Of a DNA stretch of 64,000 bases, positions 1 to 64,000 are shown piece after piece (position 1 is the stretch's first letter; each line of letters starts with the position of its first letter). Source of the DNA: [Clostridium] aerotolerans DSM 5434 (GTDB lineage: Bacteria > Bacillota > Clostridia > Lachnospirales > Lachnospiraceae); assembly GCF_000687555.1 (NCBI RefSeq), contig NZ_JHWJ01000018.1:1-64000 (forward strand), given 5' to 3'. The notes beneath the pieces were generated by a model. That model ran no database searches. It worked only from the letters and a program-made list of their open reading frames with translations, and was not told the origin of the DNA. The translations under genes and the position numbers were made by a program.

Positions 1-1049
<1,049 letters not shown>

Positions 1050-1076
1050 AAAAAACAGCCTTTATCTTTTAGGCTG
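1050..1076 (-). terminator. Intrinsic terminator, minus strand
   Basis: CAGCCT (1056-1061) pairs with AGGCTG (1071-1076) around a 9-nt loop; on the minus strand the stem is followed by TTTTTTG. It lies about 270 nt past the ArsR stop, behind a stronger terminator. Confidence 0.45.
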
Positions 1077-1184
1077 CCTGATAACATTATTATGATGCTA
1101 AAATATTTTGTAATGTCACATTAATTATCTATTTTTTCTAGAACTTCTATGGCTAACATAAAATATGTTTGCTAAGTTCCAAAC

Positions 1185-1209
1185 AAAAAACGGCATTTCT
1201 GCCGTTTTT
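1185..1209. terminator. Bidirectional intrinsic terminator downstream of arsR-like gene
   Basis: CGGCA (1191-1195) and TGCCG (1200-1204) form a stem with a 4-nt loop, extended by a run of A on the left and T on the right, so it works as a terminator in either direction. It is the first hairpin after the minus-strand ArsR gene. Confidence 0.65.
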
Positions 1210-1343
1210 CTGTGTTATAACACACTTTTATCATCCCTCTTATTTACCTGCCTCACAAACCATCTAAAAAGGACCTATATACTAGTTTCCGATAAATGCC
1301 TCAACAGAATGGGGTCAGCCGGTTTTAACTGTTTTATTTTATA

Positions 1344-1655
1344 TTATCCTAAGCCTCCTGTTTGCAATATCATATCAATTAAACCAGGAAAACGGGAATC
1401 TAAATCATCCTTTCTGAGCGAATAAAAGTGGTGTTTGCCTTCGATGCGCGGCTGAATAATGCCAGCTTCACGCAGTATTTTAATGTGATGGGATAATGTT
1501 GATTTGGGGATGTGGTCCAATTTAAAAGCGGAACAGTCTCTCTCGTCAAAACTGGCAAGACAGTACGCAATCTTCATACGTAACGGGTCACCTAGTGCAT
1601 TACAGACCATTGTCAGACTCATCTCCGAAGCTGTAGGTATTGTTAATGTTCTCAT
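1344..1655 (-). CDS. ArsR-family winged-helix transcriptional regulator
   Basis: Small (103 aa) DNA-binding repressor. A winged helix-turn-helix spans about residues 20-80, with the recognition helix around STLSHHIKILREAGI (52-66) and the wing at GKHHFYSL. There is no CxC metal-binding motif, so metal sensing is not indicated. The frame extends to a TTG at 1691, but I prefer ATG 1655: a TTGAAA/TAAGAT promoter (1663-1691) overlaps the region between the two and ends 7 nt before this ATG, which would make the mRNA leaderless. No good ribosome site precedes either start. It is divergent from the SnoaL-like gene at 1828, and two near-identical palindromes lie between them, so it probably represses itself and its neighbour. 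Confidence 0.8.
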   Translation of the reverse strand: MRTLTIPTASEMSLTMVCNALGDPLRMKIAYCLASFDERDCSAFKLDHIPKSTLSHHIKILREAGIIQPRIEGKHHFYSLRKDDLDSRFPGLIDMILQTGGLG

Positions 1656-1662
1656 AATGTAA

Positions 1663-1691
1663 ATCTTAACACATAAAATAATTTTTTTCAA
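1663..1691 (-). promoter_or_regulatory. Promoter of arsR-like gene, possibly leaderless transcript
   Basis: TTGAAA (1686-1691 on the minus strand), 17-nt spacer, TAAGAT (1663-1668), then 7 nt to ATG 1655. The palindrome at 1693-1710 touches the -35 box. Confidence 0.45.
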
Positions 1692-1692
1692 T

Positions 1693-1710
1693 GTTCGAAA
1701 TTTTTCAAAC
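1693..1710. promoter_or_regulatory. ArsR-type operator, imperfect copy
   Basis: GTTCGAAATTTTTCAAAC, an imperfect version of the perfect palindrome at 1761-1780 (one arm CAAAC instead of CGAAC). It abuts the -35 box of the arsR promoter, a suitable place for autorepression. Confidence 0.55.
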
Positions 1711-1715
1711 TATTA

Positions 1716-1744
1716 TTGCATTTCTTAAATAAGTGTGATATAGT
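1716..1744 (+). promoter_or_regulatory. Promoter of SnoaL-like gene
   Basis: TTGCAT (1716-1721), 17-nt spacer, TATAGT (1739-1744). Predicted transcription start is near 1751, so the operator at 1761-1780 falls just downstream of it. Confidence 0.6.
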
Positions 1745-1760
1745 TCTACTCATGTCATAC

Positions 1761-1780
1761 AGTTCGAAATTTTTCGAACT
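1761..1780. promoter_or_regulatory. ArsR-type operator, perfect palindrome
   Basis: Arms AGTTCGAAA and TTTCGAACT around TT form a 9+9 bp perfect inverted repeat about 10-30 nt downstream of the predicted start of the SnoaL-like transcript. Together with 1693-1710 it brackets the divergent promoters. Confidence 0.65.
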
Positions 1781-1827
1781 ATAAAACCATACTGTATCAG
1801 ACAGTATAAACCATAGGAGGAAATACA

Positions 1828-2250
1828 ATGAACATAGCAGCAACAGAAAACAACAACTCCATAAACACGGATAGAAACATAACGATTTTAAATAACTACT
1901 TCCGTTTATATGATGCTTCTCGCACTGACGATCGGGCTAAGGGGGACTTATTGTCCCTGTTCACGCAGGATGCTGAAATTGTTTCCAGCCGTGGCAGCCG
2001 TAAAGGATTTGAGGGGGTTATTAAGACCTTTTATGAGAACAACAAGGACATTAAGCATATGTGGGATGCATGGGTCCTTCAGTCTGACGGCAGCTACAGG
2101 ACCAACTGGGCAGTATGCGGTCAAGCGGCAGATGGCACGGTGTATGCAAAAGCGGGTATAGACATTGTTCGTATGAATGATGAGGGGCAGATTGTATATT
2201 TAAAGAACGTACAGACTACTGAGGAAGCTTATAGTGAATATTTTTCATAA
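1828..2250 (+). CDS. SnoaL-like / NTF2-fold protein
   Basis: A 140-aa soluble protein whose length and pattern fit the NTF2-like SnoaL family: an N-terminal helix (ILNNYFRLYDASRTDD), a short helix and strand around LFTQDAEIVSS, and three C-terminal strands (SYRTNWAVCGQAADG, VYAKAGIDIVRM, GQIVYLKNVQ). Members range from isomerases and hydrolases to proteins with no known activity, so no reaction can be assigned. The start is fixed by TAGGAGGAAATACA before ATG 1828. It is divergent from the ArsR gene and its leader carries a perfect ArsR-type operator, so it is the likely target of that regulator. Confidence 0.75.
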   Translation: MNIAATENNNSINTDRNITILNNYFRLYDASRTDDRAKGDLLSLFTQDAEIVSSRGSRKGFEGVIKTFYENNKDIKHMWDAWVLQSDGSYRTNWAVCGQAADGTVYAKAGIDIVRMNDEGQIVYLKNVQTTEEAYSEYFS

Positions 2251-2459
2251 ATAAGATATTCGAATTGTAGTCTTACAAATATTATTGATTTATTTCTATT
2301 TTGTGTTCCTAAATTCAAATACTGAAATAACATTTTTACTGTTCCTTCATACCGAAACAAGCATATCAATGTAAAAGGGTAAACTATAAAATATCAATAT
2401 GCAAAACCTTTCGTAGTTTGGAAAATTTTATAAAGCGCAGCTTCCCACAATCTAGTATC
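2251..2459. other. AT-rich intergenic stretch, no gene seen
   Basis: Non-coding appearance between the SnoaL-like gene and the terminators that precede glnB. A reading frame that starts at 2418 runs through two terminator hairpins and has no ribosome site, so I do not call it. Confidence 0.5.
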
Positions 2460-2513
2460 AAAAAAAGCTGTCTGGAAAGCTTAATGAAAGATGACGTTCC
2501 AGGCAGCCTTTTT
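2460..2513. terminator. Bidirectional intrinsic terminator
   Basis: GCTGTCTGGAA (2467-2477) pairs with TTCCAGGCAGC (2497-2507) with one G-U pair; a run of A precedes and TTTTT follows. It can end the SnoaL-like transcript from the left and back up the glnB terminator from the right. Confidence 0.65.
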
Positions 2514-2676
2514 GCATCTACGATGTACGCAGGCTTCCTTATACTCTTTAACCAGATATCTTACCCAATTGCAAGTCTTGAACTGGCGGTTGTTGCGGCA
2601 TCATTAAACCCGAAGAACGACAGTAATACCTACATGCATATAAAAATTGCAAATACCATATTTATTCTTCCCCCAC

Positions 2677-2715
2677 TAAAAAAGCAGTGTCTGGTTGCAA
2701 CTCCAGCTCACTGCT
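2677..2715 (-). terminator. Terminator of the amtB-glnB operon
   Basis: AGCAGTG (2683-2689) and CACTGCT (2709-2715) form the stem; on the minus strand it is followed by TTTTTTAG. It begins 18 nt after the glnB stop codon. Confidence 0.65.
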
Positions 2716-2732
2716 CCATTATATAGAAGAAA

Positions 2733-3074
2733 CTACTTAATCGCGTCTTCCCCGCGCTCTCCGGTACGAATACGAACCGCATCCTGAATATCGGAAATAA
2801 AGACCTTTCCATCACCAAATTCTCCAGTATAAGCCTTTTTGGTAATCGCACTGATAACCGTTTCTGCCTGGTCATCAGCCACGACCATTTCTATCTTAAT
2901 CTTAGTAAGGAAGTTATAATCGACCTCAGCGCCGCGGACAAATTCTGTCCAGCCCTTCTGATTTCCGCACCCCATGACCTGGCTGATGCTTAAGCCGTTT
3001 AACTTCTGCTCTTCCATGATTTCTTTAATATCCTCCAGCTTTTCCGGACGGATAAATGCTTCTATTTTCTTCAT
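2733..3074 (-). CDS. glnB: P-II nitrogen regulatory protein
   Basis: A 113-aa P-II signal protein; trimers bind ATP/ADP and 2-oxoglutarate and gate ammonium transport and nitrogen enzymes. The C-terminal signature is intact (TGEFGDGKVFISDIQDAVRI at about 83-102, RTGERG after it). In the T-loop, the residue at position 51 is Val in RGAEVDYNF, not the Tyr that is uridylylated in enterobacterial GlnB/GlnK; a Tyr sits at 53. Uridylylation is therefore doubtful and control is probably by ligand binding alone, as in many Firmicutes. It follows amtB by 18 nt in the same operon, so it most likely docks on that channel. The name glnK would fit equally well. Ribosome site GAAGGGGGATTGTC precedes the ATG. 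Confidence 0.93.
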   Translation of the reverse strand: MKKIEAFIRPEKLEDIKEIMEEQKLNGLSISQVMGCGNQKGWTEFVRGAEVDYNFLTKIKIEMVVADDQAETVISAITKKAYTGEFGDGKVFISDIQDAVRIRTGERGEDAIK

Positions 3075-3092
3075 GAGACAATCCCCCTTCTC

Positions 3093-4328
3093 TTAGTCCA
3101 TACCATTAAATGCCGGATAAGCAGTTTCTCCATGCTCCGAAACGTCAAGTCCGATGATCTCATCCTTATTGGATACCTTGATTCCTTTGGTAATCAGAGA
3201 TGCGATCTTAGCGGCTATCAGGGTTCCTACAATGGCAATGATAATGGTAATAACAATGGCTGCAAGCTGGCGAAGGAACAAAGTCAGATCTCCGAATATA
3301 AGACCATTCCATGGCGCTGCGGAGTTAATCTTGGTATTTGCAAAGATACCAGTAGCAATACCGCCCCAGATTCCACCAATGCCGTGGCATCCAAATACAT
3401 CAAGTGCGTCATCATAACCAAACTTAGGCTTAATCACGTTGATGAAGTAATAGCAGATAGGACTTACCAGTGCTCCGATGATGATAGCTGCCCAGATTGG
3501 TACAAATCCTGCACCAGGAGTAATGGCGACCAGACCAATAACAAGACCGGTAGAGGTTCCTACCAGGGTAGGCTTTCCATTTTTAATCACTTCTATAAGA
3601 ATCCAGGAAAGAAGTGCGGAAGCTGCTGCTGTGTTGGTGGTCATGAATGCGTGAGCTGCCAGCTCATTGGCTGCCAGTGCACTGCCTCCGTTAAAGCCGA
3701 ACCAGCCAAACCAGAGAAGCGCTGCTCCCAAAAATACAAAAGGTACATTGTGGGGGTGATACGGTGCCTTGCCTAGGTTTCTACGCTTTCCAAGAAGGAA
3801 GGAAAGAACCAATGCGCTGACTCCAGAACTAATATGAACTACGTTTCCGCCTGCAAAATCAACGGAGCCGATCTGGAACAGGAATCCACCGCCCCATACC
3901 ATGTGAGCCAGGGGATAATACACGATGATAGACCACAATGCCACGAAAATAACCAGAGAACTGAATTTCATTCGCTCTGCCACAGCACCGGTAATAAGTG
4001 CGGGAGCAATGATGGCGAACATCATCTGGAAGATAGCGAATACAAGGGTATTGGGGTAAGGGTGTGTGGTGTCGGCAAAGGTATCGAAGTTAAGGCCGAA
4101 CCAGTTAAGATTTCCGATGACACCGCCAATATCTCCACTAAAGGAGAGGGAAAAACCGATCAAAACCCAAAGAATTGATCCAACTCCCATCATGATGGCT
4201 GATGACATTATGGTGTTTACAACATTTTTTCGTTTTACCAGACCTCCGTAAAAAAATGCCAGCCCCGGGGTCATGATAAATACGAGAGCGGAACAAACAA
4301 GCATCCATGAAAAATCTCCGTGATCCAT
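3093..4328 (-). CDS. amtB: Ammonium transporter AmtB
   Basis: A 411-aa integral membrane ammonium channel of the Amt/Mep/Rh family with about 11 membrane segments. The pore histidine pair is present (H165 in GNVVHISSG and H315 in FGCHGIGGIWGG), as is the family motif around DFAGGNVVHISSG. Ribosome site AGAGGTG lies before ATG 4328. It is the first gene of a two-gene operon with the P-II protein gene. The leader holds an intrinsic terminator overlapped by two small hexaloop hairpins (4358-4413), suggesting that transcription is controlled by antitermination in response to nitrogen state. No ANTAR protein gene is in the window. Confidence 0.95.
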   Translation of the reverse strand: MDHGDFSWMLVCSALVFIMTPGLAFFYGGLVKRKNVVNTIMSSAIMMGVGSILWVLIGFSLSFSGDIGGVIGNLNWFGLNFDTFADTTHPYPNTLVFAIFQMMFAIIAPALITGAVAERMKFSSLVIFVALWSIIVYYPLAHMVWGGGFLFQIGSVDFAGGNVVHISSGVSALVLSFLLGKRRNLGKAPYHPHNVPFVFLGAALLWFGWFGFNGGSALAANELAAHAFMTTNTAAASALLSWILIEVIKNGKPTLVGTSTGLVIGLVAITPGAGFVPIWAAIIIGALVSPICYYFINVIKPKFGYDDALDVFGCHGIGGIWGGIATGIFANTKINSAAPWNGLIFGDLTLFLRQLAAIVITIIIAIVGTLIAAKIASLITKGIKVSNKDEIIGLDVSEHGETAYPAFNGMD

Positions 4329-4357
4329 AAAAAAGCACCTCTTTCTTAATTTTGGGT

Positions 4358-4413
4358 AAAAAAATTAAGCCATAACCTTGTGCGACGCTGCACATTGTTA
4401 TGGCTTCTTTGCC
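4358..4413 (-). promoter_or_regulatory. Leader attenuator with two A1/G4 hexaloop hairpins (ANTAR-type target)
   Basis: On the minus strand, GGC-AAAGAA-GCC (4413-4402) forms a first hairpin, a 7-nt linker follows, and TGTGC-AGCGTC-GCACA (4394-4379) forms a second. Both loops have six bases with A at 1 and G at 4, the signature known for targets of ANTAR-domain antiterminators. A competing longer stem, GCCATAAC (4404-4397) with GTTATGGC (4376-4369), followed by a T-run, is an intrinsic terminator and shares bases with both hairpins. It ends about 30 nt before the amtB start. The first stem is only 3 bp, which lowers confidence. Confidence 0.6.
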
Positions 4414-4441
4414 TTGAAAATTATTGTTAACTTCGTTTTAT

Positions 4442-4480
4442 GAAGTATATAGCTAGACTAAAGCATGAATCATTTTTTGT
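4442..4480 (-). promoter_or_regulatory. Candidate amtB promoter
   Basis: On the minus strand TTGACA followed after 17 nt by TAGTCT, upstream of the leader attenuator. The -35 is perfect, the -10 is weak, which would suit an activated promoter. Confidence 0.4.
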
Positions 4481-4539
4481 CAAGTAAAATTTTTAAAGTC
4501 CAACTGGAATTTTTTTGTCATTTTGGTGCGGACAGCCTT

Positions 4540-6060
4540 TTACCTGCGGATGACGATGCTCCCATTTTTTTGAAGCTCTACCACCGGGTGCTTTTTTAAA
4601 TAATCCAGGGCAAGCTCAGGGACATCTGTGCCAAGCCGCTTTAACACGGGACACGTTTTATACACCTCATAGCCCCCGGTGCCGCTCCCTCTGTAATCAC
4701 TCATACAAAGGCTTAAGCTCCGGCCATTTAACGGTTCTCCCTGATATAAAATAGACCTTACCCGGCTTCCAACCGGCATTGTTACATCTACCTCATAGGT
4801 GATTCCTGCAAAATAGTCGTAATTATAATGCTCCACCTTTGGATTTAAGAATACCTGAGAAATTTCAATGGCACCATCCTTAATGGTAAAGTATTCGGCG
4901 CAGCGTTCCAGGGCTTTTTTAAGGGCCGTCTCATCAACAGATAGAACCACCAGGGTGTTGGAGAAGGGGTATACCCTCACCAGATCCCGCATGGTAATGT
5001 GCTCAGGCAGACTCATGGGAGTATTGCCAAGGCCCACACAGGAAATATCAGCCCCGGAATAGAAAAGCTGTATCTGGTTGAATAAATCTGCGATTCCAGA
5101 ACCGTGCATTGCCATATCAAGCTTACTCATCTCTAAGACCGGTTCTTTTAATCTTCCGATGCTCACGTCAAGCCATTTCTGGACTTCTCCCTCCAATGGA
5201 AGAAGGGTCTTATAGGGCTCTTCCTCATGGTGATCACCCGCCGGGCAAATGGTAGATTCAACAGAAACCTTGCCCTCTGAGACTGTAATCTCAATCCTGG
5301 CATACTGAATGGCATTGGCCATTACCTGAAGGGTATGGGTCCCGCAGATCTCTCTTCCAGATACCGGCATATGCTGATGAGCGGTAAGGAGGATATCATA
5401 GTCCAGCTCTTTTAAAATCCGGTAGCCTACGTTTTCACCGCTGGTGCTTAAGACCTCACCAGTTTCCAGATCGCATTCATAGCCGCCATGATAAATACAG
5501 ATGGTGACATCACAATGCTCCTTAAGAAGGGACAGTTCCTTCTTTGCGGCCATAAATGCATCTGTTATCTTTATATTCTGAAGATGCTCCGGTTGTTCCC
5601 AAACATTGACATAGTCGGTAACAACGCCTGTTACACCGAGCCGAAGGCCATTTTCCAGAGTGAAGATTTTGCTGTTGGAGAGCTTTAATTCACCTTTCAG
5701 ATCTTCTACATTGGCACAGAGACAGGCACCATGTAACGCATTGTAATAATGGGAAAGGCGTTCATATCCAAAGTTAAAGTCATGGTTTCCCGGAACCACG
5801 CAATCATACCCTGCCTCATTATACACAAGGGCGATGGGCTCGGATTCAAGAGCCTCGCCTCCCTTTGCCATAATGTAAGAGGCCATGGGAGAACCCTGAA
5901 GCGTATCGCCACCGTCAAAAATAAGGGTATTTCCGTCCTTCTTAAAGTTGGATACACAGTTTAACAGACCCATGGCCTTTTCTTCCTTGTCTCCGTATGA
6001 GGTTGGAAACAGGAATCCATGAACATCTGAGGTGTAATAAATGGTTGCATTTCGTTTCAT
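4540..6060 (-). CDS. 5'-nucleotidase / 2',3'-cyclic phosphodiesterase family metallophosphatase
   Basis: A 506-aa two-domain phosphoesterase. The N-terminal calcineurin-like domain has the metal motifs TSDVHG (10-15, D12 and H14), FDGGD (48-52) and GNHDFNFG (91-98), plus the downstream histidine motifs IYHGGYE and LLTAHQHMP. The C-terminal substrate domain (about 300-500) contains the SDYRGSGTGGYEVY stretch. Unlike secreted UshA-type enzymes it has no signal peptide, so it should act in the cytoplasm on something brought in. It starts 4 nt after the second phnE-like gene with ribosome site GGGGGTGATTTT, as last gene of the phnDCEE operon. This suggests that the imported compound is a phosphate ester or nucleotide rather than a C-P phosphonate; the exact substrate is unknown. 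Confidence 0.85.
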   Translation of the reverse strand: MKRNATIYYTSDVHGFLFPTSYGDKEEKAMGLLNCVSNFKKDGNTLIFDGGDTLQGSPMASYIMAKGGEALESEPIALVYNEAGYDCVVPGNHDFNFGYERLSHYYNALHGACLCANVEDLKGELKLSNSKIFTLENGLRLGVTGVVTDYVNVWEQPEHLQNIKITDAFMAAKKELSLLKEHCDVTICIYHGGYECDLETGEVLSTSGENVGYRILKELDYDILLTAHQHMPVSGREICGTHTLQVMANAIQYARIEITVSEGKVSVESTICPAGDHHEEEPYKTLLPLEGEVQKWLDVSIGRLKEPVLEMSKLDMAMHGSGIADLFNQIQLFYSGADISCVGLGNTPMSLPEHITMRDLVRVYPFSNTLVVLSVDETALKKALERCAEYFTIKDGAIEISQVFLNPKVEHYNYDYFAGITYEVDVTMPVGSRVRSILYQGEPLNGRSLSLCMSDYRGSGTGGYEVYKTCPVLKRLGTDVPELALDYLKKHPVVELQKNGSIVIRR

Positions 6061-6064
6061 AAAA

Positions 6065-6874
6065 TCACCCCCTGGCCAGCTTTACACGGATTTTTGTGGA
6101 GATGTATTCCACCAGGAGAACCAACACAATAAGCCCTACTAAAATCGCTCCTGCCTCATTCCAGCGGTAGGAATTCATAGCAAAGATGAGGGGAGCACCA
6201 ATACCGCCGGCACCAACCAGGCCAAGCACCGTAGCATCTCTTAAGTTGATATCAAACCGGTAAATCACCGTTGAGGCGAAGTTTGGAATCAGCTGTGGAA
6301 GAATGCCGTAGCGTATCTTCTGAAAGGTGGTACAGCCACAGGCATCTAAGGACTCTAAAATCCTGGTGTCTAAATCCTCAATGGCTTCGATGTACATCTT
6401 TGAAACCATTCCGATGGAGCAGACAGACATGGTAAGAAGTCCGGTAAATGCCCCAGGTCCGCTGACACGGATAAACATAAGTCCGTATACAAAAGCCGGA
6501 ATCGTACGAATTGCCATAATAATCAGACGGCTTATGTATGCAATGGGTGCAGGCATTAAATTAGACGCCGATAAAAATGACAGGGGAATGGCTAAAAATG
6601 CACCTACCAACGTTCCTAAAAATGCAATACAAACTGTTTCAAGCAGGAGATAAGGCACTCCCTGAATGGTTAAGTTAAACAATAGCTTAGGTTCTGGATG
6701 GAAAATACCTTTTAAAATATTTCCAGCAATGGAAAGGCCACCAAGACCTCCCTTTGATATCTCTACCGCGGAACCGGACCATAAGATACACGCCAGAACA
6801 ATGACAGACACTGCAATCTGGTATACTGTATTCTTTGGCCGTTCGGCGTATGCTTTTTCAATTTGTTTATTCAT
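6065..6874 (-). CDS. phnE: Phosphonate/phosphate-ester ABC transporter permease (PhnE type)
   Basis: A 269-aa membrane permease with about six segments and the cytoplasmic loop typical of BPD permeases, ending in LDACGCTTFQKIRYGILPQLIPNF, the EAA-like motif that contacts the ATPase. Sequence pattern matches PhnE of phosphonate/phosphite importers (RDATVLGLVGAGGIGAPL near the C-terminus). It is the second of two adjacent phnE-type genes and should form a heterodimer with the product of 6887-7708. Ribosome site AGGAGGGCG before ATG 6874; it starts 12 nt after the upstream permease stop. Confidence 0.88.
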   Translation of the reverse strand: MNKQIEKAYAERPKNTVYQIAVSVIVLACILWSGSAVEISKGGLGGLSIAGNILKGIFHPEPKLLFNLTIQGVPYLLLETVCIAFLGTLVGAFLAIPLSFLSASNLMPAPIAYISRLIIMAIRTIPAFVYGLMFIRVSGPGAFTGLLTMSVCSIGMVSKMYIEAIEDLDTRILESLDACGCTTFQKIRYGILPQLIPNFASTVIYRFDINLRDATVLGLVGAGGIGAPLIFAMNSYRWNEAGAILVGLIVLVLLVEYISTKIRVKLARG

Positions 6875-6886
6875 ATGTACGCCCTC

Positions 6887-7708
6887 CTATACCAGTTTCT
6901 TGCGGCAATAACGGCTCACCGATTCAATGAGAAATACGGTTACAAACAGCATGAGTAAAATCATACCTACACTTGGATACTCTCTCCAGCCTAACTTTTC
7001 ATTGAGAATGAGTCCAAGGCCTCCTGCTCCCACGTAGCCTAGGATGGCTGCATAACGGACATTTCCCTCAAAGCAGAACAGACCGTTTGAGATATAGGAC
7101 GGCAGGACTTGTGGAATAATGGCACTTGCAAAGGCTCTTACTTTGGTAGCTCCAATGGCCTCCATGGCTTCAAAGGCGCCCATATCCACAGTTTCAATCT
7201 CTTCGTAAAGAATTTTCCCCATATAGGCAAAGGTAAACACTGCAATTGCCGTGGTTCCTGCCAAGGTACCCAGTCCAAAAACATAGGTCGCAACAAGAGC
7301 GGTCACCAGGGTGGGAAGGGTTCTTACGATGCTTAAAAACAGTCTTACCACGCCGACTAAGGCAGAATTTTTAATGATATTGGTGGAAGCAGCCATGGCA
7401 AATGGTATGACAGTGACAGCACCTACAACAGTTCCTAAGAGGGACATTTTCACCGTGTCAAACAGGGGCTCCCACACCTGGGAGCTATAGGAAAATGCTG
7501 GTGGAATCATCATTCCAAGGATGACAAAAAACTGGTAACCCCGCTCCTTTAAAACGGCCAGGTCAAAGCCAGTGATCTTTACGGAAAGTATGGTAAAAAG
7601 CACAACGATTAAGGCGACGAGAGGAAGTCTGGACGCTGGCTTATAGACGGTTTTCCCATTTGACAATTCCATTTTCCTGGGAGGAAATATCTTGTCATAT
7701 ACACTCAT
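6887..7708 (-). CDS. phnE: Phosphonate/phosphate-ester ABC transporter permease (PhnE type)
   Basis: A 273-aa permease, paralogous to its downstream neighbour: EAA-like loop EAIGATKVRAFASAIIPQVL and C-terminal block VRYAAILGYVGAGGLGLIL. About six membrane segments are visible from residue 30 on. The start codon overlaps the end of the ATPase gene (ATGA, 7705-7708), showing translational coupling. The paired permeases match the phnE1/phnE2 arrangement seen in many Firmicute and actinobacterial phosphonate-type importers. Confidence 0.88.
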   Translation of the reverse strand: MSVYDKIFPPRKMELSNGKTVYKPASRLPLVALIVVLFTILSVKITGFDLAVLKERGYQFFVILGMMIPPAFSYSSQVWEPLFDTVKMSLLGTVVGAVTVIPFAMAASTNIIKNSALVGVVRLFLSIVRTLPTLVTALVATYVFGLGTLAGTTAIAVFTFAYMGKILYEEIETVDMGAFEAMEAIGATKVRAFASAIIPQVLPSYISNGLFCFEGNVRYAAILGYVGAGGLGLILNEKLGWREYPSVGMILLMLFVTVFLIESVSRYCRKKLV

Positions 7709-8460
7709 CCTTCGGCCTCCTTTTGTTTTCCTTCATAGATCTCGTTTAAGATTTCCTCCGTTACTTCGGATGCTGGGCCGTCATAGACTATGGCGCCGGA
7801 ACGGATGCCTACCACACGGCTGGCATACTGGAGTGCCAGATCCACGTGATGGATATTTAAAAGAATGGTGATGTTCATGTCCTTATTGATTCTCTGGAAA
7901 TCTCCCATGACCTGTTTTGCCGTTACCGGGTCAAGAGAGGCAACCGGTTCATCGGCCAGGATGATCTGGGGATTCTGAGCAAGAGTTCTTGCAAGGGCAA
8001 CTCTCTGCTGCTGTCCACCAGAGAGCTGGTCTGCACGGACGAATGCCTTATCGAGAATTCCCACCTTGTCAAGAGCTTCCAGAGCATTTAACTTATCTTC
8101 CTTTGGATAAATGCCAAACAGGGCACGAAAGAAGGACAGCTCCGGCACCTTTGACATGAGAACGTTATTAATGACTCTTGTTCTTGTTACCAGGTTAAAG
8201 GACTGGAAGATCATTCCGATCTTTCTGCGGAAGCCTCTAAGCTCCCCACCCCTAAGCTGCATTACATCGGTGCCGTCTACGGTTAAGCTTCCCTCTGTAA
8301 TGTCGTGCATACGGTTAATGGTCCGAAGAAGGGTGGACTTTCCCGCACCGGATAAACCGATGATTGCCACGAATTCTCCCTGTTCAATGGTTAAGTTAAT
8401 ATCTTTTAAAGCCTCAAAGCCGTTGGGATATTTTTTGCTTACGTGATTAAATTCAATCAT
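7705..8460 (-). CDS. phnC: Phosphonate/phosphate-ester ABC transporter ATPase (PhnC type)
   Basis: A 251-aa ABC ATPase with Walker A GLSGAGKST (about 34-42), Q-loop FQSFNLV, signature LSGGQQQRVALA, Walker B IILADEPVASLDP and the switch histidine in LLNIHHVDLA, all typical of PhnC. An in-frame ATG exists at 8502, but ATG 8460 has the better ribosome site (GAGGAAAAGT) and gives the family's usual N-terminus (MIEFNHVSKKYPNG). It energises the two PhnE permeases; a stable hairpin separates it from phnD. Confidence 0.92.
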   Translation of the reverse strand: MIEFNHVSKKYPNGFEALKDINLTIEQGEFVAIIGLSGAGKSTLLRTINRMHDITEGSLTVDGTDVMQLRGGELRGFRRKIGMIFQSFNLVTRTRVINNVLMSKVPELSFFRALFGIYPKEDKLNALEALDKVGILDKAFVRADQLSGGQQQRVALARTLAQNPQIILADEPVASLDPVTAKQVMGDFQRINKDMNITILLNIHHVDLALQYASRVVGIRSGAIVYDGPASEVTEEILNEIYEGKQKEAEG

Positions 8461-8487
8461 ACTTTTCCTCATTTCCATGCACAAAGA

Positions 8488-8527
8488 GCGGAGGCGCCGC
8501 AATTGTTACCCCTTACGACGCCCCCGC
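8488..8527 (-). promoter_or_regulatory. Intercistronic GC-rich hairpin between phnD and phnC
   Basis: GCGGAGGCG (8488-8496) pairs with CGCCCCCGC (8519-8527) with one wobble pair. There is no proper T-run after it on the minus strand, so it more likely protects or processes the phnD part of the mRNA, allowing more binding protein than transporter. Confidence 0.5.
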
Positions 8528-8543
8528 AGCCTGTATGTATTAT

Positions 8544-9647
8544 TTATTTTGCATTTAATTCCTTAATCATCTGCTGTGCTTTGCGCTCATTGTCATAATC
8601 AGCGCTCTTTGCTTCCTGATATCCCTTGTGGCTGTAGATTGCAATGACCTTCTGGCCTTCTTCTGTCTTGCCTATGTTGATGAATGCATTGGAAAGAGCT
8701 TTCTTGAATGCATCATCCATGATTTTGGAAGTCTTGCTTACGCTTACTGTATCGTTAAAGATAGGAGGAGTTACACCAATGACACTGGTCTCTTCCCAGA
8801 TGGAGCCGGTTCTGTTGTACTCAGCTTTCCATTTTTCCTCATAATCTCTACGGGCATCTGCGTAGGTACAAAGAACGTCTACCTGTCCGGCAGCAAGTCT
8901 TGCAAATGCACTACCGTAGGAATCAGACTGAACTGCATGGGAAAGATTTAAAATGTTCTTCTGGAAATTGTCCTGAAGCCATAAGGAAGGGTAAATGTAT
9001 CCTGCTGGTGAGGAGGAAGACATAACACTCCAGTTTGCTCCGTCTAAATCTTCAAAGGTAAGAGCTTCGCCGCTGTTGATCTTCTTTGCAAGCTCCTGTC
9101 CTTTTTCGGAAGGACCTGCAATGATCAGGGAACGGTAAGAGGTTGCCTGCTCTGTGGTAGCCTCTGTTGCTTTTCCGTCGTTCCAGTCTTTTGCAGCATC
9201 AGAATTCTTGCTTAAACCATCTCTGGTCGCTGTAAGAAGTACATCTGCGCCGTCATCGTAAAGGACATAGGTTCCTCCAGGAATAAGACCGATATCAGCA
9301 GTACCTGCGGAAAGCGCTTCTCCAACTGCTTCATAGCTGGTTCCAACGGTAATCACTACCTCACCGATATCATAACCTTCTTTTGAAAGCTCTGTCTTAA
9401 GCATGTCCTTTAACGGCTCTGTTGCGGTTACGATTTCCTGTGGCTCTCTGGAAGGTACGAAATATACGTTGAGCTTGTCTACCTTTTTATTCTCTGCCTT
9501 TGTATCGCCTGTCTTTGCGGAACTTTCTGCTCCTGCCTGGGTAGTCGCTGCGGTGGTTGCACCTGCCTGCTTGCTGCCGCCTGAACATCCTCCGATCATT
9601 GCTGCGCAGAGTGCTGCTGCCATTAATACAGAAACTGTTTTTCTCAT
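8544..9647 (-). CDS. phnD: Phosphonate/phosphate-ester ABC transporter substrate-binding lipoprotein (PhnD type)
   Basis: A 367-aa lipoprotein: signal peptide MRKTVSVLMAAALCAAMIGGC with the lipobox Cys at about residue 21, then a low-complexity Ala/Thr/Ser linker, then a PhnD-fold domain (LNVYFVPSREPQEIV, TADIGLIPGGTYVLYDD, YPSLWLQ, GQVDVLCTYADARRDYE). It captures the ligand outside the membrane for the PhnC/PhnE transporter. The frame extends to 9674, but ATG 9647 is preceded by AGGAGAGCAGT and gives a normal signal peptide. It lies close behind the LacI-type gene in the same operon. Confidence 0.9.
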   Translation of the reverse strand: MRKTVSVLMAAALCAAMIGGCSGGSKQAGATTAATTQAGAESSAKTGDTKAENKKVDKLNVYFVPSREPQEIVTATEPLKDMLKTELSKEGYDIGEVVITVGTSYEAVGEALSAGTADIGLIPGGTYVLYDDGADVLLTATRDGLSKNSDAAKDWNDGKATEATTEQATSYRSLIIAGPSEKGQELAKKINSGEALTFEDLDGANWSVMSSSSPAGYIYPSLWLQDNFQKNILNLSHAVQSDSYGSAFARLAAGQVDVLCTYADARRDYEEKWKAEYNRTGSIWEETSVIGVTPPIFNDTVSVSKTSKIMDDAFKKALSNAFINIGKTEEGQKVIAIYSHKGYQEAKSADYDNERKAQQMIKELNAK

Positions 9648-9694
9648 ACTGCTCTCCTTTTTCGTGTGATTCATCGGTTCTCTTGTTTTACGAC

Positions 9695-10669
9695 TTACGC
9701 ACTGTCTCCGACCTCCAGCTTGGTCGGAAGATAAATTGTCATGTTGTCCTTTCGCCCTTCCCTGATCTGCTCAAGCAAAAGCTTAATGGCTGTCTGCCAG
9801 ACGATTTCCGGGAACATGCGGACCTTAGTGAAGGTAGGCCATTTGGATTCCAGAGTCTCAATGTCCTTATAGATGACCACTGCAACGTCCTTAGGAATCC
9901 GAAGTCCTGCATCGTAAAAAGCTTCTAACGCTCCTTCTGCCACTTCTTCACTTCCTAATAGAACCGCCTCCGGAAGACATCCGGATTCCACCGCTCTTTT
10001 AGCCAGCTCATAGCCGCTTTCCTTACTGATATCTCCCAGATAGAAATATTTGTCTTCGTATAATTCCTTCTGGTTGAAAGCTGCTTTGATGCCCTCTAAT
10101 CTGCGGTAGCCGATCTTTACCTGACCCTCTTCGTAAAGACCTCCTATGTAACCAACACTTCGGTACTTTTTCTGATCCACAAGGTAAGATAGCATCTCAT
10201 GGATTCCCTTATTAAAGTCCATGACAATGCTGTCATATTCATAATCCTTAGGATCGGAATTGATGAATACGATGGCATAGCCTTGCATCCGGAGAAATTC
10301 CATCTCTTCTTCGGAAAAAACACCAAATGCAATGATTCCGTCGTACTGTCCGGGCGTTCCCTTATCCATGCGTTCGAATCGTACCTCACTGTTTCCTGAC
10401 ATGGACTTAACGATTATGTCCAGGGAGGAAAGCCTGATGTTTGTCCGGTCCTTGCGGATAATGTGCCAGTCAGCCACACCAATGACAATTTCTCTTTTTT
10501 TCTGCGTATGACGCATCCTGGGTGGGACATATTTTAATTCGTGGGCAATCTTAAATATCCTCTTTTTCACTTCCGGGCTCACCACAATGGTTTCATCCTG
10601 ATTGAGCACCCGGGATACGGTTGTAATGGAAACCTCCGCAAGCTGTGAAATTTCTTTAATTGTAGCCAT
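9695..10669 (-). CDS. LacI-family transcriptional regulator
   Basis: A 324-aa LacI/GalR regulator: N-terminal helix-turn-helix and hinge (ATIKEISQLAEVSITTVSRVLN, then LKYVPPRMR) and a periplasmic-binding-protein-like effector domain (about 60-320) of the type that senses a small sugar-like ligand. It is the first gene of the phnDCEE/5'-nucleotidase operon, 20 nt or so upstream of phnD, and so probably an autoregulated sensor of the imported compound. A LacI regulator in front of a PhnD-type importer is unusual and hints at a sugar phosphate or nucleotide ligand. Good promoter and palindrome upstream. Confidence 0.9.
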   Translation of the reverse strand: MATIKEISQLAEVSITTVSRVLNQDETIVVSPEVKKRIFKIAHELKYVPPRMRHTQKKREIVIGVADWHIIRKDRTNIRLSSLDIIVKSMSGNSEVRFERMDKGTPGQYDGIIAFGVFSEEEMEFLRMQGYAIVFINSDPKDYEYDSIVMDFNKGIHEMLSYLVDQKKYRSVGYIGGLYEEGQVKIGYRRLEGIKAAFNQKELYEDKYFYLGDISKESGYELAKRAVESGCLPEAVLLGSEEVAEGALEAFYDAGLRIPKDVAVVIYKDIETLESKWPTFTKVRMFPEIVWQTAIKLLLEQIREGRKDNMTIYLPTKLEVGDSA

Positions 10670-10696
10670 AACCTATATCCTCACCTTTCAGATTTC

Positions 10697-10725
10697 ATTA
10701 TAATTGGACTCTCTGGTACCGTCAA
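10697..10725 (-). promoter_or_regulatory. Promoter of the lacI-phnDCEE operon
   Basis: TTGACG (10725-10720 on the minus strand), 17-nt spacer, perfect TATAAT (10702-10697), 28 nt before the lacI start codon. Confidence 0.7.
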
Positions 10726-10732
10726 TAAGCAA

Positions 10733-10746
10733 AGTAAAATTTTACT
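10733..10746. promoter_or_regulatory. Palindrome upstream of lacI promoter, candidate operator
   Basis: AGTAAAATTTTACT is a perfect 14-bp palindrome 7 bp upstream of the -35 box; a second GTAAAAC-like half lies next to it (10749-10756). It lacks the central CG of classic LacI operators, so binding by the LacI-type protein is only a guess. Confidence 0.4.
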
Positions 10747-10787
10747 AAAGTTTTACCTTCCCTTTGAAAAAGAAAGAAACAATGGCA

Positions 10788-10821
10788 AAACCGGAAAGAT
10801 TTCATTTGATCTTCCCGGTTT
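10788..10821 (-). terminator. Terminator downstream of topB
   Basis: AAACCGGAAAGAT (10788-10800) pairs with ATCTTCCCGGTTT (10809-10821) with one mismatch; on the minus strand TTTT follows. It lies just beyond the topB stop. Confidence 0.6.
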
Positions 10822-10831
10822 ATTTAACTTC

Positions 10832-13033
10832 CTAATCCTTTTTCCCCAGATCCAGCTTTGCAAATGCCGCAGCAAATGGACTGTTTATCGGTTCCTTTGC
10901 TTCCTTGTTTTGCTGATTAATATATTTCGCCACATCCTTTTTAGATACCCCGGCCCCTTCCTTGGTCCGGCGTTCCTTAAAGGCAGATAGTTTTTCTTTA
11001 TAGCCGCACCGGCAGACAAAGATCTGTCCATCTCCTTTTCCATTCAGAGAAAGCTTCTTATGGCAGACCGGACATCTTGCGTTGCTGGTTCTTGATATCA
11101 CTTCCCGGTGACCGCATTCCCTGTCCTGGCAGACAAGCATCTCACTGTTTTTACCCTTTACTGACAGCATCAGTTTTCCGCAGTCAGGACATTTTTTATT
11201 GGTCAGGTTATCATGGGAGAAACGGCCTTCTCCCGCCTTGATCTCATGAATCAGCTCCTCAGAGTACTGTCTGATATCCTTCATAAATGCAGCACGTTTT
11301 CTCGTTCCTTTGGCAATCTCAGAAAGCTTCATCTCCCAGTCAGCCGTAAGCTCCGGCTTCTTTAAATCCTCTGGCACCAGAGTTAGAAGCTGTCTTGCCT
11401 TGGAGGTGACGAAGATGTCCTTCCCCTTTTTCTCCAGAAGAAAGCTGGAAAATAACTTTTCTATGATATCAGCCCTTGTTGCTACGGTTCCAAGTCCTCC
11501 GGTCTCTCCAAGGGTCTTTGCCATATCCCTGTCCTTCGTCTCCATATAGGAAACTGGATTTTCCATGGCAGACAAAAGAGTGGCCTCATTAAATGGAGCC
11601 GGCGGTTTTGTCTTTCCTTCCGTCATTAATAGGGTAAGGGAGGTAAGGCGGTCTCCTTTTTTAATAAGAGGCAGATTCTGTTCCTTTAATTCCTGCTCCT
11701 CTTCTTCCTCATCCTGGTTCTCATAGACTTCCTTCCAGCCAGAGGTCTTTACCGTTTTTCCACGAGCCACCAGCTTTTCACCTCCTAAATCCACAAAGAG
11801 CTCCGTCTGTTCATACTCAAAGGGTGGATAAAGAACGGCGATGAATCTGCGGACTACAAGGTCATAGATCTTTCTCTCGTCAATGGTCATGTGATCCATC
11901 TGGACAAACTGCTCTGTCGGGATGATGGCGTGATGGTCGGATACCTTTTTATCATCTACAAAGGATGACTTTGCCTCAATCTTCTGATTGATCAGTCTGC
12001 CAGCCAGCTTCCGGTAAGGCCCAACGCTGCAGGCTTCCAGCCTTTCCTTAATAGAGGGCACAATATCTGAACTCAAATACCTGGAATCCGTTCTCGGATA
12101 GGTAAGGACCTTATGGTTCTCATACAGCCTCTGCATGATATTTAAGGTCTCCTTGGCGGAATAGTTAAAGCGTCGGTTGGCTTCTCTTTGAAGCTCAGTC
12201 AGGTCATAAAGCTGAGGAGAATACGTCTTCTTTGGCACGCTCTTTACCTCGGTGACCACGCCTTCCTTCTCTTCCTTCATCTTTAAAAGCAATGCTTCTA
12301 CCCGGTTTTTATCAAAGGAGCGGTAGCTTTTAGAGCCTTCATCTCTCCAGGTAAAGGTAAGGGAAGGAGTCTGACATTTAGCCGTGATTCCGTAGTAGGG
12401 CTTAGGAATGAATTTTTTAATCTCTTCTTCTCTTTTTGCAATAATCGCAAGAGTAGGAGTCTGGACCCTGCCGCAGCTAAGCTGTGCATTGTATTTGCAG
12501 GTAAGGGCACGGGTGGCATTGATGCCAACCAGCCAGTCTGCTTCGGCGCGGCACATGGCAGCATCGTATAAATCATCGTACTGGTGCCCGTCCTTTAGCT
12601 TGGCAAAGCCTTCTTTAATGGCCTTATCCGTAACCGAGGAAATCCAAAGCCGTTTGATAGGCTTTTTATTCCCTGCCTTTTCAAGAATCAGCCTTGCCAC
12701 CAGCTCCCCTTCTCTTCCGGCGTCTGTGGCAACGATGATTTCATTAACATCGTTTCTGTGAATCTGGGTTTTTACCACACGGTACTGTTTTCCCGTCTGC
12801 TTGATGACCTCCAGCTTAAACCGGTCCGGCATCATCGGAAGATCTTCCATCTTCCATTCCTTATATTTGGGATCGTAATCCTCCGGGTCTGCCAGGGTGA
12901 CCAGATGGCCAAGCCCCCAGGTCACAATATATTTATCTCCCTCAATGACTCCGTTCTGGTTCCTGGTACAATGAAGCACCCGGGCAATGTCCCTTGCTAC
13001 CGAGGGTTTTTCCGCTATAATCAAAGATTTCAT
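10832..13033 (-). CDS. topB: DNA topoisomerase III
   Basis: A 733-aa type IA topoisomerase, which passes single strands to decatenate and relax DNA. The N-terminal TOPRIM domain is complete (MKSLIIAEKPSVARDI, acidic cluster DAGREGE at 104-110), the catalytic Tyr is Y312 in TYPRTDSRYL, and the C-terminus has zinc-ribbon-like modules (CPDCGKLML, CQDRECGH, CPVCHKK, CRCGYKEKL at about 630-710). The frame runs up to 13201, but ATG 13033 has GGAGGAATACC in front and begins exactly with the family's conserved N-terminus. It appears monocistronic, with a terminator after it. In Clostridia several topB paralogues exist, some on mobile elements; nothing mobile is next to this one. Confidence 0.95.
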   Translation of the reverse strand: MKSLIIAEKPSVARDIARVLHCTRNQNGVIEGDKYIVTWGLGHLVTLADPEDYDPKYKEWKMEDLPMMPDRFKLEVIKQTGKQYRVVKTQIHRNDVNEIIVATDAGREGELVARLILEKAGNKKPIKRLWISSVTDKAIKEGFAKLKDGHQYDDLYDAAMCRAEADWLVGINATRALTCKYNAQLSCGRVQTPTLAIIAKREEEIKKFIPKPYYGITAKCQTPSLTFTWRDEGSKSYRSFDKNRVEALLLKMKEEKEGVVTEVKSVPKKTYSPQLYDLTELQREANRRFNYSAKETLNIMQRLYENHKVLTYPRTDSRYLSSDIVPSIKERLEACSVGPYRKLAGRLINQKIEAKSSFVDDKKVSDHHAIIPTEQFVQMDHMTIDERKIYDLVVRRFIAVLYPPFEYEQTELFVDLGGEKLVARGKTVKTSGWKEVYENQDEEEEEQELKEQNLPLIKKGDRLTSLTLLMTEGKTKPPAPFNEATLLSAMENPVSYMETKDRDMAKTLGETGGLGTVATRADIIEKLFSSFLLEKKGKDIFVTSKARQLLTLVPEDLKKPELTADWEMKLSEIAKGTRKRAAFMKDIRQYSEELIHEIKAGEGRFSHDNLTNKKCPDCGKLMLSVKGKNSEMLVCQDRECGHREVISRTSNARCPVCHKKLSLNGKGDGQIFVCRCGYKEKLSAFKERRTKEGAGVSKKDVAKYINQQNKEAKEPINSPFAAAFAKLDLGKKD

Positions 13034-13181
13034 GGTATTCCTCCAACTTTCATTTCTCCCACAATTATAGCCCATTGCGCCTTTTATTACAAGAAAATCA
13101 CTTCCTGTATACAATAAGGGCTTCTCACAATTACACCATTTTGCTCTCCTTTTGCCTGGGCCATTCAGTAAAAATAGGCGC

Positions 13182-13319
13182 AAAAAAAGCCGTCCAGTCA
13201 TGCGGTAACCAGTACGGCTCTCTTGCAGGAGTCATGATCCTTCACGGGTCAAATGAAGGATGCAATCAGAGGGTTAGTCTGATTTAGAATATTCACACGC
13301 AGTTAGCCAAAACTAACTG
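13182..13319 (-). ncRNA. Small RNA gene, copy 1 of a two-copy family (undescribed)
   Basis: On the minus strand a ~138-nt transcript is predicted from its own promoter (13325-13353). Four hairpins follow: CAGTTAG/CTAACTG at the 5' end, ATCAGA/TCTGAT, TCCTTCA/TGAAGGA, and a terminator AGCCGT/ACGGCT followed by TTTTTTT. Between them are invariant single-stranded stretches CGTGTGAATATTCTA and GGATCATGACTCCT, the latter complementary to a Shine-Dalgarno sequence. The copy at 16966-17104 has the same layout and length, with paired base changes in the first stem (C-G versus T-A) and terminator stem (A-T versus G-C). I do not recognise an Rfam family. Confidence 0.7.
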
Positions 13320-13324
13320 TATTT

Positions 13325-13353
13325 ATATTACCATAATATGATTAAAAATGCAA
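13325..13353 (-). promoter_or_regulatory. Promoter of small RNA copy 1
   Basis: On the minus strand TTGCAT (13353-13348), 17-nt spacer, TAATAT (13330-13325). The predicted start coincides with the first stem of the RNA at 13319. Confidence 0.65.
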
Positions 13354-13379
13354 GAAGTGCACACGAAAAGAATTATCAT

Positions 13380-14180
13380 TTATAGGGGTAACATCCACTG
13401 TAACACCTTCTGGATATACGCCTCCCAGAAGTCCCAGTCATGATTGCCGGGGCCTTCCACGTAAACAGCTTTAGATCCTCTCGCATCAAGCTGTGCCTTC
13501 ATGACAGCATTCATATCATACACAAAGTCCTCGGTGCCGCAGGCAAAGTAAAGCTCCGGAAGATTCCCGGCCTTCTCACAGCGGTCATAAAGGGTAATCA
13601 GGTCAGCGTCGCTTCCCTTCACATCCGCTGGATTCTTAAAAATTAAGTCCCAGCGGAATGGGGAACCGCCTTCCTCGTTTTTTGTTCTTTCATAAGTCAT
13701 CTCGATATCAAGGGCACCGGATAAGCTGGCTGCCTTTGCATACTGCTCTGGCTTTGAAAGCCCAAGAAACCAGGCGCCATAGCCGCCCATGGAAAGACCT
13801 GCCACAAAGGTATCCTCTCTTCTCTTTGAGATTGGAAAAATACTTTTCACAAAAGCAGGAAGCTCTTCCGTAAAAAAGGTAAAATAATTATTTCCCAGAT
13901 ACATGTCCTGATAAAAGCTGTTATCCGCAGAAGCCATCACCACTGCAACGCAATGCTTTTGTGCATACCGTTCAATATTGGAAAACCTCATCCAGGAGCT
14001 GTAATCTCCATAGGCACCATGAAGAAGGTAAAGAACAGGAAGTCCTGTATCATAAGGGTACGCCTTTTTCGTTTCTTCACTGGTGATCTGCTCGTTTCCT
14101 TCCGGGGTTGGGATAATTACATTTACATCGACTGTGCGCTTTAGGGAAAAGCTATAGTAATGACAATTCATGCTGGCCAT
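13380..14180 (-). CDS. Alpha/beta-hydrolase esterase (esterase D / acetyl-xylan esterase type)
   Basis: A 266-aa cytoplasmic carboxyl-ester hydrolase of the putative-esterase (COG0627-like) family. The nucleophile is S130 in AGLSMGGYGAW, the oxyanion region is LLHGAYGDYSSW (about 53-64), a likely acid is the Asp in CGTEDFVYD and the likely His is in GNHDWDFWEAY. Such enzymes remove acyl groups from sugars or clear S-formylglutathione; the divergent GH31 glucosidase and a shared inverted repeat argue for a carbohydrate role, for example deacylating glycans. Ribosome site AAGGAGGACC before ATG 14180. No signal peptide. Confidence 0.85.
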   Translation of the reverse strand: MASMNCHYYSFSLKRTVDVNVIIPTPEGNEQITSEETKKAYPYDTGLPVLYLLHGAYGDYSSWMRFSNIERYAQKHCVAVVMASADNSFYQDMYLGNNYFTFFTEELPAFVKSIFPISKRREDTFVAGLSMGGYGAWFLGLSKPEQYAKAASLSGALDIEMTYERTKNEEGGSPFRWDLIFKNPADVKGSDADLITLYDRCEKAGNLPELYFACGTEDFVYDMNAVMKAQLDARGSKAVYVEGPGNHDWDFWEAYIQKVLQWMLPL

Positions 14181-14233
14181 GAGCTGGTCCTCCTTACTGT
14201 TTTTTCTTATTATATGCTTAAAGATCAGTGAAA

Positions 14234-14370
14234 GCTAGACGGAAATTGCACTGTTATTCTCAGTATAAAACGTATTTTGCCCATTTTACACTGGGAATGC
14301 CTTATATTTCGTCAGAAAAAAGCGCAAGATATGTATAGTTTTACCCGTCAAACTGCAATTTCCGTCTAGC
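14234..14370. repeat. 17-bp inverted repeat spanning the esterase/glucosidase divergent promoters
   Basis: GCTAGACGGAAATTGCA (14234-14250) and its exact reverse complement (14354-14370) bracket a 103-bp spacer. TATA-like -10 boxes point outwards in the spacer (TATACT towards the esterase, TATAGT towards the glucosidase, near 14334), each placed so that an arm falls at or just after the predicted start. Both transcripts would thus begin with the same 5' sequence. Likely operators for coordinated control, possibly by the AraC protein at 17251. Confidence 0.7.
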
Positions 14371-14441
14371 ATTTGCATGACGTTTTCTTTATGATGATAG
14401 CAGAAACTTATGATACATTTACTAAAAGGAGCAGATACCAT

Positions 14442-16943
14442 ATGAAGCTTTGTACCGCTGTAAAAGAAGTGATTTCCTCTGATTCTTATTTCCGGATTCT
14501 CACCAATTCCATTGAGATCCGCCTCATGTTTTTTACCGATTCCATCATCCGCATCCGGGCAGGGTTTGACGGGGATTTTGCAGAAGAATCCTACAGCCTC
14601 GTCACCACTGCATGGGAAGACCGTATGGACGAATTCCTTGGCAGTATGAGAAAGCGGATTACACCTGCTTCTGCCAGCCTGTCTGACCAGGGAGACTCCG
14701 TAATCCTACAGGGAGCGCTTTTAAAGGTGGTCATTGAAAAAGACCCGTTCCGTATCTGCATCTATGACAAGGAAGGAACCTGCATCCACTCCGATATCGT
14801 GGACCTTGGCTATATGGAGGACAGCAACCACAGACGAATCCATACCAGCGAAATTTCACCGAAAGATTGCTTTTACGGCTTTGGTGAAAAGAGCGGGGAA
14901 TGGAACAAGGCACAGAAGTTCCTTTCCATGAGCCCAAAGGATGCCATGGGATATAACCCGAAGGAAACAGACTCTTTATATAAGCATATCCCATTTTACA
15001 TTAAGCTGAATAAGGATACCAAAAAGGCAGTAGGCTATTTTTATCACAACACCTACGAATGTGATTTTGATATGGGCCGGGAAAAGAGCAACTACTGGAA
15101 GCCCCACAGCCGCTACCGTGCCGACGGCGGCGACATCGACTTATTCCTTATTGCAGGACCACAGGTACGGAGCGTAGTGGAACGGTATACGGATTTGACG
15201 GGAAAATCAGCCCTTCTTCCCCGCTATGCCCTGGGCTATCTTGGTTCCTCCATGTATTACCCGGAGCTTCCCAAGGACTGTGATGACGCGATCTTAGAAT
15301 TTATTGATACCACAAGGGAAGAAGACATTCCGGCAGACGGCTTTCAGCTCTCCTCCGGCTACACCTCCATTGAGACAAAGGATGGCATCAAGCGCTGCGT
15401 CTTCACCTGGAACAAGGACCGTTTTAAAGATCCAAAGAACTTTTTTAGGGAAATGAAAAAACGTGGCATTACCGTATCACCAAACGTAAAGCCAGGCATC
15501 CTGTTATCCCATCCAGACCTGGAAACGATGAAGGCAGAGGATATCTTTGTAAAAGACAGTGAAAAGGACGAGCCTGGAGTGGGAACCTGGTGGGGCGGCA
15601 AGGGCGTATTTGCCGATTTCACGAAAGAAAAAACAAGAACCGTCTGGAAGAAGCTGTTAAAAGAAAATGTCCTGGAGATGGGCACGAATTCCATCTGGAA
15701 TGACAACTGTGAATACGACAGCATGGTGGACAAGGACAGCCGCTGCGACTTTGAAGGAAAGGGCGGCACCATCGGGCAGTTAAAATCCGTAATGTCCAAC
15801 TTAATGTGCCATATCACCGACGAGGCCATTCACGAGACCTTTGACAATACAAGACCATTTATCGTCTGCCGTTCCGGTCACAGTGGAATCCAGCGCTATG
15901 CTCAGACCTGGGCAGGAGACAATTTGACCTGCTGGGATTCTTTAAAATATAACATTGCAACCATCTTAGGAATGAGCTTAAGCGGAGTTGCCAATCAGGG
16001 CTGTGATATCGGCGGCTTTTACGGCACATCACCAGAGGCGGAATTAATGGTCCGCTGGGTGCAAAACGGCATCTTCCAGCCTCGTTTTTCCGTTCACTCC
16101 GTGAATACAGACAACACGGTAACAGAGCCCTGGATGTACGGAAACTATACCAAATATATCCGTAACGCCATGAAATTCCGCTACCGCATGATTCCATATT
16201 TCTATTCACTTATGGAGCGTGCCCATGAAACTGGTCATCCTATTATGGAACCCATGTGCAGTGCGTTTCAGAACGACCCGAAATGCTACGAGGAAGGCAT
16301 TGATTTTATGACCGGCGATTCTCTTCTGGTTGCCAATGTGGTGGAAAAGGGCGCCCAGTTCCGGGAAGTATATCTGCCTGAGGGAGAAGTTTTTTATGAC
16401 TTCTACACAAGAGAACGGTATGAAGGCGGACAGACCATTAAGATTCCTGTTACCATCGAGAGTATTCCTCTCTTTGTCCGGGGCGGAGCCATTATTCCCA
16501 TGGCCTTAAACCAGATTAATAATGTAACAACAGAAATCATTACCGGTCTTCATCTCCTGATTGCAGCGGATAAGGACAATCGCTTCACCCTGTATGAGGA
16601 TGATGGTCATTCTATGGATTATGAAAAGGGAGCTTATTTAAAAACTCATATTGATATGAAGGCTGGAGAGCAGACGGTTCTTAAATTTAAGCAGGAGGGA
16701 AATTTTAAAACCACAGTGGAAACCCTGCATCTGGATGTGATTCAGAGAGAAAAGGCACCTTTCTTTGTGACCCTTGACGGAGAACTACTGCCCCACTTCC
16801 TGCACAGGAAGAAATTTGAACAGGCAGATTCCGGTTGGTATTACAGCCAGACATTAAAATCGGTACAGATAAAATATCCAAATCCGAAAAAAGATTCCAC
16901 ACTGTTAATCTCCTTTGAACAGTTTGATATGATCGGAATGTAA
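14442..16943 (+). CDS. GH31 alpha-glycosidase (alpha-glucosidase type)
   Basis: An 833-aa cytoplasmic glycoside hydrolase of family 31, cutting alpha-linked glucose or xylose from non-reducing ends. Domains in order: N-terminal beta-sandwich (about 1-240), TIM barrel (about 250-600) with nucleophile D421 in SIWNDNCEYDS and acid/base D493 in WAGDNLTCW, then C-terminal beta domains including LFVRGGAIIPM and LYEDDGHSMDYEKG. The frame begins at 14373, but ATG 14442 is preceded by AAAGGAGCAGATACC and starts the conserved part. It is divergent from the esterase and followed by small RNA copy 2 and an AraC gene. Substrate cannot be decided from sequence alone. Confidence 0.92.
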   Translation: MKLCTAVKEVISSDSYFRILTNSIEIRLMFFTDSIIRIRAGFDGDFAEESYSLVTTAWEDRMDEFLGSMRKRITPASASLSDQGDSVILQGALLKVVIEKDPFRICIYDKEGTCIHSDIVDLGYMEDSNHRRIHTSEISPKDCFYGFGEKSGEWNKAQKFLSMSPKDAMGYNPKETDSLYKHIPFYIKLNKDTKKAVGYFYHNTYECDFDMGREKSNYWKPHSRYRADGGDIDLFLIAGPQVRSVVERYTDLTGKSALLPRYALGYLGSSMYYPELPKDCDDAILEFIDTTREEDIPADGFQLSSGYTSIETKDGIKRCVFTWNKDRFKDPKNFFREMKKRGITVSPNVKPGILLSHPDLETMKAEDIFVKDSEKDEPGVGTWWGGKGVFADFTKEKTRTVWKKLLKENVLEMGTNSIWNDNCEYDSMVDKDSRCDFEGKGGTIGQLKSVMSNLMCHITDEAIHETFDNTRPFIVCRSGHSGIQRYAQTWAGDNLTCWDSLKYNIATILGMSLSGVANQGCDIGGFYGTSPEAELMVRWVQNGIFQPRFSVHSVNTDNTVTEPWMYGNYTKYIRNAMKFRYRMIPYFYSLMERAHETGHPIMEPMCSAFQNDPKCYEEGIDFMTGDSLLVANVVEKGAQFREVYLPEGEVFYDFYTRERYEGGQTIKIPVTIESIPLFVRGGAIIPMALNQINNVTTEIITGLHLLIAADKDNRFTLYEDDGHSMDYEKGAYLKTHIDMKAGEQTVLKFKQEGNFKTTVETLHLDVIQREKAPFFVTLDGELLPHFLHRKKFEQADSGWYYSQTLKSVQIKYPNPKKDSTLLISFEQFDMIGM

Positions 16944-16965
16944 CAATAAAAAATTTAATAATATC

Positions 16966-17104
16966 AAAAAGGCCGTCCTTGTCATGCGGTAACAAGGAGG
17001 GCCTTTTCGTAGGAGTCATGATCCTTCATGGGTCAATGAAGGAGAATCTCAGAGGGTTAGTCTGATGTATAGAATATTCACACGTAGTTAGTGTCGGCTA
17101 ACTA
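16966..17104 (-). ncRNA. Small RNA gene, copy 2 of a two-copy family (undescribed)
   Basis: Same architecture as 13182-13319, 139 nt, minus strand: 5' hairpin TAGTTAG/CTAACTA, hairpin TCAGA/TCTGA with loop CTAACCC, hairpin TCCTTCA/TGAAGGA, then a strong terminator in which GGCC and TCCTTGT pair with ACAAGGA and GGCC, followed by TTTTT. The loop GTTACCGCATGAC and the linkers are identical to copy 1 while stems differ in a paired way. It is convergent with the GH31 gene and divergent from the AraC gene, so it cannot be a leader of either. On the plus strand the same hairpin could help end the GH31 transcript. Confidence 0.7.
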
Positions 17105-17109
17105 ACCTT

Positions 17110-17138
17110 ATGTTAGCATAGGGACAAGAAAAAATCAA
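17110..17138 (-). promoter_or_regulatory. Promoter of small RNA copy 2
   Basis: On the minus strand TTGATT (17138-17133), 17-nt spacer, TAACAT (17115-17110). Distance to the first RNA hairpin is the same as in copy 1, although the promoter sequence itself differs. Confidence 0.6.
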
Positions 17139-17184
17139 GAGGGTTTATTGATATCATTTATCATTAACTCTTTTTTTTGTCTCA

Positions 17185-17213
17185 TTGCCAACAGGTCAAG
17201 AAACAGATATAAT
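17185..17213 (+). promoter_or_regulatory. Promoter of the AraC-family gene
   Basis: TTGCCA (17185-17190), 17-nt spacer, perfect TATAAT (17208-17213), 37 nt before the TTG start. Confidence 0.65.
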
Positions 17214-17250
17214 GTCCCTATCATAAGAATTCGAAAGGAGGAGCGAAACG

Positions 17251-18132
17251 TTGATCGATTCTGCAGGCTTTTTAATGGCTGGGGGTAAATCCATTGCCAG
17301 CGAACGCATCCAGGGTGTGGATGACAACATGGAACGGTCCCATTATCACGAATATTTCGAGCTTTACTATCTGGAATACGGAAACCGTTACCATATGGTA
17401 AATGAACATATCTACTCCATTCAATCCGGGGAATTGATCCTGTTTCCTCCCTATGTGATGCATCACTCCTACGGAGACAGCGGCGTGGCCTTTAAACGGC
17501 TTTTGGTCTATTTCACCCCGGATATGATTCTGGTTCCTGAGATTAAAAAGGCTTTAGGCACCTCTTCTGGCGTTTACCGTCTTGATAAAAAGGACAGCCT
17601 TCTCATTCATCAGCTGTTAAAGGAGATTCTTAAGGAACAGGATGAAGGAGATGGCTATGGAACAGAAGCCATGCAAATGCTTTTAAATCAGCTTTTAATC
17701 AAGCTGGCAAGGCGGTCCGGAGAGTCCATTAAACCGGAACAGTCCGGGCGCATCAGCGAAATTCTTCATTACCTTCATCTTAATTACAGTGAGAACATCA
17801 CTCTTAATGACCTGGCTGCCAGGTTTTATATCAGTCCCTATTATCTGTGCCGGGAATTTAAGCGTTATACCAACAGCACCATCATTCATTACTTAAATAA
17901 CCTTCGCATTATCCAGGCACAGAGGATGTTTCTGGAGACGGATAAGACCATCACGGACATCAGCCGGGAGGTTGGTTTTTCAAACGTCACTCATTTTAAC
18001 CGGGTCTTTAAAAGCCTCCTTGGCATGTCACCGTCTCAAAACCGGAAGCAGTTAAGACCTAGCCTTCCTCCAGAACAATATTCTGAATCCAAACGCCCTT
18101 CTTCACCAGAACAAAGCCAATGGCGCATTTGA
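17251..18132 (+). CDS. AraC-family transcriptional regulator with cupin sensor domain
   Basis: A 293-aa AraC/XylS regulator. The N-terminal half (about 25-110) is a cupin-type ligand pocket (HYHEYFELYYLEYG, LILFPPYVMHHSY); the C-terminal half has two helix-turn-helix units (ITLNDLAARFYISPYYLCREFKR and ITDISREVGFSNVTHFNRVFK). The start is a TTG at 17251 behind AAAGGAGGAGCGAAACG. The last 25 or so residues (after GMSPSQNRKQ) are low-complexity and run into the 3' end of the convergent MATE gene, a 74-bp overlap. Placed beside GH31 enzymes it is a plausible activator of glycan genes. Confidence 0.9.
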   Translation: MIDSAGFLMAGGKSIASERIQGVDDNMERSHYHEYFELYYLEYGNRYHMVNEHIYSIQSGELILFPPYVMHHSYGDSGVAFKRLLVYFTPDMILVPEIKKALGTSSGVYRLDKKDSLLIHQLLKEILKEQDEGDGYGTEAMQMLLNQLLIKLARRSGESIKPEQSGRISEILHYLHLNYSENITLNDLAARFYISPYYLCREFKRYTNSTIIHYLNNLRIIQAQRMFLETDKTITDISREVGFSNVTHFNRVFKSLLGMSPSQNRKQLRPSLPPEQYSESKRPSSPEQSQWRI

Positions 18133-19444
18133 TCAGATCCACCATCTGGCACATGAAGTACAGCTGGACGATTGGAATATCTGTAAACCGGCTTAAGGTA
18201 TAAGCAACCGGAATACTGGCTACCCAGATGAACACGCTGTCAAAGAAGAAGGTAACAATGGTCTTTCCACCGGAACGAAGGGTAAAATAAGAAACATTCA
18301 TAAATGCATTAATGGGCATACAAAATGCCAGGATACGGATAAACTGTACGGCTAATTTCTTTACCTCATCCGAGGTGTTATAGACCATGGGGAATAACGG
18401 TGCCAGAACCATTAAAATCATTCCGATGATAAGTCCCGAGCAAACGGAAAATGCAATCAGCTTCGTATCCGTATCTCTTGCCTCTTCATGCTTTCCAGCT
18501 CCCAGAAGCTGGCCTACGATAATAGAAACCGCGCTTCCCATGGCCAGATAAACCACGTTGAACACATTACCAATGGTACCGGATATATTAAGACCCGCCA
18601 CTGCCACTAAGCCTCTGATGGAATAGCACTGCATCAGTCCTGCCATACCGGCAGCCCAAAGCGCTTCATTGACCATGAGAGGAGTACCCTTAATGAGAAT
18701 CTTTTTGACCAGGCTTCCTGGAATGTAAAGGCTTTTATACGCTCCCACAATAAATGGATTTCTTTTTTTATGGCTGTGAGTCCATGAAATAATGATTCCA
18801 GCCTCTATAAATCTTGCTACCGCAGTGGCTGTACCAGCACCCATAACTCCAAGCTCCGGGGCACCGAATCTGCCAAAGATCAAAATAAAATTCAAGGTCA
18901 CATTTACAAGCACGGCAACAATTCCGGCCTTCATGGGAACAACGGTCTGACCGCACTCTCTAAGGGTACTGGTATACGCCTGTTCAATTCCAAATGGTAC
19001 CATGCCGATTAACATAATCAGCATATACTGTCTTCCATAGCCAAGAACCATCTCCCGTTCTGCCTCATTTCCCTCGCCCTGAAGGTACAAGGCAATGAGA
19101 TCTTTTCCGCAAAAAAAGAAGAGAGCCATAGCAAATGCTGTAAGAATGAGACAACAGATAATCTTAAACCGGAACGCGTGCCTCACTCCGTCATGCTTTT
19201 GGCTGCCATAAAACTGGGCACCAAAAATCCCGGCACCTGATATGATTCCAAATATAGTGATGTTAAATACGAACATCAGCTGGTTAACAATGGCAACTCC
19301 GGTCATCTGCTCCGTTCCCACCATACCAACCATAATATTATTTAAAAGGCTGACAAAATTCGTAATACCGTTCTGTATCATAATGGGGATGGCAATGGAC
19401 AGCACCATCTGATAAAATCTTTTATTTCCAATAAATTTGCTCAT
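18059..19444 (-). CDS. MATE-family efflux transporter
   Basis: A 461-aa membrane transporter with the 12-segment, two-halved MATE layout: first half from IAIPIMIQNGITNFVSLLNNIMVG, second half from KGTPLMVNEALWAAGMAGLMQ, and the GQLLGAGKHEEA loop typical of the family. These proteins export cationic drugs or metabolites using sodium or protons. Its 3' end overlaps the convergent AraC gene by 74 bp, so the two transcripts are antisense to each other there. It has its own promoter (19534-19562). Substrate unknown. Confidence 0.92.
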   Translation of the reverse strand: MSKFIGNKRFYQMVLSIAIPIMIQNGITNFVSLLNNIMVGMVGTEQMTGVAIVNQLMFVFNITIFGIISGAGIFGAQFYGSQKHDGVRHAFRFKIICCLILTAFAMALFFFCGKDLIALYLQGEGNEAEREMVLGYGRQYMLIMLIGMVPFGIEQAYTSTLRECGQTVVPMKAGIVAVLVNVTLNFILIFGRFGAPELGVMGAGTATAVARFIEAGIIISWTHSHKKRNPFIVGAYKSLYIPGSLVKKILIKGTPLMVNEALWAAGMAGLMQCYSIRGLVAVAGLNISGTIGNVFNVVYLAMGSAVSIIVGQLLGAGKHEEARDTDTKLIAFSVCSGLIIGMILMVLAPLFPMVYNTSDEVKKLAVQFIRILAFCMPINAFMNVSYFTLRSGGKTIVTFFFDSVFIWVASIPVAYTLSRFTDIPIVQLYFMCQMVDLIKCAIGFVLVKKGVWIQNIVLEEG

Positions 19445-19533
19445 AGTATGTTCCAGTAAAAGGAGCCCCTTTTTCTGTTATTCCTCCCTGCTTTCACCTG
19501 CAATTACATTGTTTCTTTTAATCAGTCTTAAGT

Positions 19534-19562
19534 ATTATAATCAATAAGAAGGCGATGCGCAA
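19534..19562 (-). promoter_or_regulatory. Promoter of the MATE gene
   Basis: On the minus strand TTGCGC (19562-19557), 17-nt spacer, perfect TATAAT (19539-19534), upstream of ATG 19444. Confidence 0.6.
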
Positions 19563-19581
19563 GCAGAACCATAAGTCATAG

Positions 19582-19623
19582 AAAAAGGCCGCCATTCCAG
19601 AAATCATGAATGATGGCCTTTTT
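19582..19623. terminator. Bidirectional terminator after the GH31 gene
   Basis: AAAAAGGCC and CATTC pair with GAATG and GGCCTTTTT, giving a two-part stem with poly-A and poly-T flanks. It ends the minus-strand operon that finishes with the GH31 gene at 19640. Confidence 0.75.
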
Positions 19624-19639
19624 GTTTTCCTGTTTATTT

Positions 19640-22060
19640 CTATGATAATGATACGGTTGTTTCCGTTCCATCGTAGGAAAAGAACATTTCCCTTCCTCCT
19701 GAGGTGCGTATCACGCAGCTTCGTCCCTTAATTGATTGGGGAAAGGAATGACGGCTCTTACCAAGGGACAGTTCTCTTTTTTTATCGTCCCAGGAGACCG
19801 GAATAAGATTATAGATTCCTTTTTCATAATCGTACCCATCTCCCGAATCCTCATACAGCTGAAAAGATCCGTCTTTTCCTTCGTATATGTGAAATTCAAA
19901 TGGAGTATCAACCACCTCATCCGCAAAATGGAGTCCCTGTTCCATGGGAATGATGGCTCCTTCCCTGACGAACACAGGAATCTTGTTAATAGGAGCTTCT
20001 GCTAAGATCCATTGGCCGCCCTCATAATAATTTCCGGTCCAGAAATCATACCAGCCGCAGGAAAGAGGCAGATAACACCGCCAGGTTCGTTCCCGCTCCA
20101 GAGGGATATTTTCCGCTTCGTAATACATAGGCTCTGTCACCGGGCACACCAGGATGGAATCTCCGTACATAAACTGTGAGGAAATTCCCTTTGCCGTCTC
20201 ATCCTCCGGAAAATCAAACAGAAGGCTTCGAAGCATGGTATAGTCCTGAAGCATGACCCGTCCAGCCAGGGAGTAAGTATAGGGCATTAATTTATATCTA
20301 AGACGGATACATCGTTCAATCTCATCGTAAAACATGGTGCCCCGCTCTCCGAAGTTCCAGATTTCCCGTGGGGTATCCGTTCCGTGAGAACGGAACATGG
20401 GAAGAAAGAGGGAAAATTGCAGCCATCTCACATAAAGCTCCCGGTATGCCCTGTCATCCACTCCCTGCTCATAGCCGCCCTGCCAGAACCATTTGGGTTC
20501 CGGGTCATTGCTTGAGTTGCAGCCCCTTTTTCTCCAGTTGTCCTTTACCACAAAGAAGCCCCCCACATCCAGTGTCCAGTAGGGGTGTCCGCTCATGCAG
20601 AAGTTAAGCCCTTCCTTCATCTGCAATTTAAGAGTTTCCCAGGTAGCAGTAATATCCCCGGACCAAAGAACCGTTCCGTAGGCCTGAGAGCCGGCATAGC
20701 CGGATCTGGTCAGATTCAGCACTCGCTTATTATGGTTCTCTTTCCTCTGATTTTCATAGATTCCTTTTGCATGGTATTTCCCATATAGGTTGGCCTTAGC
20801 AGGATCAAGGTATTTCTTATGCTCTTCCCCCACCAGCAGGAACCGCTCCCAGGCCTCCCTACGAAAGCTTCCCTTCCAGTCAGGCCCGCAAAATGGCTCC
20901 GTGGAATCACACCACCAGGCATCCACGCCTGCCGCAATCAGCTCCTCTTTCAGCTGCTTATAATATACGGCTCTCGCCTTTGGATTAAAAGCATCGTAGG
21001 TGGATAAATCATGTAATAGCAATCCTTTATCCAAAAATTCCTTGTGGTTTTCCGTACTGGGGTCCATATTGGGCCATACAGAGACCATGACATGAACGTT
21101 TTTCTCATGCAAGTCTTTCACTGCCCCGGGAAAATCAGGATACCGGGATTTGTCCAGAAGCTTATTGCCCCATTTCCCCTCTTCCCAGGTGTTCCAGTCC
21201 TGAACAATTCCGTCAATGGGAATGTTTCTATTGCGATATTCCTTGACTACATCTAATAGCTCCTTTTGGGTATGGTATGCCTCCTTGGACTGGATATACC
21301 CAAAGGACCATTTGGGAAGCATGGGCGCTCTCCCGGACAGCTTTCTGATTCCCTTTATGATCTGGTCAAAATCAGGTCCATAGACAATGTAATAGCTAAG
21401 CTGATCCACCGTGTCAAAATATACATAAGAGCCTCTTTTATCATCATTAAAGGTCATCAGGCTCCCGCAGTCAAACAACAGGCCATAGCCCCGGTCGGAA
21501 ATGAGGACAGGAAAAGGAACTCTCATGTTATGCTGGTAGAGATACTGAACAGAACCCTTGTAATCATAGATTCCTTCCTCTCCCTGCCCCAGCCCATGAA
21601 GCTTTTCATCCCTTTGCCACTCAAACCACAACTTCCCCCTGTAAGCGGTCCTTACCTCTTCCTGCACCAGGTTATTGATAAAGATACGCTCTCCATCAAC
21701 GGTCTTTACCCGTTTGATTTCAGGGGCTTCCCCTTTTGTGGTATGCTGATAGACAGGGATCTCATAAAGCTCCCTGTCTGTCTCTTCAAAAAGCAGCTTC
21801 CCGGACCCGCTGTGGCTCCAGTATGTCTTTCCTGTTTTTCTGTTGATCTCCGCCTTAAGGGTGCCATTTCCAAATATATGGAAATGATTGGTCCTGTCAT
21901 ACTGAAAGACCCCGCTTGCAGGCGGCTCAATTCCTAAGGGGGAGGGCTTTATGATACTTCCCGTCACCCCACAGGTACAGTGAATGATGTTGTCAGAAAT
22001 ATTTCTGTATATCAAAGTTTTCTTTCCCGATTCTATGACCACCGTATCTACCTGATTCAA
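19640..22060 (-). CDS. GH31 alpha-glycosidase (alpha-xylosidase/alpha-glucosidase type)
   Basis: An 806-aa cytoplasmic family-31 glycoside hydrolase without signal peptide. Nucleophile D385 is in WWCDSTEP and acid/base D469 in LWSGDITATWETL; the flanking TIM barrel (about 240-590) and the C-terminal beta domains (VFVREGAIIPM, LYEDSGDGYDYEKG) are complete. The active-site context GWWCDSTEP-type resembles alpha-xylosidase-like GH31 proteins, but this does not settle the substrate. It follows the two permease genes of a CUT1 transporter by 10 nt, so it should process the imported oligosaccharide. It is a distant paralogue of the enzyme at 14442. Confidence 0.92.
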   Translation of the reverse strand: MNQVDTVVIESGKKTLIYRNISDNIIHCTCGVTGSIIKPSPLGIEPPASGVFQYDRTNHFHIFGNGTLKAEINRKTGKTYWSHSGSGKLLFEETDRELYEIPVYQHTTKGEAPEIKRVKTVDGERIFINNLVQEEVRTAYRGKLWFEWQRDEKLHGLGQGEEGIYDYKGSVQYLYQHNMRVPFPVLISDRGYGLLFDCGSLMTFNDDKRGSYVYFDTVDQLSYYIVYGPDFDQIIKGIRKLSGRAPMLPKWSFGYIQSKEAYHTQKELLDVVKEYRNRNIPIDGIVQDWNTWEEGKWGNKLLDKSRYPDFPGAVKDLHEKNVHVMVSVWPNMDPSTENHKEFLDKGLLLHDLSTYDAFNPKARAVYYKQLKEELIAAGVDAWWCDSTEPFCGPDWKGSFRREAWERFLLVGEEHKKYLDPAKANLYGKYHAKGIYENQRKENHNKRVLNLTRSGYAGSQAYGTVLWSGDITATWETLKLQMKEGLNFCMSGHPYWTLDVGGFFVVKDNWRKRGCNSSNDPEPKWFWQGGYEQGVDDRAYRELYVRWLQFSLFLPMFRSHGTDTPREIWNFGERGTMFYDEIERCIRLRYKLMPYTYSLAGRVMLQDYTMLRSLLFDFPEDETAKGISSQFMYGDSILVCPVTEPMYYEAENIPLERERTWRCYLPLSCGWYDFWTGNYYEGGQWILAEAPINKIPVFVREGAIIPMEQGLHFADEVVDTPFEFHIYEGKDGSFQLYEDSGDGYDYEKGIYNLIPVSWDDKKRELSLGKSRHSFPQSIKGRSCVIRTSGGREMFFSYDGTETTVSLS

Positions 22061-22070
22061 TAATATTTAC

Positions 22071-22898
22071 CTATCCTTTCACCGCTCCGGCCGTCATACC
22101 GGATACAATATACTTTTGTCCTAGAAGATATACAAGTATTACCGGAAGACTGGTCAGGAAAATATCGGCACAGACCAGATTCCAGTCTTTAAAATACATT
22201 CCAAAAAAGTTGTAGACCGAAAGTGTCATCGGCCACTTGGCAGAGCTGCTTAAAAAATACAAAGGGGAAACAAATTCATTCCAGGTATTTAAAAATGTAA
22301 GTACCACCACCGTTGCAATTGCAGGCTTTAAAAGAGGCAGGATAACCGAGACAAACAACCGGACCGGACTGCAGCCATCGATGACGGCGGCTTCATCAAG
22401 CTCTGTTGGCAGCTTTGCCACAAAGCCATGAATCAGAAATACTGAAAACGGAAGCTGCATGGCCGTATACAAAAGAATGATTCCCATCCTGGTATTATTC
22501 AGATGAAGAAACATCATAACCTTTGTCAGCGCCACATAATTGACTGGCATGGTAATTCCTAACACCATGTAAAGATAGAGAATCCGGTTTATTTTAGACC
22601 GGTTCCTTGAAAATACATAGGAGGCCAGGGACGCAAACAGCGTACAGAGAAAAACACTTGCCGCCGAATAGATGCAGCTATTTAAAAATGAGGTCAAAAG
22701 CTTTCCCTTTTCCACAACCACCAGGAAGTTATCCCACTGAAGGGGAACCGCTGGCAGCTTAAGATTCATTTCAGAGGCTCCCAGGCTGTCCTTTAAGGAG
22801 TTTAATATAATAAGCAGAAAAGGAATCAGTGAAATGGCTGAGATCAGCCAAGCCCCGGCGTTGGCGACAATGGCAGCAGCCTGTTTTTTTGCTTTCAT
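22071..22898 (-). CDS. Carbohydrate ABC transporter permease (CUT1, MalG type)
   Basis: A 275-aa permease with six membrane segments and the MalG-type EAA loop DEAAVIDGCSPVRLFVSVILPLLKP (about 165-190). It forms the channel with the permease encoded just upstream; the two genes meet without a gap at 22898. The transported sugar is probably an alpha-linked oligosaccharide given the GH31 gene that follows. Confidence 0.92.
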   Translation of the reverse strand: MKAKKQAAAIVANAGAWLISAISLIPFLLIILNSLKDSLGASEMNLKLPAVPLQWDNFLVVVEKGKLLTSFLNSCIYSAASVFLCTLFASLASYVFSRNRSKINRILYLYMVLGITMPVNYVALTKVMMFLHLNNTRMGIILLYTAMQLPFSVFLIHGFVAKLPTELDEAAVIDGCSPVRLFVSVILPLLKPAIATVVVLTFLNTWNEFVSPLYFLSSSAKWPMTLSVYNFFGMYFKDWNLVCADIFLTSLPVILVYLLGQKYIVSGMTAGAVKG

Positions 22899-23785
22899 TA
22901 TTCCACCACCTCATCTTTCGTCATCGTGCGGATCATAAAGAATCCGATTGCTACCATGAATACGAACATAACAGAGGATAGGGCAGTACCAATGGCATAC
23001 TGACCGGTTCCGAATTTCTTGAACACAGCCGTATAAAGAACCTCTGTCGTTGCTTTTCCGGGACCTCCGTTTGTCAGTGCATAGATCATGTCAAAGACCT
23101 TAAGTCCATAAATTACATTTAAAACCGTTGTGGTGGCAAGGGTTGGAAGCAGCAGAGGCAGTGTGATAAACCGGAATTTCTGCCAGGAGGAGGCCCCATC
23201 AATGCTGCATGCCTCATAGTAATCCTGAGAGATGGAAAGGATACCGGCAATTAATATGGTCATGATATAACCGGTTCCTCTCCAGATATCCACTGCCATT
23301 ACAGATGGAAAGGCATATACCGGGCTGGTGAGCCAGGGCTTAGAAAGCCCCGCAAGCCCGATTCCCCGTAAAAATGTATTAAGTAAGCCCGTGGATGGAT
23401 TCAGTATGGAGGTAAAAACCATTCCAAGGATCAGGGTGGACAGCACAGATGGCAGGAACATGACGCCCCGGTGGAAATTTAAAAGCCGGATGGATTTTGT
23501 AAGCAGCACTGCCAGTGCAAGTCCTAATATATTTTTAATTACAGTTGTGCCGAGAGTGAATACCAGAGTATTCTTTATAATCTTCAAGTAATTTTCATCT
23601 GCGGAAAATACGGTCTTAAAATTCTCAAGTCCAACAAAATGGAGCTGGTTTGAATAGGAGGACCAGTCAGTAAAGGAATATCCGATACCAATCAGGCCGG
23701 GAAGAACAAATAAGACCGTGTAGATGAAAAGTGCCAGTGCAGCAAACCACATAGGGTAAATTTTATTTTTATTCATCGTATTCAC
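22898..23785 (-). CDS. Carbohydrate ABC transporter permease (CUT1, MalF type)
   Basis: A 295-aa permease with six membrane segments; the EAA loop is EACSIDGASSWQKFRFITLPLLLPTL (about 190-215). No ATPase gene is present in this operon, so, as is common for CUT1 systems in Firmicutes, a shared MsmX-type ATPase encoded elsewhere is expected. It lies 25 nt behind the binding-protein gene. Confidence 0.92.
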   Translation of the reverse strand: MNTMNKNKIYPMWFAALALFIYTVLFVLPGLIGIGYSFTDWSSYSNQLHFVGLENFKTVFSADENYLKIIKNTLVFTLGTTVIKNILGLALAVLLTKSIRLLNFHRGVMFLPSVLSTLILGMVFTSILNPSTGLLNTFLRGIGLAGLSKPWLTSPVYAFPSVMAVDIWRGTGYIMTILIAGILSISQDYYEACSIDGASSWQKFRFITLPLLLPTLATTTVLNVIYGLKVFDMIYALTNGGPGKATTEVLYTAVFKKFGTGQYAIGTALSSVMFVFMVAIGFFMIRTMTKDEVVE

Positions 23786-23810
23786 TCACCTTAAAGAGAA
23801 TTCCAGGTTG

Positions 23811-25169
23811 TCATTTCCAGGCGGGGTCCCCGGCGGCCTTTGCCTGCTGGGCTCTCACTTCATCAATTGATTTAAGGACCTCTTCCGGTTTCATCTCACC
23901 CACGATCATTGCTGATAAATTGGCTCCGATTTCGCTCCACTGAGGATTCACATACTTGACCGCAGTCTGGATTACCGTTCCCTTGTTGGTGTAGCGGCTG
24001 TAGAAATCCTGAACGGATTCTGTATACATGCTGGGTGCATTCTGGAAGGGAAGCTTATTGAATTTGCTGACATTTTCTGTTAAGTAAGCCAGGTTCTCTT
24101 CCTTTGCCAGGAATTCCAGATACTGGATTGCCTCTTCCTGATGCTTGGAGCCGCTGAATACAAATCTTGCTGGTCCTGCTGGATTTACATTCAAGGTCTG
24201 GTTATCAGCAAGTGGTATTACAAAATAGCCGATGTCATCTACTGCAATATCAGGATTCACCTTGTTGACCTCTGCCCCAAAGCCCTGATTGGCAATTGTC
24301 ATGGCGTATTTACCAGAGGCAATATTCTTTGCAGAATCTGCATACGTATTGGACATGTAGTCCTCACCCCAGTACCCCTTAGAAACCATTTCATTGACCT
24401 GGCTTAAGATGGTTGTCAGAGTGGCATTTCCCTCAAAGGCTGCCTTATTTTCATTCCACTTGTCTATGATTCCAGGCTCTTTTGTCTCTGCCTGTATCCC
24501 TGTTTCCGGAAGCCATAAGGTATGATGCCAGCCATCGGATACACACTCATAGATAGGCGTAATTCCTGCTGCCGATATGGCGTCACATACTTTGGTAAAG
24601 CTTTCATAATCCGTTGGTATCTCTAAGTTTAATTTCTCAAAAATCTTCTTGTTATAGCCAATGGCCCAAACAGAAGACACATCCTGTATTGGCTGCCCAT
24701 ACAGCTTTTTGTCTATGGACAGTTCATCGGCTACCAGAGGTTCCACCTGACTGCTAAAGGCGGTCCCGGATAGATCAACGGCATTCTTCTCCACATTGAT
24801 CTGGGCCTTAATATCAAATCTTCCGCTTTGGGCTCCAAAAATGTCCGTACATTCCCCAGTATTTAATTTCGTCATTAGAAGATTAACGTACTGATCAGAA
24901 GGAATGATCTGATAATCCACCTTAATCCCTGTTTCTTCCGTAAATTTCTTAGACAGCTCAATTTCTGCATCCTGAATCCAGTCCTGGCTTGCCATAAAGG
25001 AAAGAGTTACGCCATCCTTTCCCTTACCAGAGGAAGCCTTTGCCTCCTGGGAAGCGCTTTCCCCGGATGCAGCACTTCCGGTTCCTCCACTCTCCGTTTT
25101 TGCGCAGCCGGTAAAAATAAGTGCAGCCGCCATCGTCAGGCTTAATACCACGGTTTTTTTAAGCTTCAT
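23811..25169 (-). CDS. Sugar ABC transporter substrate-binding lipoprotein (CUT1)
   Basis: A 452-aa family-1 solute-binding protein. Signal peptide with lipobox LIFTGC (Cys at about 22), then a Gly/Ser/Ala linker, then the binding domain (VTLSFMASQDW, TGIKVDYQIIPSDQYVNLLMTKLNTGE, IPTDYESFTKVCDAISAAGITPI, typical of MalE/MsmE-like proteins). Ribosome site GGGGAGG before ATG 25169. First gene of the operon SBP-MalF-MalG-GH31 and divergent from a YesM-type histidine kinase, which likely controls it. The ligand is not known. Confidence 0.93.
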   Translation of the reverse strand: MKLKKTVVLSLTMAAALIFTGCAKTESGGTGSAASGESASQEAKASSGKGKDGVTLSFMASQDWIQDAEIELSKKFTEETGIKVDYQIIPSDQYVNLLMTKLNTGECTDIFGAQSGRFDIKAQINVEKNAVDLSGTAFSSQVEPLVADELSIDKKLYGQPIQDVSSVWAIGYNKKIFEKLNLEIPTDYESFTKVCDAISAAGITPIYECVSDGWHHTLWLPETGIQAETKEPGIIDKWNENKAAFEGNATLTTILSQVNEMVSKGYWGEDYMSNTYADSAKNIASGKYAMTIANQGFGAEVNKVNPDIAVDDIGYFVIPLADNQTLNVNPAGPARFVFSGSKHQEEAIQYLEFLAKEENLAYLTENVSKFNKLPFQNAPSMYTESVQDFYSRYTNKGTVIQTAVKYVNPQWSEIGANLSAMIVGEMKPEEVLKSIDEVRAQQAKAAGDPAWK

Positions 25170-25317
25170 AAAAATACCTCCCCGAAAAATTATATTGACT
25201 TTTACTTTGTTATCTGTATTATATAGTGTAATATAGACATTTTTGAATGAACATTTCGATCATTTTTCATGTATATTTTTAACCATCAGGGATGAAGCCA
25301 GGGAGGAAAAGAGAGTT

Positions 25318-27159
25318 ATGGTGTCAATAACAACAAAGAAGCCGAGAAATCAGAGCATTATGCAGACACTTTTTCGTCCATATACCGCCTTGTTTATTTT
25401 TGTAATCCTTTTACTCACCTTCTATACCATTTCAACCGAAACAACCAAGCTAAAAACCAGTGCATTCTCTACTTTACAGAACAATGCTGCTATCATCATG
25501 GACAACTTTGAGTCCGTGGTACACGACTTAGATACCGCATCTCAAAATATCATTTATTCCAATCTCATAAAAGAAAAATTCGGAACCTATATCAATTATC
25601 AGGACAGTACCCTAAGCTCCAATGAAATCTACGAAAGCATCAATAACACCAAGATGCTTTACGATTTAATCATCGCAATGATCGGACCAAACTCTCCCGC
25701 TGACCAGACCTATCTCTATTCTCTGGACTATGGGAAATTCGGCGTAGGCTTAGACAACACGTCCTCAAAGGACAGCGTTTCCAGCCAGGACTGGTATGAG
25801 GAGGTGGTTCGCTTAAAAGGCAAGAAGTATATCTATTGTGAAAAGGATGAGACCTTGGGCCGCTATTATTCCTATCCTGGAGACAACAATTTTATCTCCC
25901 TCAGCCGGGTATTTTACAGTCCGCTCAATATTCCCCAGGGAATTGTAGAAGTAAAAAAATCCTTCAAAAGCGTAGCCAACGCTGTCACTGACTTTCAAAG
26001 CCCCTACGATGAGGAGGTCTACCTTTACGCCCCTGACGGGAAAACGGTCTATTCCACGGGAAGCGGGAAACAGAAAGAGCTCTACTTCGACTTAATAACA
26101 AAGCAGTTAAACGGAGCTTTAGAGGATGCCAATCAACCCCCTATTTATCTGAAATCAGAAAACAAGTATATCCTGTTCACCACCTCCGATTATACCGGCT
26201 TTATTACTGCATTGGTCATTGATAACCGGATGCTGATGCAGCCCATCTACCAGTATATTTCTACCAACTTGATTCTATTGTTTTTCGTCATGGTAATAAC
26301 CGTTTTAATCTCCTTCCTGATTTCCAAAAGGATTGCTACACCGCTGTCTAAAATATCGAATCAGGTGAGAGCCTTCCAGCTGACAGGCGCTGATACAGAG
26401 CCGGCATTTGAAGAGATGGAGCTTAAAATCACCGAGGTAAATACCTTATATCAGACGCTGTTAAAGATGCAGAAGAAGGCCAGAGCCTCTATGGAGCGGG
26501 AACTACAGCTGCAAAGCAGTGATATGCAGTCTAAGATGCTTGCGCTCCAGGCTCAGATGAACCCTCATTTTTTATATAATTCCCTTGCCACCATACAGGC
26601 CATGGCCGACGAAAATATGAATCAGGAAATTATTATGATGTGCCAGACGATTTCACGGATTCTTCGATATATCTCTTCTGACAGCGAACAGCTTGTATCC
26701 TTAAAAGATGAGCTGTCCCATACACAGGATTATCTGGAATGCATGAAGGTGAGATACCACGACAGCCTTCAGTTTGAATTCGATATTCCGGAAGGAATGC
26801 ATGAGGTACGTCTTCCAAAGCTGTGCCTACAGTTAATCGTAGAAAATGCCATTAAGTATTCCACCAAATCAAGCCCTCCGTGGAATGTTAAGATACTTGG
26901 AATTTTAACCAACACATACTGGGAGATTCAAATCAGGGACAACGGGCCTGGCTTTACAAAGGATGATTTGGAAAATCTTCAGGAAAAAATATCTCACATT
27001 GAAAAAAACGGAGTTCTTCCGAACTTGGAAATAGACGGGATGGGGCTCATGAACATCTACATCCGATTTAAAATTTTATACCAGGGGAAACACATTTTCA
27101 GACTGAGCAACAACGTGCCTCACGGAGCAATTGTAGTCATAGGAGGAATGATGCCATGA
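25318..27159 (+). CDS. YesM-type sensor histidine kinase
   Basis: A 613-aa membrane kinase: N-terminal membrane segment (about 20-40), extracellular sensor region of about 245 residues, second membrane segment (LILLFFVMVITVLISFLIS), HAMP linker, then His_kinase domain with NPHFLYNSLATIQAMA (His in the first motif) and an HATPase domain with N box LIVENAIKYS and G box DNGPGF. Start chosen at ATG 25318 behind GGGAGGAAAAGAGAGTT; the frame extends upstream to 25243 without a ribosome site. Overlaps the response regulator gene by 4 nt. Probably senses the sugar bound by the divergent transporter system. Confidence 0.92.
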   Translation: MVSITTKKPRNQSIMQTLFRPYTALFIFVILLLTFYTISTETTKLKTSAFSTLQNNAAIIMDNFESVVHDLDTASQNIIYSNLIKEKFGTYINYQDSTLSSNEIYESINNTKMLYDLIIAMIGPNSPADQTYLYSLDYGKFGVGLDNTSSKDSVSSQDWYEEVVRLKGKKYIYCEKDETLGRYYSYPGDNNFISLSRVFYSPLNIPQGIVEVKKSFKSVANAVTDFQSPYDEEVYLYAPDGKTVYSTGSGKQKELYFDLITKQLNGALEDANQPPIYLKSENKYILFTTSDYTGFITALVIDNRMLMQPIYQYISTNLILLFFVMVITVLISFLISKRIATPLSKISNQVRAFQLTGADTEPAFEEMELKITEVNTLYQTLLKMQKKARASMERELQLQSSDMQSKMLALQAQMNPHFLYNSLATIQAMADENMNQEIIMMCQTISRILRYISSDSEQLVSLKDELSHTQDYLECMKVRYHDSLQFEFDIPEGMHEVRLPKLCLQLIVENAIKYSTKSSPPWNVKILGILTNTYWEIQIRDNGPGFTKDDLENLQEKISHIEKNGVLPNLEIDGMGLMNIYIRFKILYQGKHIFRLSNNVPHGAIVVIGGMMP

Positions 27160-27902
27160 AGTTTTCAGTACTGGTGATTGAGGATGAATCCTTAATTGCA
27201 AAAAACATCGCAAAGAAAATTGAAGAGTTGAACCCGTCCTTTGAAGTAGCTGCAATTGCTTCTAATGGTTTGGAAGGACTTAAGCTGGCAGAAGAATGTC
27301 TCCCGAATGTCATTTTCACCGACATTCGGATGCCGGTGATGGATGGGCTGGAGCTGGTGAAACAGATCCACGAGAAGTACCCCTTTATCCTTTCCGTCAT
27401 CATCAGCGGTTACTCCGACTTTGAATATGCCAAGAAGGCCCTTGGGTACGAGGTGAGCAATTATCTCTTAAAGCCTGTCAATTACGATGAGCTTTTAAAA
27501 ACCCTGTCTGTTCTGGAGACTAAGCTGCTTTCAGCCAAGGACCGTTTCCAACAAGACACCCTGCTCCATTCTCCAAACCGGGCAAAGGAACTTGTAGAGC
27601 TTGTGAAAGAATACATCCACAAAAATTACCAAAATCAGATTGATTTTACTTCTCTTGCCACGGAATTTGGGTTTTCCGTCCCCTATTTAAGTAAGATATT
27701 CCTAAAGCACTCAGGTATCACTCCATCCAAGTATTTAAGAAATCACCGGTTAAGTATTTCAAAACAGCTTCTTCGAAATCCGGAGCTGTCTATTGCAGAT
27801 ATCAGCCAGCTTACAGGCTATCTGGACCCCTTTCATTTCAGCAAGACCTTTAAACACGTCTACGGCATAAGCCCCAGTGAATACCGGAGCGAGCTCCCAT
27901 AG
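27156..27902 (+). CDS. YesN-type response regulator, short form
   Basis: A 248-aa response regulator: receiver domain (about 1-120) with phosphoacceptor Asp in FTDIRMP (about 55) and Lys in LLKPVNYDE, then directly an AraC-type DNA-binding domain (FTSLATEFGFSVPYLSKIFLK and IADISQLTGYLDPFHFSKTFK). Most YesN-type proteins are around 500 aa because of a long linker domain; here that middle domain is missing, with the two domains joined by about 25 residues. The start codon overlaps the kinase stop (ATGA). Likely regulates the divergent CUT1-GH31 operon. Confidence 0.92.
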   Translation: MKFSVLVIEDESLIAKNIAKKIEELNPSFEVAAIASNGLEGLKLAEECLPNVIFTDIRMPVMDGLELVKQIHEKYPFILSVIISGYSDFEYAKKALGYEVSNYLLKPVNYDELLKTLSVLETKLLSAKDRFQQDTLLHSPNRAKELVELVKEYIHKNYQNQIDFTSLATEFGFSVPYLSKIFLKHSGITPSKYLRNHRLSISKQLLRNPELSIADISQLTGYLDPFHFSKTFKHVYGISPSEYRSELP

Positions 27903-27926
27903 AGAGAATTTCTATAGAAGCCACGA

Positions 27927-27960
27927 GCAGGCAGGAGATATCAAGTCTCCTGCCTGCTTT
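27927..27960. terminator. Strong terminator between YesN-type gene and CUT2 operon
   Basis: GCAGGCAGGAGA (27927-27938) and TCTCCTGCCTGC (27946-27957) form a perfect 12-bp stem with a 7-nt loop, followed by TTT. It sits between two convergent genes and can serve both. Confidence 0.75.
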
Positions 27961-27971
27961 CAAAAGGCCTG

Positions 27972-28988
27972 TTATCGTTTTTCCTTTGCCTTAGCAAAAA
28001 GGCTCTGAAGTATAATAAAGAATGCCAAAAGGGCTGCTATGGTAATCTTGGTCCACCAGGAAGAAAGAGTTCCCTGGAAGGTGATAAAGGTCTCAATGGT
28101 TCCTTTAATGAGTACCCCGAACAAGCTTCCAAAGACATTGCCAACACCTCCGGTGAGCAAAGTGCCTCCGATAACGGCTGATGCAATGGCCTCCATCTCA
28201 AAGCCCTTTGCCTGCTCCACGAATCCGGCACATGTATTTAAGCAGAACAGAAAGCCCCCAAGGGAACACAAAAATCCATTGATTACATAAACGTAAAGCT
28301 TGGTGCGTCTTACATTAAGACCCATCATCAGGGCCGACTGCTCACTGCCGCCTACCGCATAGACCGTCCGTCCAAACTTCGTATACTTTAAGAGCACGAA
28401 TACAAGAACCAGGACAATCAGGGCAATGATAACACTGGGATAGATGAAAGGATAATTTACCACACCCTTTTTATTTATCGTTCCCCCCAGGAAGGTTAAG
28501 TTAATTTTGCTTTTCGCCCATTGGAGGAACAATTCATTTTTTACGCTTATCATCTCCTGGCTGATAATGGCTGTCATACCTCTGGCAAAGAACATTCCTG
28601 CCAGGGTGACGATAAAGGGCTGTAGCTTTAAATAAGCAATTAAAAATCCCTGTACCAGACCAAATACCAGGCCCATGATCAGGACGATGATGAGAGCCGG
28701 AACCGCTCCCACACCCTTGACCTCCATCATCCAGGCAAGCATCATACAGGTAAGAGCCACCACAGAACCAACGGAGATATCAATACCTCCGGTAATCATG
28801 ACCATGGTCATTCCTGCCGCTATGACAATGAGGCCTGCATTGGATATGAACAGATTTAAAAATACCTGAGGCTTTGCAAAGCCCTTACTGTTAAAGATAA
28901 TGACACCGGCCAGATACATGGCAAGGAAAAGAACGATTGTAATAATCAGAAGGAACACTTTGCCGTCTATTTTACCCATTTTTTTCAT
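27972..28988 (-). CDS. yjfF: Sugar ABC transporter permease (CUT2, YjfF type)
   Basis: A 338-aa permease of the ribose/galactofuranose class with about nine membrane segments; motifs GGIDISVGSVVAL (about 66-78) and GGTLLTGGVGNVFGSLFGVLIKG (about 270-295) mark the family. It is the last gene of the four-gene transporter and starts one base after the stop of the other permease. In E. coli the YtfQRT-YjfF system imports galactofuranose; the ligand here is inferred only by family. Confidence 0.85.
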   Translation of the reverse strand: MKKMGKIDGKVFLLIITIVLFLAMYLAGVIIFNSKGFAKPQVFLNLFISNAGLIVIAAGMTMVMITGGIDISVGSVVALTCMMLAWMMEVKGVGAVPALIIVLIMGLVFGLVQGFLIAYLKLQPFIVTLAGMFFARGMTAIISQEMISVKNELFLQWAKSKINLTFLGGTINKKGVVNYPFIYPSVIIALIVLVLVFVLLKYTKFGRTVYAVGGSEQSALMMGLNVRRTKLYVYVINGFLCSLGGFLFCLNTCAGFVEQAKGFEMEAIASAVIGGTLLTGGVGNVFGSLFGVLIKGTIETFITFQGTLSSWWTKITIAALLAFFIILQSLFAKAKEKR

Positions 28989-30044
28989 CTATGCCACCTT
29001 CTTTCCCGCTGCACGTTCTGTTTGTAGCCGCTTCACGATTCTCTTAAGTTCTGTTGACTGGAGAGCAACAATCACCACCACTACAGCTGCCTTATAAACC
29101 GGAATCTGGTCGGGAGACACTCCCATGGCATATAAGGTGGTGCTTAAGGCCTGAATGGTATAGGCACCGATGACACTTCCAAGGAGAGAGAATTTACCAC
29201 CGCCCAAGCTGTTTCCTCCCAGAGCAACTGCTAAAATGGCATCCAGCTCCAGATTCAGTCCGATGTTATTGGCATCGGCAGAATAGATTCTTGATGAAGC
29301 CACAAGACCGGAAATACCAGCACAAAGACCGCAAAATACATAGGATAAGAAAATGATCATAGGAGAATTAATTCCCATGAGCCTGGAAGCTTTCGGATTA
29401 ATTCCTACCGTCTGAATATAAAGTCCAAGGGTTGTTTTCTTTAACAGCACATAGGTTAAAATTACAACAATCAGAGCCACAAACACAGGAGTAGGAATGG
29501 GAATTCCCGGTATGCTGGAACCTAACATCTTATAGGATTCCACGCGTATGTAGGTAATCTGGCCTTTGGTAATCAGCTGAGCGATTCCCCGGCCCGCCGT
29601 AAACAGTATCAACGTGGCGACCATGGGCTGAATCTTCATCTTTGCCACTAAAAATCCGTTAAAGCATCCGCATAAGATACCGGCGATCACAGCTGCCAGA
29701 ACGCCTAAGAGATAGGGATTCTGGAACGCATTGACCGACTGCTGGCCCCCTGCCAGAATGAAGCAGCAAACCGCACCAGCCACTGACATGACCGCTCCTA
29801 CAGAAATATCCGTACCGCCAGAAGCTGCGACGACCAGAGTCATACCAACAGCCAGAATGACCAGATCGCTGGCCCGGTTGATAACGTCAATAATATAGCC
29901 GTAGAGAACCCCGTTTTTAATAGTCACTTCAAAAAATCCAGGTGTCTTTATGAGATTGGATAATAACACTAAAACCAGGCAAAACAGAGGAAGAAACAGC
30001 CGGGCTCCCGTCAGCTTTTTATAATATCCCATGAACTTATTCAT
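28989..30044 (-). CDS. ytfT: Sugar ABC transporter permease (CUT2, YtfT type)
   Basis: A 351-aa permease with the family motifs GGTDISVGAVMSVAGA (about 77-92) and LGGNSLGGGKFSLLGSVIGAY. Start taken at ATG 30044, which has GGAGGTGGGGCAG in front; this overlaps the ATPase stop by 8 nt and indicates translational coupling. It pairs with the YjfF-type permease to form the channel. Confidence 0.87.
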   Translation of the reverse strand: MNKFMGYYKKLTGARLFLPLFCLVLVLLSNLIKTPGFFEVTIKNGVLYGYIIDVINRASDLVILAVGMTLVVAASGGTDISVGAVMSVAGAVCCFILAGGQQSVNAFQNPYLLGVLAAVIAGILCGCFNGFLVAKMKIQPMVATLILFTAGRGIAQLITKGQITYIRVESYKMLGSSIPGIPIPTPVFVALIVVILTYVLLKKTTLGLYIQTVGINPKASRLMGINSPMIIFLSYVFCGLCAGISGLVASSRIYSADANNIGLNLELDAILAVALGGNSLGGGKFSLLGSVIGAYTIQALSTTLYAMGVSPDQIPVYKAAVVVVIVALQSTELKRIVKRLQTERAAGKKVA

Positions 30045-31557
30045 CTGCCCCACCTCCTGCAATCGCTTTCATGATCTGGTTCTGGTCAAGCTCATGTTCC
30101 TCCAGCTCGCCTACCTTTTCCCCGTCCCGAAGCACTGCCATTCGGGTACAGGTACGAAGCATTTCCTCTACTTCTGATGAAATGAACATGACGGATTTCC
30201 CCTCCTCCGCAAGCTTCACCACAAGTTTTTGTATCTCTGTTTTCGTACCTACGTCAATTCCTCTTGTAGGCTCATCTAATATAAGAAACTCAGGATTGGT
30301 AAGGAGCCATCGTCCCAGAATGACCTTCTGCTGGTTTCCGCCGCTTAAGCTTTTAATGGGAGTGTCCAGACTGGCTGTTTTTATCTGGAGTATCTTTACA
30401 TACTCCTCTGCCAGCTCCTCCTGCTCCTTTTTGCCGATGAGATGGAACATGCCCCGTTTTGCCTGAAGGGCCAGAATTAAGTTATCCCTTACGGATAAGT
30501 CAGCAACAATTCCTTCTTCCTTTCGATTCTCCGGCAGATATGCCATTCCTGCCATCATGGCATCTAAGGGCTTATTCACCGTCACATGGGTTCCATTTAC
30601 CTTAAGCTCTCCGCTGTCTGGCTTATCCGCCCCGTAAAGGCTTCTGGCAAGCTCAGAACGTCCGGAGCCTAACAGGCCGGTAAGCCCTACGACTTCCCCT
30701 TTATGTATCTTAAGATCATAAGGTTTAATAGAACCCTGATGCCCAATGCCATGTGCATCAATAACAATATCCTCACGAACCTTTCCTTCCTCTTTTTCCT
30801 TCTTTATGGAGGCTAAATCGTCAAAATCCTTACCCATCATCTTTGCAACCAGCTGAACCCTTGGAAGCTTTTCCGTTTCATACTCTCCCACCAGACAGCC
30901 GTTTCTGAGCACCGTAATCCGGTCACAGACTTCATAGACCTGTTCCAGGAAATGAGTCACAAAAATGATTCCGACCCCTTCTGATTTCAGGCGTTTCATC
31001 AGCTTAAACAGCTTCTCCACTTCACTGTCATCAAGGGAAGAGGTAGGCTCATCAAGGATTAAGACCTTAGCTGACATATCCACGGCTCTTGCAATGGCTA
31101 TCATCTGCTGGAGTGCAATGGAGTAATTCTCTATGGCCTTTGTCACATCGATTTCAATCTTAAGCCCTTTTAGGAGCTCTTTTGCCTTCCGGTTCATGGT
31201 CTTCCAGTCGATCATGCCAGCACGCCTTGGCTCTCTTCCGATAAAAAGGTTTTCCGCCACGGAAAGATTGGGGCAGAGATTCACCTCCTGATATACGGTG
31301 CTGATTCCCCGCGCCTGTGCCTCCTGGGGAGAATGATTGATGATCTCACCCTTCTCTCCAAGGAGCGTGATCTCCCCGGATTCAAACTCCTCGACTCCTG
31401 TAAGAACCTTTATGAGAGTGGATTTCCCCGCTCCATTCTCTCCCATGAGTGCGTGGATTTCCCCGCTTCGAAGGGTAAAATCCACATGGGACAGAGCCTG
31501 AACCCCTGGAAACGTTTTCGTTATATTTCGCATGGCCAATACGTGTTCACCTGGCAT
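30037..31557 (-). CDS. ytfR: Sugar ABC transporter ATPase, double NBD (CUT2, YtfR type)
   Basis: A 506-aa fusion of two nucleotide-binding domains, as usual for CUT2 importers. First domain: Walker A GENGAGKST (about 38-46), Walker B KVLILDEPTSSLDD. Second domain: degenerate Walker A GLLGSGRSE, signature LSGGNQQKVILGRWL and Walker B FLILDEPTRGIDVG. Ribosome site AAGGAAGG before ATG 31557. It follows the binding-protein gene after a terminator-like hairpin. Confidence 0.93.
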   Translation of the reverse strand: MPGEHVLAMRNITKTFPGVQALSHVDFTLRSGEIHALMGENGAGKSTLIKVLTGVEEFESGEITLLGEKGEIINHSPQEAQARGISTVYQEVNLCPNLSVAENLFIGREPRRAGMIDWKTMNRKAKELLKGLKIEIDVTKAIENYSIALQQMIAIARAVDMSAKVLILDEPTSSLDDSEVEKLFKLMKRLKSEGVGIIFVTHFLEQVYEVCDRITVLRNGCLVGEYETEKLPRVQLVAKMMGKDFDDLASIKKEKEEGKVREDIVIDAHGIGHQGSIKPYDLKIHKGEVVGLTGLLGSGRSELARSLYGADKPDSGELKVNGTHVTVNKPLDAMMAGMAYLPENRKEEGIVADLSVRDNLILALQAKRGMFHLIGKKEQEELAEEYVKILQIKTASLDTPIKSLSGGNQQKVILGRWLLTNPEFLILDEPTRGIDVGTKTEIQKLVVKLAEEGKSVMFISSEVEEMLRTCTRMAVLRDGEKVGELEEHELDQNQIMKAIAGGGADE

Positions 31558-31610
31558 AATCGAACCTTCCTTTCCTTTGCTGTACTGCCTTTGGAGGCAA
31601 ATTTGAGGAT

Positions 31611-31666
31611 AAAAAAAGGTGTGGAGTGGAGGACGTTATCCCTTCGTCCTCCATGACCCTACACCT
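31611..31666 (-). terminator. Partial terminator between binding protein and ATPase genes
   Basis: AGGTGT and TGGAGGACG pair with CGTCCTCCA and ACACCT in a long interrupted stem; on the minus strand the stem is followed by TTTTTTT. It lies inside the operon, so read-through must occur; it would give more binding-protein mRNA than transporter mRNA. Confidence 0.65.
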
Positions 31667-31712
31667 GTTTATCCGGCTTTTGCCCTCGTCCGGCATCACC
31701 GGTCTTTATGGA

Positions 31713-32798
31713 TTAATATTGTCTCTTTGGTTTTTCTGCTGCTGCGGTATCTGCTGGGAATACACCCTCTTTTACATAAGCGATCTTATCTACCGTCTCG
31801 CCCTTTTCAAGCTTCTGGATAATCTCAGCAACTCTTGGTCCGTGAAGAGGATTACACTCTACAGAAACGTTCATATCGCCTGCGATCATAGAATCAAAGG
31901 CTGCTGCAACAGCATCAAAGGAAATGATGGTGATATCACCCTTCGGTCCACAGGTCTTTCCTGCTGCCTTGATGGCATCAATGGCTCCAAAAGCCATGTT
32001 ATCATTTTCAGCGATTACAACATCAATATTATTATAGGTCTTTAAGAAGGACTCCATAACCTCCTGACCCTTTGCCTGTGTGAATTCACCCGTCTGACGC
32101 TCTAACATCTTCCACTTCGGATGGTCTTTCATCTTCTCTTCCACACCATTGGTACGTCCGATCTGTGCAGAAGAACCGATGGTTCCCTGAATGGTTACGA
32201 TATTGATATCTTTGTCAGCCTTGTTGTTGGCCTTTAAATAATCATCAAGCCATGTCACTGCATCATAGCCTTCCTGAAGGAAGTTAGAGCCAACCCAAGC
32301 CGTATATAAGGAATCATCAGATACATTGATCATACGGTCAACGATGATAACCGGGATTCCGGCATCCTTTGCTTCCTGTAATACAGTATCCCAGCCGGTC
32401 TCAGTAACCGGTGCGATTACGATATAATCTACATCCTGCTGAATAAAGTTACGAACTGCCTTTAACTGATTCTCCTGTTTCTGCTGAGCATCGTCAAAAA
32501 TCAGCTTATATCCATTGGCTTCTGTAAATGTGGATTTCATGGATTCGGTATTGGCAGTTCTCCAGTCAGACTCTGCTCCTACCTGAGAGAAACCGACTAC
32601 GATTTCTTTCTTTTCGCCTTCCTTTGCCTCTGCTTTGGTCTCAGCCTTTGAAGCCTCAGTGGTGGCTGCTTCCGATTTGCTTTCAGTTGCTGCCGGAGCT
32701 GCGGTGGTCGCTGCGGTCTGTGTGCCGCTACAGCCTGTGAGAATCGTAGCCGCGGTCATCACTGCTACTGTTAACACGCTTAAAAATCTTTTCTTCAT
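31713..32798 (-). CDS. ytfQ: Sugar ABC transporter substrate-binding lipoprotein (CUT2, YtfQ type)
   Basis: A 361-aa periplasmic-binding-protein-like lipoprotein. Signal peptide with lipobox ILTGC (Cys about 23), an Ala/Thr/Glu/Lys-rich linker to about 68, then the Peripla_BP_4 fold: VGFSQVGAESDWRTANTESM, IVIAPVTETGWDTVLQEAKDAGIPVIIVDR, and ENDNMAFGAIDAIKAAG. The ESDWR and DRMINV stretches match galactofuranose-binding YtfQ, so galactofuranose or another hexose is the best guess. Ribosome site TTGGAGGG before ATG 32798. A promoter (TTGTGA, 17 nt, TATGAT) lies upstream, with AraC-type direct repeats beyond it. Confidence 0.9.
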   Translation of the reverse strand: MKKRFLSVLTVAVMTAATILTGCSGTQTAATTAAPAATESKSEAATTEASKAETKAEAKEGEKKEIVVGFSQVGAESDWRTANTESMKSTFTEANGYKLIFDDAQQKQENQLKAVRNFIQQDVDYIVIAPVTETGWDTVLQEAKDAGIPVIIVDRMINVSDDSLYTAWVGSNFLQEGYDAVTWLDDYLKANNKADKDINIVTIQGTIGSSAQIGRTNGVEEKMKDHPKWKMLERQTGEFTQAKGQEVMESFLKTYNNIDVVIAENDNMAFGAIDAIKAAGKTCGPKGDITIISFDAVAAAFDSMIAGDMNVSVECNPLHGPRVAEIIQKLEKGETVDKIAYVKEGVFPADTAAAEKPKRQY

Positions 32799-32850
32799 AT
32801 CTTACCCTCCAATTAAAATATCGTTTCTGCTACCGTTTGTATCTATCCGT

Positions 32851-32879
32851 ATCATAGCTTTCCTACGAGAGTTTCACAA
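32851..32879 (-). promoter_or_regulatory. Promoter of the CUT2 operon
   Basis: On the minus strand TTGTGA (32879-32874), 17-nt spacer, TATGAT (32856-32851). The -35 is imperfect, as expected for an activator-dependent promoter. Confidence 0.55.
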
Positions 32880-32938
32880 TGCAAAATCTTTCGAAAAAGT
32901 TTAAGTTTCTTACGCATCTGCAAGTATTTCTGCCAGGG

Positions 32939-32973
32939 GTTGATTTTTTTACGAAAAAAGTTGATTTTTTTAC
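32939..32973. promoter_or_regulatory. 21-bp-phased direct repeat, candidate YesN-type binding sites
   Basis: GTTGATTTTTTTAC occurs twice, exactly 21 bp apart (32939-32952 and 32960-32973), about 60 bp upstream of the CUT2 promoter -35 and touching the histidine-kinase stop codon. Two sites on the same DNA face fit AraC-type regulators. A weaker third match, GTTTAAGTTTCTTAC, lies at 32899-32913. Confidence 0.5.
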
Positions 32974-34406
32974 TAACATTTTAAGACAGCCGGAATACGC
33001 AGGGTCACTGACGTCCCTACTCCATACTGGCTATCAATGGAAAGCTCATAAGCTTCCCCGAAATTAAGCCGGATACGCTCCGCTACGTTGGCAATCCCAA
33101 AGCCTTCCCGCTGGTCTACATCTTCTCCTCTTCTGCGGACCAGCTTCCGCATCTTATCAAGCTCCTCCTGTTTCATTCCGATTCCGTTATCCTCCACCCT
33201 TAAAAAGATATCTTTTCCCTTCATCCATCCACTGATCTTAAGAGACCCCTTTTTTCTGCAATTCTTAATGCCATGGTAAAGGGCATTCTCTACAATGGGC
33301 TGTAAGGTAAGCTTTAGGATGGAATACTCCTTAATCTCTTCCTCAAAATCGATCTCATAATCCATAATGTCCTCATAACGGAAATGCTGAATCTGAAGAT
33401 AGCTTTTAATATGCTCTTCCTCTCCCCGTATGGTAATAAAATCCCGCCCGTTATTAAGCCCCGTCCGAAGAAAGAGGGATAGCGCTGTAATCATCTCCAC
33501 CACATCCTCATGACGCTTCCCCTCTGCCAGCCACACGATGGTATCCAGGGTATTATAAAGAAAATGAGGGTTGATCTGGGCCTGCAAGAGCTTAAGCTCT
33601 GTCTTCCTTTTAAGCTCCTGTTCCTCCCTGACATGCTGTATGAGTTCCCCGATCCGCACCACCATCTGGTCGTATTGGTCACTTAACATCTGTATCTCCC
33701 TGATGTTACTTTTAGGCGCACTGACATTTAAGTTTCCATTGGCCAGCTTCATGGTGTAATTGCAAAGCTCTTCCATGGGCGTTGTAATCTTTTTCCCAAA
33801 GGCAGAAAAAGAGGCCATAAGGCATATGACAATATAAGCGGAAATCACGATACAGAGGGCAATGGCCTGTTTGATCTGGTCATCTAAGGTCTGCCGCATG
33901 GACTCCAGGGTTTTCGTCTCATTATAAATATAGTTGGACATGGACTCTTTTATGAGATCGGTTATCACATAAATGTCCTTTTCCAGCCGTTCCATGTTCT
34001 GGTCATAATCGCCGAAAATACTGCTGGCCTTAATATCATCAATTCTCTTTTCCAGGATTCCTATGAGCTGAAGCAGACCGTCCAACCCCTTTTTACTGGT
34101 TTCCTGAGGTGTGGACGCCTTAAGCTGCTCAAATATCTTTCTGGAATTATCAAGGTCCTCATAAGGGTCCAGGGACTGAAAGGTATCTGCACCGATTACG
34201 ATCCGGTACATCTTATAATCAATGTTTGATTTAAAGTCGAAATTAAACTCCGTTGCCATGGTCAAATTCCGTATGCTCTGCCGATACTGGCTATTTTGCC
34301 AGGCCATCATAGAAAGAAGTGCACCAATCATGAGAATGACCGGAAGAAACACCACTACCTGCATGAGATTGATCTGAGATTTAATGGAATCATGCCTGCG
34401 CTTCAT
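32973..34406 (-). CDS. YesM-type sensor histidine kinase
   Basis: A 477-aa membrane kinase: first membrane segment near residues 13-35, short extracellular sensor of about 140 residues, second membrane segment (AIALCIVISAYIVICLMASF), HAMP, then the His_kinase motif NPHFLYNTLDTIVWLAEGK and the HATPase motifs VENALYHGIKN and EDNGIGM. Start taken at ATG 34406 with AGGAGGAGAGT upstream; it overlaps the response-regulator stop by 17 nt. Placed directly upstream of the CUT2 operon and likely its sensor. Confidence 0.92.
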   Translation of the reverse strand: MKRRHDSIKSQINLMQVVVFLPVILMIGALLSMMAWQNSQYRQSIRNLTMATEFNFDFKSNIDYKMYRIVIGADTFQSLDPYEDLDNSRKIFEQLKASTPQETSKKGLDGLLQLIGILEKRIDDIKASSIFGDYDQNMERLEKDIYVITDLIKESMSNYIYNETKTLESMRQTLDDQIKQAIALCIVISAYIVICLMASFSAFGKKITTPMEELCNYTMKLANGNLNVSAPKSNIREIQMLSDQYDQMVVRIGELIQHVREEQELKRKTELKLLQAQINPHFLYNTLDTIVWLAEGKRHEDVVEMITALSLFLRTGLNNGRDFITIRGEEEHIKSYLQIQHFRYEDIMDYEIDFEEEIKEYSILKLTLQPIVENALYHGIKNCRKKGSLKISGWMKGKDIFLRVEDNGIGMKQEELDKMRKLVRRRGEDVDQREGFGIANVAERIRLNFGEAYELSIDSQYGVGTSVTLRIPAVLKC

Positions 34407-36018
34407 ACTCTCCTCCTGACCGGAAAGCCTTAGGCGTGATCCCATGTATCTTTTTAAACAGATAGCTGAAATAATGAGGGTCCTTATATCCCACCTGATA
34501 ACCGATTTCAGAGGTCCGAAGGTCCGTCTTTAACAAAAGCTCCCTGGCCGCCTCCATACGGACCTTTGTTAAATATTCCACAAATGTAATCCCGATTTCC
34601 TGACTGAATATAGTGCTGAAATGATTAGGGCTGATATTCACACAAGAAGCGACTACATTTAAGGATATATTCTCATCCCGGTAATGGCCTAAGATATACT
34701 CTTTGGCCTTATCAAGCACCTGGCGGTACTTCTTCTGGGAACAATCCGCCCGAAATGCGATTGCCTTTTTTAAGATATCTCTGGCATACCGGGCCGCTGA
34801 CTCCTCCGAACCGGTACAAGGCTGCATGGTCTTTGCATCTCCAAGCTCCCTCGCCACCTGCTCCTGATCCATGCCAAGCTGTAAAAGGAACTCATTGACC
34901 GCCAGGTAAATGTCCATTAATATGTACTGTCTGAATATGAGGGATTCAAAATTGCTGCCACACGCCTGTAGGTATTCCTCAACAAAATACCTCACCTCAG
35001 AAACAGAACCATTGCGCAGGAAATTTGGAACAATATCCCTGCTTAATTTCGTCAGATCCATGCCTTCCAGGCTGATGCTTCCAGAGTCTTCGTGTACCTT
35101 AAGTGCCTCTTCAGCCCTTAGAATCTGGTTGTATTCCAGCATGTAACGGCCTGCATAAGCCTTACTCGCAGCCTTAAAGGAAGCCCTGATCTCACTGAGC
35201 CTGCAGACTGGAATCCCAACGCCTCCAAAGTATTCCATACCCTGACAGGATCTCACAAGAGACACCAAACCCTTTGTATAGGACTGAATCTTATGTTCCA
35301 ATTCATCCGGGTCATTGCCCATAACTAAAAAAGCATATCCTTCGCTGAGCCGGTTAAACGAGACAATATCCTTCGCCCCGTCAAACTCTCTCTTAAGCTT
35401 TTCATCAAAGATGACTCCCATATCCGAATACTGCTCCAGATTATCCGACACCCTGATCTGAAACAGTATGAGATTGTACATGGGAGCACTTAAATGCAGA
35501 TTATGCTCCTGTCCCTTTAAAAGCATTTCAGAAAGGCTAAGCTTTCCTGATACAATGGCATCAAAAAGCCTGTCCCTTTCCATCCGCTTTCTTTCCTCCT
35601 GCTGTTCACAAAAGGCAAGCTTATACCCCATCTCACTTTTTTTCTGCATAATGGCTTCGCTCATCCGTTCCAAAGCCTCTAAGAGCTGGCTGCTGCTTAC
35701 CGGCTTTAACAGATAATCCGCTGCCCCTATTTTTATGGCCCGTTTTGCATACTCAAAATCATCATACCCGCTGAAAAACATAATGTGCAGATCCGGAAGC
35801 TCCTTTTTTACAAGCTCAGCAAGCTCCAGTCCATCCATGAAGGGCATTCGGATGTCTGTAAGAAGGATATCCGGCTTTGTTTTCAGTATCAATGGATAGG
35901 CCAGTTCTCCATCCGGCGCTTCCCCTGAAAATTCAAATCCGTATTTCTCCCACGCAATCCCGTTTTTAATCCCTTCCCGGACAATCTTTTCATCCTCTGC
36001 CAGAAAAATTTTAACCAT
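34390..36018 (-). CDS. YesN-type response regulator
   Basis: A 542-aa response regulator of normal YesN length: receiver domain (about 1-120; Asp in LLTDIRMPFMDG at about 55, Lys in LLKPVSS), a long middle region, and a C-terminal AraC DNA-binding domain (ISLNVVASCVNISPNHFSTIFSQ and TSEIGYQVGYKDPHYFSYLFKK). First gene of the kinase pair and likely activator of the CUT2 operon through the direct repeat at 32939-32973. Confidence 0.93.
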   Translation of the reverse strand: MVKIFLAEDEKIVREGIKNGIAWEKYGFEFSGEAPDGELAYPLILKTKPDILLTDIRMPFMDGLELAELVKKELPDLHIMFFSGYDDFEYAKRAIKIGAADYLLKPVSSSQLLEALERMSEAIMQKKSEMGYKLAFCEQQEERKRMERDRLFDAIVSGKLSLSEMLLKGQEHNLHLSAPMYNLILFQIRVSDNLEQYSDMGVIFDEKLKREFDGAKDIVSFNRLSEGYAFLVMGNDPDELEHKIQSYTKGLVSLVRSCQGMEYFGGVGIPVCRLSEIRASFKAASKAYAGRYMLEYNQILRAEEALKVHEDSGSISLEGMDLTKLSRDIVPNFLRNGSVSEVRYFVEEYLQACGSNFESLIFRQYILMDIYLAVNEFLLQLGMDQEQVARELGDAKTMQPCTGSEESAARYARDILKKAIAFRADCSQKKYRQVLDKAKEYILGHYRDENISLNVVASCVNISPNHFSTIFSQEIGITFVEYLTKVRMEAARELLLKTDLRTSEIGYQVGYKDPHYFSYLFKKIHGITPKAFRSGGEYEAQA

Positions 36019-36082
36019 ACCGTACCCCCTCCGTTTACGTACCTTTATGATTTCATTTATCTACCACTCCTTTATACTACCA

Positions 36083-36129
36083 CAAAAAAAGAGCGTCTGA
36101 AACTCCCAGATAAAAAGAGTTTCAGACGC
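36083..36129 (-). terminator. Terminator of the beta-glucoside operon
   Basis: GCGTCTGAAACTC (36093-36105) and GAGTTTCAGACGC (36117-36129) form a perfect 13-bp stem, followed on the minus strand by TCTTTTTTT. It begins 7 nt after the esterase stop. Confidence 0.85.
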
Positions 36130-36135
36130 AAGGTC

Positions 36136-37884
36136 TTACCTGTTATTTACATCAGCCCAAAGGCTTTCGTTCTTATATTTCTCATCAAGAGCAGAACTGA
36201 ACCAACGGCCGTTTAACACATGTTTTACCATCTTATCCTTGATTCCCTGGGATACGCTGGTGTCAGCCTCCATTGCCTTTAAGATGTCCTCATAGGTGGT
36301 GCTCACATCCTTTTGTGCAATGACCGCTTTTGTCTCATCTCCATCAAACACCATGGATACCTTGTTATCCGGTGACCATTTGCCCCAGGAAGCCATCCCC
36401 TGCCCATTTGGATCACCAGAAGCCAGAAAATTAGCCAGATACTGATTGTATTCTTTTGCCATGGAGGCATAACCCGGTTTCTCAAAGGCTCCCTTAAAAA
36501 TCTCTGTATAATTATTCTTAGAGGAAAGCATAGGAACAAAGATTCCATGGAATGCCCCGTAATCACCCAGGTCCTTCACAGCAGATGCCCTACTGCCATA
36601 GTCCACCTGGCAAACATAAATATCAGACTTATAATGATCATACATGGTCTCGGCACTTTCCTGTGCATTAAAAATACGGTACATATCACTTCCGTACTTG
36701 CTGGCAAATGCTTTGGCATTCTTTAACTCATCTTCTGAATAGCCCTTCATATCATCACTGCTAAAGTAAGGGTCATTGAGACAGAATAAAGAAAACTCTG
36801 AGCTTCCCGTAAGCATCATCAAAGGTACACTGTTATAGGTCTGAGTCTGGAACCCTTCTTTTGGAATTACCGTTCCATCCTCGTAAAGATGAGGGAACAC
36901 GCTCATACGGATCATAGCATTGCCCATTAGAGGCGCCAGACGCTCCGGAGAAATGGAATACATATATTCCTTTACGTCATCCCCATCGGTCATCAGCCAC
37001 TTAGCGGCCTCATTTTCATCCGACGCTTTTTTATCCTCTACAGCCAGAGGAGCCAATGCCTTTGCAATCTTTTTGGCACTTAACTCTTCCTCTGCAGTGG
37101 TCATACCGCCGCTGAATGCAATTGCCTTCTGGAATTTCCCTTCAAATACCGGACTGATAAGCATTGCCATCACATCACGGCCTCCGGCCGAAAATCCAGA
37201 TATGGTGATATTATCAGGGTCGCCGCCGAATTCCTTTATGTTCTCCTTCACCCAGTCAAGGGCTGAGGCAATGTCAAGCATTCCAAAGTTTCCTGTCCCA
37301 CCATCCTTTGTAAGTGCTGGAAGACAGTTAAAGCCTAGAAGTCCCAATCGGTAATCCACAGAAACATAAACACAATCTGCATTTTTAACAAGCTCTGCAC
37401 CTGGAATCTCACCTGCGTTACCTGTCTGGTTATTGCCACCATGAATGAATACCATGACCGGAAGCTTTTCACTTCCTTCTTTCGCATAAACGTTAAGGCG
37501 CAGGCTGTCTTCACTGCCTGTTACCTCTTTCCCCGTCAGCTGGAGAGCTGGCTTAGAAGGCTCTGTACACTCCAGAGGCTCCTTCCAGGCATCAGGTTTT
37601 ACAGGAGCCTTAAAGCGAAGCTCCCCTGACGGTTCCTTTCCATAGGGAATTCCGTACCAGGTTAAGATCTCCCCTTCTTTCACCCCTTTTACCGGACCAT
37701 ATGCAGTAGAAATTATGGTCTCGTCAGAATTTGTATCCTGTTTGGCAGGCTCTGCCTGTGCGCTTACAGTTTCTGAAGCCTTAGTGGGCGCAGGAGCCGT
37801 TTCCTTTTTCCCGGCTCCCCCGCATCCTGTTGCCATCACTGCTGCCAAAAAAACAATCCCTGCGATCAGACTTTGTTTTTTCAT
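36136..37884 (-). CDS. Type-B carboxylesterase lipoprotein
   Basis: A 582-aa alpha/beta hydrolase of the carboxylesterase/cholinesterase family. Lipobox MATGC (Cys21) anchors it outside the cell, followed by a linker to about residue 55. Oxyanion region VFIHGGNN (146-153), nucleophile S232 in GFSAGGRDV, and a likely catalytic His in YGAFHGIFVPML. It starts 21 nt after the GH1 gene and is closed by a terminator, so it is the last gene of the LicT-controlled beta-glucoside operon. This suggests that it removes acyl groups from acylated glucosides before uptake by the PTS. That role is inferred from context only. Confidence 0.88.
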   Translation of the reverse strand: MKKQSLIAGIVFLAAVMATGCGGAGKKETAPAPTKASETVSAQAEPAKQDTNSDETIISTAYGPVKGVKEGEILTWYGIPYGKEPSGELRFKAPVKPDAWKEPLECTEPSKPALQLTGKEVTGSEDSLRLNVYAKEGSEKLPVMVFIHGGNNQTGNAGEIPGAELVKNADCVYVSVDYRLGLLGFNCLPALTKDGGTGNFGMLDIASALDWVKENIKEFGGDPDNITISGFSAGGRDVMAMLISPVFEGKFQKAIAFSGGMTTAEEELSAKKIAKALAPLAVEDKKASDENEAAKWLMTDGDDVKEYMYSISPERLAPLMGNAMIRMSVFPHLYEDGTVIPKEGFQTQTYNSVPLMMLTGSSEFSLFCLNDPYFSSDDMKGYSEDELKNAKAFASKYGSDMYRIFNAQESAETMYDHYKSDIYVCQVDYGSRASAVKDLGDYGAFHGIFVPMLSSKNNYTEIFKGAFEKPGYASMAKEYNQYLANFLASGDPNGQGMASWGKWSPDNKVSMVFDGDETKAVIAQKDVSTTYEDILKAMEADTSVSQGIKDKMVKHVLNGRWFSSALDEKYKNESLWADVNNR

Positions 37885-37905
37885 ATTAAAAACTCCCCGT
37901 AATAC

Positions 37906-39357
<1,452 letters not shown>

Positions 39358-39363
39358 TCAAAA

Positions 39364-41363
<2,000 letters not shown>

Positions 41364-41369
<6 letters not shown>

Positions 41370-41401
41370 TGCCCAGACAAAATTCCGTCCGGTAACAATC
41401 C
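41364..41401 (-). promoter_or_regulatory. RAT site (LicT antiterminator target) before bglF
   Basis: On the minus strand GGATTGTTACCGG and, after an extended apical stem, TGGGCAGGACCC, matching the conserved flanks of LicT/BglG ribonucleic antiterminators. The central part is longer than the usual about 29 nt. It shares bases with the terminator at 41306-41369. Confidence 0.7.
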
Positions 41402-41413
41402 CAACTCTCAGTT

Positions 41414-42253
41414 TTACTTTAAATCTCTGGTAACTTTTTCTATGTGAATCATCAGATACATCATCTCTTCCCGGTCCATCTCATAATAATACCGGTCATG
41501 AACGTAATCAGCTATTTTTACAATGCAGTTATAGGAATTGCGGTACTTTTCCTTTAAAACATGAAACCAATCCTCATCAGTAATCTCATACTGCTTATTC
41601 TGCAGCATGCGCTGAGCGAAAAATCGAATGTGTGTTACAAATCGTCTGTAATCCCAGGATTCCGCATTAAGCGTCACCTGATAAGATGCCTCCACGATAT
41701 CAATGATATCACGAATGATCTGGGTAATCAGTTCAAAATTCTCAGGCTCTTTTTTATTTAACTGGCCGTAGACGAAATGAAATGCCAGGAACATGGCTTC
41801 ATCTTCTTCCATCTTCACATTCAGTCTTTTTTGAATGAGATCCAGAGCATACTGTCCAACCTTAAACTCATTGGGATAAAACCGCTTTCCCTCCCAAACC
41901 ATGGCATTGCGGAGTATAATCCCATCCCGGTAACGGTCAATCGCTCCCGCAATGTGGTCACAAACCGTAAGGATGGTCCGCTCGTTAAGCTGTATGCCAA
42001 ATTCGCTTTTCGCATAATCAACGGTCTGCTCGCTAATCTCCCAATATTCCTGGGGAAGCTTTGCAAAGTATTCCTCAAAGTGTCTGGCATCCTTTTTGTC
42101 ATTCTGGACGAATACCCGTTCCACCAGTTTGCGATCAACTTCATCGCCTTTTTTACTTCCGAAACCGATGGACTTTCCTTTTAGAATAACTTCTTTTCCC
42201 TCCGTATTATAAGCTAATACCATGTTATTATTCAGTACCTTCTCAACCTTCAT
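41414..42253 (-). CDS. licT: BglG/LicT-family transcription antiterminator
   Basis: A 280-aa RNA-binding antiterminator: N-terminal CAT domain (MKVEKVLNNNMVLAY, about 1-55) that binds RAT hairpins, followed by two PTS regulation domains (about 65-170 and 171-280) with conserved His residues in CDHIAGAIDRYRDG and FAFHFVYG-type stretches. Start at ATG 42253 with GAAGGGGAAT before it. RAT sites precede both its own gene and bglF, so it controls itself and the operon in response to PTS-sensed glucosides. Confidence 0.93.
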   Translation of the reverse strand: MKVEKVLNNNMVLAYNTEGKEVILKGKSIGFGSKKGDEVDRKLVERVFVQNDKKDARHFEEYFAKLPQEYWEISEQTVDYAKSEFGIQLNERTILTVCDHIAGAIDRYRDGIILRNAMVWEGKRFYPNEFKVGQYALDLIQKRLNVKMEEDEAMFLAFHFVYGQLNKKEPENFELITQIIRDIIDIVEASYQVTLNAESWDYRRFVTHIRFFAQRMLQNKQYEITDEDWFHVLKEKYRNSYNCIVKIADYVHDRYYYEMDREEMMYLMIHIEKVTRDLK

Positions 42254-42272
42254 ATTCCCCTTCAAATAGAAC

Positions 42273-42340
42273 AAAAAAAAGACAAGCACAGAGGACCACA
42301 GTATAACACTGATACGTGATTACAACCCCTGTAGACCTTG
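42273..42340 (-). terminator. Leader terminator before licT
   Basis: ACAGGGG with CAAG on one side pairs with CCTCTGT and CTTG on the other, followed on the minus strand by TTTTTTTT (42280-42273). It overlaps the 3' half of the RAT site. Confidence 0.65.
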
Positions 42341-42362
42341 CCTGCATGACCAGTCACAAACT
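42334..42362 (-). promoter_or_regulatory. RAT site before licT
   Basis: On the minus strand the stretch from AGTTTGTGACTGG through TCATGCAGGCAAGG matches the LicT/BglG RAT pattern (TTGTGACTG ... GCAGGCAA). It allows autoregulation of licT by antitermination. A TATACT -10 box lies about 25 nt upstream. Confidence 0.7.
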
Positions 42363-42589
42363 ACACATCTATTTTCTAAACGTAGTATAGCACGGATAGA
42401 AAAGGAAATCTATCTGCAAAACGTTCAATTTACCCTGTATTTTTTGTAAAATATGCACAAAAACATGATGGAATATTTTATTCCGCACTATCATCAAAAT
42501 CATATCATAATGGAAAATATAAGTCTACCATTTTTCATCAAATTCTGTATACTGATTATGCCGGCAATGAAACCATGAAAGGAATAAAT

Positions 42590-43351
42590 ATGAATCCAAA
42601 ACAATCAGACTGGTACAAACAAATTTGGAGCCTTGATATTAAAAATCACTCCTGGGTCGAAGATACAGAAAAACAGGTAAACTTTATCATTGAAACACTG
42701 AACTTAAAAGGAAATGAGCGGATTTTAGATTTGGCCTGCGGATACGGCCGCCACTCCCTGTCATTTGCCAGGAAAGGCTTTGAGGTAGTGGGCATTGACA
42801 TAACAAAGGAATACATAGAAGATGCCATAAAAACTGCAAAACAAAGCTCCCTGTCCACCACGTTTCTATTAACCGATATCCGGGATGTAACCTTTACACA
42901 GGAATTTGATGTAGTACTTAACCTGGCTGATGGGGCCATTGGGTATTTGGAAAATGACATGGAGAATCTAAAAATATTTGATATTATCTCAAATGCATTA
43001 AAACCTAGCGGAAAGCACTTTATGGATATCTGCCGGGCAGAGCACGCAGAGCTCTATTTTCCTAAATATAGCTGGGAAGCCGGAAGCAGCGCCTTATCTC
43101 TTTCCCAATTCGAGTGGAATCCAGAAAAAAGAATCATGCTATATGGTGGATATACCCTCCCCTACGGAGAATCAACCGTAAAGCCTGAGATCATCAATGG
43201 AGATCCTATCCGCCTTTATTCAATGGAAGAAATCAAATCCATTTTTAAAACAAGAAATATGAGGATTCAAGACACCTACTCAGACTATTTAGGTACATCT
43301 GATACCGAAAAATCCTTGCAGCTCATGGTTTATTCAAAAAAACAAGCTTGA
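42590..43351 (+). CDS. Class I SAM-dependent methyltransferase
   Basis: A 253-aa cytosolic methyltransferase. SAM-binding motif I ILDLACGYGRHSLSFA (about 45-60), acidic motif VVGIDIT (about 66-72), and motif LLTDIRDV with FDVVLNL following. N-terminal SDWYKQIW resembles the SmtA/CheR-like small-molecule methyltransferases. ATG 42590 is preferred over 42575 because GAAAGGAATAAAT directly precedes it. Substrate unknown. It ends just before the ArsR-MATE operon promoter, with which it is not obviously linked. Confidence 0.85.
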   Translation: MNPKQSDWYKQIWSLDIKNHSWVEDTEKQVNFIIETLNLKGNERILDLACGYGRHSLSFARKGFEVVGIDITKEYIEDAIKTAKQSSLSTTFLLTDIRDVTFTQEFDVVLNLADGAIGYLENDMENLKIFDIISNALKPSGKHFMDICRAEHAELYFPKYSWEAGSSALSLSQFEWNPEKRIMLYGGYTLPYGESTVKPEIINGDPIRLYSMEEIKSIFKTRNMRIQDTYSDYLGTSDTEKSLQLMVYSKKQA

Positions 43352-43376
43352 CAAACCAGGGTACCAGCATTAATCT
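43348..43376 (+). promoter_or_regulatory. Promoter of the arsR-MATE operon
   Basis: TTGACA (43348-43353) overlaps the methyltransferase stop; 17-nt spacer; TAATCT (43371-43376). Confidence 0.5.
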
Positions 43377-43377
43377 A

Positions 43378-43395
43378 ATTAAGTAAAAGCTTAAT
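43378..43395. promoter_or_regulatory. Candidate operator of the ArsR protein
   Basis: ATTAAG and CTTAAT separated by six bases form an inverted repeat immediately downstream of the -10 box, a standard repressor position. Confidence 0.5.
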
Positions 43396-43441
43396 CAAAC
43401 ACTATAAATCAATTGTCATAGAAAAAAAGAAAGGAACACCC

Positions 43442-43768
43442 ATGGACCCAATCACCATTGTTCACATCATTACAGACCCAACAAGGTATAAGATCCTAAC
43501 GCTTTTGATGGAACGCCACTTCTGCGTCAGAGCGGTATCTAAAAAGCTTGGTATCAGTGAACCGGCTGTGTCCCAGCAAATGAACATTTTAAAAAAAGCC
43601 GGTGTGATAACCGGGTCCAAAATGGGTTACCATATGCATTATACGGTCAATACTGATCTGGTAAATGATATGATCCGCCAGTTTGCCGAGGGTTTTACAT
43701 CCGGATATAAAAAAGAGGCAGAAACAGAAGAATGTATCTGTGAATACGAATGCGGAAAAAAGCATTGA
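43442..43768 (+). CDS. ArsR-family transcriptional regulator
   Basis: A 108-aa winged-helix repressor: recognition region VRAVSKKLGISEPAVSQQMNILKKAGVI (about 30-57) and wing GYHMHYTVN. The C-terminus is Cys-rich (ECICEYECGKKH), a possible metal or redox site, though not a standard CxC in helix 3. Ribosome site AAAGGAACACCC. It is 23 nt upstream of a MATE gene and most likely controls that pump through the inverted repeat in the promoter. Confidence 0.87.
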   Translation: MDPITIVHIITDPTRYKILTLLMERHFCVRAVSKKLGISEPAVSQQMNILKKAGVITGSKMGYHMHYTVNTDLVNDMIRQFAEGFTSGYKKEAETEECICEYECGKKH

Positions 43769-43791
43769 AATCTATGACTTAGGAGCAAGAG

Positions 43792-45126
43792 ATGGACAAA
43801 GAATACTTAATTAACGAGAAACCTGCCAAAGCCCTGGCCGTCTTTACTGTGCCGATGATCATCGGCAACCTGTTTCAGCAGTTTTATACCATGGCTGATT
43901 CCGTGATTGTGGGCCGCTTCGTCAGCGAGGATGCCCTGGCCGCCATAGGAGCTTCCTATTCCTTTACCAATGTATTTATCTGCATTGCCATTGGAGGAGG
44001 CGTGGGTGCCTCGGTCATCACCGGCCACTATCTGGGTGCCAGAAATTATAAGAAAATGATACAGTCAGCCACAACGGCTCTCATCTCATTTTTAATTCTC
44101 AGCATCCTGTTGGCTGCCATTGGACTTATGTTTGGCAGAGACTTCATGACCTATTTAAACACCCCGGAGAATATTTTAGATATGGCTACGGATTACCTTC
44201 ATATTTATTTTTGGGGCCTTCCGTTTTTGTTCATGTATAATGTGATCTCTGCCATATTTAATGCAGTAGGGAAATCAAGAATTCCTTTGTATCTCCTGAT
44301 TTTTTCCTCCCTGCTCAACATCCTTTTAGCTGTCTTTATGGTTTATAATCTGGGACTTGGGGTCAGGGGTGCAGCCTGGGCTACCTTTATTGCTCAGGGT
44401 GTCTCTGTTTTACTTTCCGTCCTGCTCCTGATTCGGGAATTTAAAAAATATGCCTCTTACCTTCAGACTCCCTTTGATTCTTCTTCTCTGTCGGAAATGT
44501 CAAAGGTGGCCCTGCCCTCGATCTTACAGCAGTCCACCGTGGCAATTGGTATGCTACTTGTCCAGTCTGTTGTAAACAGCTTTGGTAGTGAGGTATTGGC
44601 TGGCTTTTCTTCTGCCATGCGTGTAGAAAGTATTTGTGTGGTGCCTATGGCGGCCATTGGAAATGCCATGTCTTCCTATACTGCACAAAACCTGGGAGCA
44701 GGAAAGGCAGAAAGGGTTCGAAAGGGCTATCATGCCGCCAATCAATTTATAATCCTGTTCGCGGTATTTACCTGTGTGATATTAGAGCTGTTTCATACTC
44801 CAATCGTCAGACTGTTTCTGGGAGGAGGCGGAACCCAGCTTGCATATGAGACCGGAACCGGATATTTAAGATTTATGGGCTTCTTCTTTGTTCTCATTGG
44901 TCTTAAGATGAGTACCGACGGCCTCCTTCGGGGGGCTGCTGATATGAAGATGTTCACCATTGCAAACTTTGCAAATCTCACCATCCGGGTGGTCATGGCA
45001 GTCACTCTTGCCCCACGGTTCGGCATTGCCATGGTATGGTATGCGGTTCCCATAGGATGGCTTACAAACTATATTATCTCTTATCTCCAGTACCGCACGG
45101 GGAAATGGAAAGCAGCCTTTGATTAA
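43792..45126 (+). CDS. MATE-family efflux transporter
   Basis: A 444-aa 12-segment MATE transporter of the DinF/NorM-like branch: FTVPMIIGNLFQQFYTMADSVIVGRFV at the N-terminus, the equivalent VALPSILQQSTVAIGMLLVQSVVNSFG at the second half, and QNLGAGKAERVRKGY. Second gene of the ArsR operon, ribosome site TTAGGAGCAAGAG. Its last codons and stop form part of the terminator stem at 45111-45134. Only distantly similar to the MATE protein at 18059. Confidence 0.92.
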   Translation: MDKEYLINEKPAKALAVFTVPMIIGNLFQQFYTMADSVIVGRFVSEDALAAIGASYSFTNVFICIAIGGGVGASVITGHYLGARNYKKMIQSATTALISFLILSILLAAIGLMFGRDFMTYLNTPENILDMATDYLHIYFWGLPFLFMYNVISAIFNAVGKSRIPLYLLIFSSLLNILLAVFMVYNLGLGVRGAAWATFIAQGVSVLLSVLLLIREFKKYASYLQTPFDSSSLSEMSKVALPSILQQSTVAIGMLLVQSVVNSFGSEVLAGFSSAMRVESICVVPMAAIGNAMSSYTAQNLGAGKAERVRKGYHAANQFIILFAVFTCVILELFHTPIVRLFLGGGGTQLAYETGTGYLRFMGFFFVLIGLKMSTDGLLRGAADMKMFTIANFANLTIRVVMAVTLAPRFGIAMVWYAVPIGWLTNYIISYLQYRTGKWKAAFD

Positions 45127-45139
45127 AGGCTGCTTTTTT
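45111..45139 (+). terminator. Terminator embedded in the end of the MATE gene
   Basis: AGCAGCCTTT (45111-45120) and AAAGGCTGCT (45125-45134) form a perfect 10-bp stem with loop GATT, followed by TTTTT. The stop codon TAA (45124-45126) is inside the hairpin. Confidence 0.8.
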
Positions 45140-45531
45140 CATACGCTTAAATACCAGTATACTCCGTATTCATCCACTACCTCTGCGCAGCAGGTGCTCC
45201 ACGGAAGCGATCCCAGGGGCAGAAGTATGGTCCCATTCTCGCTTAATTTGTGAAAGGCTCTTTTTACTTCCTCATCACGTTCAAAGCTTAAACCAAAACA
45301 CATGGTAGGACGAGCTTCCTTTAGGTTGGAGGAGAGCATCATATTTACCATCGTATCATTTGTGGATTCACTGACAGCAAATACTTCTTTCCCGTCTTTC
45401 TTAAGCTCTGCATGCATATAAGTTCCATCTGGATACACTTCATGATATCCCAGCGTAAGACCAAATGCTTCTATGTAGCATTCCACAGCTTTCACTGTAT
45501 TCTTAATGTATAACGTAGCTCCTAATTTCAT
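45139..45531 (-). CDS. VOC-fold (glyoxalase/PhnB-like) protein
   Basis: A 130-aa protein with the two beta-alpha-beta-beta-beta halves of the vicinal oxygen chelate fold: ATLYIKNTVKAVECYIEAFGLTLGYHE and later FGLSFERDEEVKRAFHKLSENGTILLPLG, ending ECAEVVDEYGVYWYLS-like. The metal ligands of true glyoxalases are not clear, so function is open. Ribosome site AGAGGTGGGG before ATG 45531. Confidence 0.8.
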   Translation of the reverse strand: MKLGATLYIKNTVKAVECYIEAFGLTLGYHEVYPDGTYMHAELKKDGKEVFAVSESTNDTMVNMMLSSNLKEARPTMCFGLSFERDEEVKRAFHKLSENGTILLPLGSLPWSTCCAEVVDEYGVYWYLSV

Positions 45532-45592
45532 ATGGTCCCCACCTCTTAAGATTACCTTTTTACATCATGAACAGTGACCTCTTAAAGCTCAT

Positions 45593-45802
45593 TTACTTAT
45601 CGATATCCCTATTATTCTTTTTAATACGTGAAGCCACCACACATACGGTAAGACCAACCACGATTGCTGTATAATTGAAAATACTCATGTAATCACCTAA
45701 AAAACTCATAAATTTAAACTGTAGATCAACCAAGTTAAGAGCCCAGTTCAAAACTCCTAATAGTAATAAGCAAGCGCTTCCTGTCATAATTTTATCAAGC
45801 AT
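45593..45802 (-). CDS. Small DUF378-like membrane protein
   Basis: A 69-aa protein with two membrane segments (about SACLLLLGVLNWALNL and IFNYTAIVVGLTVCVVAS) and a basic tail. The GVLNWAL stretch after a leading DKI resembles DUF378/YuzA proteins. I place the start at ATG 45802 (MLDKIMTG), which has AAAAGGAGTATACTT in front; the in-frame ATG at 45820 directly follows the upstream stop and has no ribosome site. It is the second gene after the unknown 399-aa protein, and both are probably co-transcribed. Confidence 0.7.
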   Translation of the reverse strand: MLDKIMTGSACLLLLGVLNWALNLVDLQFKFMSFLGDYMSIFNYTAIVVGLTVCVVASRIKKNNRDIDK

Positions 45803-45820
45803 AAGTATACTCCTTTTCAT

Positions 45821-47020
45821 TTACATATAGCAATATTGTTCAAAGAAAGCCTTCATAACTTCGCTGGCAGATTCAACCCGGACTTCTGTTGTACTTCCAT
45901 CCTTCATTGCCAGTTCCACAATACTCTCTGTAAATCCTTTCACCCCATTATACCCGTAGATATCATTTAAATCGATGGAGCACTCATACTCATCAAGATA
46001 GGAGATATACAGCTTATCAGTAGTTAACACAACAGCCGATTTCATATTGTTTAACAGGTCCATAGGTACGGCTGCAATCACATCCTCACGTTCAATCCCG
46101 TGCTTGTCCAAAATACATGCTTTGAGATTAGCCATTTTTTTGTCGTCAAGATCCCCATTTAGAGAGAGCTTTTTTAAATGATTGAATTTTTTAAGATTGT
46201 TGATTACATGCTTCACCTTATTGGTATGTATCCACTCCACGTCCGGAACCCAAACGCCATCCCTTGGTCCACTCATATATTGCTCTCTGAAAAATAGACT
46301 TAAAAAGGAATTGGATATCAGGGAGTTGTTCCTTCCATCACCAGCCATGCGCCCCTCATAGTTAGATACAAAATCACTAAATTTCATAAACTGTTTTAAT
46401 CCTGATTTTTCAGAAGTAAGACCATATTTTCCCGTCTGCATACAGACTAGCGTATAATCTTTGTTGACCGCACATGCCTGGAACGTCCAGTCTAAATTTA
46501 TCAAGGTGGTTCCCGTCTGCCAGACGTGGGATATTTCTTTCCATAACGGTAGTTTGATACTCTTTAAATGCGCTGCTTCACTGTCAGCCTCACAGAGCCA
46601 TTCACAGACCCGAATTTTCTTCAACTTTACAACGGGAATAGAGTCCATGAGTATTTCATACATACCATCTGAAAAACTCTTTTTTCTTTTTATTCCATAC
46701 TGAATCGGATGTCTTAAAGAACCCGGAATCACCTTAAAATGCTGTCCGGGTAGGGCAGTAATTCCACTAAACGGCTGAATGAAATACTGAAGCTCACCTT
46801 TAAAACGCATCGTATAAATCTGCAGCAGGTCATACGCTGCCTTTCCTCCTATAAATGCGGTAACCGTCGAGCCGAGGGTCGACTTTAACGCACTCACTTC
46901 ACGAAGAGGAATACTTTCCACATTTAGTAATTCGATATTCAGGCCCTTGCATTCCGCGGTGATCTGATCCGCTCTGCGGTCATGGGCTGTATCGATGCCT
47001 TGATTAAAATAATTAGCCAT
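45821..47020 (-). CDS. Unknown protein with C-terminal PH-like region
   Basis: A 399-aa soluble protein that I do not recognise. It has no signal peptide or membrane segment. An N-terminal part (about 1-130) and middle part (about 130-280) show mixed alpha/beta pattern with many aromatic residues. The C-terminal 75 residues (from VVLTTDKLYISYLDEY) look like a small beta-rich PH/YokE-type domain: alternating strands followed by a final helix. I choose ATG 47020 (AGGAAGTGTTGC upstream) over 47038. It is upstream of the small membrane protein and divergent from two more unknown genes. Confidence 0.6.
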   Translation of the reverse strand: MANYFNQGIDTAHDRRADQITAECKGLNIELLNVESIPLREVSALKSTLGSTVTAFIGGKAAYDLLQIYTMRFKGELQYFIQPFSGITALPGQHFKVIPGSLRHPIQYGIKRKKSFSDGMYEILMDSIPVVKLKKIRVCEWLCEADSEAAHLKSIKLPLWKEISHVWQTGTTLINLDWTFQACAVNKDYTLVCMQTGKYGLTSEKSGLKQFMKFSDFVSNYEGRMAGDGRNNSLISNSFLSLFFREQYMSGPRDGVWVPDVEWIHTNKVKHVINNLKKFNHLKKLSLNGDLDDKKMANLKACILDKHGIEREDVIAAVPMDLLNNMKSAVVLTTDKLYISYLDEYECSIDLNDIYGYNGVKGFTESIVELAMKDGSTTEVRVESASEVMKAFFEQYCYM

Positions 47021-47279
47021 GCAACACTTCCTTTCCATTCATTTCCAACAAATTGTCATTAATGTATATTATTGATAATTAATCTCAAAAAATCATATCA
47101 TATATATACAAAAATAAATATATAAAATATTAGTAATTTACATATTTTTACAATTTTTTCACTTAATAGGCATGCTGATAATAATCCGGTGATACGATAA
47201 TAAAAAATGAAAATAATTATAGAAATCATTACCATTTTATTGTATAATAATTTCATCAAATAAAAGGAGTTGATAAAAT

Positions 47280-47795
47280 ATGATGTGGATTATTGTAATT
47301 TTTGCCGCAGTAATAGCCTATTGCGTGTTTTATAACATTCGCTTAAAACAATACAATCAAAGCGGGCTCCGGGCAGAAGAAGATAATGATTTAAAAAATC
47401 AGCTAAAGGATCTTCTGCATTGGGCAGGAGTTGATCTAACGAACAAAGTATTTGTTAATGGCCACTTTATAGAACAGTCTTCCCTGGTACTGACTAAGAC
47501 CACTTATTATTCCTACATATTACTGTTTGGCAAAGAGAGTGGTCCCATCGAAGTATATAGCTACTTGCCAGATGACAAAAAAATCGAACTGGTGGGAAGC
47601 TATTTTGTGGATCAGATCACCCCTAAGCCATATTCGTCCGTAGGTACCAACTACCTCTTTCACGACAAAGAGGGGAAGCATCTGTTTACCGTCCAGACTC
47701 TGGCCGAGGATTTGCCGGGAAGCAGTGAATATCAGATCAGCTATGGACAAAAAGAAGAATATCAGGCTTTGCGTTCCCGTTTTCACTTAACATAG
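47280..47795 (+). CDS. Unknown membrane-anchored protein
   Basis: A 171-aa protein with one N-terminal membrane segment (MWIIVIFAAVIAYCVFYNI) and a soluble domain of about 145 residues rich in beta pattern (VFVNGHFIEQSSLVLTKTTYYSYILLF, EVYSYLPDDKKIELVGSYFV). I do not recognise a family. Ribosome site AAAGGAGTTGATAAAAT. It is followed after 33 nt by a 73-aa membrane protein, probably in the same operon, and faces away from the 399-aa unknown gene. Confidence 0.65.
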   Translation: MMWIIVIFAAVIAYCVFYNIRLKQYNQSGLRAEEDNDLKNQLKDLLHWAGVDLTNKVFVNGHFIEQSSLVLTKTTYYSYILLFGKESGPIEVYSYLPDDKKIELVGSYFVDQITPKPYSSVGTNYLFHDKEGKHLFTVQTLAEDLPGSSEYQISYGQKEEYQALRSRFHLT

Positions 47796-47828
47796 TGTGA
47801 AATTCTTCAACGAGAAAGGAGAATCGTT

Positions 47829-48050
47829 ATGACACCTCAATTGATTACATCCCTTATCCTTTTTATATCCCTGGGATACATCAGTTTTAATTTGTTTTCT
47901 TATTATAAGAATAAAAACGATGGATATGGCTTTCACTTTAAGCCCATCTATCTGATTGCCGCAGGTATTTTATTGCTGATATCCATTTATGCAATTGCCA
48001 CCGGACAGACATATGATAACCTGGTTGATAAAATAAATGGAAGCTTTTAA
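47829..48050 (+). CDS. Small membrane protein, unknown function
   Basis: A 73-aa protein with two membrane segments (LITSLILFISLGYISFNLF and PIYLIAAGILLLISIYAIA) linked by a charged loop (YKNKNDGYGFHFK). Good ribosome site GAAAGGAGAATCGTT. Last gene before a strong terminator. No family recognised. Confidence 0.65.
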   Translation: MTPQLITSLILFISLGYISFNLFSYYKNKNDGYGFHFKPIYLIAAGILLLISIYAIATGQTYDNLVDKINGSF

Positions 48051-48082
48051 AGCATTTCATCAGCCTTATATGATGTAATATA

Positions 48083-48132
48083 AAAGCTACCCCTTGATTG
48101 GTTTCTAAAACCGGTCAAGGGGTAGCTTTATT
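48083..48132. terminator. Strong bidirectional terminator
   Basis: AAAGCTACCCCTTGA (48083-48097) and TCAAGGGGTAGCTTT (48115-48129) form a perfect 15-bp stem with a further GGTTT/AAACC pairing in the loop. It separates the convergent unknown genes and the dga operon and can end both. Confidence 0.85.
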
Positions 48133-48139
48133 ATGTTAA

Positions 48140-48241
48140 CTATTTATAATTGTACTTCAGCCCGCCAATGGGAAATGCTTTCCATCCAAAGGCCTCTATT
48201 CCATTCATAAAAGTACTTTCTGTTCCAATCGGATCATTCAT
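48140..48241 (-). CDS. 33-residue reading frame overlapping the dgaF stop
   Basis: ATG 48241 lies in ATGGATGAATGA at the end of dgaF, in the next frame, and opens a 33-codon frame to TAG 48140. The product ends AFGWKAFPIGGLKYNYK, whose composition looks coding rather than random. No ribosome site is visible, so translation would depend on coupling to dgaF. It may be a genuine tiny gene or the 3' remnant of a deleted dga-associated gene. Confidence 0.35.
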   Translation of the reverse strand: MNDPIGTESTFMNGIEAFGWKAFPIGGLKYNYK

Positions 48242-48971
48242 CCATAACAGACTTTATGATTTCAAAAAGCTTCACCACATCTGATATTCTTGTGGCACCT
48301 GTTTCCTTTTCTATTATGGAAGTATAAACATGAGGGATGATCCGCTCAACGCCTGCCTGTATCCCAATTTTTAGAATCTCGCCGAAGTTATCAAGATCAA
48401 TGCCCCCGGTGGGCTCCAGACCAAAGCTACTTTCGGCACATGCCTTTGCCACTGCCTCATATTCTTCCCGAACCTTCAATCCACCCATGGGAAAATATTT
48501 CAGAGAATCCGCTCCTTGCTCCTTTGCCATGGCAATTGCAGTCTTAATCGGTACCATAGCTGGCTCTAAATCTTTGCTAAGAGGGCCTGTGGAAATTTTC
48601 ACGTAACCAGGCTTCCCGGAAGGAGCCACCATGGAATTAAGAAATGGCCCCTCCCCGGTTTTCGCTCTTGTATAGCCGCCAGCCGTAAAGGTCTGATTAA
48701 TATGCTTTGGCTTAATCTGGCCGGATATTTCTGCGACTGCCAGCCATTGTGCCGGATTTCCACCACCAAGGCCTACGGAGATGTTGTTATCCACAGCCGC
48801 CTGGTACCGTTTCATATCCTCCACAGCCTGCTCTACATTGGGATAATTGGCAGATAGAATCCCTACCGCCACGTGGCCCTCTGCCGCCTGATAGATGGCT
48901 TTGGCATTTTGGGTGGAATTAGTAAGACAGTTTAAGCATATCCTGCCCTTATAAAAATTCAGTTCATTCAT
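48234..48971 (-). CDS. dgaF: 2-dehydro-3-deoxy-phosphogluconate aldolase, DgaF type
   Basis: A 245-aa TIM-barrel aldolase that splits 2-keto-3-deoxygluconate 6-phosphate into pyruvate and glyceraldehyde 3-phosphate. It matches the KDGP aldolase (DgaF) family rather than classic Eda: N-terminal RICLNCLTNS, SVGLGGGNPAQW, and the Schiff-base lysine region ADSLKYFPMGGLK. C-terminal LEPTGGIDLDNFGEILKIGIQAGV supports phosphate binding. Overlaps dgaE by 4 nt (ATGA). Last step of the D-glucosaminate pathway encoded by this operon. Confidence 0.88.
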   Translation of the reverse strand: MNELNFYKGRICLNCLTNSTQNAKAIYQAAEGHVAVGILSANYPNVEQAVEDMKRYQAAVDNNISVGLGGGNPAQWLAVAEISGQIKPKHINQTFTAGGYTRAKTGEGPFLNSMVAPSGKPGYVKISTGPLSKDLEPAMVPIKTAIAMAKEQGADSLKYFPMGGLKVREEYEAVAKACAESSFGLEPTGGIDLDNFGEILKIGIQAGVERIIPHVYTSIIEKETGATRISDVVKLFEIIKSVMDE

Positions 48972-50104
48972 TGATTCATTTCCTCCATTGCCAGAGTGTG
49001 GATTTCCAAAAGCCTGCGGCTAATGGTGTTAAGCTCCTCCACACTGTTTAATGGCCTTGGGTCAATGGCAATTGACCCTATATTAGCCTGATAGTCTCTG
49101 GTAAAGATCGCAACTTCTCCCTCTTTTAGCTTTCTTACGGCATCTTTTGCAGTCATACCATAAACCTCCGGTGTAAATGCAATGCTTACCCGGTATATAT
49201 CACGTCCCGCCTCATCCTTAATCATTGATGGCTTTAAGCCTGGTATTTCCCCGATACCGGCTGCAAACCGTTCTAAATCTTCTCTGGTAACCGGACTCAT
49301 CTTCCTTCCGGATACGTATTCTTCCACAGCCTTTACAAGGCCCATGGTATTTTCCTTTCCCACCTTCATTGCTCTGCCGATTCCCTGGTACTGAAGCCTC
49401 ATAGAGTCAGCCAGCTCCTTTGTCTTACAGGCTACAAAACCACTGGTTGGTCCCTCGATGGCCTTGGCTCCACTGTAGCAGACAAAGTCTGCTCCCATAG
49501 CTCCGTAGACGCTTAAGTCCTCTTCTGCTGCTGCATCCACGATACAGGGAATTCCCAAGCGGTTCGCCAGGCTGATGACTGTTTTAGCATCCACCATATC
49601 CTTTTGCACACAGTGGTGAGATTTCACATAACAAATAGCCAGGGTGTTTTCACTGACTGCCCCTTCAATATCTTCCGGCTTTGAACCATTGGCATAACCG
49701 GCTTCTACAATAATTCCTCCTCCCAGCTGAATCATTGCAGAAACAGGCGCACCAAAATCCACGTTATGGCCTTTTAAGAGAATTACCTCCCGTTTAGTAG
49801 CTCCCGGAAGAAGATCGTATAAGTGCTTAACCTTATTAAGGTCATTTTGACAGATGAGGGAGGCTATGGAAAGTGCAATTCCCGCGGAAGCACTAGATGT
49901 GACGCAAGCATCCCCAGCTCCAATCATCTCTGCAATTCGTTTGCCAGCATATGCATAGAGATCATCAATTACCACGTAGCTTCCTGCTGCTTCTAAAAGC
50001 GATTCGCCAACGCCCTTAGAAATCGTAGATACTCCCAGCTTTGTCATTCGACCTGATGCATTTATAACCGTTTGCAGGCCATTCCTTTTATATATATTTT
50101 CCAT
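48968..50104 (-). CDS. dgaE: D-glucosaminate-6-phosphate ammonia-lyase, DgaE type
   Basis: A 378-aa PLP enzyme of the SelA-like fold. The PLP lysine is K214 in CYSGAKAIEGPTSG, with the aspartate in IPCIVDAAAEEDL about 24 residues before it. By family and context it deaminates D-glucosaminate 6-phosphate to 2-keto-3-deoxygluconate 6-phosphate, which DgaF then cleaves. Ribosome site AGGAGGTCAGAAAAAAC before ATG 50104. Between the PTS genes and dgaF, as in the Salmonella dga operon. Confidence 0.87.
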   Translation of the reverse strand: MENIYKRNGLQTVINASGRMTKLGVSTISKGVGESLLEAAGSYVVIDDLYAYAGKRIAEMIGAGDACVTSSASAGIALSIASLICQNDLNKVKHLYDLLPGATKREVILLKGHNVDFGAPVSAMIQLGGGIIVEAGYANGSKPEDIEGAVSENTLAICYVKSHHCVQKDMVDAKTVISLANRLGIPCIVDAAAEEDLSVYGAMGADFVCYSGAKAIEGPTSGFVACKTKELADSMRLQYQGIGRAMKVGKENTMGLVKAVEEYVSGRKMSPVTREDLERFAAGIGEIPGLKPSMIKDEAGRDIYRVSIAFTPEVYGMTAKDAVRKLKEGEVAIFTRDYQANIGSIAIDPRPLNSVEELNTISRRLLEIHTLAMEEMNQ

Positions 50105-50119
50105 GTTTTTTCTGACCTC

Positions 50120-50947
50120 CTACAAGATCCCAAGGATAGAGCAAATCACTGATACTAAAACTACGGTCAGTAAAATCCGATTATAATAAGGTCCCTTTTT
50201 TCGAAGATAAAAGTAAATGATAAATACGGCTGACAAAGGAAGAAGTCCCGGCGCCACTGTATTTAAGATGTCCTGTACCACAATTTGCGTTCCGCTGGAA
50301 AACCCTAACTTAAGCGGTGTGGATATAGTCACATAGCTTGCGGAAAGGGCTCCCATCATGGTAAGACCTATGACATTGGCCGTAAAAATAATGGATTTCA
50401 TCTTTCCCCCGTGAAGCAGAGAAACCACGGATTTCTTTCCCAGAGTATATCCGTTATGAATCAGCCAATAAGCAATGCCAATGGTAATTGCAGGATACAA
50501 AATAAGAGGCATAATTCCCCCAAGGGCCGACCCATTGCTGGCAAACGGCAGAAATATGGAGATGATGATCGGCATAATGGCAGCCCAGACAATGGCATCT
50601 CCCATGCCGGCAATGGGGCCCATCAGTCCCGTCTTAATTCCGGTAATGGCCTCCCCTGTCACATTTTCCCCATTGGCCTTCTGCTCTTCCATGGAAATAG
50701 CAATTCCCTGAATAATAGCTCCAAAAATCCCCTCTGTATTAAAGAAAACAAGATGGCGCTTCAGGGCTGCACTCAGTTCTTCATCCGTATCGTATAGCTT
50801 CTTTAAGACCGGGGTCATAGACGCACAGAAAACGAGACTCTGAAGACGCTCATAGGAATTGGAAAGCTCAGCACCTGCATAATAGATCCACATGGATTTT
50901 GTAATATCTTTTTTCGTAAGCTTTTTGATCTGATTTTGCTCTTCCAT
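50120..50947 (-). CDS. dgaD: PTS mannose-family EIID component (glucosaminate)
   Basis: A 275-aa EIID protein of the mannose PTS family: soluble N-terminal part with LTKKDITKSMWIYY and the helical stretch NTEGIFGAIIQGIAISMEEQ, GPIAGMGDAIVWAAIMPI in the centre, and C-terminal membrane segments. With EIIC it forms the membrane channel. Start lies 1 nt after the EIIC stop (TAAGATG). Confidence 0.92.
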   Translation of the reverse strand: MEEQNQIKKLTKKDITKSMWIYYAGAELSNSYERLQSLVFCASMTPVLKKLYDTDEELSAALKRHLVFFNTEGIFGAIIQGIAISMEEQKANGENVTGEAITGIKTGLMGPIAGMGDAIVWAAIMPIIISIFLPFASNGSALGGIMPLILYPAITIGIAYWLIHNGYTLGKKSVVSLLHGGKMKSIIFTANVIGLTMMGALSASYVTISTPLKLGFSSGTQIVVQDILNTVAPGLLPLSAVFIIYFYLRKKGPYYNRILLTVVLVSVICSILGIL

Positions 50948-50948
50948 C

Positions 50949-51698
50949 TTAAACTGCCTCCTCCTTTAACTGGAATAAACCTAATAGTAATGCAATACAG
51001 GTTGCAAAAATAGCTACTGCCATGGTATCAAGCTTTAAATACATCACTGCGAAAAAGCCTGTGATGAAAAATGGTACCAGAGACTTTTTACCAATGACGG
51101 ACAGAGTAATGGCAAAGCCAAGGGCAGGAAGGATACCTCCCATAATCTCAAAGGAGTGCATCAGCCACTGAGGAAGAACAGAAATCAGCGTTTCAACCGC
51201 CGTTACTCCAAAATAATCAATTGCAAACACAATGGGGAACCGAATTACCAGTCCTGCAATGGCCGGATAGAGAAAAGCCGCTCTTAAGATACCACTGGTA
51301 TCAGCCTTTTCTGCATACCGGTCCGCCATATGTACCCAAACTGCATTGGTGGTTCTTCTTAACTGATCCACAAAGACCCCAATGACTCCAAATGGAATGG
51401 CCAGAGCAATTGCAACCTCAGGTGCCATATTAGACATTACCCCAAGGGGAATGGCAATACAGCCAGCAAGCGCCGGATCACTGGGAACATTGCCGCCCGG
51501 AGTTGAAGTGACCCCAAGGTAGACCAGCTGAAGACCCGCCCCGATCTTCATGGCAAGCACCATATTTCCAGTGAGTAAACCTACAAATACACCAATGACT
51601 ACCGGTTGAAGCAGCATGGATGAAAAAGTATATCCAAATCTCAAACGGCTGAACCAGTAATAAACCCCCATACATACAGCTAATATCAACACACTCAT
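50949..51698 (-). CDS. dgaC: PTS mannose-family EIIC component (glucosaminate)
   Basis: A 249-aa membrane protein with about seven segments and the EIIC-man motif LQLVYLGVTSTPGGNVPSDPALAG (about 57-80). Ribosome site AAGGAGGTATGGC before ATG 51698. Forms the translocation unit with EIID. Confidence 0.92.
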   Translation of the reverse strand: MSVLILAVCMGVYYWFSRLRFGYTFSSMLLQPVVIGVFVGLLTGNMVLAMKIGAGLQLVYLGVTSTPGGNVPSDPALAGCIAIPLGVMSNMAPEVAIALAIPFGVIGVFVDQLRRTTNAVWVHMADRYAEKADTSGILRAAFLYPAIAGLVIRFPIVFAIDYFGVTAVETLISVLPQWLMHSFEIMGGILPALGFAITLSVIGKKSLVPFFITGFFAVMYLKLDTMAVAIFATCIALLLGLFQLKEEAV

Positions 51699-51709
51699 GC
51701 CATACCTCC

Positions 51710-52201
51710 TTAGTTGTTATACTTTTTTAGAATGGTGGAAACATCCTGAGGTACATCTTCCGGAATTGTCTGAAAGATGATCTCCACTCCCTTTTCCTGC
51801 AAATAAACAAGCCTCTCTACATCTGCATCATCCAAAGTAATATTTTGAAATACCACTTTACGGTTAGGAGCTCCTCCCAGACCTCCAACCTGAATTTTTG
51901 AAAGCTGTATTCCCCCGTCATACACTTCCTTCATACTCTCCAGGTCCGGAAGCAGCAAAAGCACCCGTCCGTTTAAAAACTCATTATCATTCCAGTTCTT
52001 AACCGCGTCAGCCCGGCTTAAACACTCCACCTTAACCCCTGCCGGCGCTGACATTAAGTAAATCTCCAGCATGAACTCATCTGCCGCCAGGCTGTCGCTT
52101 ACCACAACGATCCGGTTTGCCTGGCACTGGTTGACCCACTTTGTCATGACCTGTCCATGAATCAGCCTGCTGTCAATTCTGCATAGTACAATTTCTGCCA
52201 T
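51710..52201 (-). CDS. dgaB: PTS mannose-family EIIB component (glucosaminate)
   Basis: A 163-aa cytosolic EIIB. Phosphohistidine H15 is in RIDSRLIHGQVMTKWV, the family signature; VLLLLPDLESMKEVYDGGIQL and IFQTIPEDVP complete the fold. I take ATG 52201 (AGGAGAGTTGAGTAAA upstream), not the TTG at 52210; this leaves 5 nt after the EIIA stop. Confidence 0.92.
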   Translation of the reverse strand: MAEIVLCRIDSRLIHGQVMTKWVNQCQANRIVVVSDSLAADEFMLEIYLMSAPAGVKVECLSRADAVKNWNDNEFLNGRVLLLLPDLESMKEVYDGGIQLSKIQVGGLGGAPNRKVVFQNITLDDADVERLVYLQEKGVEIIFQTIPEDVPQDVSTILKKYNN

Positions 52202-52206
52202 TTTAC

Positions 52207-52623
52207 TCAACTCTCCTTCTTTCCCATTGACTGATTGACTTCATGAATCACATCCATTACCGAAGCCTGTCCCTGCTGCAATACCACATCAAAGTTTAAA
52301 TCCCCTGTATACTGGATTTGAGTACAGGCCTCGATCATAATAGGTGCATTAAGGCCTGAGATTACCTTTAAATCACGTTCTCTTCCGATTTTAGCCCCTG
52401 CATTGGTCGTCGTTCCTCCAAACACATCGGTTATAATCAGAGACTTCTTTGGCATACCGGCTGCATACTCATCCACAAGAGCGTAATACTCCGAAAATGT
52501 CAATTCCGGCGTCAGCGGAATCTCATGAACAAAATCAACGCTTCCCATAATCATTTTAAGGCTCTCTGTAAGCGCCTTTCCCCAGCCTCCGTGAGTTAAA
52601 AGTAAGATCTGCGGTTTCTCCAT
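52207..52623 (-). CDS. dgaA: PTS mannose-family EIIA component (glucosaminate)
   Basis: A 138-aa EIIA-man protein with phosphohistidine H11 in ILLLTHGGWGKAL and the conserved IITDVFGGTTTNAGAKIG loop. It passes phosphate from HPr to EIIB. First gene of the six-gene PTS and catabolic operon. Ribosome site AAAGGAGGTATGAA. A TGTAG/CTACA palindrome at 52669-52682 lies just upstream. Confidence 0.92.
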   Translation of the reverse strand: MEKPQILLLTHGGWGKALTESLKMIMGSVDFVHEIPLTPELTFSEYYALVDEYAAGMPKKSLIITDVFGGTTTNAGAKIGRERDLKVISGLNAPIMIEACTQIQYTGDLNFDVVLQQGQASVMDVIHEVNQSMGKKES

Positions 52624-52668
52624 TTCATACCTCCTTTTTCTAACTGTATATTCCTTGATGATTGAAAT

Positions 52669-52682
52669 TGTAGCATACTACA
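52669..52682. promoter_or_regulatory. Palindrome upstream of dgaA, candidate RpiR operator
   Basis: TGTAGCATACTACA: TGTAG and CTACA around four bases, 46 nt before the dgaA start. Related half-sites CACTACA occur near the rpiR promoter. Confidence 0.45.
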
Positions 52683-52820
52683 TTTTTACTGTCAATAATG
52701 TATTTATGCTATTTTCATATTTATTATAATGAATTTTACTACTTTTTCTGTAATTATGACTTTTTTAATGAAGTAATATTGAAACAATATAAAGTACTAT
52801 GATATACTAAAAATGAAATT

Positions 52821-52842
52821 CACTACAAAATCACTACAAAGA
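52821..52842. promoter_or_regulatory. Tandem TCACTACAAA sites upstream of rpiR gene
   Basis: TCACTACAAA occurs twice, 11 bp apart (one helical turn), between the divergent dgaA and rpiR genes. The CTACA half matches the dgaA palindrome arms, so both may be contacts for the same regulator. Confidence 0.4.
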
Positions 52843-52894
52843 ATACAATTTATCTCCCCTTTCCGGGAAGAACGAAAGGATGACTTTATTATAA

Positions 52895-53764
52895 ATGACG
52901 GAAAACTATGAACTGTTTACACTGATGGCCCGTATTGACGGCATGTCCAATCAATTTACCAAGACTGATTGGAAAATTGTTCAGTATATTAAGAAATCAA
53001 CGGAGAGATTTATCGAGCTCAGCGCTCAGGAGCTTGCAAAGGAAATCGGCACCTCCGACGCCAGCATAATTCGTTTTGCTCAGAAGGTGGGCTACTCTGG
53101 TCTCAATGAACTGAAATACACCATGCAAAAGGAAATTGACAAAAGCTCATCTTCCATCAATCATTCCGATTACTCGGTCCTCTTAAACGATATAAAGATG
53201 CTTTTAGACAGCGTCTTCAATTTAACAAATCCTGCAGATATTGACCATGCCAGAGAGCTGATGCTGAAATCCAAACGTATTTTTATTGTAGGATTAAATT
53301 TCAATCAGAATGTAGCAGAAATCATTGCCCATAAATTTATGACCATAGGACTGACAGTTCAGGCCCTGACCAATTACGACACCTTAAAGCTGTATCAGAC
53401 CTTGTCACAGGAGGGCGACTTATTCATCACCATCTCTCTATCCGGGAACCACAGGCAATTGTCCTCCATACTGGCTGATTTCAAGAAAAACGGCAGTAGT
53501 ATCCTTTTAGTCAGCAACTACGAGAAATCCCTCTGCTCCCCATTTGCCAACATCCTTTTACTTATTCCAAAGACCGACCTGCTGCGCAGCAGCAATACCA
53601 TCTCAAGAGAAATGCTGATCCTGGTTCTTTTTGATATGCTTTTCCATAACTTTTTGACTGAAGATATAAAATCATTTCAATGTTTTCAAAAAGCAGCATC
53701 CTATTCCAAGTTAAACAACGACGATACCAGAGACGGGCTGCAAAAATTTATGGACCTTCTTTAA
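52895..53764 (+). CDS. RpiR-family transcriptional regulator (SIS domain)
   Basis: A 289-aa regulator: N-terminal HTH_6 domain (about 1-77; LSAQELAKEIGTSDASIIRFAQKVGYSG) and a C-terminal SIS domain (about 125-260; IFIVGLNFNQNVAEIIAHKFM, ITISLSGNHRQLSSILADFK) that binds a sugar phosphate. Divergent from the dga operon, so it should respond to glucosaminate 6-phosphate or KDGP. In Salmonella the dga operon is controlled by a sigma-54 activator (DgaR) instead. AAAGGA lies 14 nt before ATG 52895, a little far but acceptable. Confidence 0.9.
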   Translation: MTENYELFTLMARIDGMSNQFTKTDWKIVQYIKKSTERFIELSAQELAKEIGTSDASIIRFAQKVGYSGLNELKYTMQKEIDKSSSSINHSDYSVLLNDIKMLLDSVFNLTNPADIDHARELMLKSKRIFIVGLNFNQNVAEIIAHKFMTIGLTVQALTNYDTLKLYQTLSQEGDLFITISLSGNHRQLSSILADFKKNGSSILLVSNYEKSLCSPFANILLLIPKTDLLRSSNTISREMLILVLFDMLFHNFLTEDIKSFQCFQKAASYSKLNNDDTRDGLQKFMDLL

Positions 53765-53815
53765 CCGAAAGATACAACGATAAAAGTGCCAGGTTGACTT
53801 TTATCATTGACACAT

Positions 53816-53866
53816 AAAAAAAGTGTTTTGATCAGCAGTAAACGTTTCTGATCAAAACACTTTTTA
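53816..53866. terminator. Bidirectional terminator between rpiR and nitroreductase genes
   Basis: AAGTGTTTTGATCAG (53821-53835) and CTGATCAAAACACTT (53848-53862) form a perfect 15-bp stem flanked by A and T runs, serving both convergent genes. Confidence 0.85.
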
Positions 53867-53931
53867 AGTTAGAATTTATAAAATAATAATCAGCAATCTC
53901 TTTTCAAGGGATACACACCACATCAAATAAT

Positions 53932-54522
53932 TCAATCTCGCCACTCAACAACCTCATCCATACTTTTTCTAGGCCTTGCATTCGGTGCTTCATCTGCATA
54001 TCCGATCGTTAAAGCTGCGATCAGCTCACCCTCTGTATTTAAGTAAGTTTGCAACTCATCATAAGCAAAATAAGTATCACATATCCATAAGCTTCCCAGC
54101 CCAAGCTCAGTGGCTGTCAGTATCATATTTTCAATCGCCGCACCAATGGACTGTGCATTACAGAGTTCTTCGATGTGCTCTTCCTCCGTCAGGGAAGAAT
54201 GAATATCAACGCCAACTGGATTTACAATAAAAATAGTTACGGGAGCCTTTTCCATAATCTTAAGAGTATAGGATGCCCCAGAGATATATTGAGAGACATT
54301 AGGCAGAAGGGGACGTTCTCTTTCCCTCTCTAACCCATTTCCCATGGCTGACACCATGTCTGCCTTAGCATTTCCGGAAACGACTACAAACTTCCAGGGC
54401 TGACGATTTTTAGCAGAGGGCGCAAGTACACCAGACTGTATGATTTCTTCTATCATGTACCTTGGCACCTCTTCCTCTTTGAATTTCCGTATGCTGCGTC
54501 TGTTTTTAATGGCTTCTAGCAT
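53932..54522 (-). CDS. Nitroreductase-family protein
   Basis: A 196-aa FMN-dependent oxidoreductase of the nitroreductase fold. NRRSIRKF (7-14) and SGVLAPSAKNRQPWKFVVVSG (about 30-50) form the FMN site, SIGAAIENMILTATELGLGSLWI is the dimer and FMN region, and the C-terminal ALTIGYADEAPNARPRKSMDE is typical. It probably reduces nitro compounds or quinones with NAD(P)H; real substrate unknown. Ribosome site AAAGGAAAG. It appears monocistronic. Confidence 0.9.
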   Translation of the reverse strand: MLEAIKNRRSIRKFKEEEVPRYMIEEIIQSGVLAPSAKNRQPWKFVVVSGNAKADMVSAMGNGLERERERPLLPNVSQYISGASYTLKIMEKAPVTIFIVNPVGVDIHSSLTEEEHIEELCNAQSIGAAIENMILTATELGLGSLWICDTYFAYDELQTYLNTEGELIAALTIGYADEAPNARPRKSMDEVVEWRD

Positions 54523-54580
54523 GATTTTTCTTTCCTTTCTTATTCTTATATTCTAAACACAATTGGCAATGTTTCTTGCT

Positions 54581-55222
54581 TTATTGTACTTCTCTCATAC
54601 TTTCCATCATTCTCTTTAATGTAATGTCTTTCCCATGTTCCATAATATAGAAATACACAGAATCATAGCTTAAAGCAGCTCTCACAAATTCTCTATCCAG
54701 TTCTGGCAAGATATCAACAAGACTTTTTTTACTCAGGGAATTGATATGTTTGATTAATTTAGTATCTTCCATCTTCCGGTCTGCATCTTCTACCGGATAT
54801 CCAATACCAAATGGTTCTTCAAATAATGCATTCATAGTACTTTGCAGATTAATTTCACCCGCCCAGCCAAAATTCAGCCCTAAGGGATATGAAACCACGT
54901 TTCCATCATTGATTCTTCCAAACAGGTAAGCATCGGAAGGGCTCTCAATATACCCACATAAAATTCCAGGAAGGCTGTTGCAGGCAAGCATCATTCCTTG
55001 TCCGGAAGAACACCCAGTCACAACAAAATCGATTGCTTTGCTCTCAATCAGCAAACTGATACATAATGCGATCTGAACATAGGAATAGGTTCTCTTTTCC
55101 TCTCCAAAGACTCCAAAATTGATTACCTCATGCTCTTTGCCCCTGACTGCCATCTTAACACTGTTTTCTAATATATTATTTTTATCACGCTGAGAACTGG
55201 CCTGTATAATTCCTATCTTCAT
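54581..55222 (-). CDS. RpiB/LacA/LacB-family sugar-phosphate isomerase
   Basis: A 213-aa protein of the RpiB fold: MKIGIIQASSQRDKN (nucleotide-like N-terminus), catalytic-loop region FVVTGCSSGQGMMLACNSLPGI (about 67-88, with the conserved Cys), and RINDGNVVSYPLGL. It is longer than classical RpiB (about 150 aa) by a C-terminal helical extension. These enzymes interconvert aldose and ketose phosphates. It lies behind an SDR dehydrogenase on the same strand, so it may act in the same hexonate pathway; substrate not known. Confidence 0.82.
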   Translation of the reverse strand: MKIGIIQASSQRDKNNILENSVKMAVRGKEHEVINFGVFGEEKRTYSYVQIALCISLLIESKAIDFVVTGCSSGQGMMLACNSLPGILCGYIESPSDAYLFGRINDGNVVSYPLGLNFGWAGEINLQSTMNALFEEPFGIGYPVEDADRKMEDTKLIKHINSLSKKSLVDILPELDREFVRAALSYDSVYFYIMEHGKDITLKRMMESMREVQ

Positions 55223-55407
55223 TGTGTAACTCCTATAGGTATCTATTTGGTGTTTTCTTTATGGTATCATTTATTTATGTAAAATTCCAGATTTCTTTTG
55301 CACGATTTTGTCAGGTCAGCTGCCTCGTTAGTATTAACTTTCCTTGAGCACGCCATTTGCTTTTCCTCGGTTGGTTTATTGATTATACGATGTAAACTTG
55401 TAAGCGC

Positions 55408-55439
55408 AAAAAAGCCTGGGACTTTTTACTGTCCCAGGC
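55408..55439 (-). terminator. Terminator of the SDR gene
   Basis: GCCTGGGAC (55414-55422) and GTCCCAGGC (55431-55439) pair perfectly; on the minus strand TTTTTTG follows. It begins 6 nt after the SDR stop, so the isomerase at 54581 is probably a separate transcript. Confidence 0.8.
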
Positions 55440-55445
55440 GAATAA

Positions 55446-56213
55446 TTAAATGGTTGTCCAGCCACCGTCAATCTGAAGCAGCTGTCCTGTTGTATAGGAA
55501 GAGGCGTCAGACGCAAAATAGATCAAAGCTCCGTCTAATTCGCCGTCACGTCCTGGCCTTCCCATAGGGCATAAGTTACAGATTGCATCATACATCTCTT
55601 TGTTTTCTAATACATCAGACGTCATTTCACTTGGGAAATAGGCAGGACCAATTGCATTTACAGTAACACCATGCTTGGCCCATTCATTGGCCAGTGATTT
55701 TGTCATCATCAGTACGGCCCCTTTTGTGGTAGCGTATGCAGAGATGGGGAATCCCGGCATGGCAACGGTGGAATGAATGGAACCCAGATTAATAATCCTA
55801 CCATATTTCTGAGCCACCATAATGCGCCCAACCTCACGGGCGAAGAAAAATACACCGTTAATGTTGGTATCCATCATTCGATGCCACATCTCATCCGTGG
55901 TATTCTCCGCCGCATCAGCCAGACCAAGGCCTGCGTTGTTTACCAGGATATCAATTCTGCCAAAATGCTCTTTAATGTCTGCCACTGTCTGAGTGATTTC
56001 TTCCGTCTTCGTAACATCGCATCCATGGGTATAACACCTTACTCCCAGATCTTCAATTTCCTTTTTTACCGCTTCCAAACGGTCCAGACGCCTGGCAACG
56101 ATTGCAACATTCACACCTTCTCTTGCCAGAGCAAGGGCAAACTGTCTCCCAAGTCCAGAAGAAGCCCCCGTAACAATAGCAAATTTTCCTTTTAAGTCAA
56201 ATAAACTGCTCAT
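55446..56213 (-). CDS. SDR-family oxidoreductase (gluconate 5-dehydrogenase type)
   Basis: A 255-aa short-chain dehydrogenase. NAD(P) motif TGASSGLGRQFA (15-26), VNNAGLGLAD (about 89-98), catalytic Ser/Tyr/Lys in GSIHSTVAMPGFPISAYATTKGAV (Y-x-x-x-K), and C-terminal GQLLQIDGGWTTI. The overall pattern fits gluconate 5-dehydrogenase/KduD-type enzymes that act on keto-sugar acids. Ribosome site GGAGGGTTTACG. Followed by a terminator. Confidence 0.88.
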   Translation of the reverse strand: MSSLFDLKGKFAIVTGASSGLGRQFALALAREGVNVAIVARRLDRLEAVKKEIEDLGVRCYTHGCDVTKTEEITQTVADIKEHFGRIDILVNNAGLGLADAAENTTDEMWHRMMDTNINGVFFFAREVGRIMVAQKYGRIINLGSIHSTVAMPGFPISAYATTKGAVLMMTKSLANEWAKHGVTVNAIGPAYFPSEMTSDVLENKEMYDAICNLCPMGRPGRDGELDGALIYFASDASSYTTGQLLQIDGGWTTI

Positions 56214-56250
56214 CGTAAACCCTCCTTTGATTATATATTATTAATCTCTG

Positions 56251-56748
56251 TTATGTCAGCTCGCGCTTCATCTGCTGCATATACAGAGACTTATTATCAA
56301 TCCCACGCATGGTAGCTAATATTCCATCTAAATGATCGTATTCGTGCTGTAACAGTTCCGATAGATCACCCTCCAGAAACATCTTCTGTGGTTTAAAATC
56401 CTGATCAAGGAATACCATCTCTGCACGTCGATAACGTTCCACCTTTACCATAAGACCGGGAAATGACATGCAATCATCAAGCAGCACATACGTCTCATCA
56501 TCCGGGAAGGTTAAGACTGGATTAATAAATACGTATGGCTGATCGGTAAACATATAAATCAGCCGTTTCTTAATCCCAATCTGAGGTGCCGCTACAGCAC
56601 GGCCTGCACCATATGATTTCCTATAATCCATAAGAGTGTCATGCAGATCTTGTACCCACTCCTCCAAAAAATGACGGTCCGAATCCACAATTTCTTCACT
56701 TAACTCGTACAATTGTGGATTTCCAAGCTTTAATATTTCTCTTATCAT
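56251..56748 (-). CDS. def: Divergent peptide deformylase
   Basis: A 165-aa metallo-hydrolase of the peptide deformylase family, which removes N-terminal formyl groups from new proteins. Motif 3 is intact (QHEYDHLDG, about 134-142). Motif 1 reads GAGRAVAAPQIG with two extra residues relative to GxGLAAPQ, and motif 2 reads DDCMSFPG instead of EGCLS, keeping the metal Cys but changing the preceding Glu. This is likely a secondary deformylase or a PDF-like protein with another substrate. It lies next to an unknown coiled-coil gene. Confidence 0.85.
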   Translation of the reverse strand: MIREILKLGNPQLYELSEEIVDSDRHFLEEWVQDLHDTLMDYRKSYGAGRAVAAPQIGIKKRLIYMFTDQPYVFINPVLTFPDDETYVLLDDCMSFPGLMVKVERYRRAEMVFLDQDFKPQKMFLEGDLSELLQHEYDHLDGILATMRGIDNKSLYMQQMKRELT

Positions 56749-56788
56749 TGATATTTCCCCTCTTCATGAAAGCTTACATCAAACGTCC

Positions 56789-57730
56789 TTACATCTTCAC
56801 GCCCTTAATCAGGACATTCAGATTCATTCTTTCACGCTCCAGCTCTGCCTTGCTGGAAGTATCTATGGTTCTTAAATGGCTTAAGACACTTTCAATCTGT
56901 TTCTTTGTATTTTGCACCTGAGACAGAGACTCATTAATCCGATTTAACACCGCCCAATCTGCAAATAAACCGTCAAAGAAATAATCTGCAAAGCCTAAAA
57001 ACCCATCAATACTGACCTGTACATCTGCATTAATTTTTACATCAGTCAGCTCAGTCTTAAACCGGCGCAGCTGTATCTGCAAATCTTCCACCTGATTCTG
57101 TGCTTCATCAAGATGACTGTGCTTTGCCATACCTGATATCAGTCCACCTCCCATTAAATCCCATGTCCCCCAGCTCTTTGCACTATCGATGTTAGAAAGA
57201 ATCCGGTTCGTAATGACGAGGGCTTTCTCTCCGGCAGAAAGAGCCTCTTCTATTTCCTTCCTTTGGCTTTCTATAAACGAAATGCGTTTCTCCGTCTCAA
57301 AGATTTCCACCGCCTCCTGAGATCCGGTGGATTTAATTGCTTCTGCCTTACTCTTTAACATTTTCTCATACTGTTTTTCACTGGCCCCTAACAATCTTAA
57401 CTCCGTTTCGATTCGGGCAATATCTTCCTCCACAGCAGAAAGCTCGCGAGAAGCCACATCGTATTTCACCTTGGCAGCATATGCTTCCTCCCGTTCCTTA
57501 TCAAGCTTCTCTTCCTTTTTTCCTATGATCGCATAGAAAAAAGAGGATAGGCTGCCGCCCTCCAGCTGATCAACATCCTTTTGCTGTTCTAATTTGCTTT
57601 TCTTAAGCTCATATACTTTCGCACTCAGCTCCTCACGTTGTATATATAATTGCTTCAGCTTGGTCTCCTCATGATTCTTTCGTGCCATTTGCTGTTGGAG
57701 AAGCTGTAATTGTTCATCATAATATGCCAT
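56789..57730 (-). CDS. Coiled-coil protein of unknown function
   Basis: A 313-aa soluble protein, mostly heptad-rich coiled coil: about 1-55 (QLQLLQQQMARKNHEETKLK), 75-160 and 215-310, interrupted by a Gly-rich segment (WGTWDLMGGGLISGMAKHSHLDEA, about 188-211) and a hydrophobic stretch FLGFADYFFDGLFADWAVL. There is no signal peptide or clear membrane anchor, so it is presumably cytoplasmic, perhaps membrane-associated. I do not recognise a family. It is 40 nt upstream of the deformylase gene on the same strand. Confidence 0.65.
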   Translation of the reverse strand: MAYYDEQLQLLQQQMARKNHEETKLKQLYIQREELSAKVYELKKSKLEQQKDVDQLEGGSLSSFFYAIIGKKEEKLDKEREEAYAAKVKYDVASRELSAVEEDIARIETELRLLGASEKQYEKMLKSKAEAIKSTGSQEAVEIFETEKRISFIESQRKEIEEALSAGEKALVITNRILSNIDSAKSWGTWDLMGGGLISGMAKHSHLDEAQNQVEDLQIQLRRFKTELTDVKINADVQVSIDGFLGFADYFFDGLFADWAVLNRINESLSQVQNTKKQIESVLSHLRTIDTSSKAELERERMNLNVLIKGVKM

Positions 57731-57794
57731 ATGGAAATCCTCTCTTTCTCTATATCCGTCCCATCAACTTCGTCATGATGTCTATTTTACTATA

Positions 57795-58313
57795 TTAAAT
57801 ATAACGCCGAACTTTATCCATGTAACTTATATACTCTTGCCCGAATTTCTCTATACACCATCTTTCTTCCGATCGAATAATCCAGTGTCCTGATACCTGA
57901 AATACCACTAGGCCTGCAAATAAGAGCCAAGACTGGGTGAGCACGCAGCAGCCAAAGAACAATACAAAATACCCTACATACATTGGATTACGTGAAACTT
58001 GATAAAACCCATTCATGTTGATACCATTCTCCCCTGGTTTTGCAAAATCTAAGACCGACACAAGGCACAACAACAATCCTAAGGCATAAATCACCAAGCC
58101 TATGTAAAACCAGTAAGAATCCGTCTTAATCCTAAGAAAACAAAGATACACAAAAATGAAAATGTTTGATACCTGATAAAACCAAAGTGCCACCTTCTCC
58201 TTGCCAATGGCCGGAGCAAAAAAAGCCGCACGTCTTAAGGCATTTTCATTCAGTAAACGTAAAACTCCAAATCTTATCAATAAAAGTGGTACTATACAAA
58301 AAAATCCATTCAT
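57795..58313 (-). CDS. Isoprenylcysteine-methyltransferase-like membrane protein
   Basis: A 172-aa integral membrane protein with four or five segments. The C-terminal half contains YQVSRNPMYVGYFVLFFG and EERWCIEKFGQEYISYMDKVRRYI, the pattern of the ICMT/PEMT superfamily (phospholipid or isoprenylcysteine methyltransferases). In bacteria the substrates of these small proteins are mostly unknown. It is upstream of the coiled-coil gene by about 65 nt. Confidence 0.8.
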   Translation of the reverse strand: MNGFFCIVPLLLIRFGVLRLLNENALRRAAFFAPAIGKEKVALWFYQVSNIFIFVYLCFLRIKTDSYWFYIGLVIYALGLLLCLVSVLDFAKPGENGINMNGFYQVSRNPMYVGYFVLFFGCCVLTQSWLLFAGLVVFQVSGHWIIRSEERWCIEKFGQEYISYMDKVRRYI

Positions 58314-58659
58314 GCACCATCACCTCAAATATTTTATTTTACTATCATTTTAACATTTTTCCATATATAATCAACCATCTGCACAGAACAATCCTGCGAA
58401 ACAAAATATTTATTACTGATAAATAATTTCAATTATATATTTTATTATGTTTTTTAATTATATTAATATAAATAATCTCTCATTAAGGCTAATTTTACCA
58501 AAATACGAAATATTTCTCTTTACAAAATTGCTTTAGTACTATACCATATAGGCGTAATATGTTTATATCCTAAGAAGCTATAAAAAAGTTGATTGTTTCA
58601 AGTTGGATATTTACTATATCATAAATACATTACAACATTACTTTAAGGGAGAAATACTT
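58314..58659. other. AT-rich promoter region of the repeat protein gene
   Basis: Intergenic between the divergent membrane protein and the cell-wall-binding-repeat gene. A possible promoter is TTTACA (58519-58524), 17 nt, TACCAT (58542-58547). Nothing else recognisable. Confidence 0.4.
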
Positions 58660-60243
58660 GTGAACAAGCATTGGACTAAAAACACCTTTATGATTATGAC
58701 GGCGGCCACATTAACCATAAATTCTGCTATGGTTTCTAATGCAAGTGGCTGGACCGAGACAGAGAACGGCTGGCATTACGAAGAAAATGGTGGGTACATA
58801 ACATCTGCATGGAAGAAGGGGCAAAACGGCTTTTATTATCTTGATGATACCGGAAAGCTTAAGACTGCTTCCTGGATCACAGATGGAGACAAGAACTATT
58901 ATGTAGATTCAGAAGGTCTCCGGGTTAAAAACACCTGGATTTATACTCAGTCCTGGGATGATTCTACAGATACCAACCAATATTGGTATTATTTTGACCA
59001 AAACGGCGAAATGATGACCGGAAAGCAGCAAATCGGGGATAAAAAATACTTTTTCTCCAGTACCGGTGAAATGATGACCGGCTGGATCACATTTACAGAT
59101 AATGAAGCAGAGTACTTAACAGACGAAATAACCAGCAATAATACTTATTACTGCCTGGAGGACGGAAGCAGAGCAAGCGGCTGGCTTAAGCTGGAAGCTC
59201 CTGACGATGAGGACAATTCCGGAAAAGAATACTGGTACAATTTTAAGAGCTCTGGAGTTATCCGAAGAAACGCGAAAGCCACCATTGGTGATCATGAATT
59301 CTGTTTCGATGAACAGGGCCGAATGATCGAGGGCTGGGCCTATAAAACGGCAGATACCGATACTTATGTAAGGGTTGACGAAGACACGGAGAAAGCACTT
59401 TTAGACACCTATAACGCAGACGCAAGCAGGTATTACTATTGCGGCGAGGAAGACTTAGGAGTCATTCAAAAAGACATATGGCTATCCATCGTACCACCTG
59501 GATTAAACGGAGATCCTGACGAAGATGCCACCTGGTATTACTTTGATAAACGTGGCAAAATGATGACCGCGACCAAAGCCACCGCTTCAGAAGCCACACC
59601 ATCCAATGCAAGCCGTATGACCGATGTAAGATGGGTCGATACGAAAGGAAAATATGGATTAGAGGGGGGCGACGATGATCTGCACCATGCCCGCCTTCAA
59701 AAAGTTAATAACACCTATTATCTTTTCGACTCTAAGGGTGAAATCATTGATGGCCTGGTTTACATTTACAATAAAGATGGGTCCTTCCAGTTAAAAGAAG
59801 GCTACTATTATTTCGGCTCTAACTCATCAAGATCAACAGGAAAAGTAAAACTTGTAAATGACGCTACAGATTACCATTACTATTTCTCCAAAAAGAGAGA
59901 AAATGGTTATTCCGAAGGTCAGGGCGTCACTGGAGTATATGAAGGAAAGTTATATTATAAGGGACTTGCAGTCACAGCAGATGAAGATACCAAATATAAA
60001 TTAATTTATATCCCAGAGTTAGCCAAAGCTAACGGAACTGGACTATATGTTGTAGATGAAAATGGAAAAGTCAAAACAAGCGGCCTGACTTCTGAGATGT
60101 ATGACGGGACTAAATTCAGAGTTAAAAAACAAGGTTCCAGTTACCGAGTGTTCCGTGTAGATGTAGATACCAAGGAAGAGACAGAACTGGGTCAGGATGA
60201 CGCTGAGCTCACTCTGGATTTTAGCGAACCTGAACTTGTTTAA
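58660..60243 (+). CDS. Secreted choline/glucan-binding-repeat protein
   Basis: A 527-aa exported protein with a signal peptide (ends near VSNASG) followed by repeated aromatic modules of the cell-wall-binding type: GWHYEENGGYITSAWKKGQN, GFYYLDDTGKLKTASWITDGD, YYVDSEGLRVKNTWI and about ten more degenerate ones to the C-terminus. Such repeats bind choline or glucan on cell-wall polymers. No catalytic domain is visible, unlike lysins or glucosyltransferases, so it may be a pure adhesin or scaffold. Start is GTG 58660, set by AAGGGAGAAATACTT; the frame extends to 58603 without a ribosome site. Contains a Thr/Ser/Ala-rich insert near ATKATASEATPSNAS. Confidence 0.85.
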   Translation: MNKHWTKNTFMIMTAATLTINSAMVSNASGWTETENGWHYEENGGYITSAWKKGQNGFYYLDDTGKLKTASWITDGDKNYYVDSEGLRVKNTWIYTQSWDDSTDTNQYWYYFDQNGEMMTGKQQIGDKKYFFSSTGEMMTGWITFTDNEAEYLTDEITSNNTYYCLEDGSRASGWLKLEAPDDEDNSGKEYWYNFKSSGVIRRNAKATIGDHEFCFDEQGRMIEGWAYKTADTDTYVRVDEDTEKALLDTYNADASRYYYCGEEDLGVIQKDIWLSIVPPGLNGDPDEDATWYYFDKRGKMMTATKATASEATPSNASRMTDVRWVDTKGKYGLEGGDDDLHHARLQKVNNTYYLFDSKGEIIDGLVYIYNKDGSFQLKEGYYYFGSNSSRSTGKVKLVNDATDYHYYFSKKRENGYSEGQGVTGVYEGKLYYKGLAVTADEDTKYKLIYIPELAKANGTGLYVVDENGKVKTSGLTSEMYDGTKFRVKKQGSSYRVFRVDVDTKEETELGQDDAELTLDFSEPELV

Positions 60244-60287
60244 TTGATTGATATACTGGCAAACGATGATTTGTCTTGATCATGACC

Positions 60288-60326
60288 GGGCTGGAGGCTT
60301 CTATAAGAAGTATTCAGCCCTTTCTT
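60288..60326 (+). terminator. Terminator of the repeat-protein gene
   Basis: GGGCTG (60288-60293) and CAGCCC (60315-60320) with a further GCTTCT/AGAAGT pairing inside, followed by TTTCTT. Confidence 0.6.
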
Positions 60327-60368
60327 ATGAAAATCAGGAAAATAAATTACTTTTTTATATACCCATTA

Positions 60369-61100
60369 CTAAAATTTTGCAATGATCTGATTCAAACGAT
60401 TTTTAACATCTGTATCAAAAACACCACCATGGTAGCAAATAATCGTTTCTATATCATAACCTTCCAATTTACGAACGGACTCTTTTGCCTCTTCCATATT
60501 TAAAGCATATTGCGGTAAAGCCATATAAAGCTTTCCATTTACAATAACGAGGGCATCACCTGTAATCAGCACTTTTTCTTTTTTAACATATAAAGAGATA
60601 TGGCCAGGCATATGACCCTTCGTGTCAACCACCTCAATACCACCGCAGTAAGGAAGTATTGCACCCGTTTCTATTACAGTAACATCATCCACCGGTTTCA
60701 CAGAGGCTATAAGCTTTTGGAACTCCTTACCGTACTCCTTTTTATCTTCCGGCAGCGTATCCTGGAGGTCTTCGGCCTGCTGTAAACGAAGGGATTTGCA
60801 TTTTCCCGTAATATAGGGAGCTTGTTCTTTTGAACACAAAACTTCAATTTTGGGATATTGCTGAGTTATTTCATGTAATGCACCCATATGATCATGATCA
60901 TGGTGTGTGATAATTATCTTCGTTAACATACTTAAAGAAAAACCAAGCTTTTGCATGGCCTCCTCTAACTTTGACATAGTATCCGGATAACTGCAGTCAA
61001 CTAAAATCAATTCATTCTCATCTTTTAAAAGTACCGGGTATATGATATTTTCTGTTTCCCCTCTATGAAACGTTAACGGCAATAAATATATATCATTCAT
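60369..61100 (-). CDS. MBL-fold metallohydrolase
   Basis: A 243-aa metallo-beta-lactamase-fold hydrolase. The metal loop is HHDHDH (66-71, in IITHHDHDHMGAL), of the HxDxDH kind seen in YflN-like proteins rather than strict HxHxDH. Further ligands are the His in TKGHMPGHISLYV and Asp in VLITGDALVIV and a C-terminal His in IICYHGGVFD. Substrate unknown. It appears monocistronic, with GGAGTATATAAA upstream. Confidence 0.88.
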   Translation of the reverse strand: MNDIYLLPLTFHRGETENIIYPVLLKDENELILVDCSYPDTMSKLEEAMQKLGFSLSMLTKIIITHHDHDHMGALHEITQQYPKIEVLCSKEQAPYITGKCKSLRLQQAEDLQDTLPEDKKEYGKEFQKLIASVKPVDDVTVIETGAILPYCGGIEVVDTKGHMPGHISLYVKKEKVLITGDALVIVNGKLYMALPQYALNMEEAKESVRKLEGYDIETIICYHGGVFDTDVKNRLNQIIAKF

Positions 61101-61199
61101 TTTATATACTCCTTTTCTTTCTTTATGTATAGTCTTTATTTATGTTTATCAAAGAGTTATTCTAAATATATTAGGAACCAGTCTTGCCTCTAAAATTAC

Positions 61200-61805
61200 T
61201 TATTTAGAGCTGCACCGTTTTAACTGTTTCCTCATGACCAGTCCCTGCTCTGCCTCTGCAGAAACATAAAATCCCATTTTCTGATACATCTCAAAATGGC
61301 CTCCGAAATTCGAAGATTGGTAACTGGATTCTTTGTATGGGTATACTTCTACAAAATCGAATCCATCTTGAGCGGCATCCTTACAAGCACGTTCCAATAA
61401 CTGGGTAGCAATGCCCTGCCGTTTCATATCTGGTGCAATCATAAAACAAAAAATAGATTTTACCTTTACGTCCGAGCCAGGCTCCTCTAAAGGCACATAA
61501 TCCATAAATCTTTGCCAACTTGCACATTTCAAGCAATCTGACTTTGTATTAGCATTACACCAGCCAACCACCCTATCACCATGATAGGCAAGATAACCTT
61601 GAACGTTATTGCCTTTGACATATTCATAGGCACACTCTCTGCGATTCTTTGCGGTTGAAAGATCTTTCTTCTTATAATCTTCGTTACTCCAGCAGACACA
61701 ATAACATTTATTTTCATCTACATTATCATCATGTGGTGTAACATCAAAAAAATGAACATAATCTTCTGCCAGATCTGGCGTCAGTTCGCGTATTTCAATA
61801 CTCAT
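61200..61805 (-). CDS. GNAT-family N-acetyltransferase
   Basis: A 201-aa acetyltransferase. The acetyl-CoA loop is MIAPDMKRQGIATQLLERACKDA (about 118-140; Q/R-x-x-G-x-A), followed by FVEVYPY and MYQKMGFYV. N-terminal part has a Cys-rich stretch (ENKCYCVCWSNEDY, then SDCLKCASW), a variant seen in some clostridial GNATs. Substrate unknown. Ribosome site GGGGGTAAACA before ATG 61805. Confidence 0.87.
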   Translation of the reverse strand: MSIEIRELTPDLAEDYVHFFDVTPHDDNVDENKCYCVCWSNEDYKKKDLSTAKNRRECAYEYVKGNNVQGYLAYHGDRVVGWCNANTKSDCLKCASWQRFMDYVPLEEPGSDVKVKSIFCFMIAPDMKRQGIATQLLERACKDAAQDGFDFVEVYPYKESSYQSSNFGGHFEMYQKMGFYVSAEAEQGLVMRKQLKRCSSK

Positions 61806-61888
61806 TGTTTACCCCCATTATATATCATTTATTTTAAAATATTTTTCTCATTCATAGCAAATAAAGATAAATACCCAAAGACTAAATA

Positions 61889-62302
61889 TTAAAAATCACA
61901 CATCAGCTCCCAATGAACTCCAAAACGATCCCTGACACTGCCTATAATCACCATATAAGGCGGTCTTTCCAGTGGCTTTATTACCTCTCCACCCTCACTA
62001 AGTATGGGAAAGGCATTTTCAACCTCCTCTGCAGTATCAAACCCAATAATATGTTTCACCTTTTTCGCTAGATTCACATCCTCATCGCTGGACAAATCGC
62101 TCAGCCTTACCTCTTGTTCATCAAACATGATTTCGGAATGGTAAACCAGCGAATCCTTAGACGAATCTGCTTGCTCCCAGCCATTTTTCACAGCATCGGA
62201 ATAATGTATCAAATTCTTTACCCTACACCCAAAGGCCCGCTTGTATACCTCCAAGGCTTCTTCCGACTCTCCAGAAAAACATAATTGTTGAATGAATTTC
62301 AT
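61889..62302 (-). CDS. VOC-fold PhnB-like protein
   Basis: A 137-aa glyoxalase-fold protein of the PhnB/3-demethylubiquinone-methyltransferase-like group: FIQQLCFSGESEEALEVYKRAFGC at the N-terminus, LVYHSEIMFDEQEVRLSD in the middle, and VRDRFGVHWELMCDF at the end, the family signature. No catalytic role can be assigned. Upstream are a TetR gene on the same strand and a GNAT gene behind it. Confidence 0.85.
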   Translation of the reverse strand: MKFIQQLCFSGESEEALEVYKRAFGCRVKNLIHYSDAVKNGWEQADSSKDSLVYHSEIMFDEQEVRLSDLSSDEDVNLAKKVKHIIGFDTAEEVENAFPILSEGGEVIKPLERPPYMVIIGSVRDRFGVHWELMCDF

Positions 62303-62397
62303 ATGAACCCCCTTAAATATATGTCTTACAGTTTATGTGTTTCTCTTCCCAATTTCCTGTCACATACAGTCCGACTGCAATGGATACCTCCCATTAT

Positions 62398-62967
62398 TTA
62401 TATAGATGTATACTCAAATACCTCATCTAGCTTCATAAAAAGCTGGGTATGCTTTGTCAATTCCTCATATCCCTTATTTTTCAGGCACCATTTCATAGCC
62501 GTCAGAACAAGTGAAGCATATAAATTTGACAAATAATCTAATATCTCTGGTGATTGCTTATTCTTTAACTTTTGGCTTTCATAAAAACTCTTCTGTAAAA
62601 AGTCCGACATGTCTTCATATAAATGAATGGAGTCTGTATGAATGGTAAAGAGGGCCAGAATCTCCTCACTCCTATCTTCCAAGACCTGATACAAAGGCTT
62701 GATAACCATAAAGGCGTCTTCCACCGTATCGCAATCAAGCCGGTCTATCACGCCAGATTTCAGTGTATCTAATATCTCGCTGCAAAGAGCTTCAGCGAGC
62801 TGATATTTATCCGTGTAATGCTTATAAAAGGTAGAACGGTTTATAAGTGCACGATCAAGAATATCCTGAATGGTTATTTTATGAAAGTCCTTTTCCATTA
62901 ACAAGGACAGAAAAACGTTCTCAATGTTTTTTCTGGTCTTTATAACACGCAAGTCATTCTGATTCAT
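62398..62967 (-). CDS. TetR-family transcriptional regulator
   Basis: A 189-aa TetR regulator with HTH at about 10-55 (ITIQDILDRALINRSTFYKHYTDKYQLAEAL) and a helical ligand domain after it (TetR_C-like, with CLKNKGYEELTKHTQ near the end). It is divergent from the HXXEE membrane protein gene; an imperfect inverted repeat (63046-63078) overlaps the neighbour's promoter, so it probably represses that gene. Confidence 0.9.
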   Translation of the reverse strand: MNQNDLRVIKTRKNIENVFLSLLMEKDFHKITIQDILDRALINRSTFYKHYTDKYQLAEALCSEILDTLKSGVIDRLDCDTVEDAFMVIKPLYQVLEDRSEEILALFTIHTDSIHLYEDMSDFLQKSFYESQKLKNKQSPEILDYLSNLYASLVLTAMKWCLKNKGYEELTKHTQLFMKLDEVFEYTSI

Positions 62968-63045
62968 ATTTATCTTCTCCCTTTGATTATTTTAAAACTT
63001 CTTTTGCAGATAAGCAACACTATATCCTTTTTTGTAGCTTATATT

Positions 63046-63078
63046 AATAATTAGTCAAATTCTGTTGATTGAATTATT
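63046..63078. promoter_or_regulatory. Imperfect inverted repeat, candidate TetR operator
   Basis: AATAATT and AATTATT with internal TCAA/TTGA pairs form an interrupted inverted repeat over the -35 region of the HXXEE gene promoter. Confidence 0.45.
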
Positions 63079-63096
63079 TCGCCTAATATCTATAAT
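63069..63096 (+). promoter_or_regulatory. Promoter of the HXXEE gene
   Basis: TTGAAT (63069-63074), 16-nt spacer, perfect TATAAT (63091-63096), overlapping the TetR-type inverted repeat. Confidence 0.55.
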
Positions 63097-63123
63097 TATA
63101 AATAAAAAAGGAGTGATAAAATT

Positions 63124-63636
63124 ATGAATGAACTTAAATGGTTTGCCTGGCTATTTCCATTATTATTTATTGTACATGACATGGAAGAAATTATTACAGC
63201 AAAGAACTGGTGTAAAAAAGAATTGCATCAGATCATTCCCCTGCCCATCACCCCCTTTGGTAATACCAAAAGTACAGCGGGCTTTGCAGTTGCAGTCTTT
63301 GAAGAATTGATTTTATGGATTCTTGCCACTCTGCTGGGGAACATCACTGGTTTTTATGGATTATGGTACGGGTTCCTGGCTGCCAATATCATTCACCTGA
63401 TCCTGTTTCACATGATTATTTTCCCTCTATCCTATCGCCGATATGTCCCTGGTGTAGTCACCGCATGGCTGACTCTGATTCCATTCTGTTATATTTTTTA
63501 TCTGGCTCAAACGGTTTTAAATTATTCCGTTCTTCAAATTGCACTCTGGGTGACAATCGGATTCTTATTGGCACTTGGTAATGTGAAACTACTGCATAAT
63601 AATATCGATCTGCTTGCTAGACTGACAGGAGAATGA
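63124..63636 (+). CDS. HXXEE-domain membrane protein
   Basis: A 170-aa membrane protein with five predicted segments and the HDMEE motif (19-23, in LFIVHDMEEIITAKNW) that defines the HXXEE family. These proteins are widespread in Firmicutes, often next to TetR regulators; their activity is unknown, although the His and Glu residues could form a membrane-embedded metal site. Ribosome site AAAAGGAGTGATAAAATT. Divergent from a TetR gene. Confidence 0.85.
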   Translation: MNELKWFAWLFPLLFIVHDMEEIITAKNWCKKELHQIIPLPITPFGNTKSTAGFAVAVFEELILWILATLLGNITGFYGLWYGFLAANIIHLILFHMIIFPLSYRRYVPGVVTAWLTLIPFCYIFYLAQTVLNYSVLQIALWVTIGFLLALGNVKLLHNNIDLLARLTGE

Positions 63637-63802
63637 GAGCTGAATCATTGGCATTTAGAACACATACCAAATAACAACCATTATCATAAACATAAATAAT
63701 CTCATATAAAAGATGATTGCTACATCTGACTATGTGATTTACCATTCTATATAATCAAGTGTTCTTATCCATACTTATGGCTATTAGCAAATTTTTAACA
63801 GC
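63637..63802. other. Intergenic region, no gene seen
   Basis: AT-rich sequence after the HXXEE gene up to a terminator hairpin. No ribosome site or reading frame of interest on either strand, and none in the last 160 bases after the hairpin. Confidence 0.5.
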
Positions 63803-63837
63803 AAAAAAGACTTCACACTTTCATGCGAAGTCTTTTT
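63803..63837. terminator. Bidirectional terminator near window end
   Basis: AAAAAAGACTTC and GAAGTCTTTTT pair over 11 bp with a 12-nt loop, with A and T runs on the two sides. It is about 170 nt from the HXXEE stop; a gene from beyond the window edge could also end here. Confidence 0.75.
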
Positions 63838-64000
63838 CCATATAGTCATCTTACTAGTCAAAAGATAAGCTAAATACTATTTCAATTCATATTTTGGCAA
63901 ATGAAAGCATTGAAATATAAATATCTCAAAGATATATGGTAACTACTACTTGATCGAAACTAATGATCTATTAAAGATCATAATCAATTATCAAACGAAA

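Follow-up and report, generated by a model that had tools for sequence, protein, structure and literature searches.

Small RNAs (sRNAs) that lower the levels of iron proteins during iron starvation include RyhB in enterobacteria and IsaR1 in cyanobacteria, the latter of which acts on ferredoxin I. Their regulators, Fur and FurA, are other than the one predicted for the RNA considered here. According to the account in PMC9410917, FsrA of Bacillus subtilis is a Gram-positive iron-sparing sRNA that uses a C-rich motif on Shine-Dalgarno (SD) regions. The same account describes IsrR of Staphylococcus, which has two operator boxes in its promoter, C-rich single-stranded regions, mRNA targets that encode iron enzymes, and conservation across the genus. 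In Mycobacterium tuberculosis, MrsI is described as an iron starvation sRNA whose promoter contains an IdeR box (PMC8628891). For Clostridioides difficile, PMC6311696 reports that flavodoxin is increased and ferredoxin-dependent pathways are decreased under low iron, and that fldX is repressed by Fur. Ferredoxin occupies a central position in clostridial energy metabolism, and a switch away from it, if true, would lie at the core of clostridial electron flow. Little work seems to have been done on small RNAs in Lachnospiraceae, a large family of gut bacteria: searches of open-licence papers returned almost nothing on them and no report of the present RNA.

The RNA occurs in two copies in [Clostridium] aerotolerans DSM 5434, within a stretch of 64,000 nucleotides (contig NZ_JHWJ01000018.1, positions 1 to 64,000) that is referred to as the window. 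The best explanation, to which we give a probability of about 0.82, is that it is a DtxR-type-controlled, iron-sparing, trans-acting sRNA that would silence ferredoxin and rubrerythrin. The family, its promoter, an operator-like box, the regulon marked by this box, and the conserved complementarity to mRNAs were all computed. Copy 1 (c1, 16966-17104; alignment, fold, and genus homologues) lies between a GH31 gene and the gene of an AraC-type regulator, and copy 2 (c2, 13182-13319; alignment, fold, and match to c1) between an esterase gene and a topoisomerase gene. Both are on the minus strand, and c2 was recovered from the own genome using c1 as the query. They align over approximately 140 nt from promoter to terminator, with the invariant linkers and loops that a sequence-only reading of this DNA had described. 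Transcription probably starts at ~17103-17104 and ~13318-13319, respectively. On the evidence of sequence and a promoter survey, c1 has a -35 element TTGATT (17133-17138) and an extended -10 element (TATGC)TAACAT (17110-17115), and c2 has TTGCAT (13348-13353) and TAATAT (13325-13330). The exact 17-nt spacing noted in that reading is present in both copies and is conserved; an automatic rule (TTG, 17 nt, extended -10) recognized 51 of 52 distinct homologous upstream regions, and the single exception (L005) fails on the TRTG motif only. Intrinsic terminator hairpins with T runs, likewise already recognized, end both copies (16966-17007 and 13182-13222) and have the loop ACCGCAUGAC. The computed folds beat 200 of 200 dinucleotide shuffles for c1 (z -5.97) as well as for c2 (z -4.63).

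Homologues were found by DNA search in 24 of 25 genomes of the genus and in 6 of 200 genomes of the family, the own genome counted. The covariance search that had been proposed as a check returned 10 of 396 family genomes with model R1 (own genome and one genus mate counted, G246 among them discounted) and 6 of 294 genomes of the order with model R2 (all Lachnospiraceae, G027 among them discounted). The discounted matches, L044 in G246 and L121 in G027, are iron-box hairpins without the linker; they were rejected as homologues and are still inside these tallies. A pattern scan of named genomes picked up 32 stretches, from Lacrimispora, Hungatella, Brotaphodocola, Clostridium sp., and metagenome-assembled genomes. 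Since the scan pattern contained the linker and half of hairpin 1, the invariance of both in that set is partly a product of selection; the same invariance is also seen in the BLAST and R1/R2 matches. Genes next to the sRNA are common within clades and different between clades, a predicted ORF of at least 100 aa overlaps the RNA in 3 of 43 loci, and no plasmid or phage match was found. In Clostridium sp. HBUAS56010 (L012/L060), two tandem sRNA copies lie ~200 bp apart. A hairpin of type TATAGGAAATTGCGTCCTATA recurs just 3' of the sRNA terminator in several genomes (L058, L057, L075), and at L066 the Clostridiales-1 RNA (Rfam RF01699; 3664-3839) is found ~3.3 kb from the sRNA.

The statement that no known family matches was borne out by Rfam, which gave no match at the gathering score anywhere in the window and left the RNA unmatched in eight loci of relatives. 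At E values up to 10, 3 and 12 matches were listed, all far under cutoff; the best of them, RefA9, reached 25.0 bits against a cutoff of 49 and lies on the other strand. The family is absent from Rfam and, with the function predicted here, new within the kind of iron-sparing sRNAs.

From its 5' end, the RNA consists of hairpin 1, a conserved single-stranded linker, hairpin 2, hairpin 3, a second linker, and the terminator. The first linker is ACGUGUGAAUAUUCUAUACAUC in c1 (17064-17085) and is shortened in c2 (13281-13300). Hairpin 2 (17049-17065 and 13265-13285) has the loop UAACCC(U), identical in both copies. The second linker (17008-17023 and 13223-13241) contains the anti-SD-like motif ACUCCU, invariant in an alignment of 25 homologues (A3). 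Hairpin 3 (17022-17044 and 13237-13261) shows the compensatory stem changes of a structured RNA: two-sided changes occur at all six pairs, 92.7% of the aligned cells are paired, and the loop UGACCC is nearly constant. Two forms of the RNA can be distinguished: type A, seen in Lacrimispora and Hungatella, has hairpin 2, and type B lacks it. In some type B rows, a bulge disrupts two of the outer pairs of hairpin 3. The sRNA of Hungatella effluvii (L042, ~1465-1575; also L055) has an insertion of ~110 nt between linker and hairpin 2, which bears repeats of the CTTAGTG/TTTCACGA type.

Hairpin 1 behaves differently from hairpin 3. The paired changes between the two copies, which had been taken as a sign of selected RNA structure, are indeed present in both the first and the last stem; for the first stem, however, this interpretation did not hold. 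Its outer pair (T-A/C-G) is non-canonical in 13 of 25 homologues, so the change there says little in favor of an RNA structure. The five inner pairs, which form the motif GTTAG-N6-CTAAC (17087-17102 in c1, at the transcription start, and 13302-13317 in c2), are invariant in 25 of 25. Because these pairs are invariant while hairpin 3 varies at all six, the first stem is probably chiefly a DNA operator, not a covarying RNA stem. As a general caution, a perfectly conserved hairpin at the 5' end of an RNA may be a DNA operator.

A genome-wide scan points to the regulon to which this operator would belong. GTTAG-N6-CTAAC occurs at 23 sites in the own genome, compared with 4 sites when the motif is reversed as a control. 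Of the 23, two belong to the sRNAs, 4 lie inside ORFs, and 17 are intergenic. Iron-, metal-, or siderophore-type genes adjoin 16 of the 17 intergenic boxes, the one without a recognized neighbor being C1:260649. The neighbors include a ferric-reductase-like gene, FecCD and Peripla_BP_2 genes (four sites), DUF3793-flavodoxin, FeoB with a DtxR-type gene, an ABC ATPase with a SufB-like gene, Fe/Mn superoxide dismutase, and a second DtxR-type gene some 300 bp off. A further site is ambiguous, as it is flanked by the FUR gene on one side and by an HD-domain gene on the other. Five AraC-type regulators also lie behind iron boxes. L095 has a Peripla_BP_2 part that exceeds the Pfam cut-off, L087 and L089 have one that falls below it, and L093 and L098 have none, L093 adjoining a Peripla_BP_2 gene; these regulators are perhaps siderophore-sensing. 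DUF3793 itself, found behind iron boxes before flavodoxin or adjoining the sRNA (L083, L100, L107, L108, L050, L041; the assignment is from Pfam for L050 and from similarity or inspection by eye for L041 and L107), is a candidate iron-limitation gene. An earlier idea of a MarR operator was dropped once the box proved to mark iron genes.

In three other genomes, box and control counts were 13/6, 10/0, and 2/3. Twelve loci examined there cover 13 of the 25 sites, and three more sites are sRNAs. Seven of the twelve loci concern FeoB, FecCD, DUF3793 (three, two of them with flavodoxin), AhpC, and ZIP; the other five are not clearly iron genes. A second box covers the -35/-10 spacer, 25-26 bp upstream of the first, in 19 of 52 distinct sRNA loci; by our own sorting of loci, it is present in 17 of the 18 placed outside the genus and in 2 inside. 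The DUF3793-flavodoxin promoter of Hungatella (L108) has the same tandem layout of two boxes.

PMC8464063 gives a published IdeR consensus, TTAGGTTAGSCTAACCTAA, and proposes a 14-bp single-dimer form, TTAGGNNNNCCTAA; the geometry TTAG-N6-CTAA equals the IdeR/DtxR half-site spacing described there. With this half-site pair in its promoter, the sRNA is a predicted member of a DtxR/IdeR-type regulon, and its box, identical to those beside iron genes, is the predicted operator of an iron-sensing repressor. Proteins of the DtxR family are encoded in the genome, with Fe_dep_repress/Fe_dep_repr_C domains in L085 and L094.

Candidate targets were sought in 864 kb of DNA (stretches totaling 800 kb, plus the window) that contained 821 predicted ORFs, and among Fer4 genes of the whole genome, of which 26 leaders from the 30 best of 55 matches were used. 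The main candidate encodes a ferredoxin of 56 aa and 2[4Fe-4S] type (Pfam Fer4, two stretches). This gene has, in our reading, its own -35/-10 upstream. Its leader, AAATGTATAGAATATAAGGAGG, contains an exact 13-nt complement of the c1 linker (17065-17077), which ends just before the SD. None of 718 background genes of at least 100 aa pairs as well with the linker within -30 to +25; the single background ORF with a 14-nt match, C1:18363, was set aside, as the match looks like coding sequence of a mis-started ORF. With c2, the ferredoxin duplex is weaker (-12.6 vs -20.8 kcal/mol for c1).

Of 18 sRNA-bearing genomes, 13 have an exact complement of 13-15 nt to the consensus linker just before the ribosome-binding site of ferredoxin, as do none of 11 genomes in which the sRNA was not detected (Fisher 1.3e-4, for related genomes with no kinship correction); some genomes' own linkers pair over a shorter length than these consensus-based counts imply. 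The 18 genomes represent seven genera, and the 13 represent six. The site is absent in four genomes (G203, G206, G216, G218) and imperfect in G172. In the controls (11 genomes, 12 loci, no R2 match), the longest complement is 7 nt. When each genome's own linker was used, the mean duplex energy was -13.3 kcal/mol in the 18 genomes, against -6.3 kcal/mol in the 12 control loci with the consensus linker (P 1.9e-4). Of 400 composition shuffles, no more than 2% equaled the real linker in 11 of the 18 genomes and in 0 of the 12 control loci.

A held-out test was based on a prediction, made beforehand for type B, that AATGTATAGAATAT precedes the ferredoxin SD. Ten genomes were searched, and nine had the gene. 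The exact form is present in one of the nine (L274). It carries a one-base insertion in L277, L281, and the partly masked L280, and a two-base insertion in L279. L278 has a 13-nt match that is shifted along the linker, L276 one of 12 nt, and L275 one of ~10 nt that lies farther upstream, beyond the 45 nt that were scored; no ferredoxin-leader match was found in L282. The mean duplex energy in the nine genomes is -12.5 kcal/mol, lower than in the controls (P 3.2e-4), and in four of the nine the linker is equaled by no more than 2% of shuffles. The result is support with drift, not exact confirmation.

A second site of pairing is suggested by the loop of hairpin 2, AACCCUC, which complements GGAGGGUU with one terminal G-U pair. 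GGAGGGUU is the SD of rubrerythrin (Pfam Rubrerythrin) in the own genome, rank 3 of 821, and c1 and c2 pair with it equally. It is found at the rubrerythrin SD in 16 of 16 sRNA-bearing genomes that keep the loop, 15 by the automatic start rule and the sixteenth (G132) with another start; 13 of these 16 belong to one genus, so that few independent events are represented. It is present in none of four sRNA-bearing genomes without the loop (G033, G149, G274, and G172, which has a distant rubrerythrin paralogue only), in none of ten genomes without the sRNA, and at -20 to -1 of 3 of 718 background genes. The trans-acting role proposed in the sequence-only reading is probably right, but the ACTCCT linker that it pointed to is not the best-supported seed: the linker GUGAAUAUUCUAUACAU, for the ferredoxin leader, as the main seed, and the loop AACCCUC, for the rubrerythrin SD, as the second, are better-supported candidates.

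The complementarity of the sRNA to mRNAs of iron-containing proteins, as predicted from these alignments, is conserved at the ferredoxin and rubrerythrin leaders. Fe-S genes as a class (the 26 Fer4 leaders described above, and also a regex set of 15) showed no clear enrichment; the best of five tests gave P 0.02, which is not significant after five tests. Further candidate pairings, with names assigned by eye, involve two FNR/NfnA-like reductases (C2:74270 and C2:28354), a Fer4 aldo-keto reductase (C2:231234), and a glycyl-radical activase-like gene (C4:116052). Ferritin was rejected as a target: its linker complement (rank 2 of 821) overlaps the apparent -10 of the gene (TTGAAT-17-TAGAAT) and is patchy in the readable relatives, the leaders of 6 of 17 loci not having been found by the script. 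In the own-genome ferritin promoter (L197), GTTAGAATATAGTAAC lies over the apparent -10, one base from an iron box.

Other explanations bear on both the control and the targets of this RNA. The DtxR-type protein beside feoB is nearest to MntR among solved structures (PDB), more than to IdeR, and one box in G132 precedes a ZIP transporter, as would be expected if an MntR-like repressor controlled the sRNA in response to manganese. We regard this as unlikely, as the box regulon comprises iron uptake, siderophore, flavodoxin, and Suf genes, and as the half-site spacing is that of IdeR/DtxR (PMC8464063). The match between linker and ferredoxin leader could alternatively reflect a transcription-factor DNA site, present in opposite orientations downstream of both transcription starts, with no RNA-RNA pairing. 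Indeed, the palindrome GAATATTC is part of this stretch, and in the sRNA and ferredoxin genes alike the stretch directly follows the promoter. However, the ferredoxin site abuts the SD, and the 11-mer TGTATAGAATA occurs at three other places in the 864 kb and Fer4 loci, none recognized as a promoter-SD position. Several type B leaders moreover have insertions of 1-2 bases inside the match while the RNA side is constant, which argues against an operator because a bulge suits RNA pairing better. Such a shared DNA site appears quite improbable.

Conserved loops of hairpin 3 and the terminator on changing stems would also fit a protein- or ligand-binding sponge RNA, which would sequester a protein through its several loops with ACC (UAACCC, UGACCC, ACCGC). 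We know of no partner protein, and we consider this very improbable given that the most conserved part of the RNA is a linear linker with a conserved mRNA complement. A short mRNA for a conserved peptide is the least credible of these alternatives. Within the genus, an ORF of 15 codons that reads (V/L/M)(R/K)DHDS... is found repeatedly, but the longest complete ORF ranges from 3 to 38 codons per distinct sequence (15 in 27 of 47), and the peptides differ among examples outside the genus and partly within it (VNILY..., MTPIK...).

For the iron-sparing sRNA, we infer the protein that binds the box, the response to iron, the transcript itself, and the block of translation. When iron is present, a DtxR/IdeR-type repressor on GTTAG-N6-CTAAC at the transcription start would keep the RNA off; in most relatives outside the genus, it would also sit on the second box between -35 and -10. 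Under low iron, the RNA would be made along with iron uptake genes and flavodoxin, all of which bear the same box. The conserved linker would then pair with the ferredoxin mRNA in its 5' leader, directly before the SD, and the hairpin-2 loop with the rubrerythrin SD. This pairing would block translation of both proteins, and the net outcome would be a ferredoxin-to-flavodoxin switch that saves iron. We also lean, with less assurance, towards a fuller scheme in which one DtxR-type box derepresses flavodoxin directly and shuts off ferredoxin via the sRNA, the operator is itself the 5' hairpin, and the copies split the work, c1 with the full ferredoxin seed and c2 with a shortened one. Iron control, the regulon, and the function are additions to what had been read from the sequence before. 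These results supply a promoter, a likely type of regulator, and two predicted targets, and relatives that lack the sRNA can serve as natural controls, so that post-transcriptional iron control becomes directly testable in this family.

Among the systems introduced above, FsrA resembles the present RNA in its Gram-positive, iron-sparing nature and its C-rich motif; it differs in that it is Fur-controlled and helped by FbpABC (PMC9410917), and the present RNA matches no Rfam sRNA family. The emrB-Lactobacillus RNA (Rfam RF02971) weakly matches the promoter and hairpin 1 at 17.4 bits, far under the cutoff of 60.8, and the common part is only a palindrome after a -10-like stretch. MrsI is alike in its IdeR box and its link to iron starvation; it is actinobacterial and targets bfrA/hypF with a 6-nt seed, and its operator is not described as part of the RNA in the account of PMC8628891. 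An operator that doubles as the 5' hairpin, as predicted here, is likewise not described for FsrA or IsrR in the account of PMC9410917. IsrR is alike in its promoter boxes, C-rich single-stranded regions, iron-enzyme targets, and conservation, a likeness taken from its description; the boxes of IsrR are Fur boxes (PMC9410917), whereas the present RNA has one box as hairpin 1 and uses an A/U-rich linker as its predicted ferredoxin seed.
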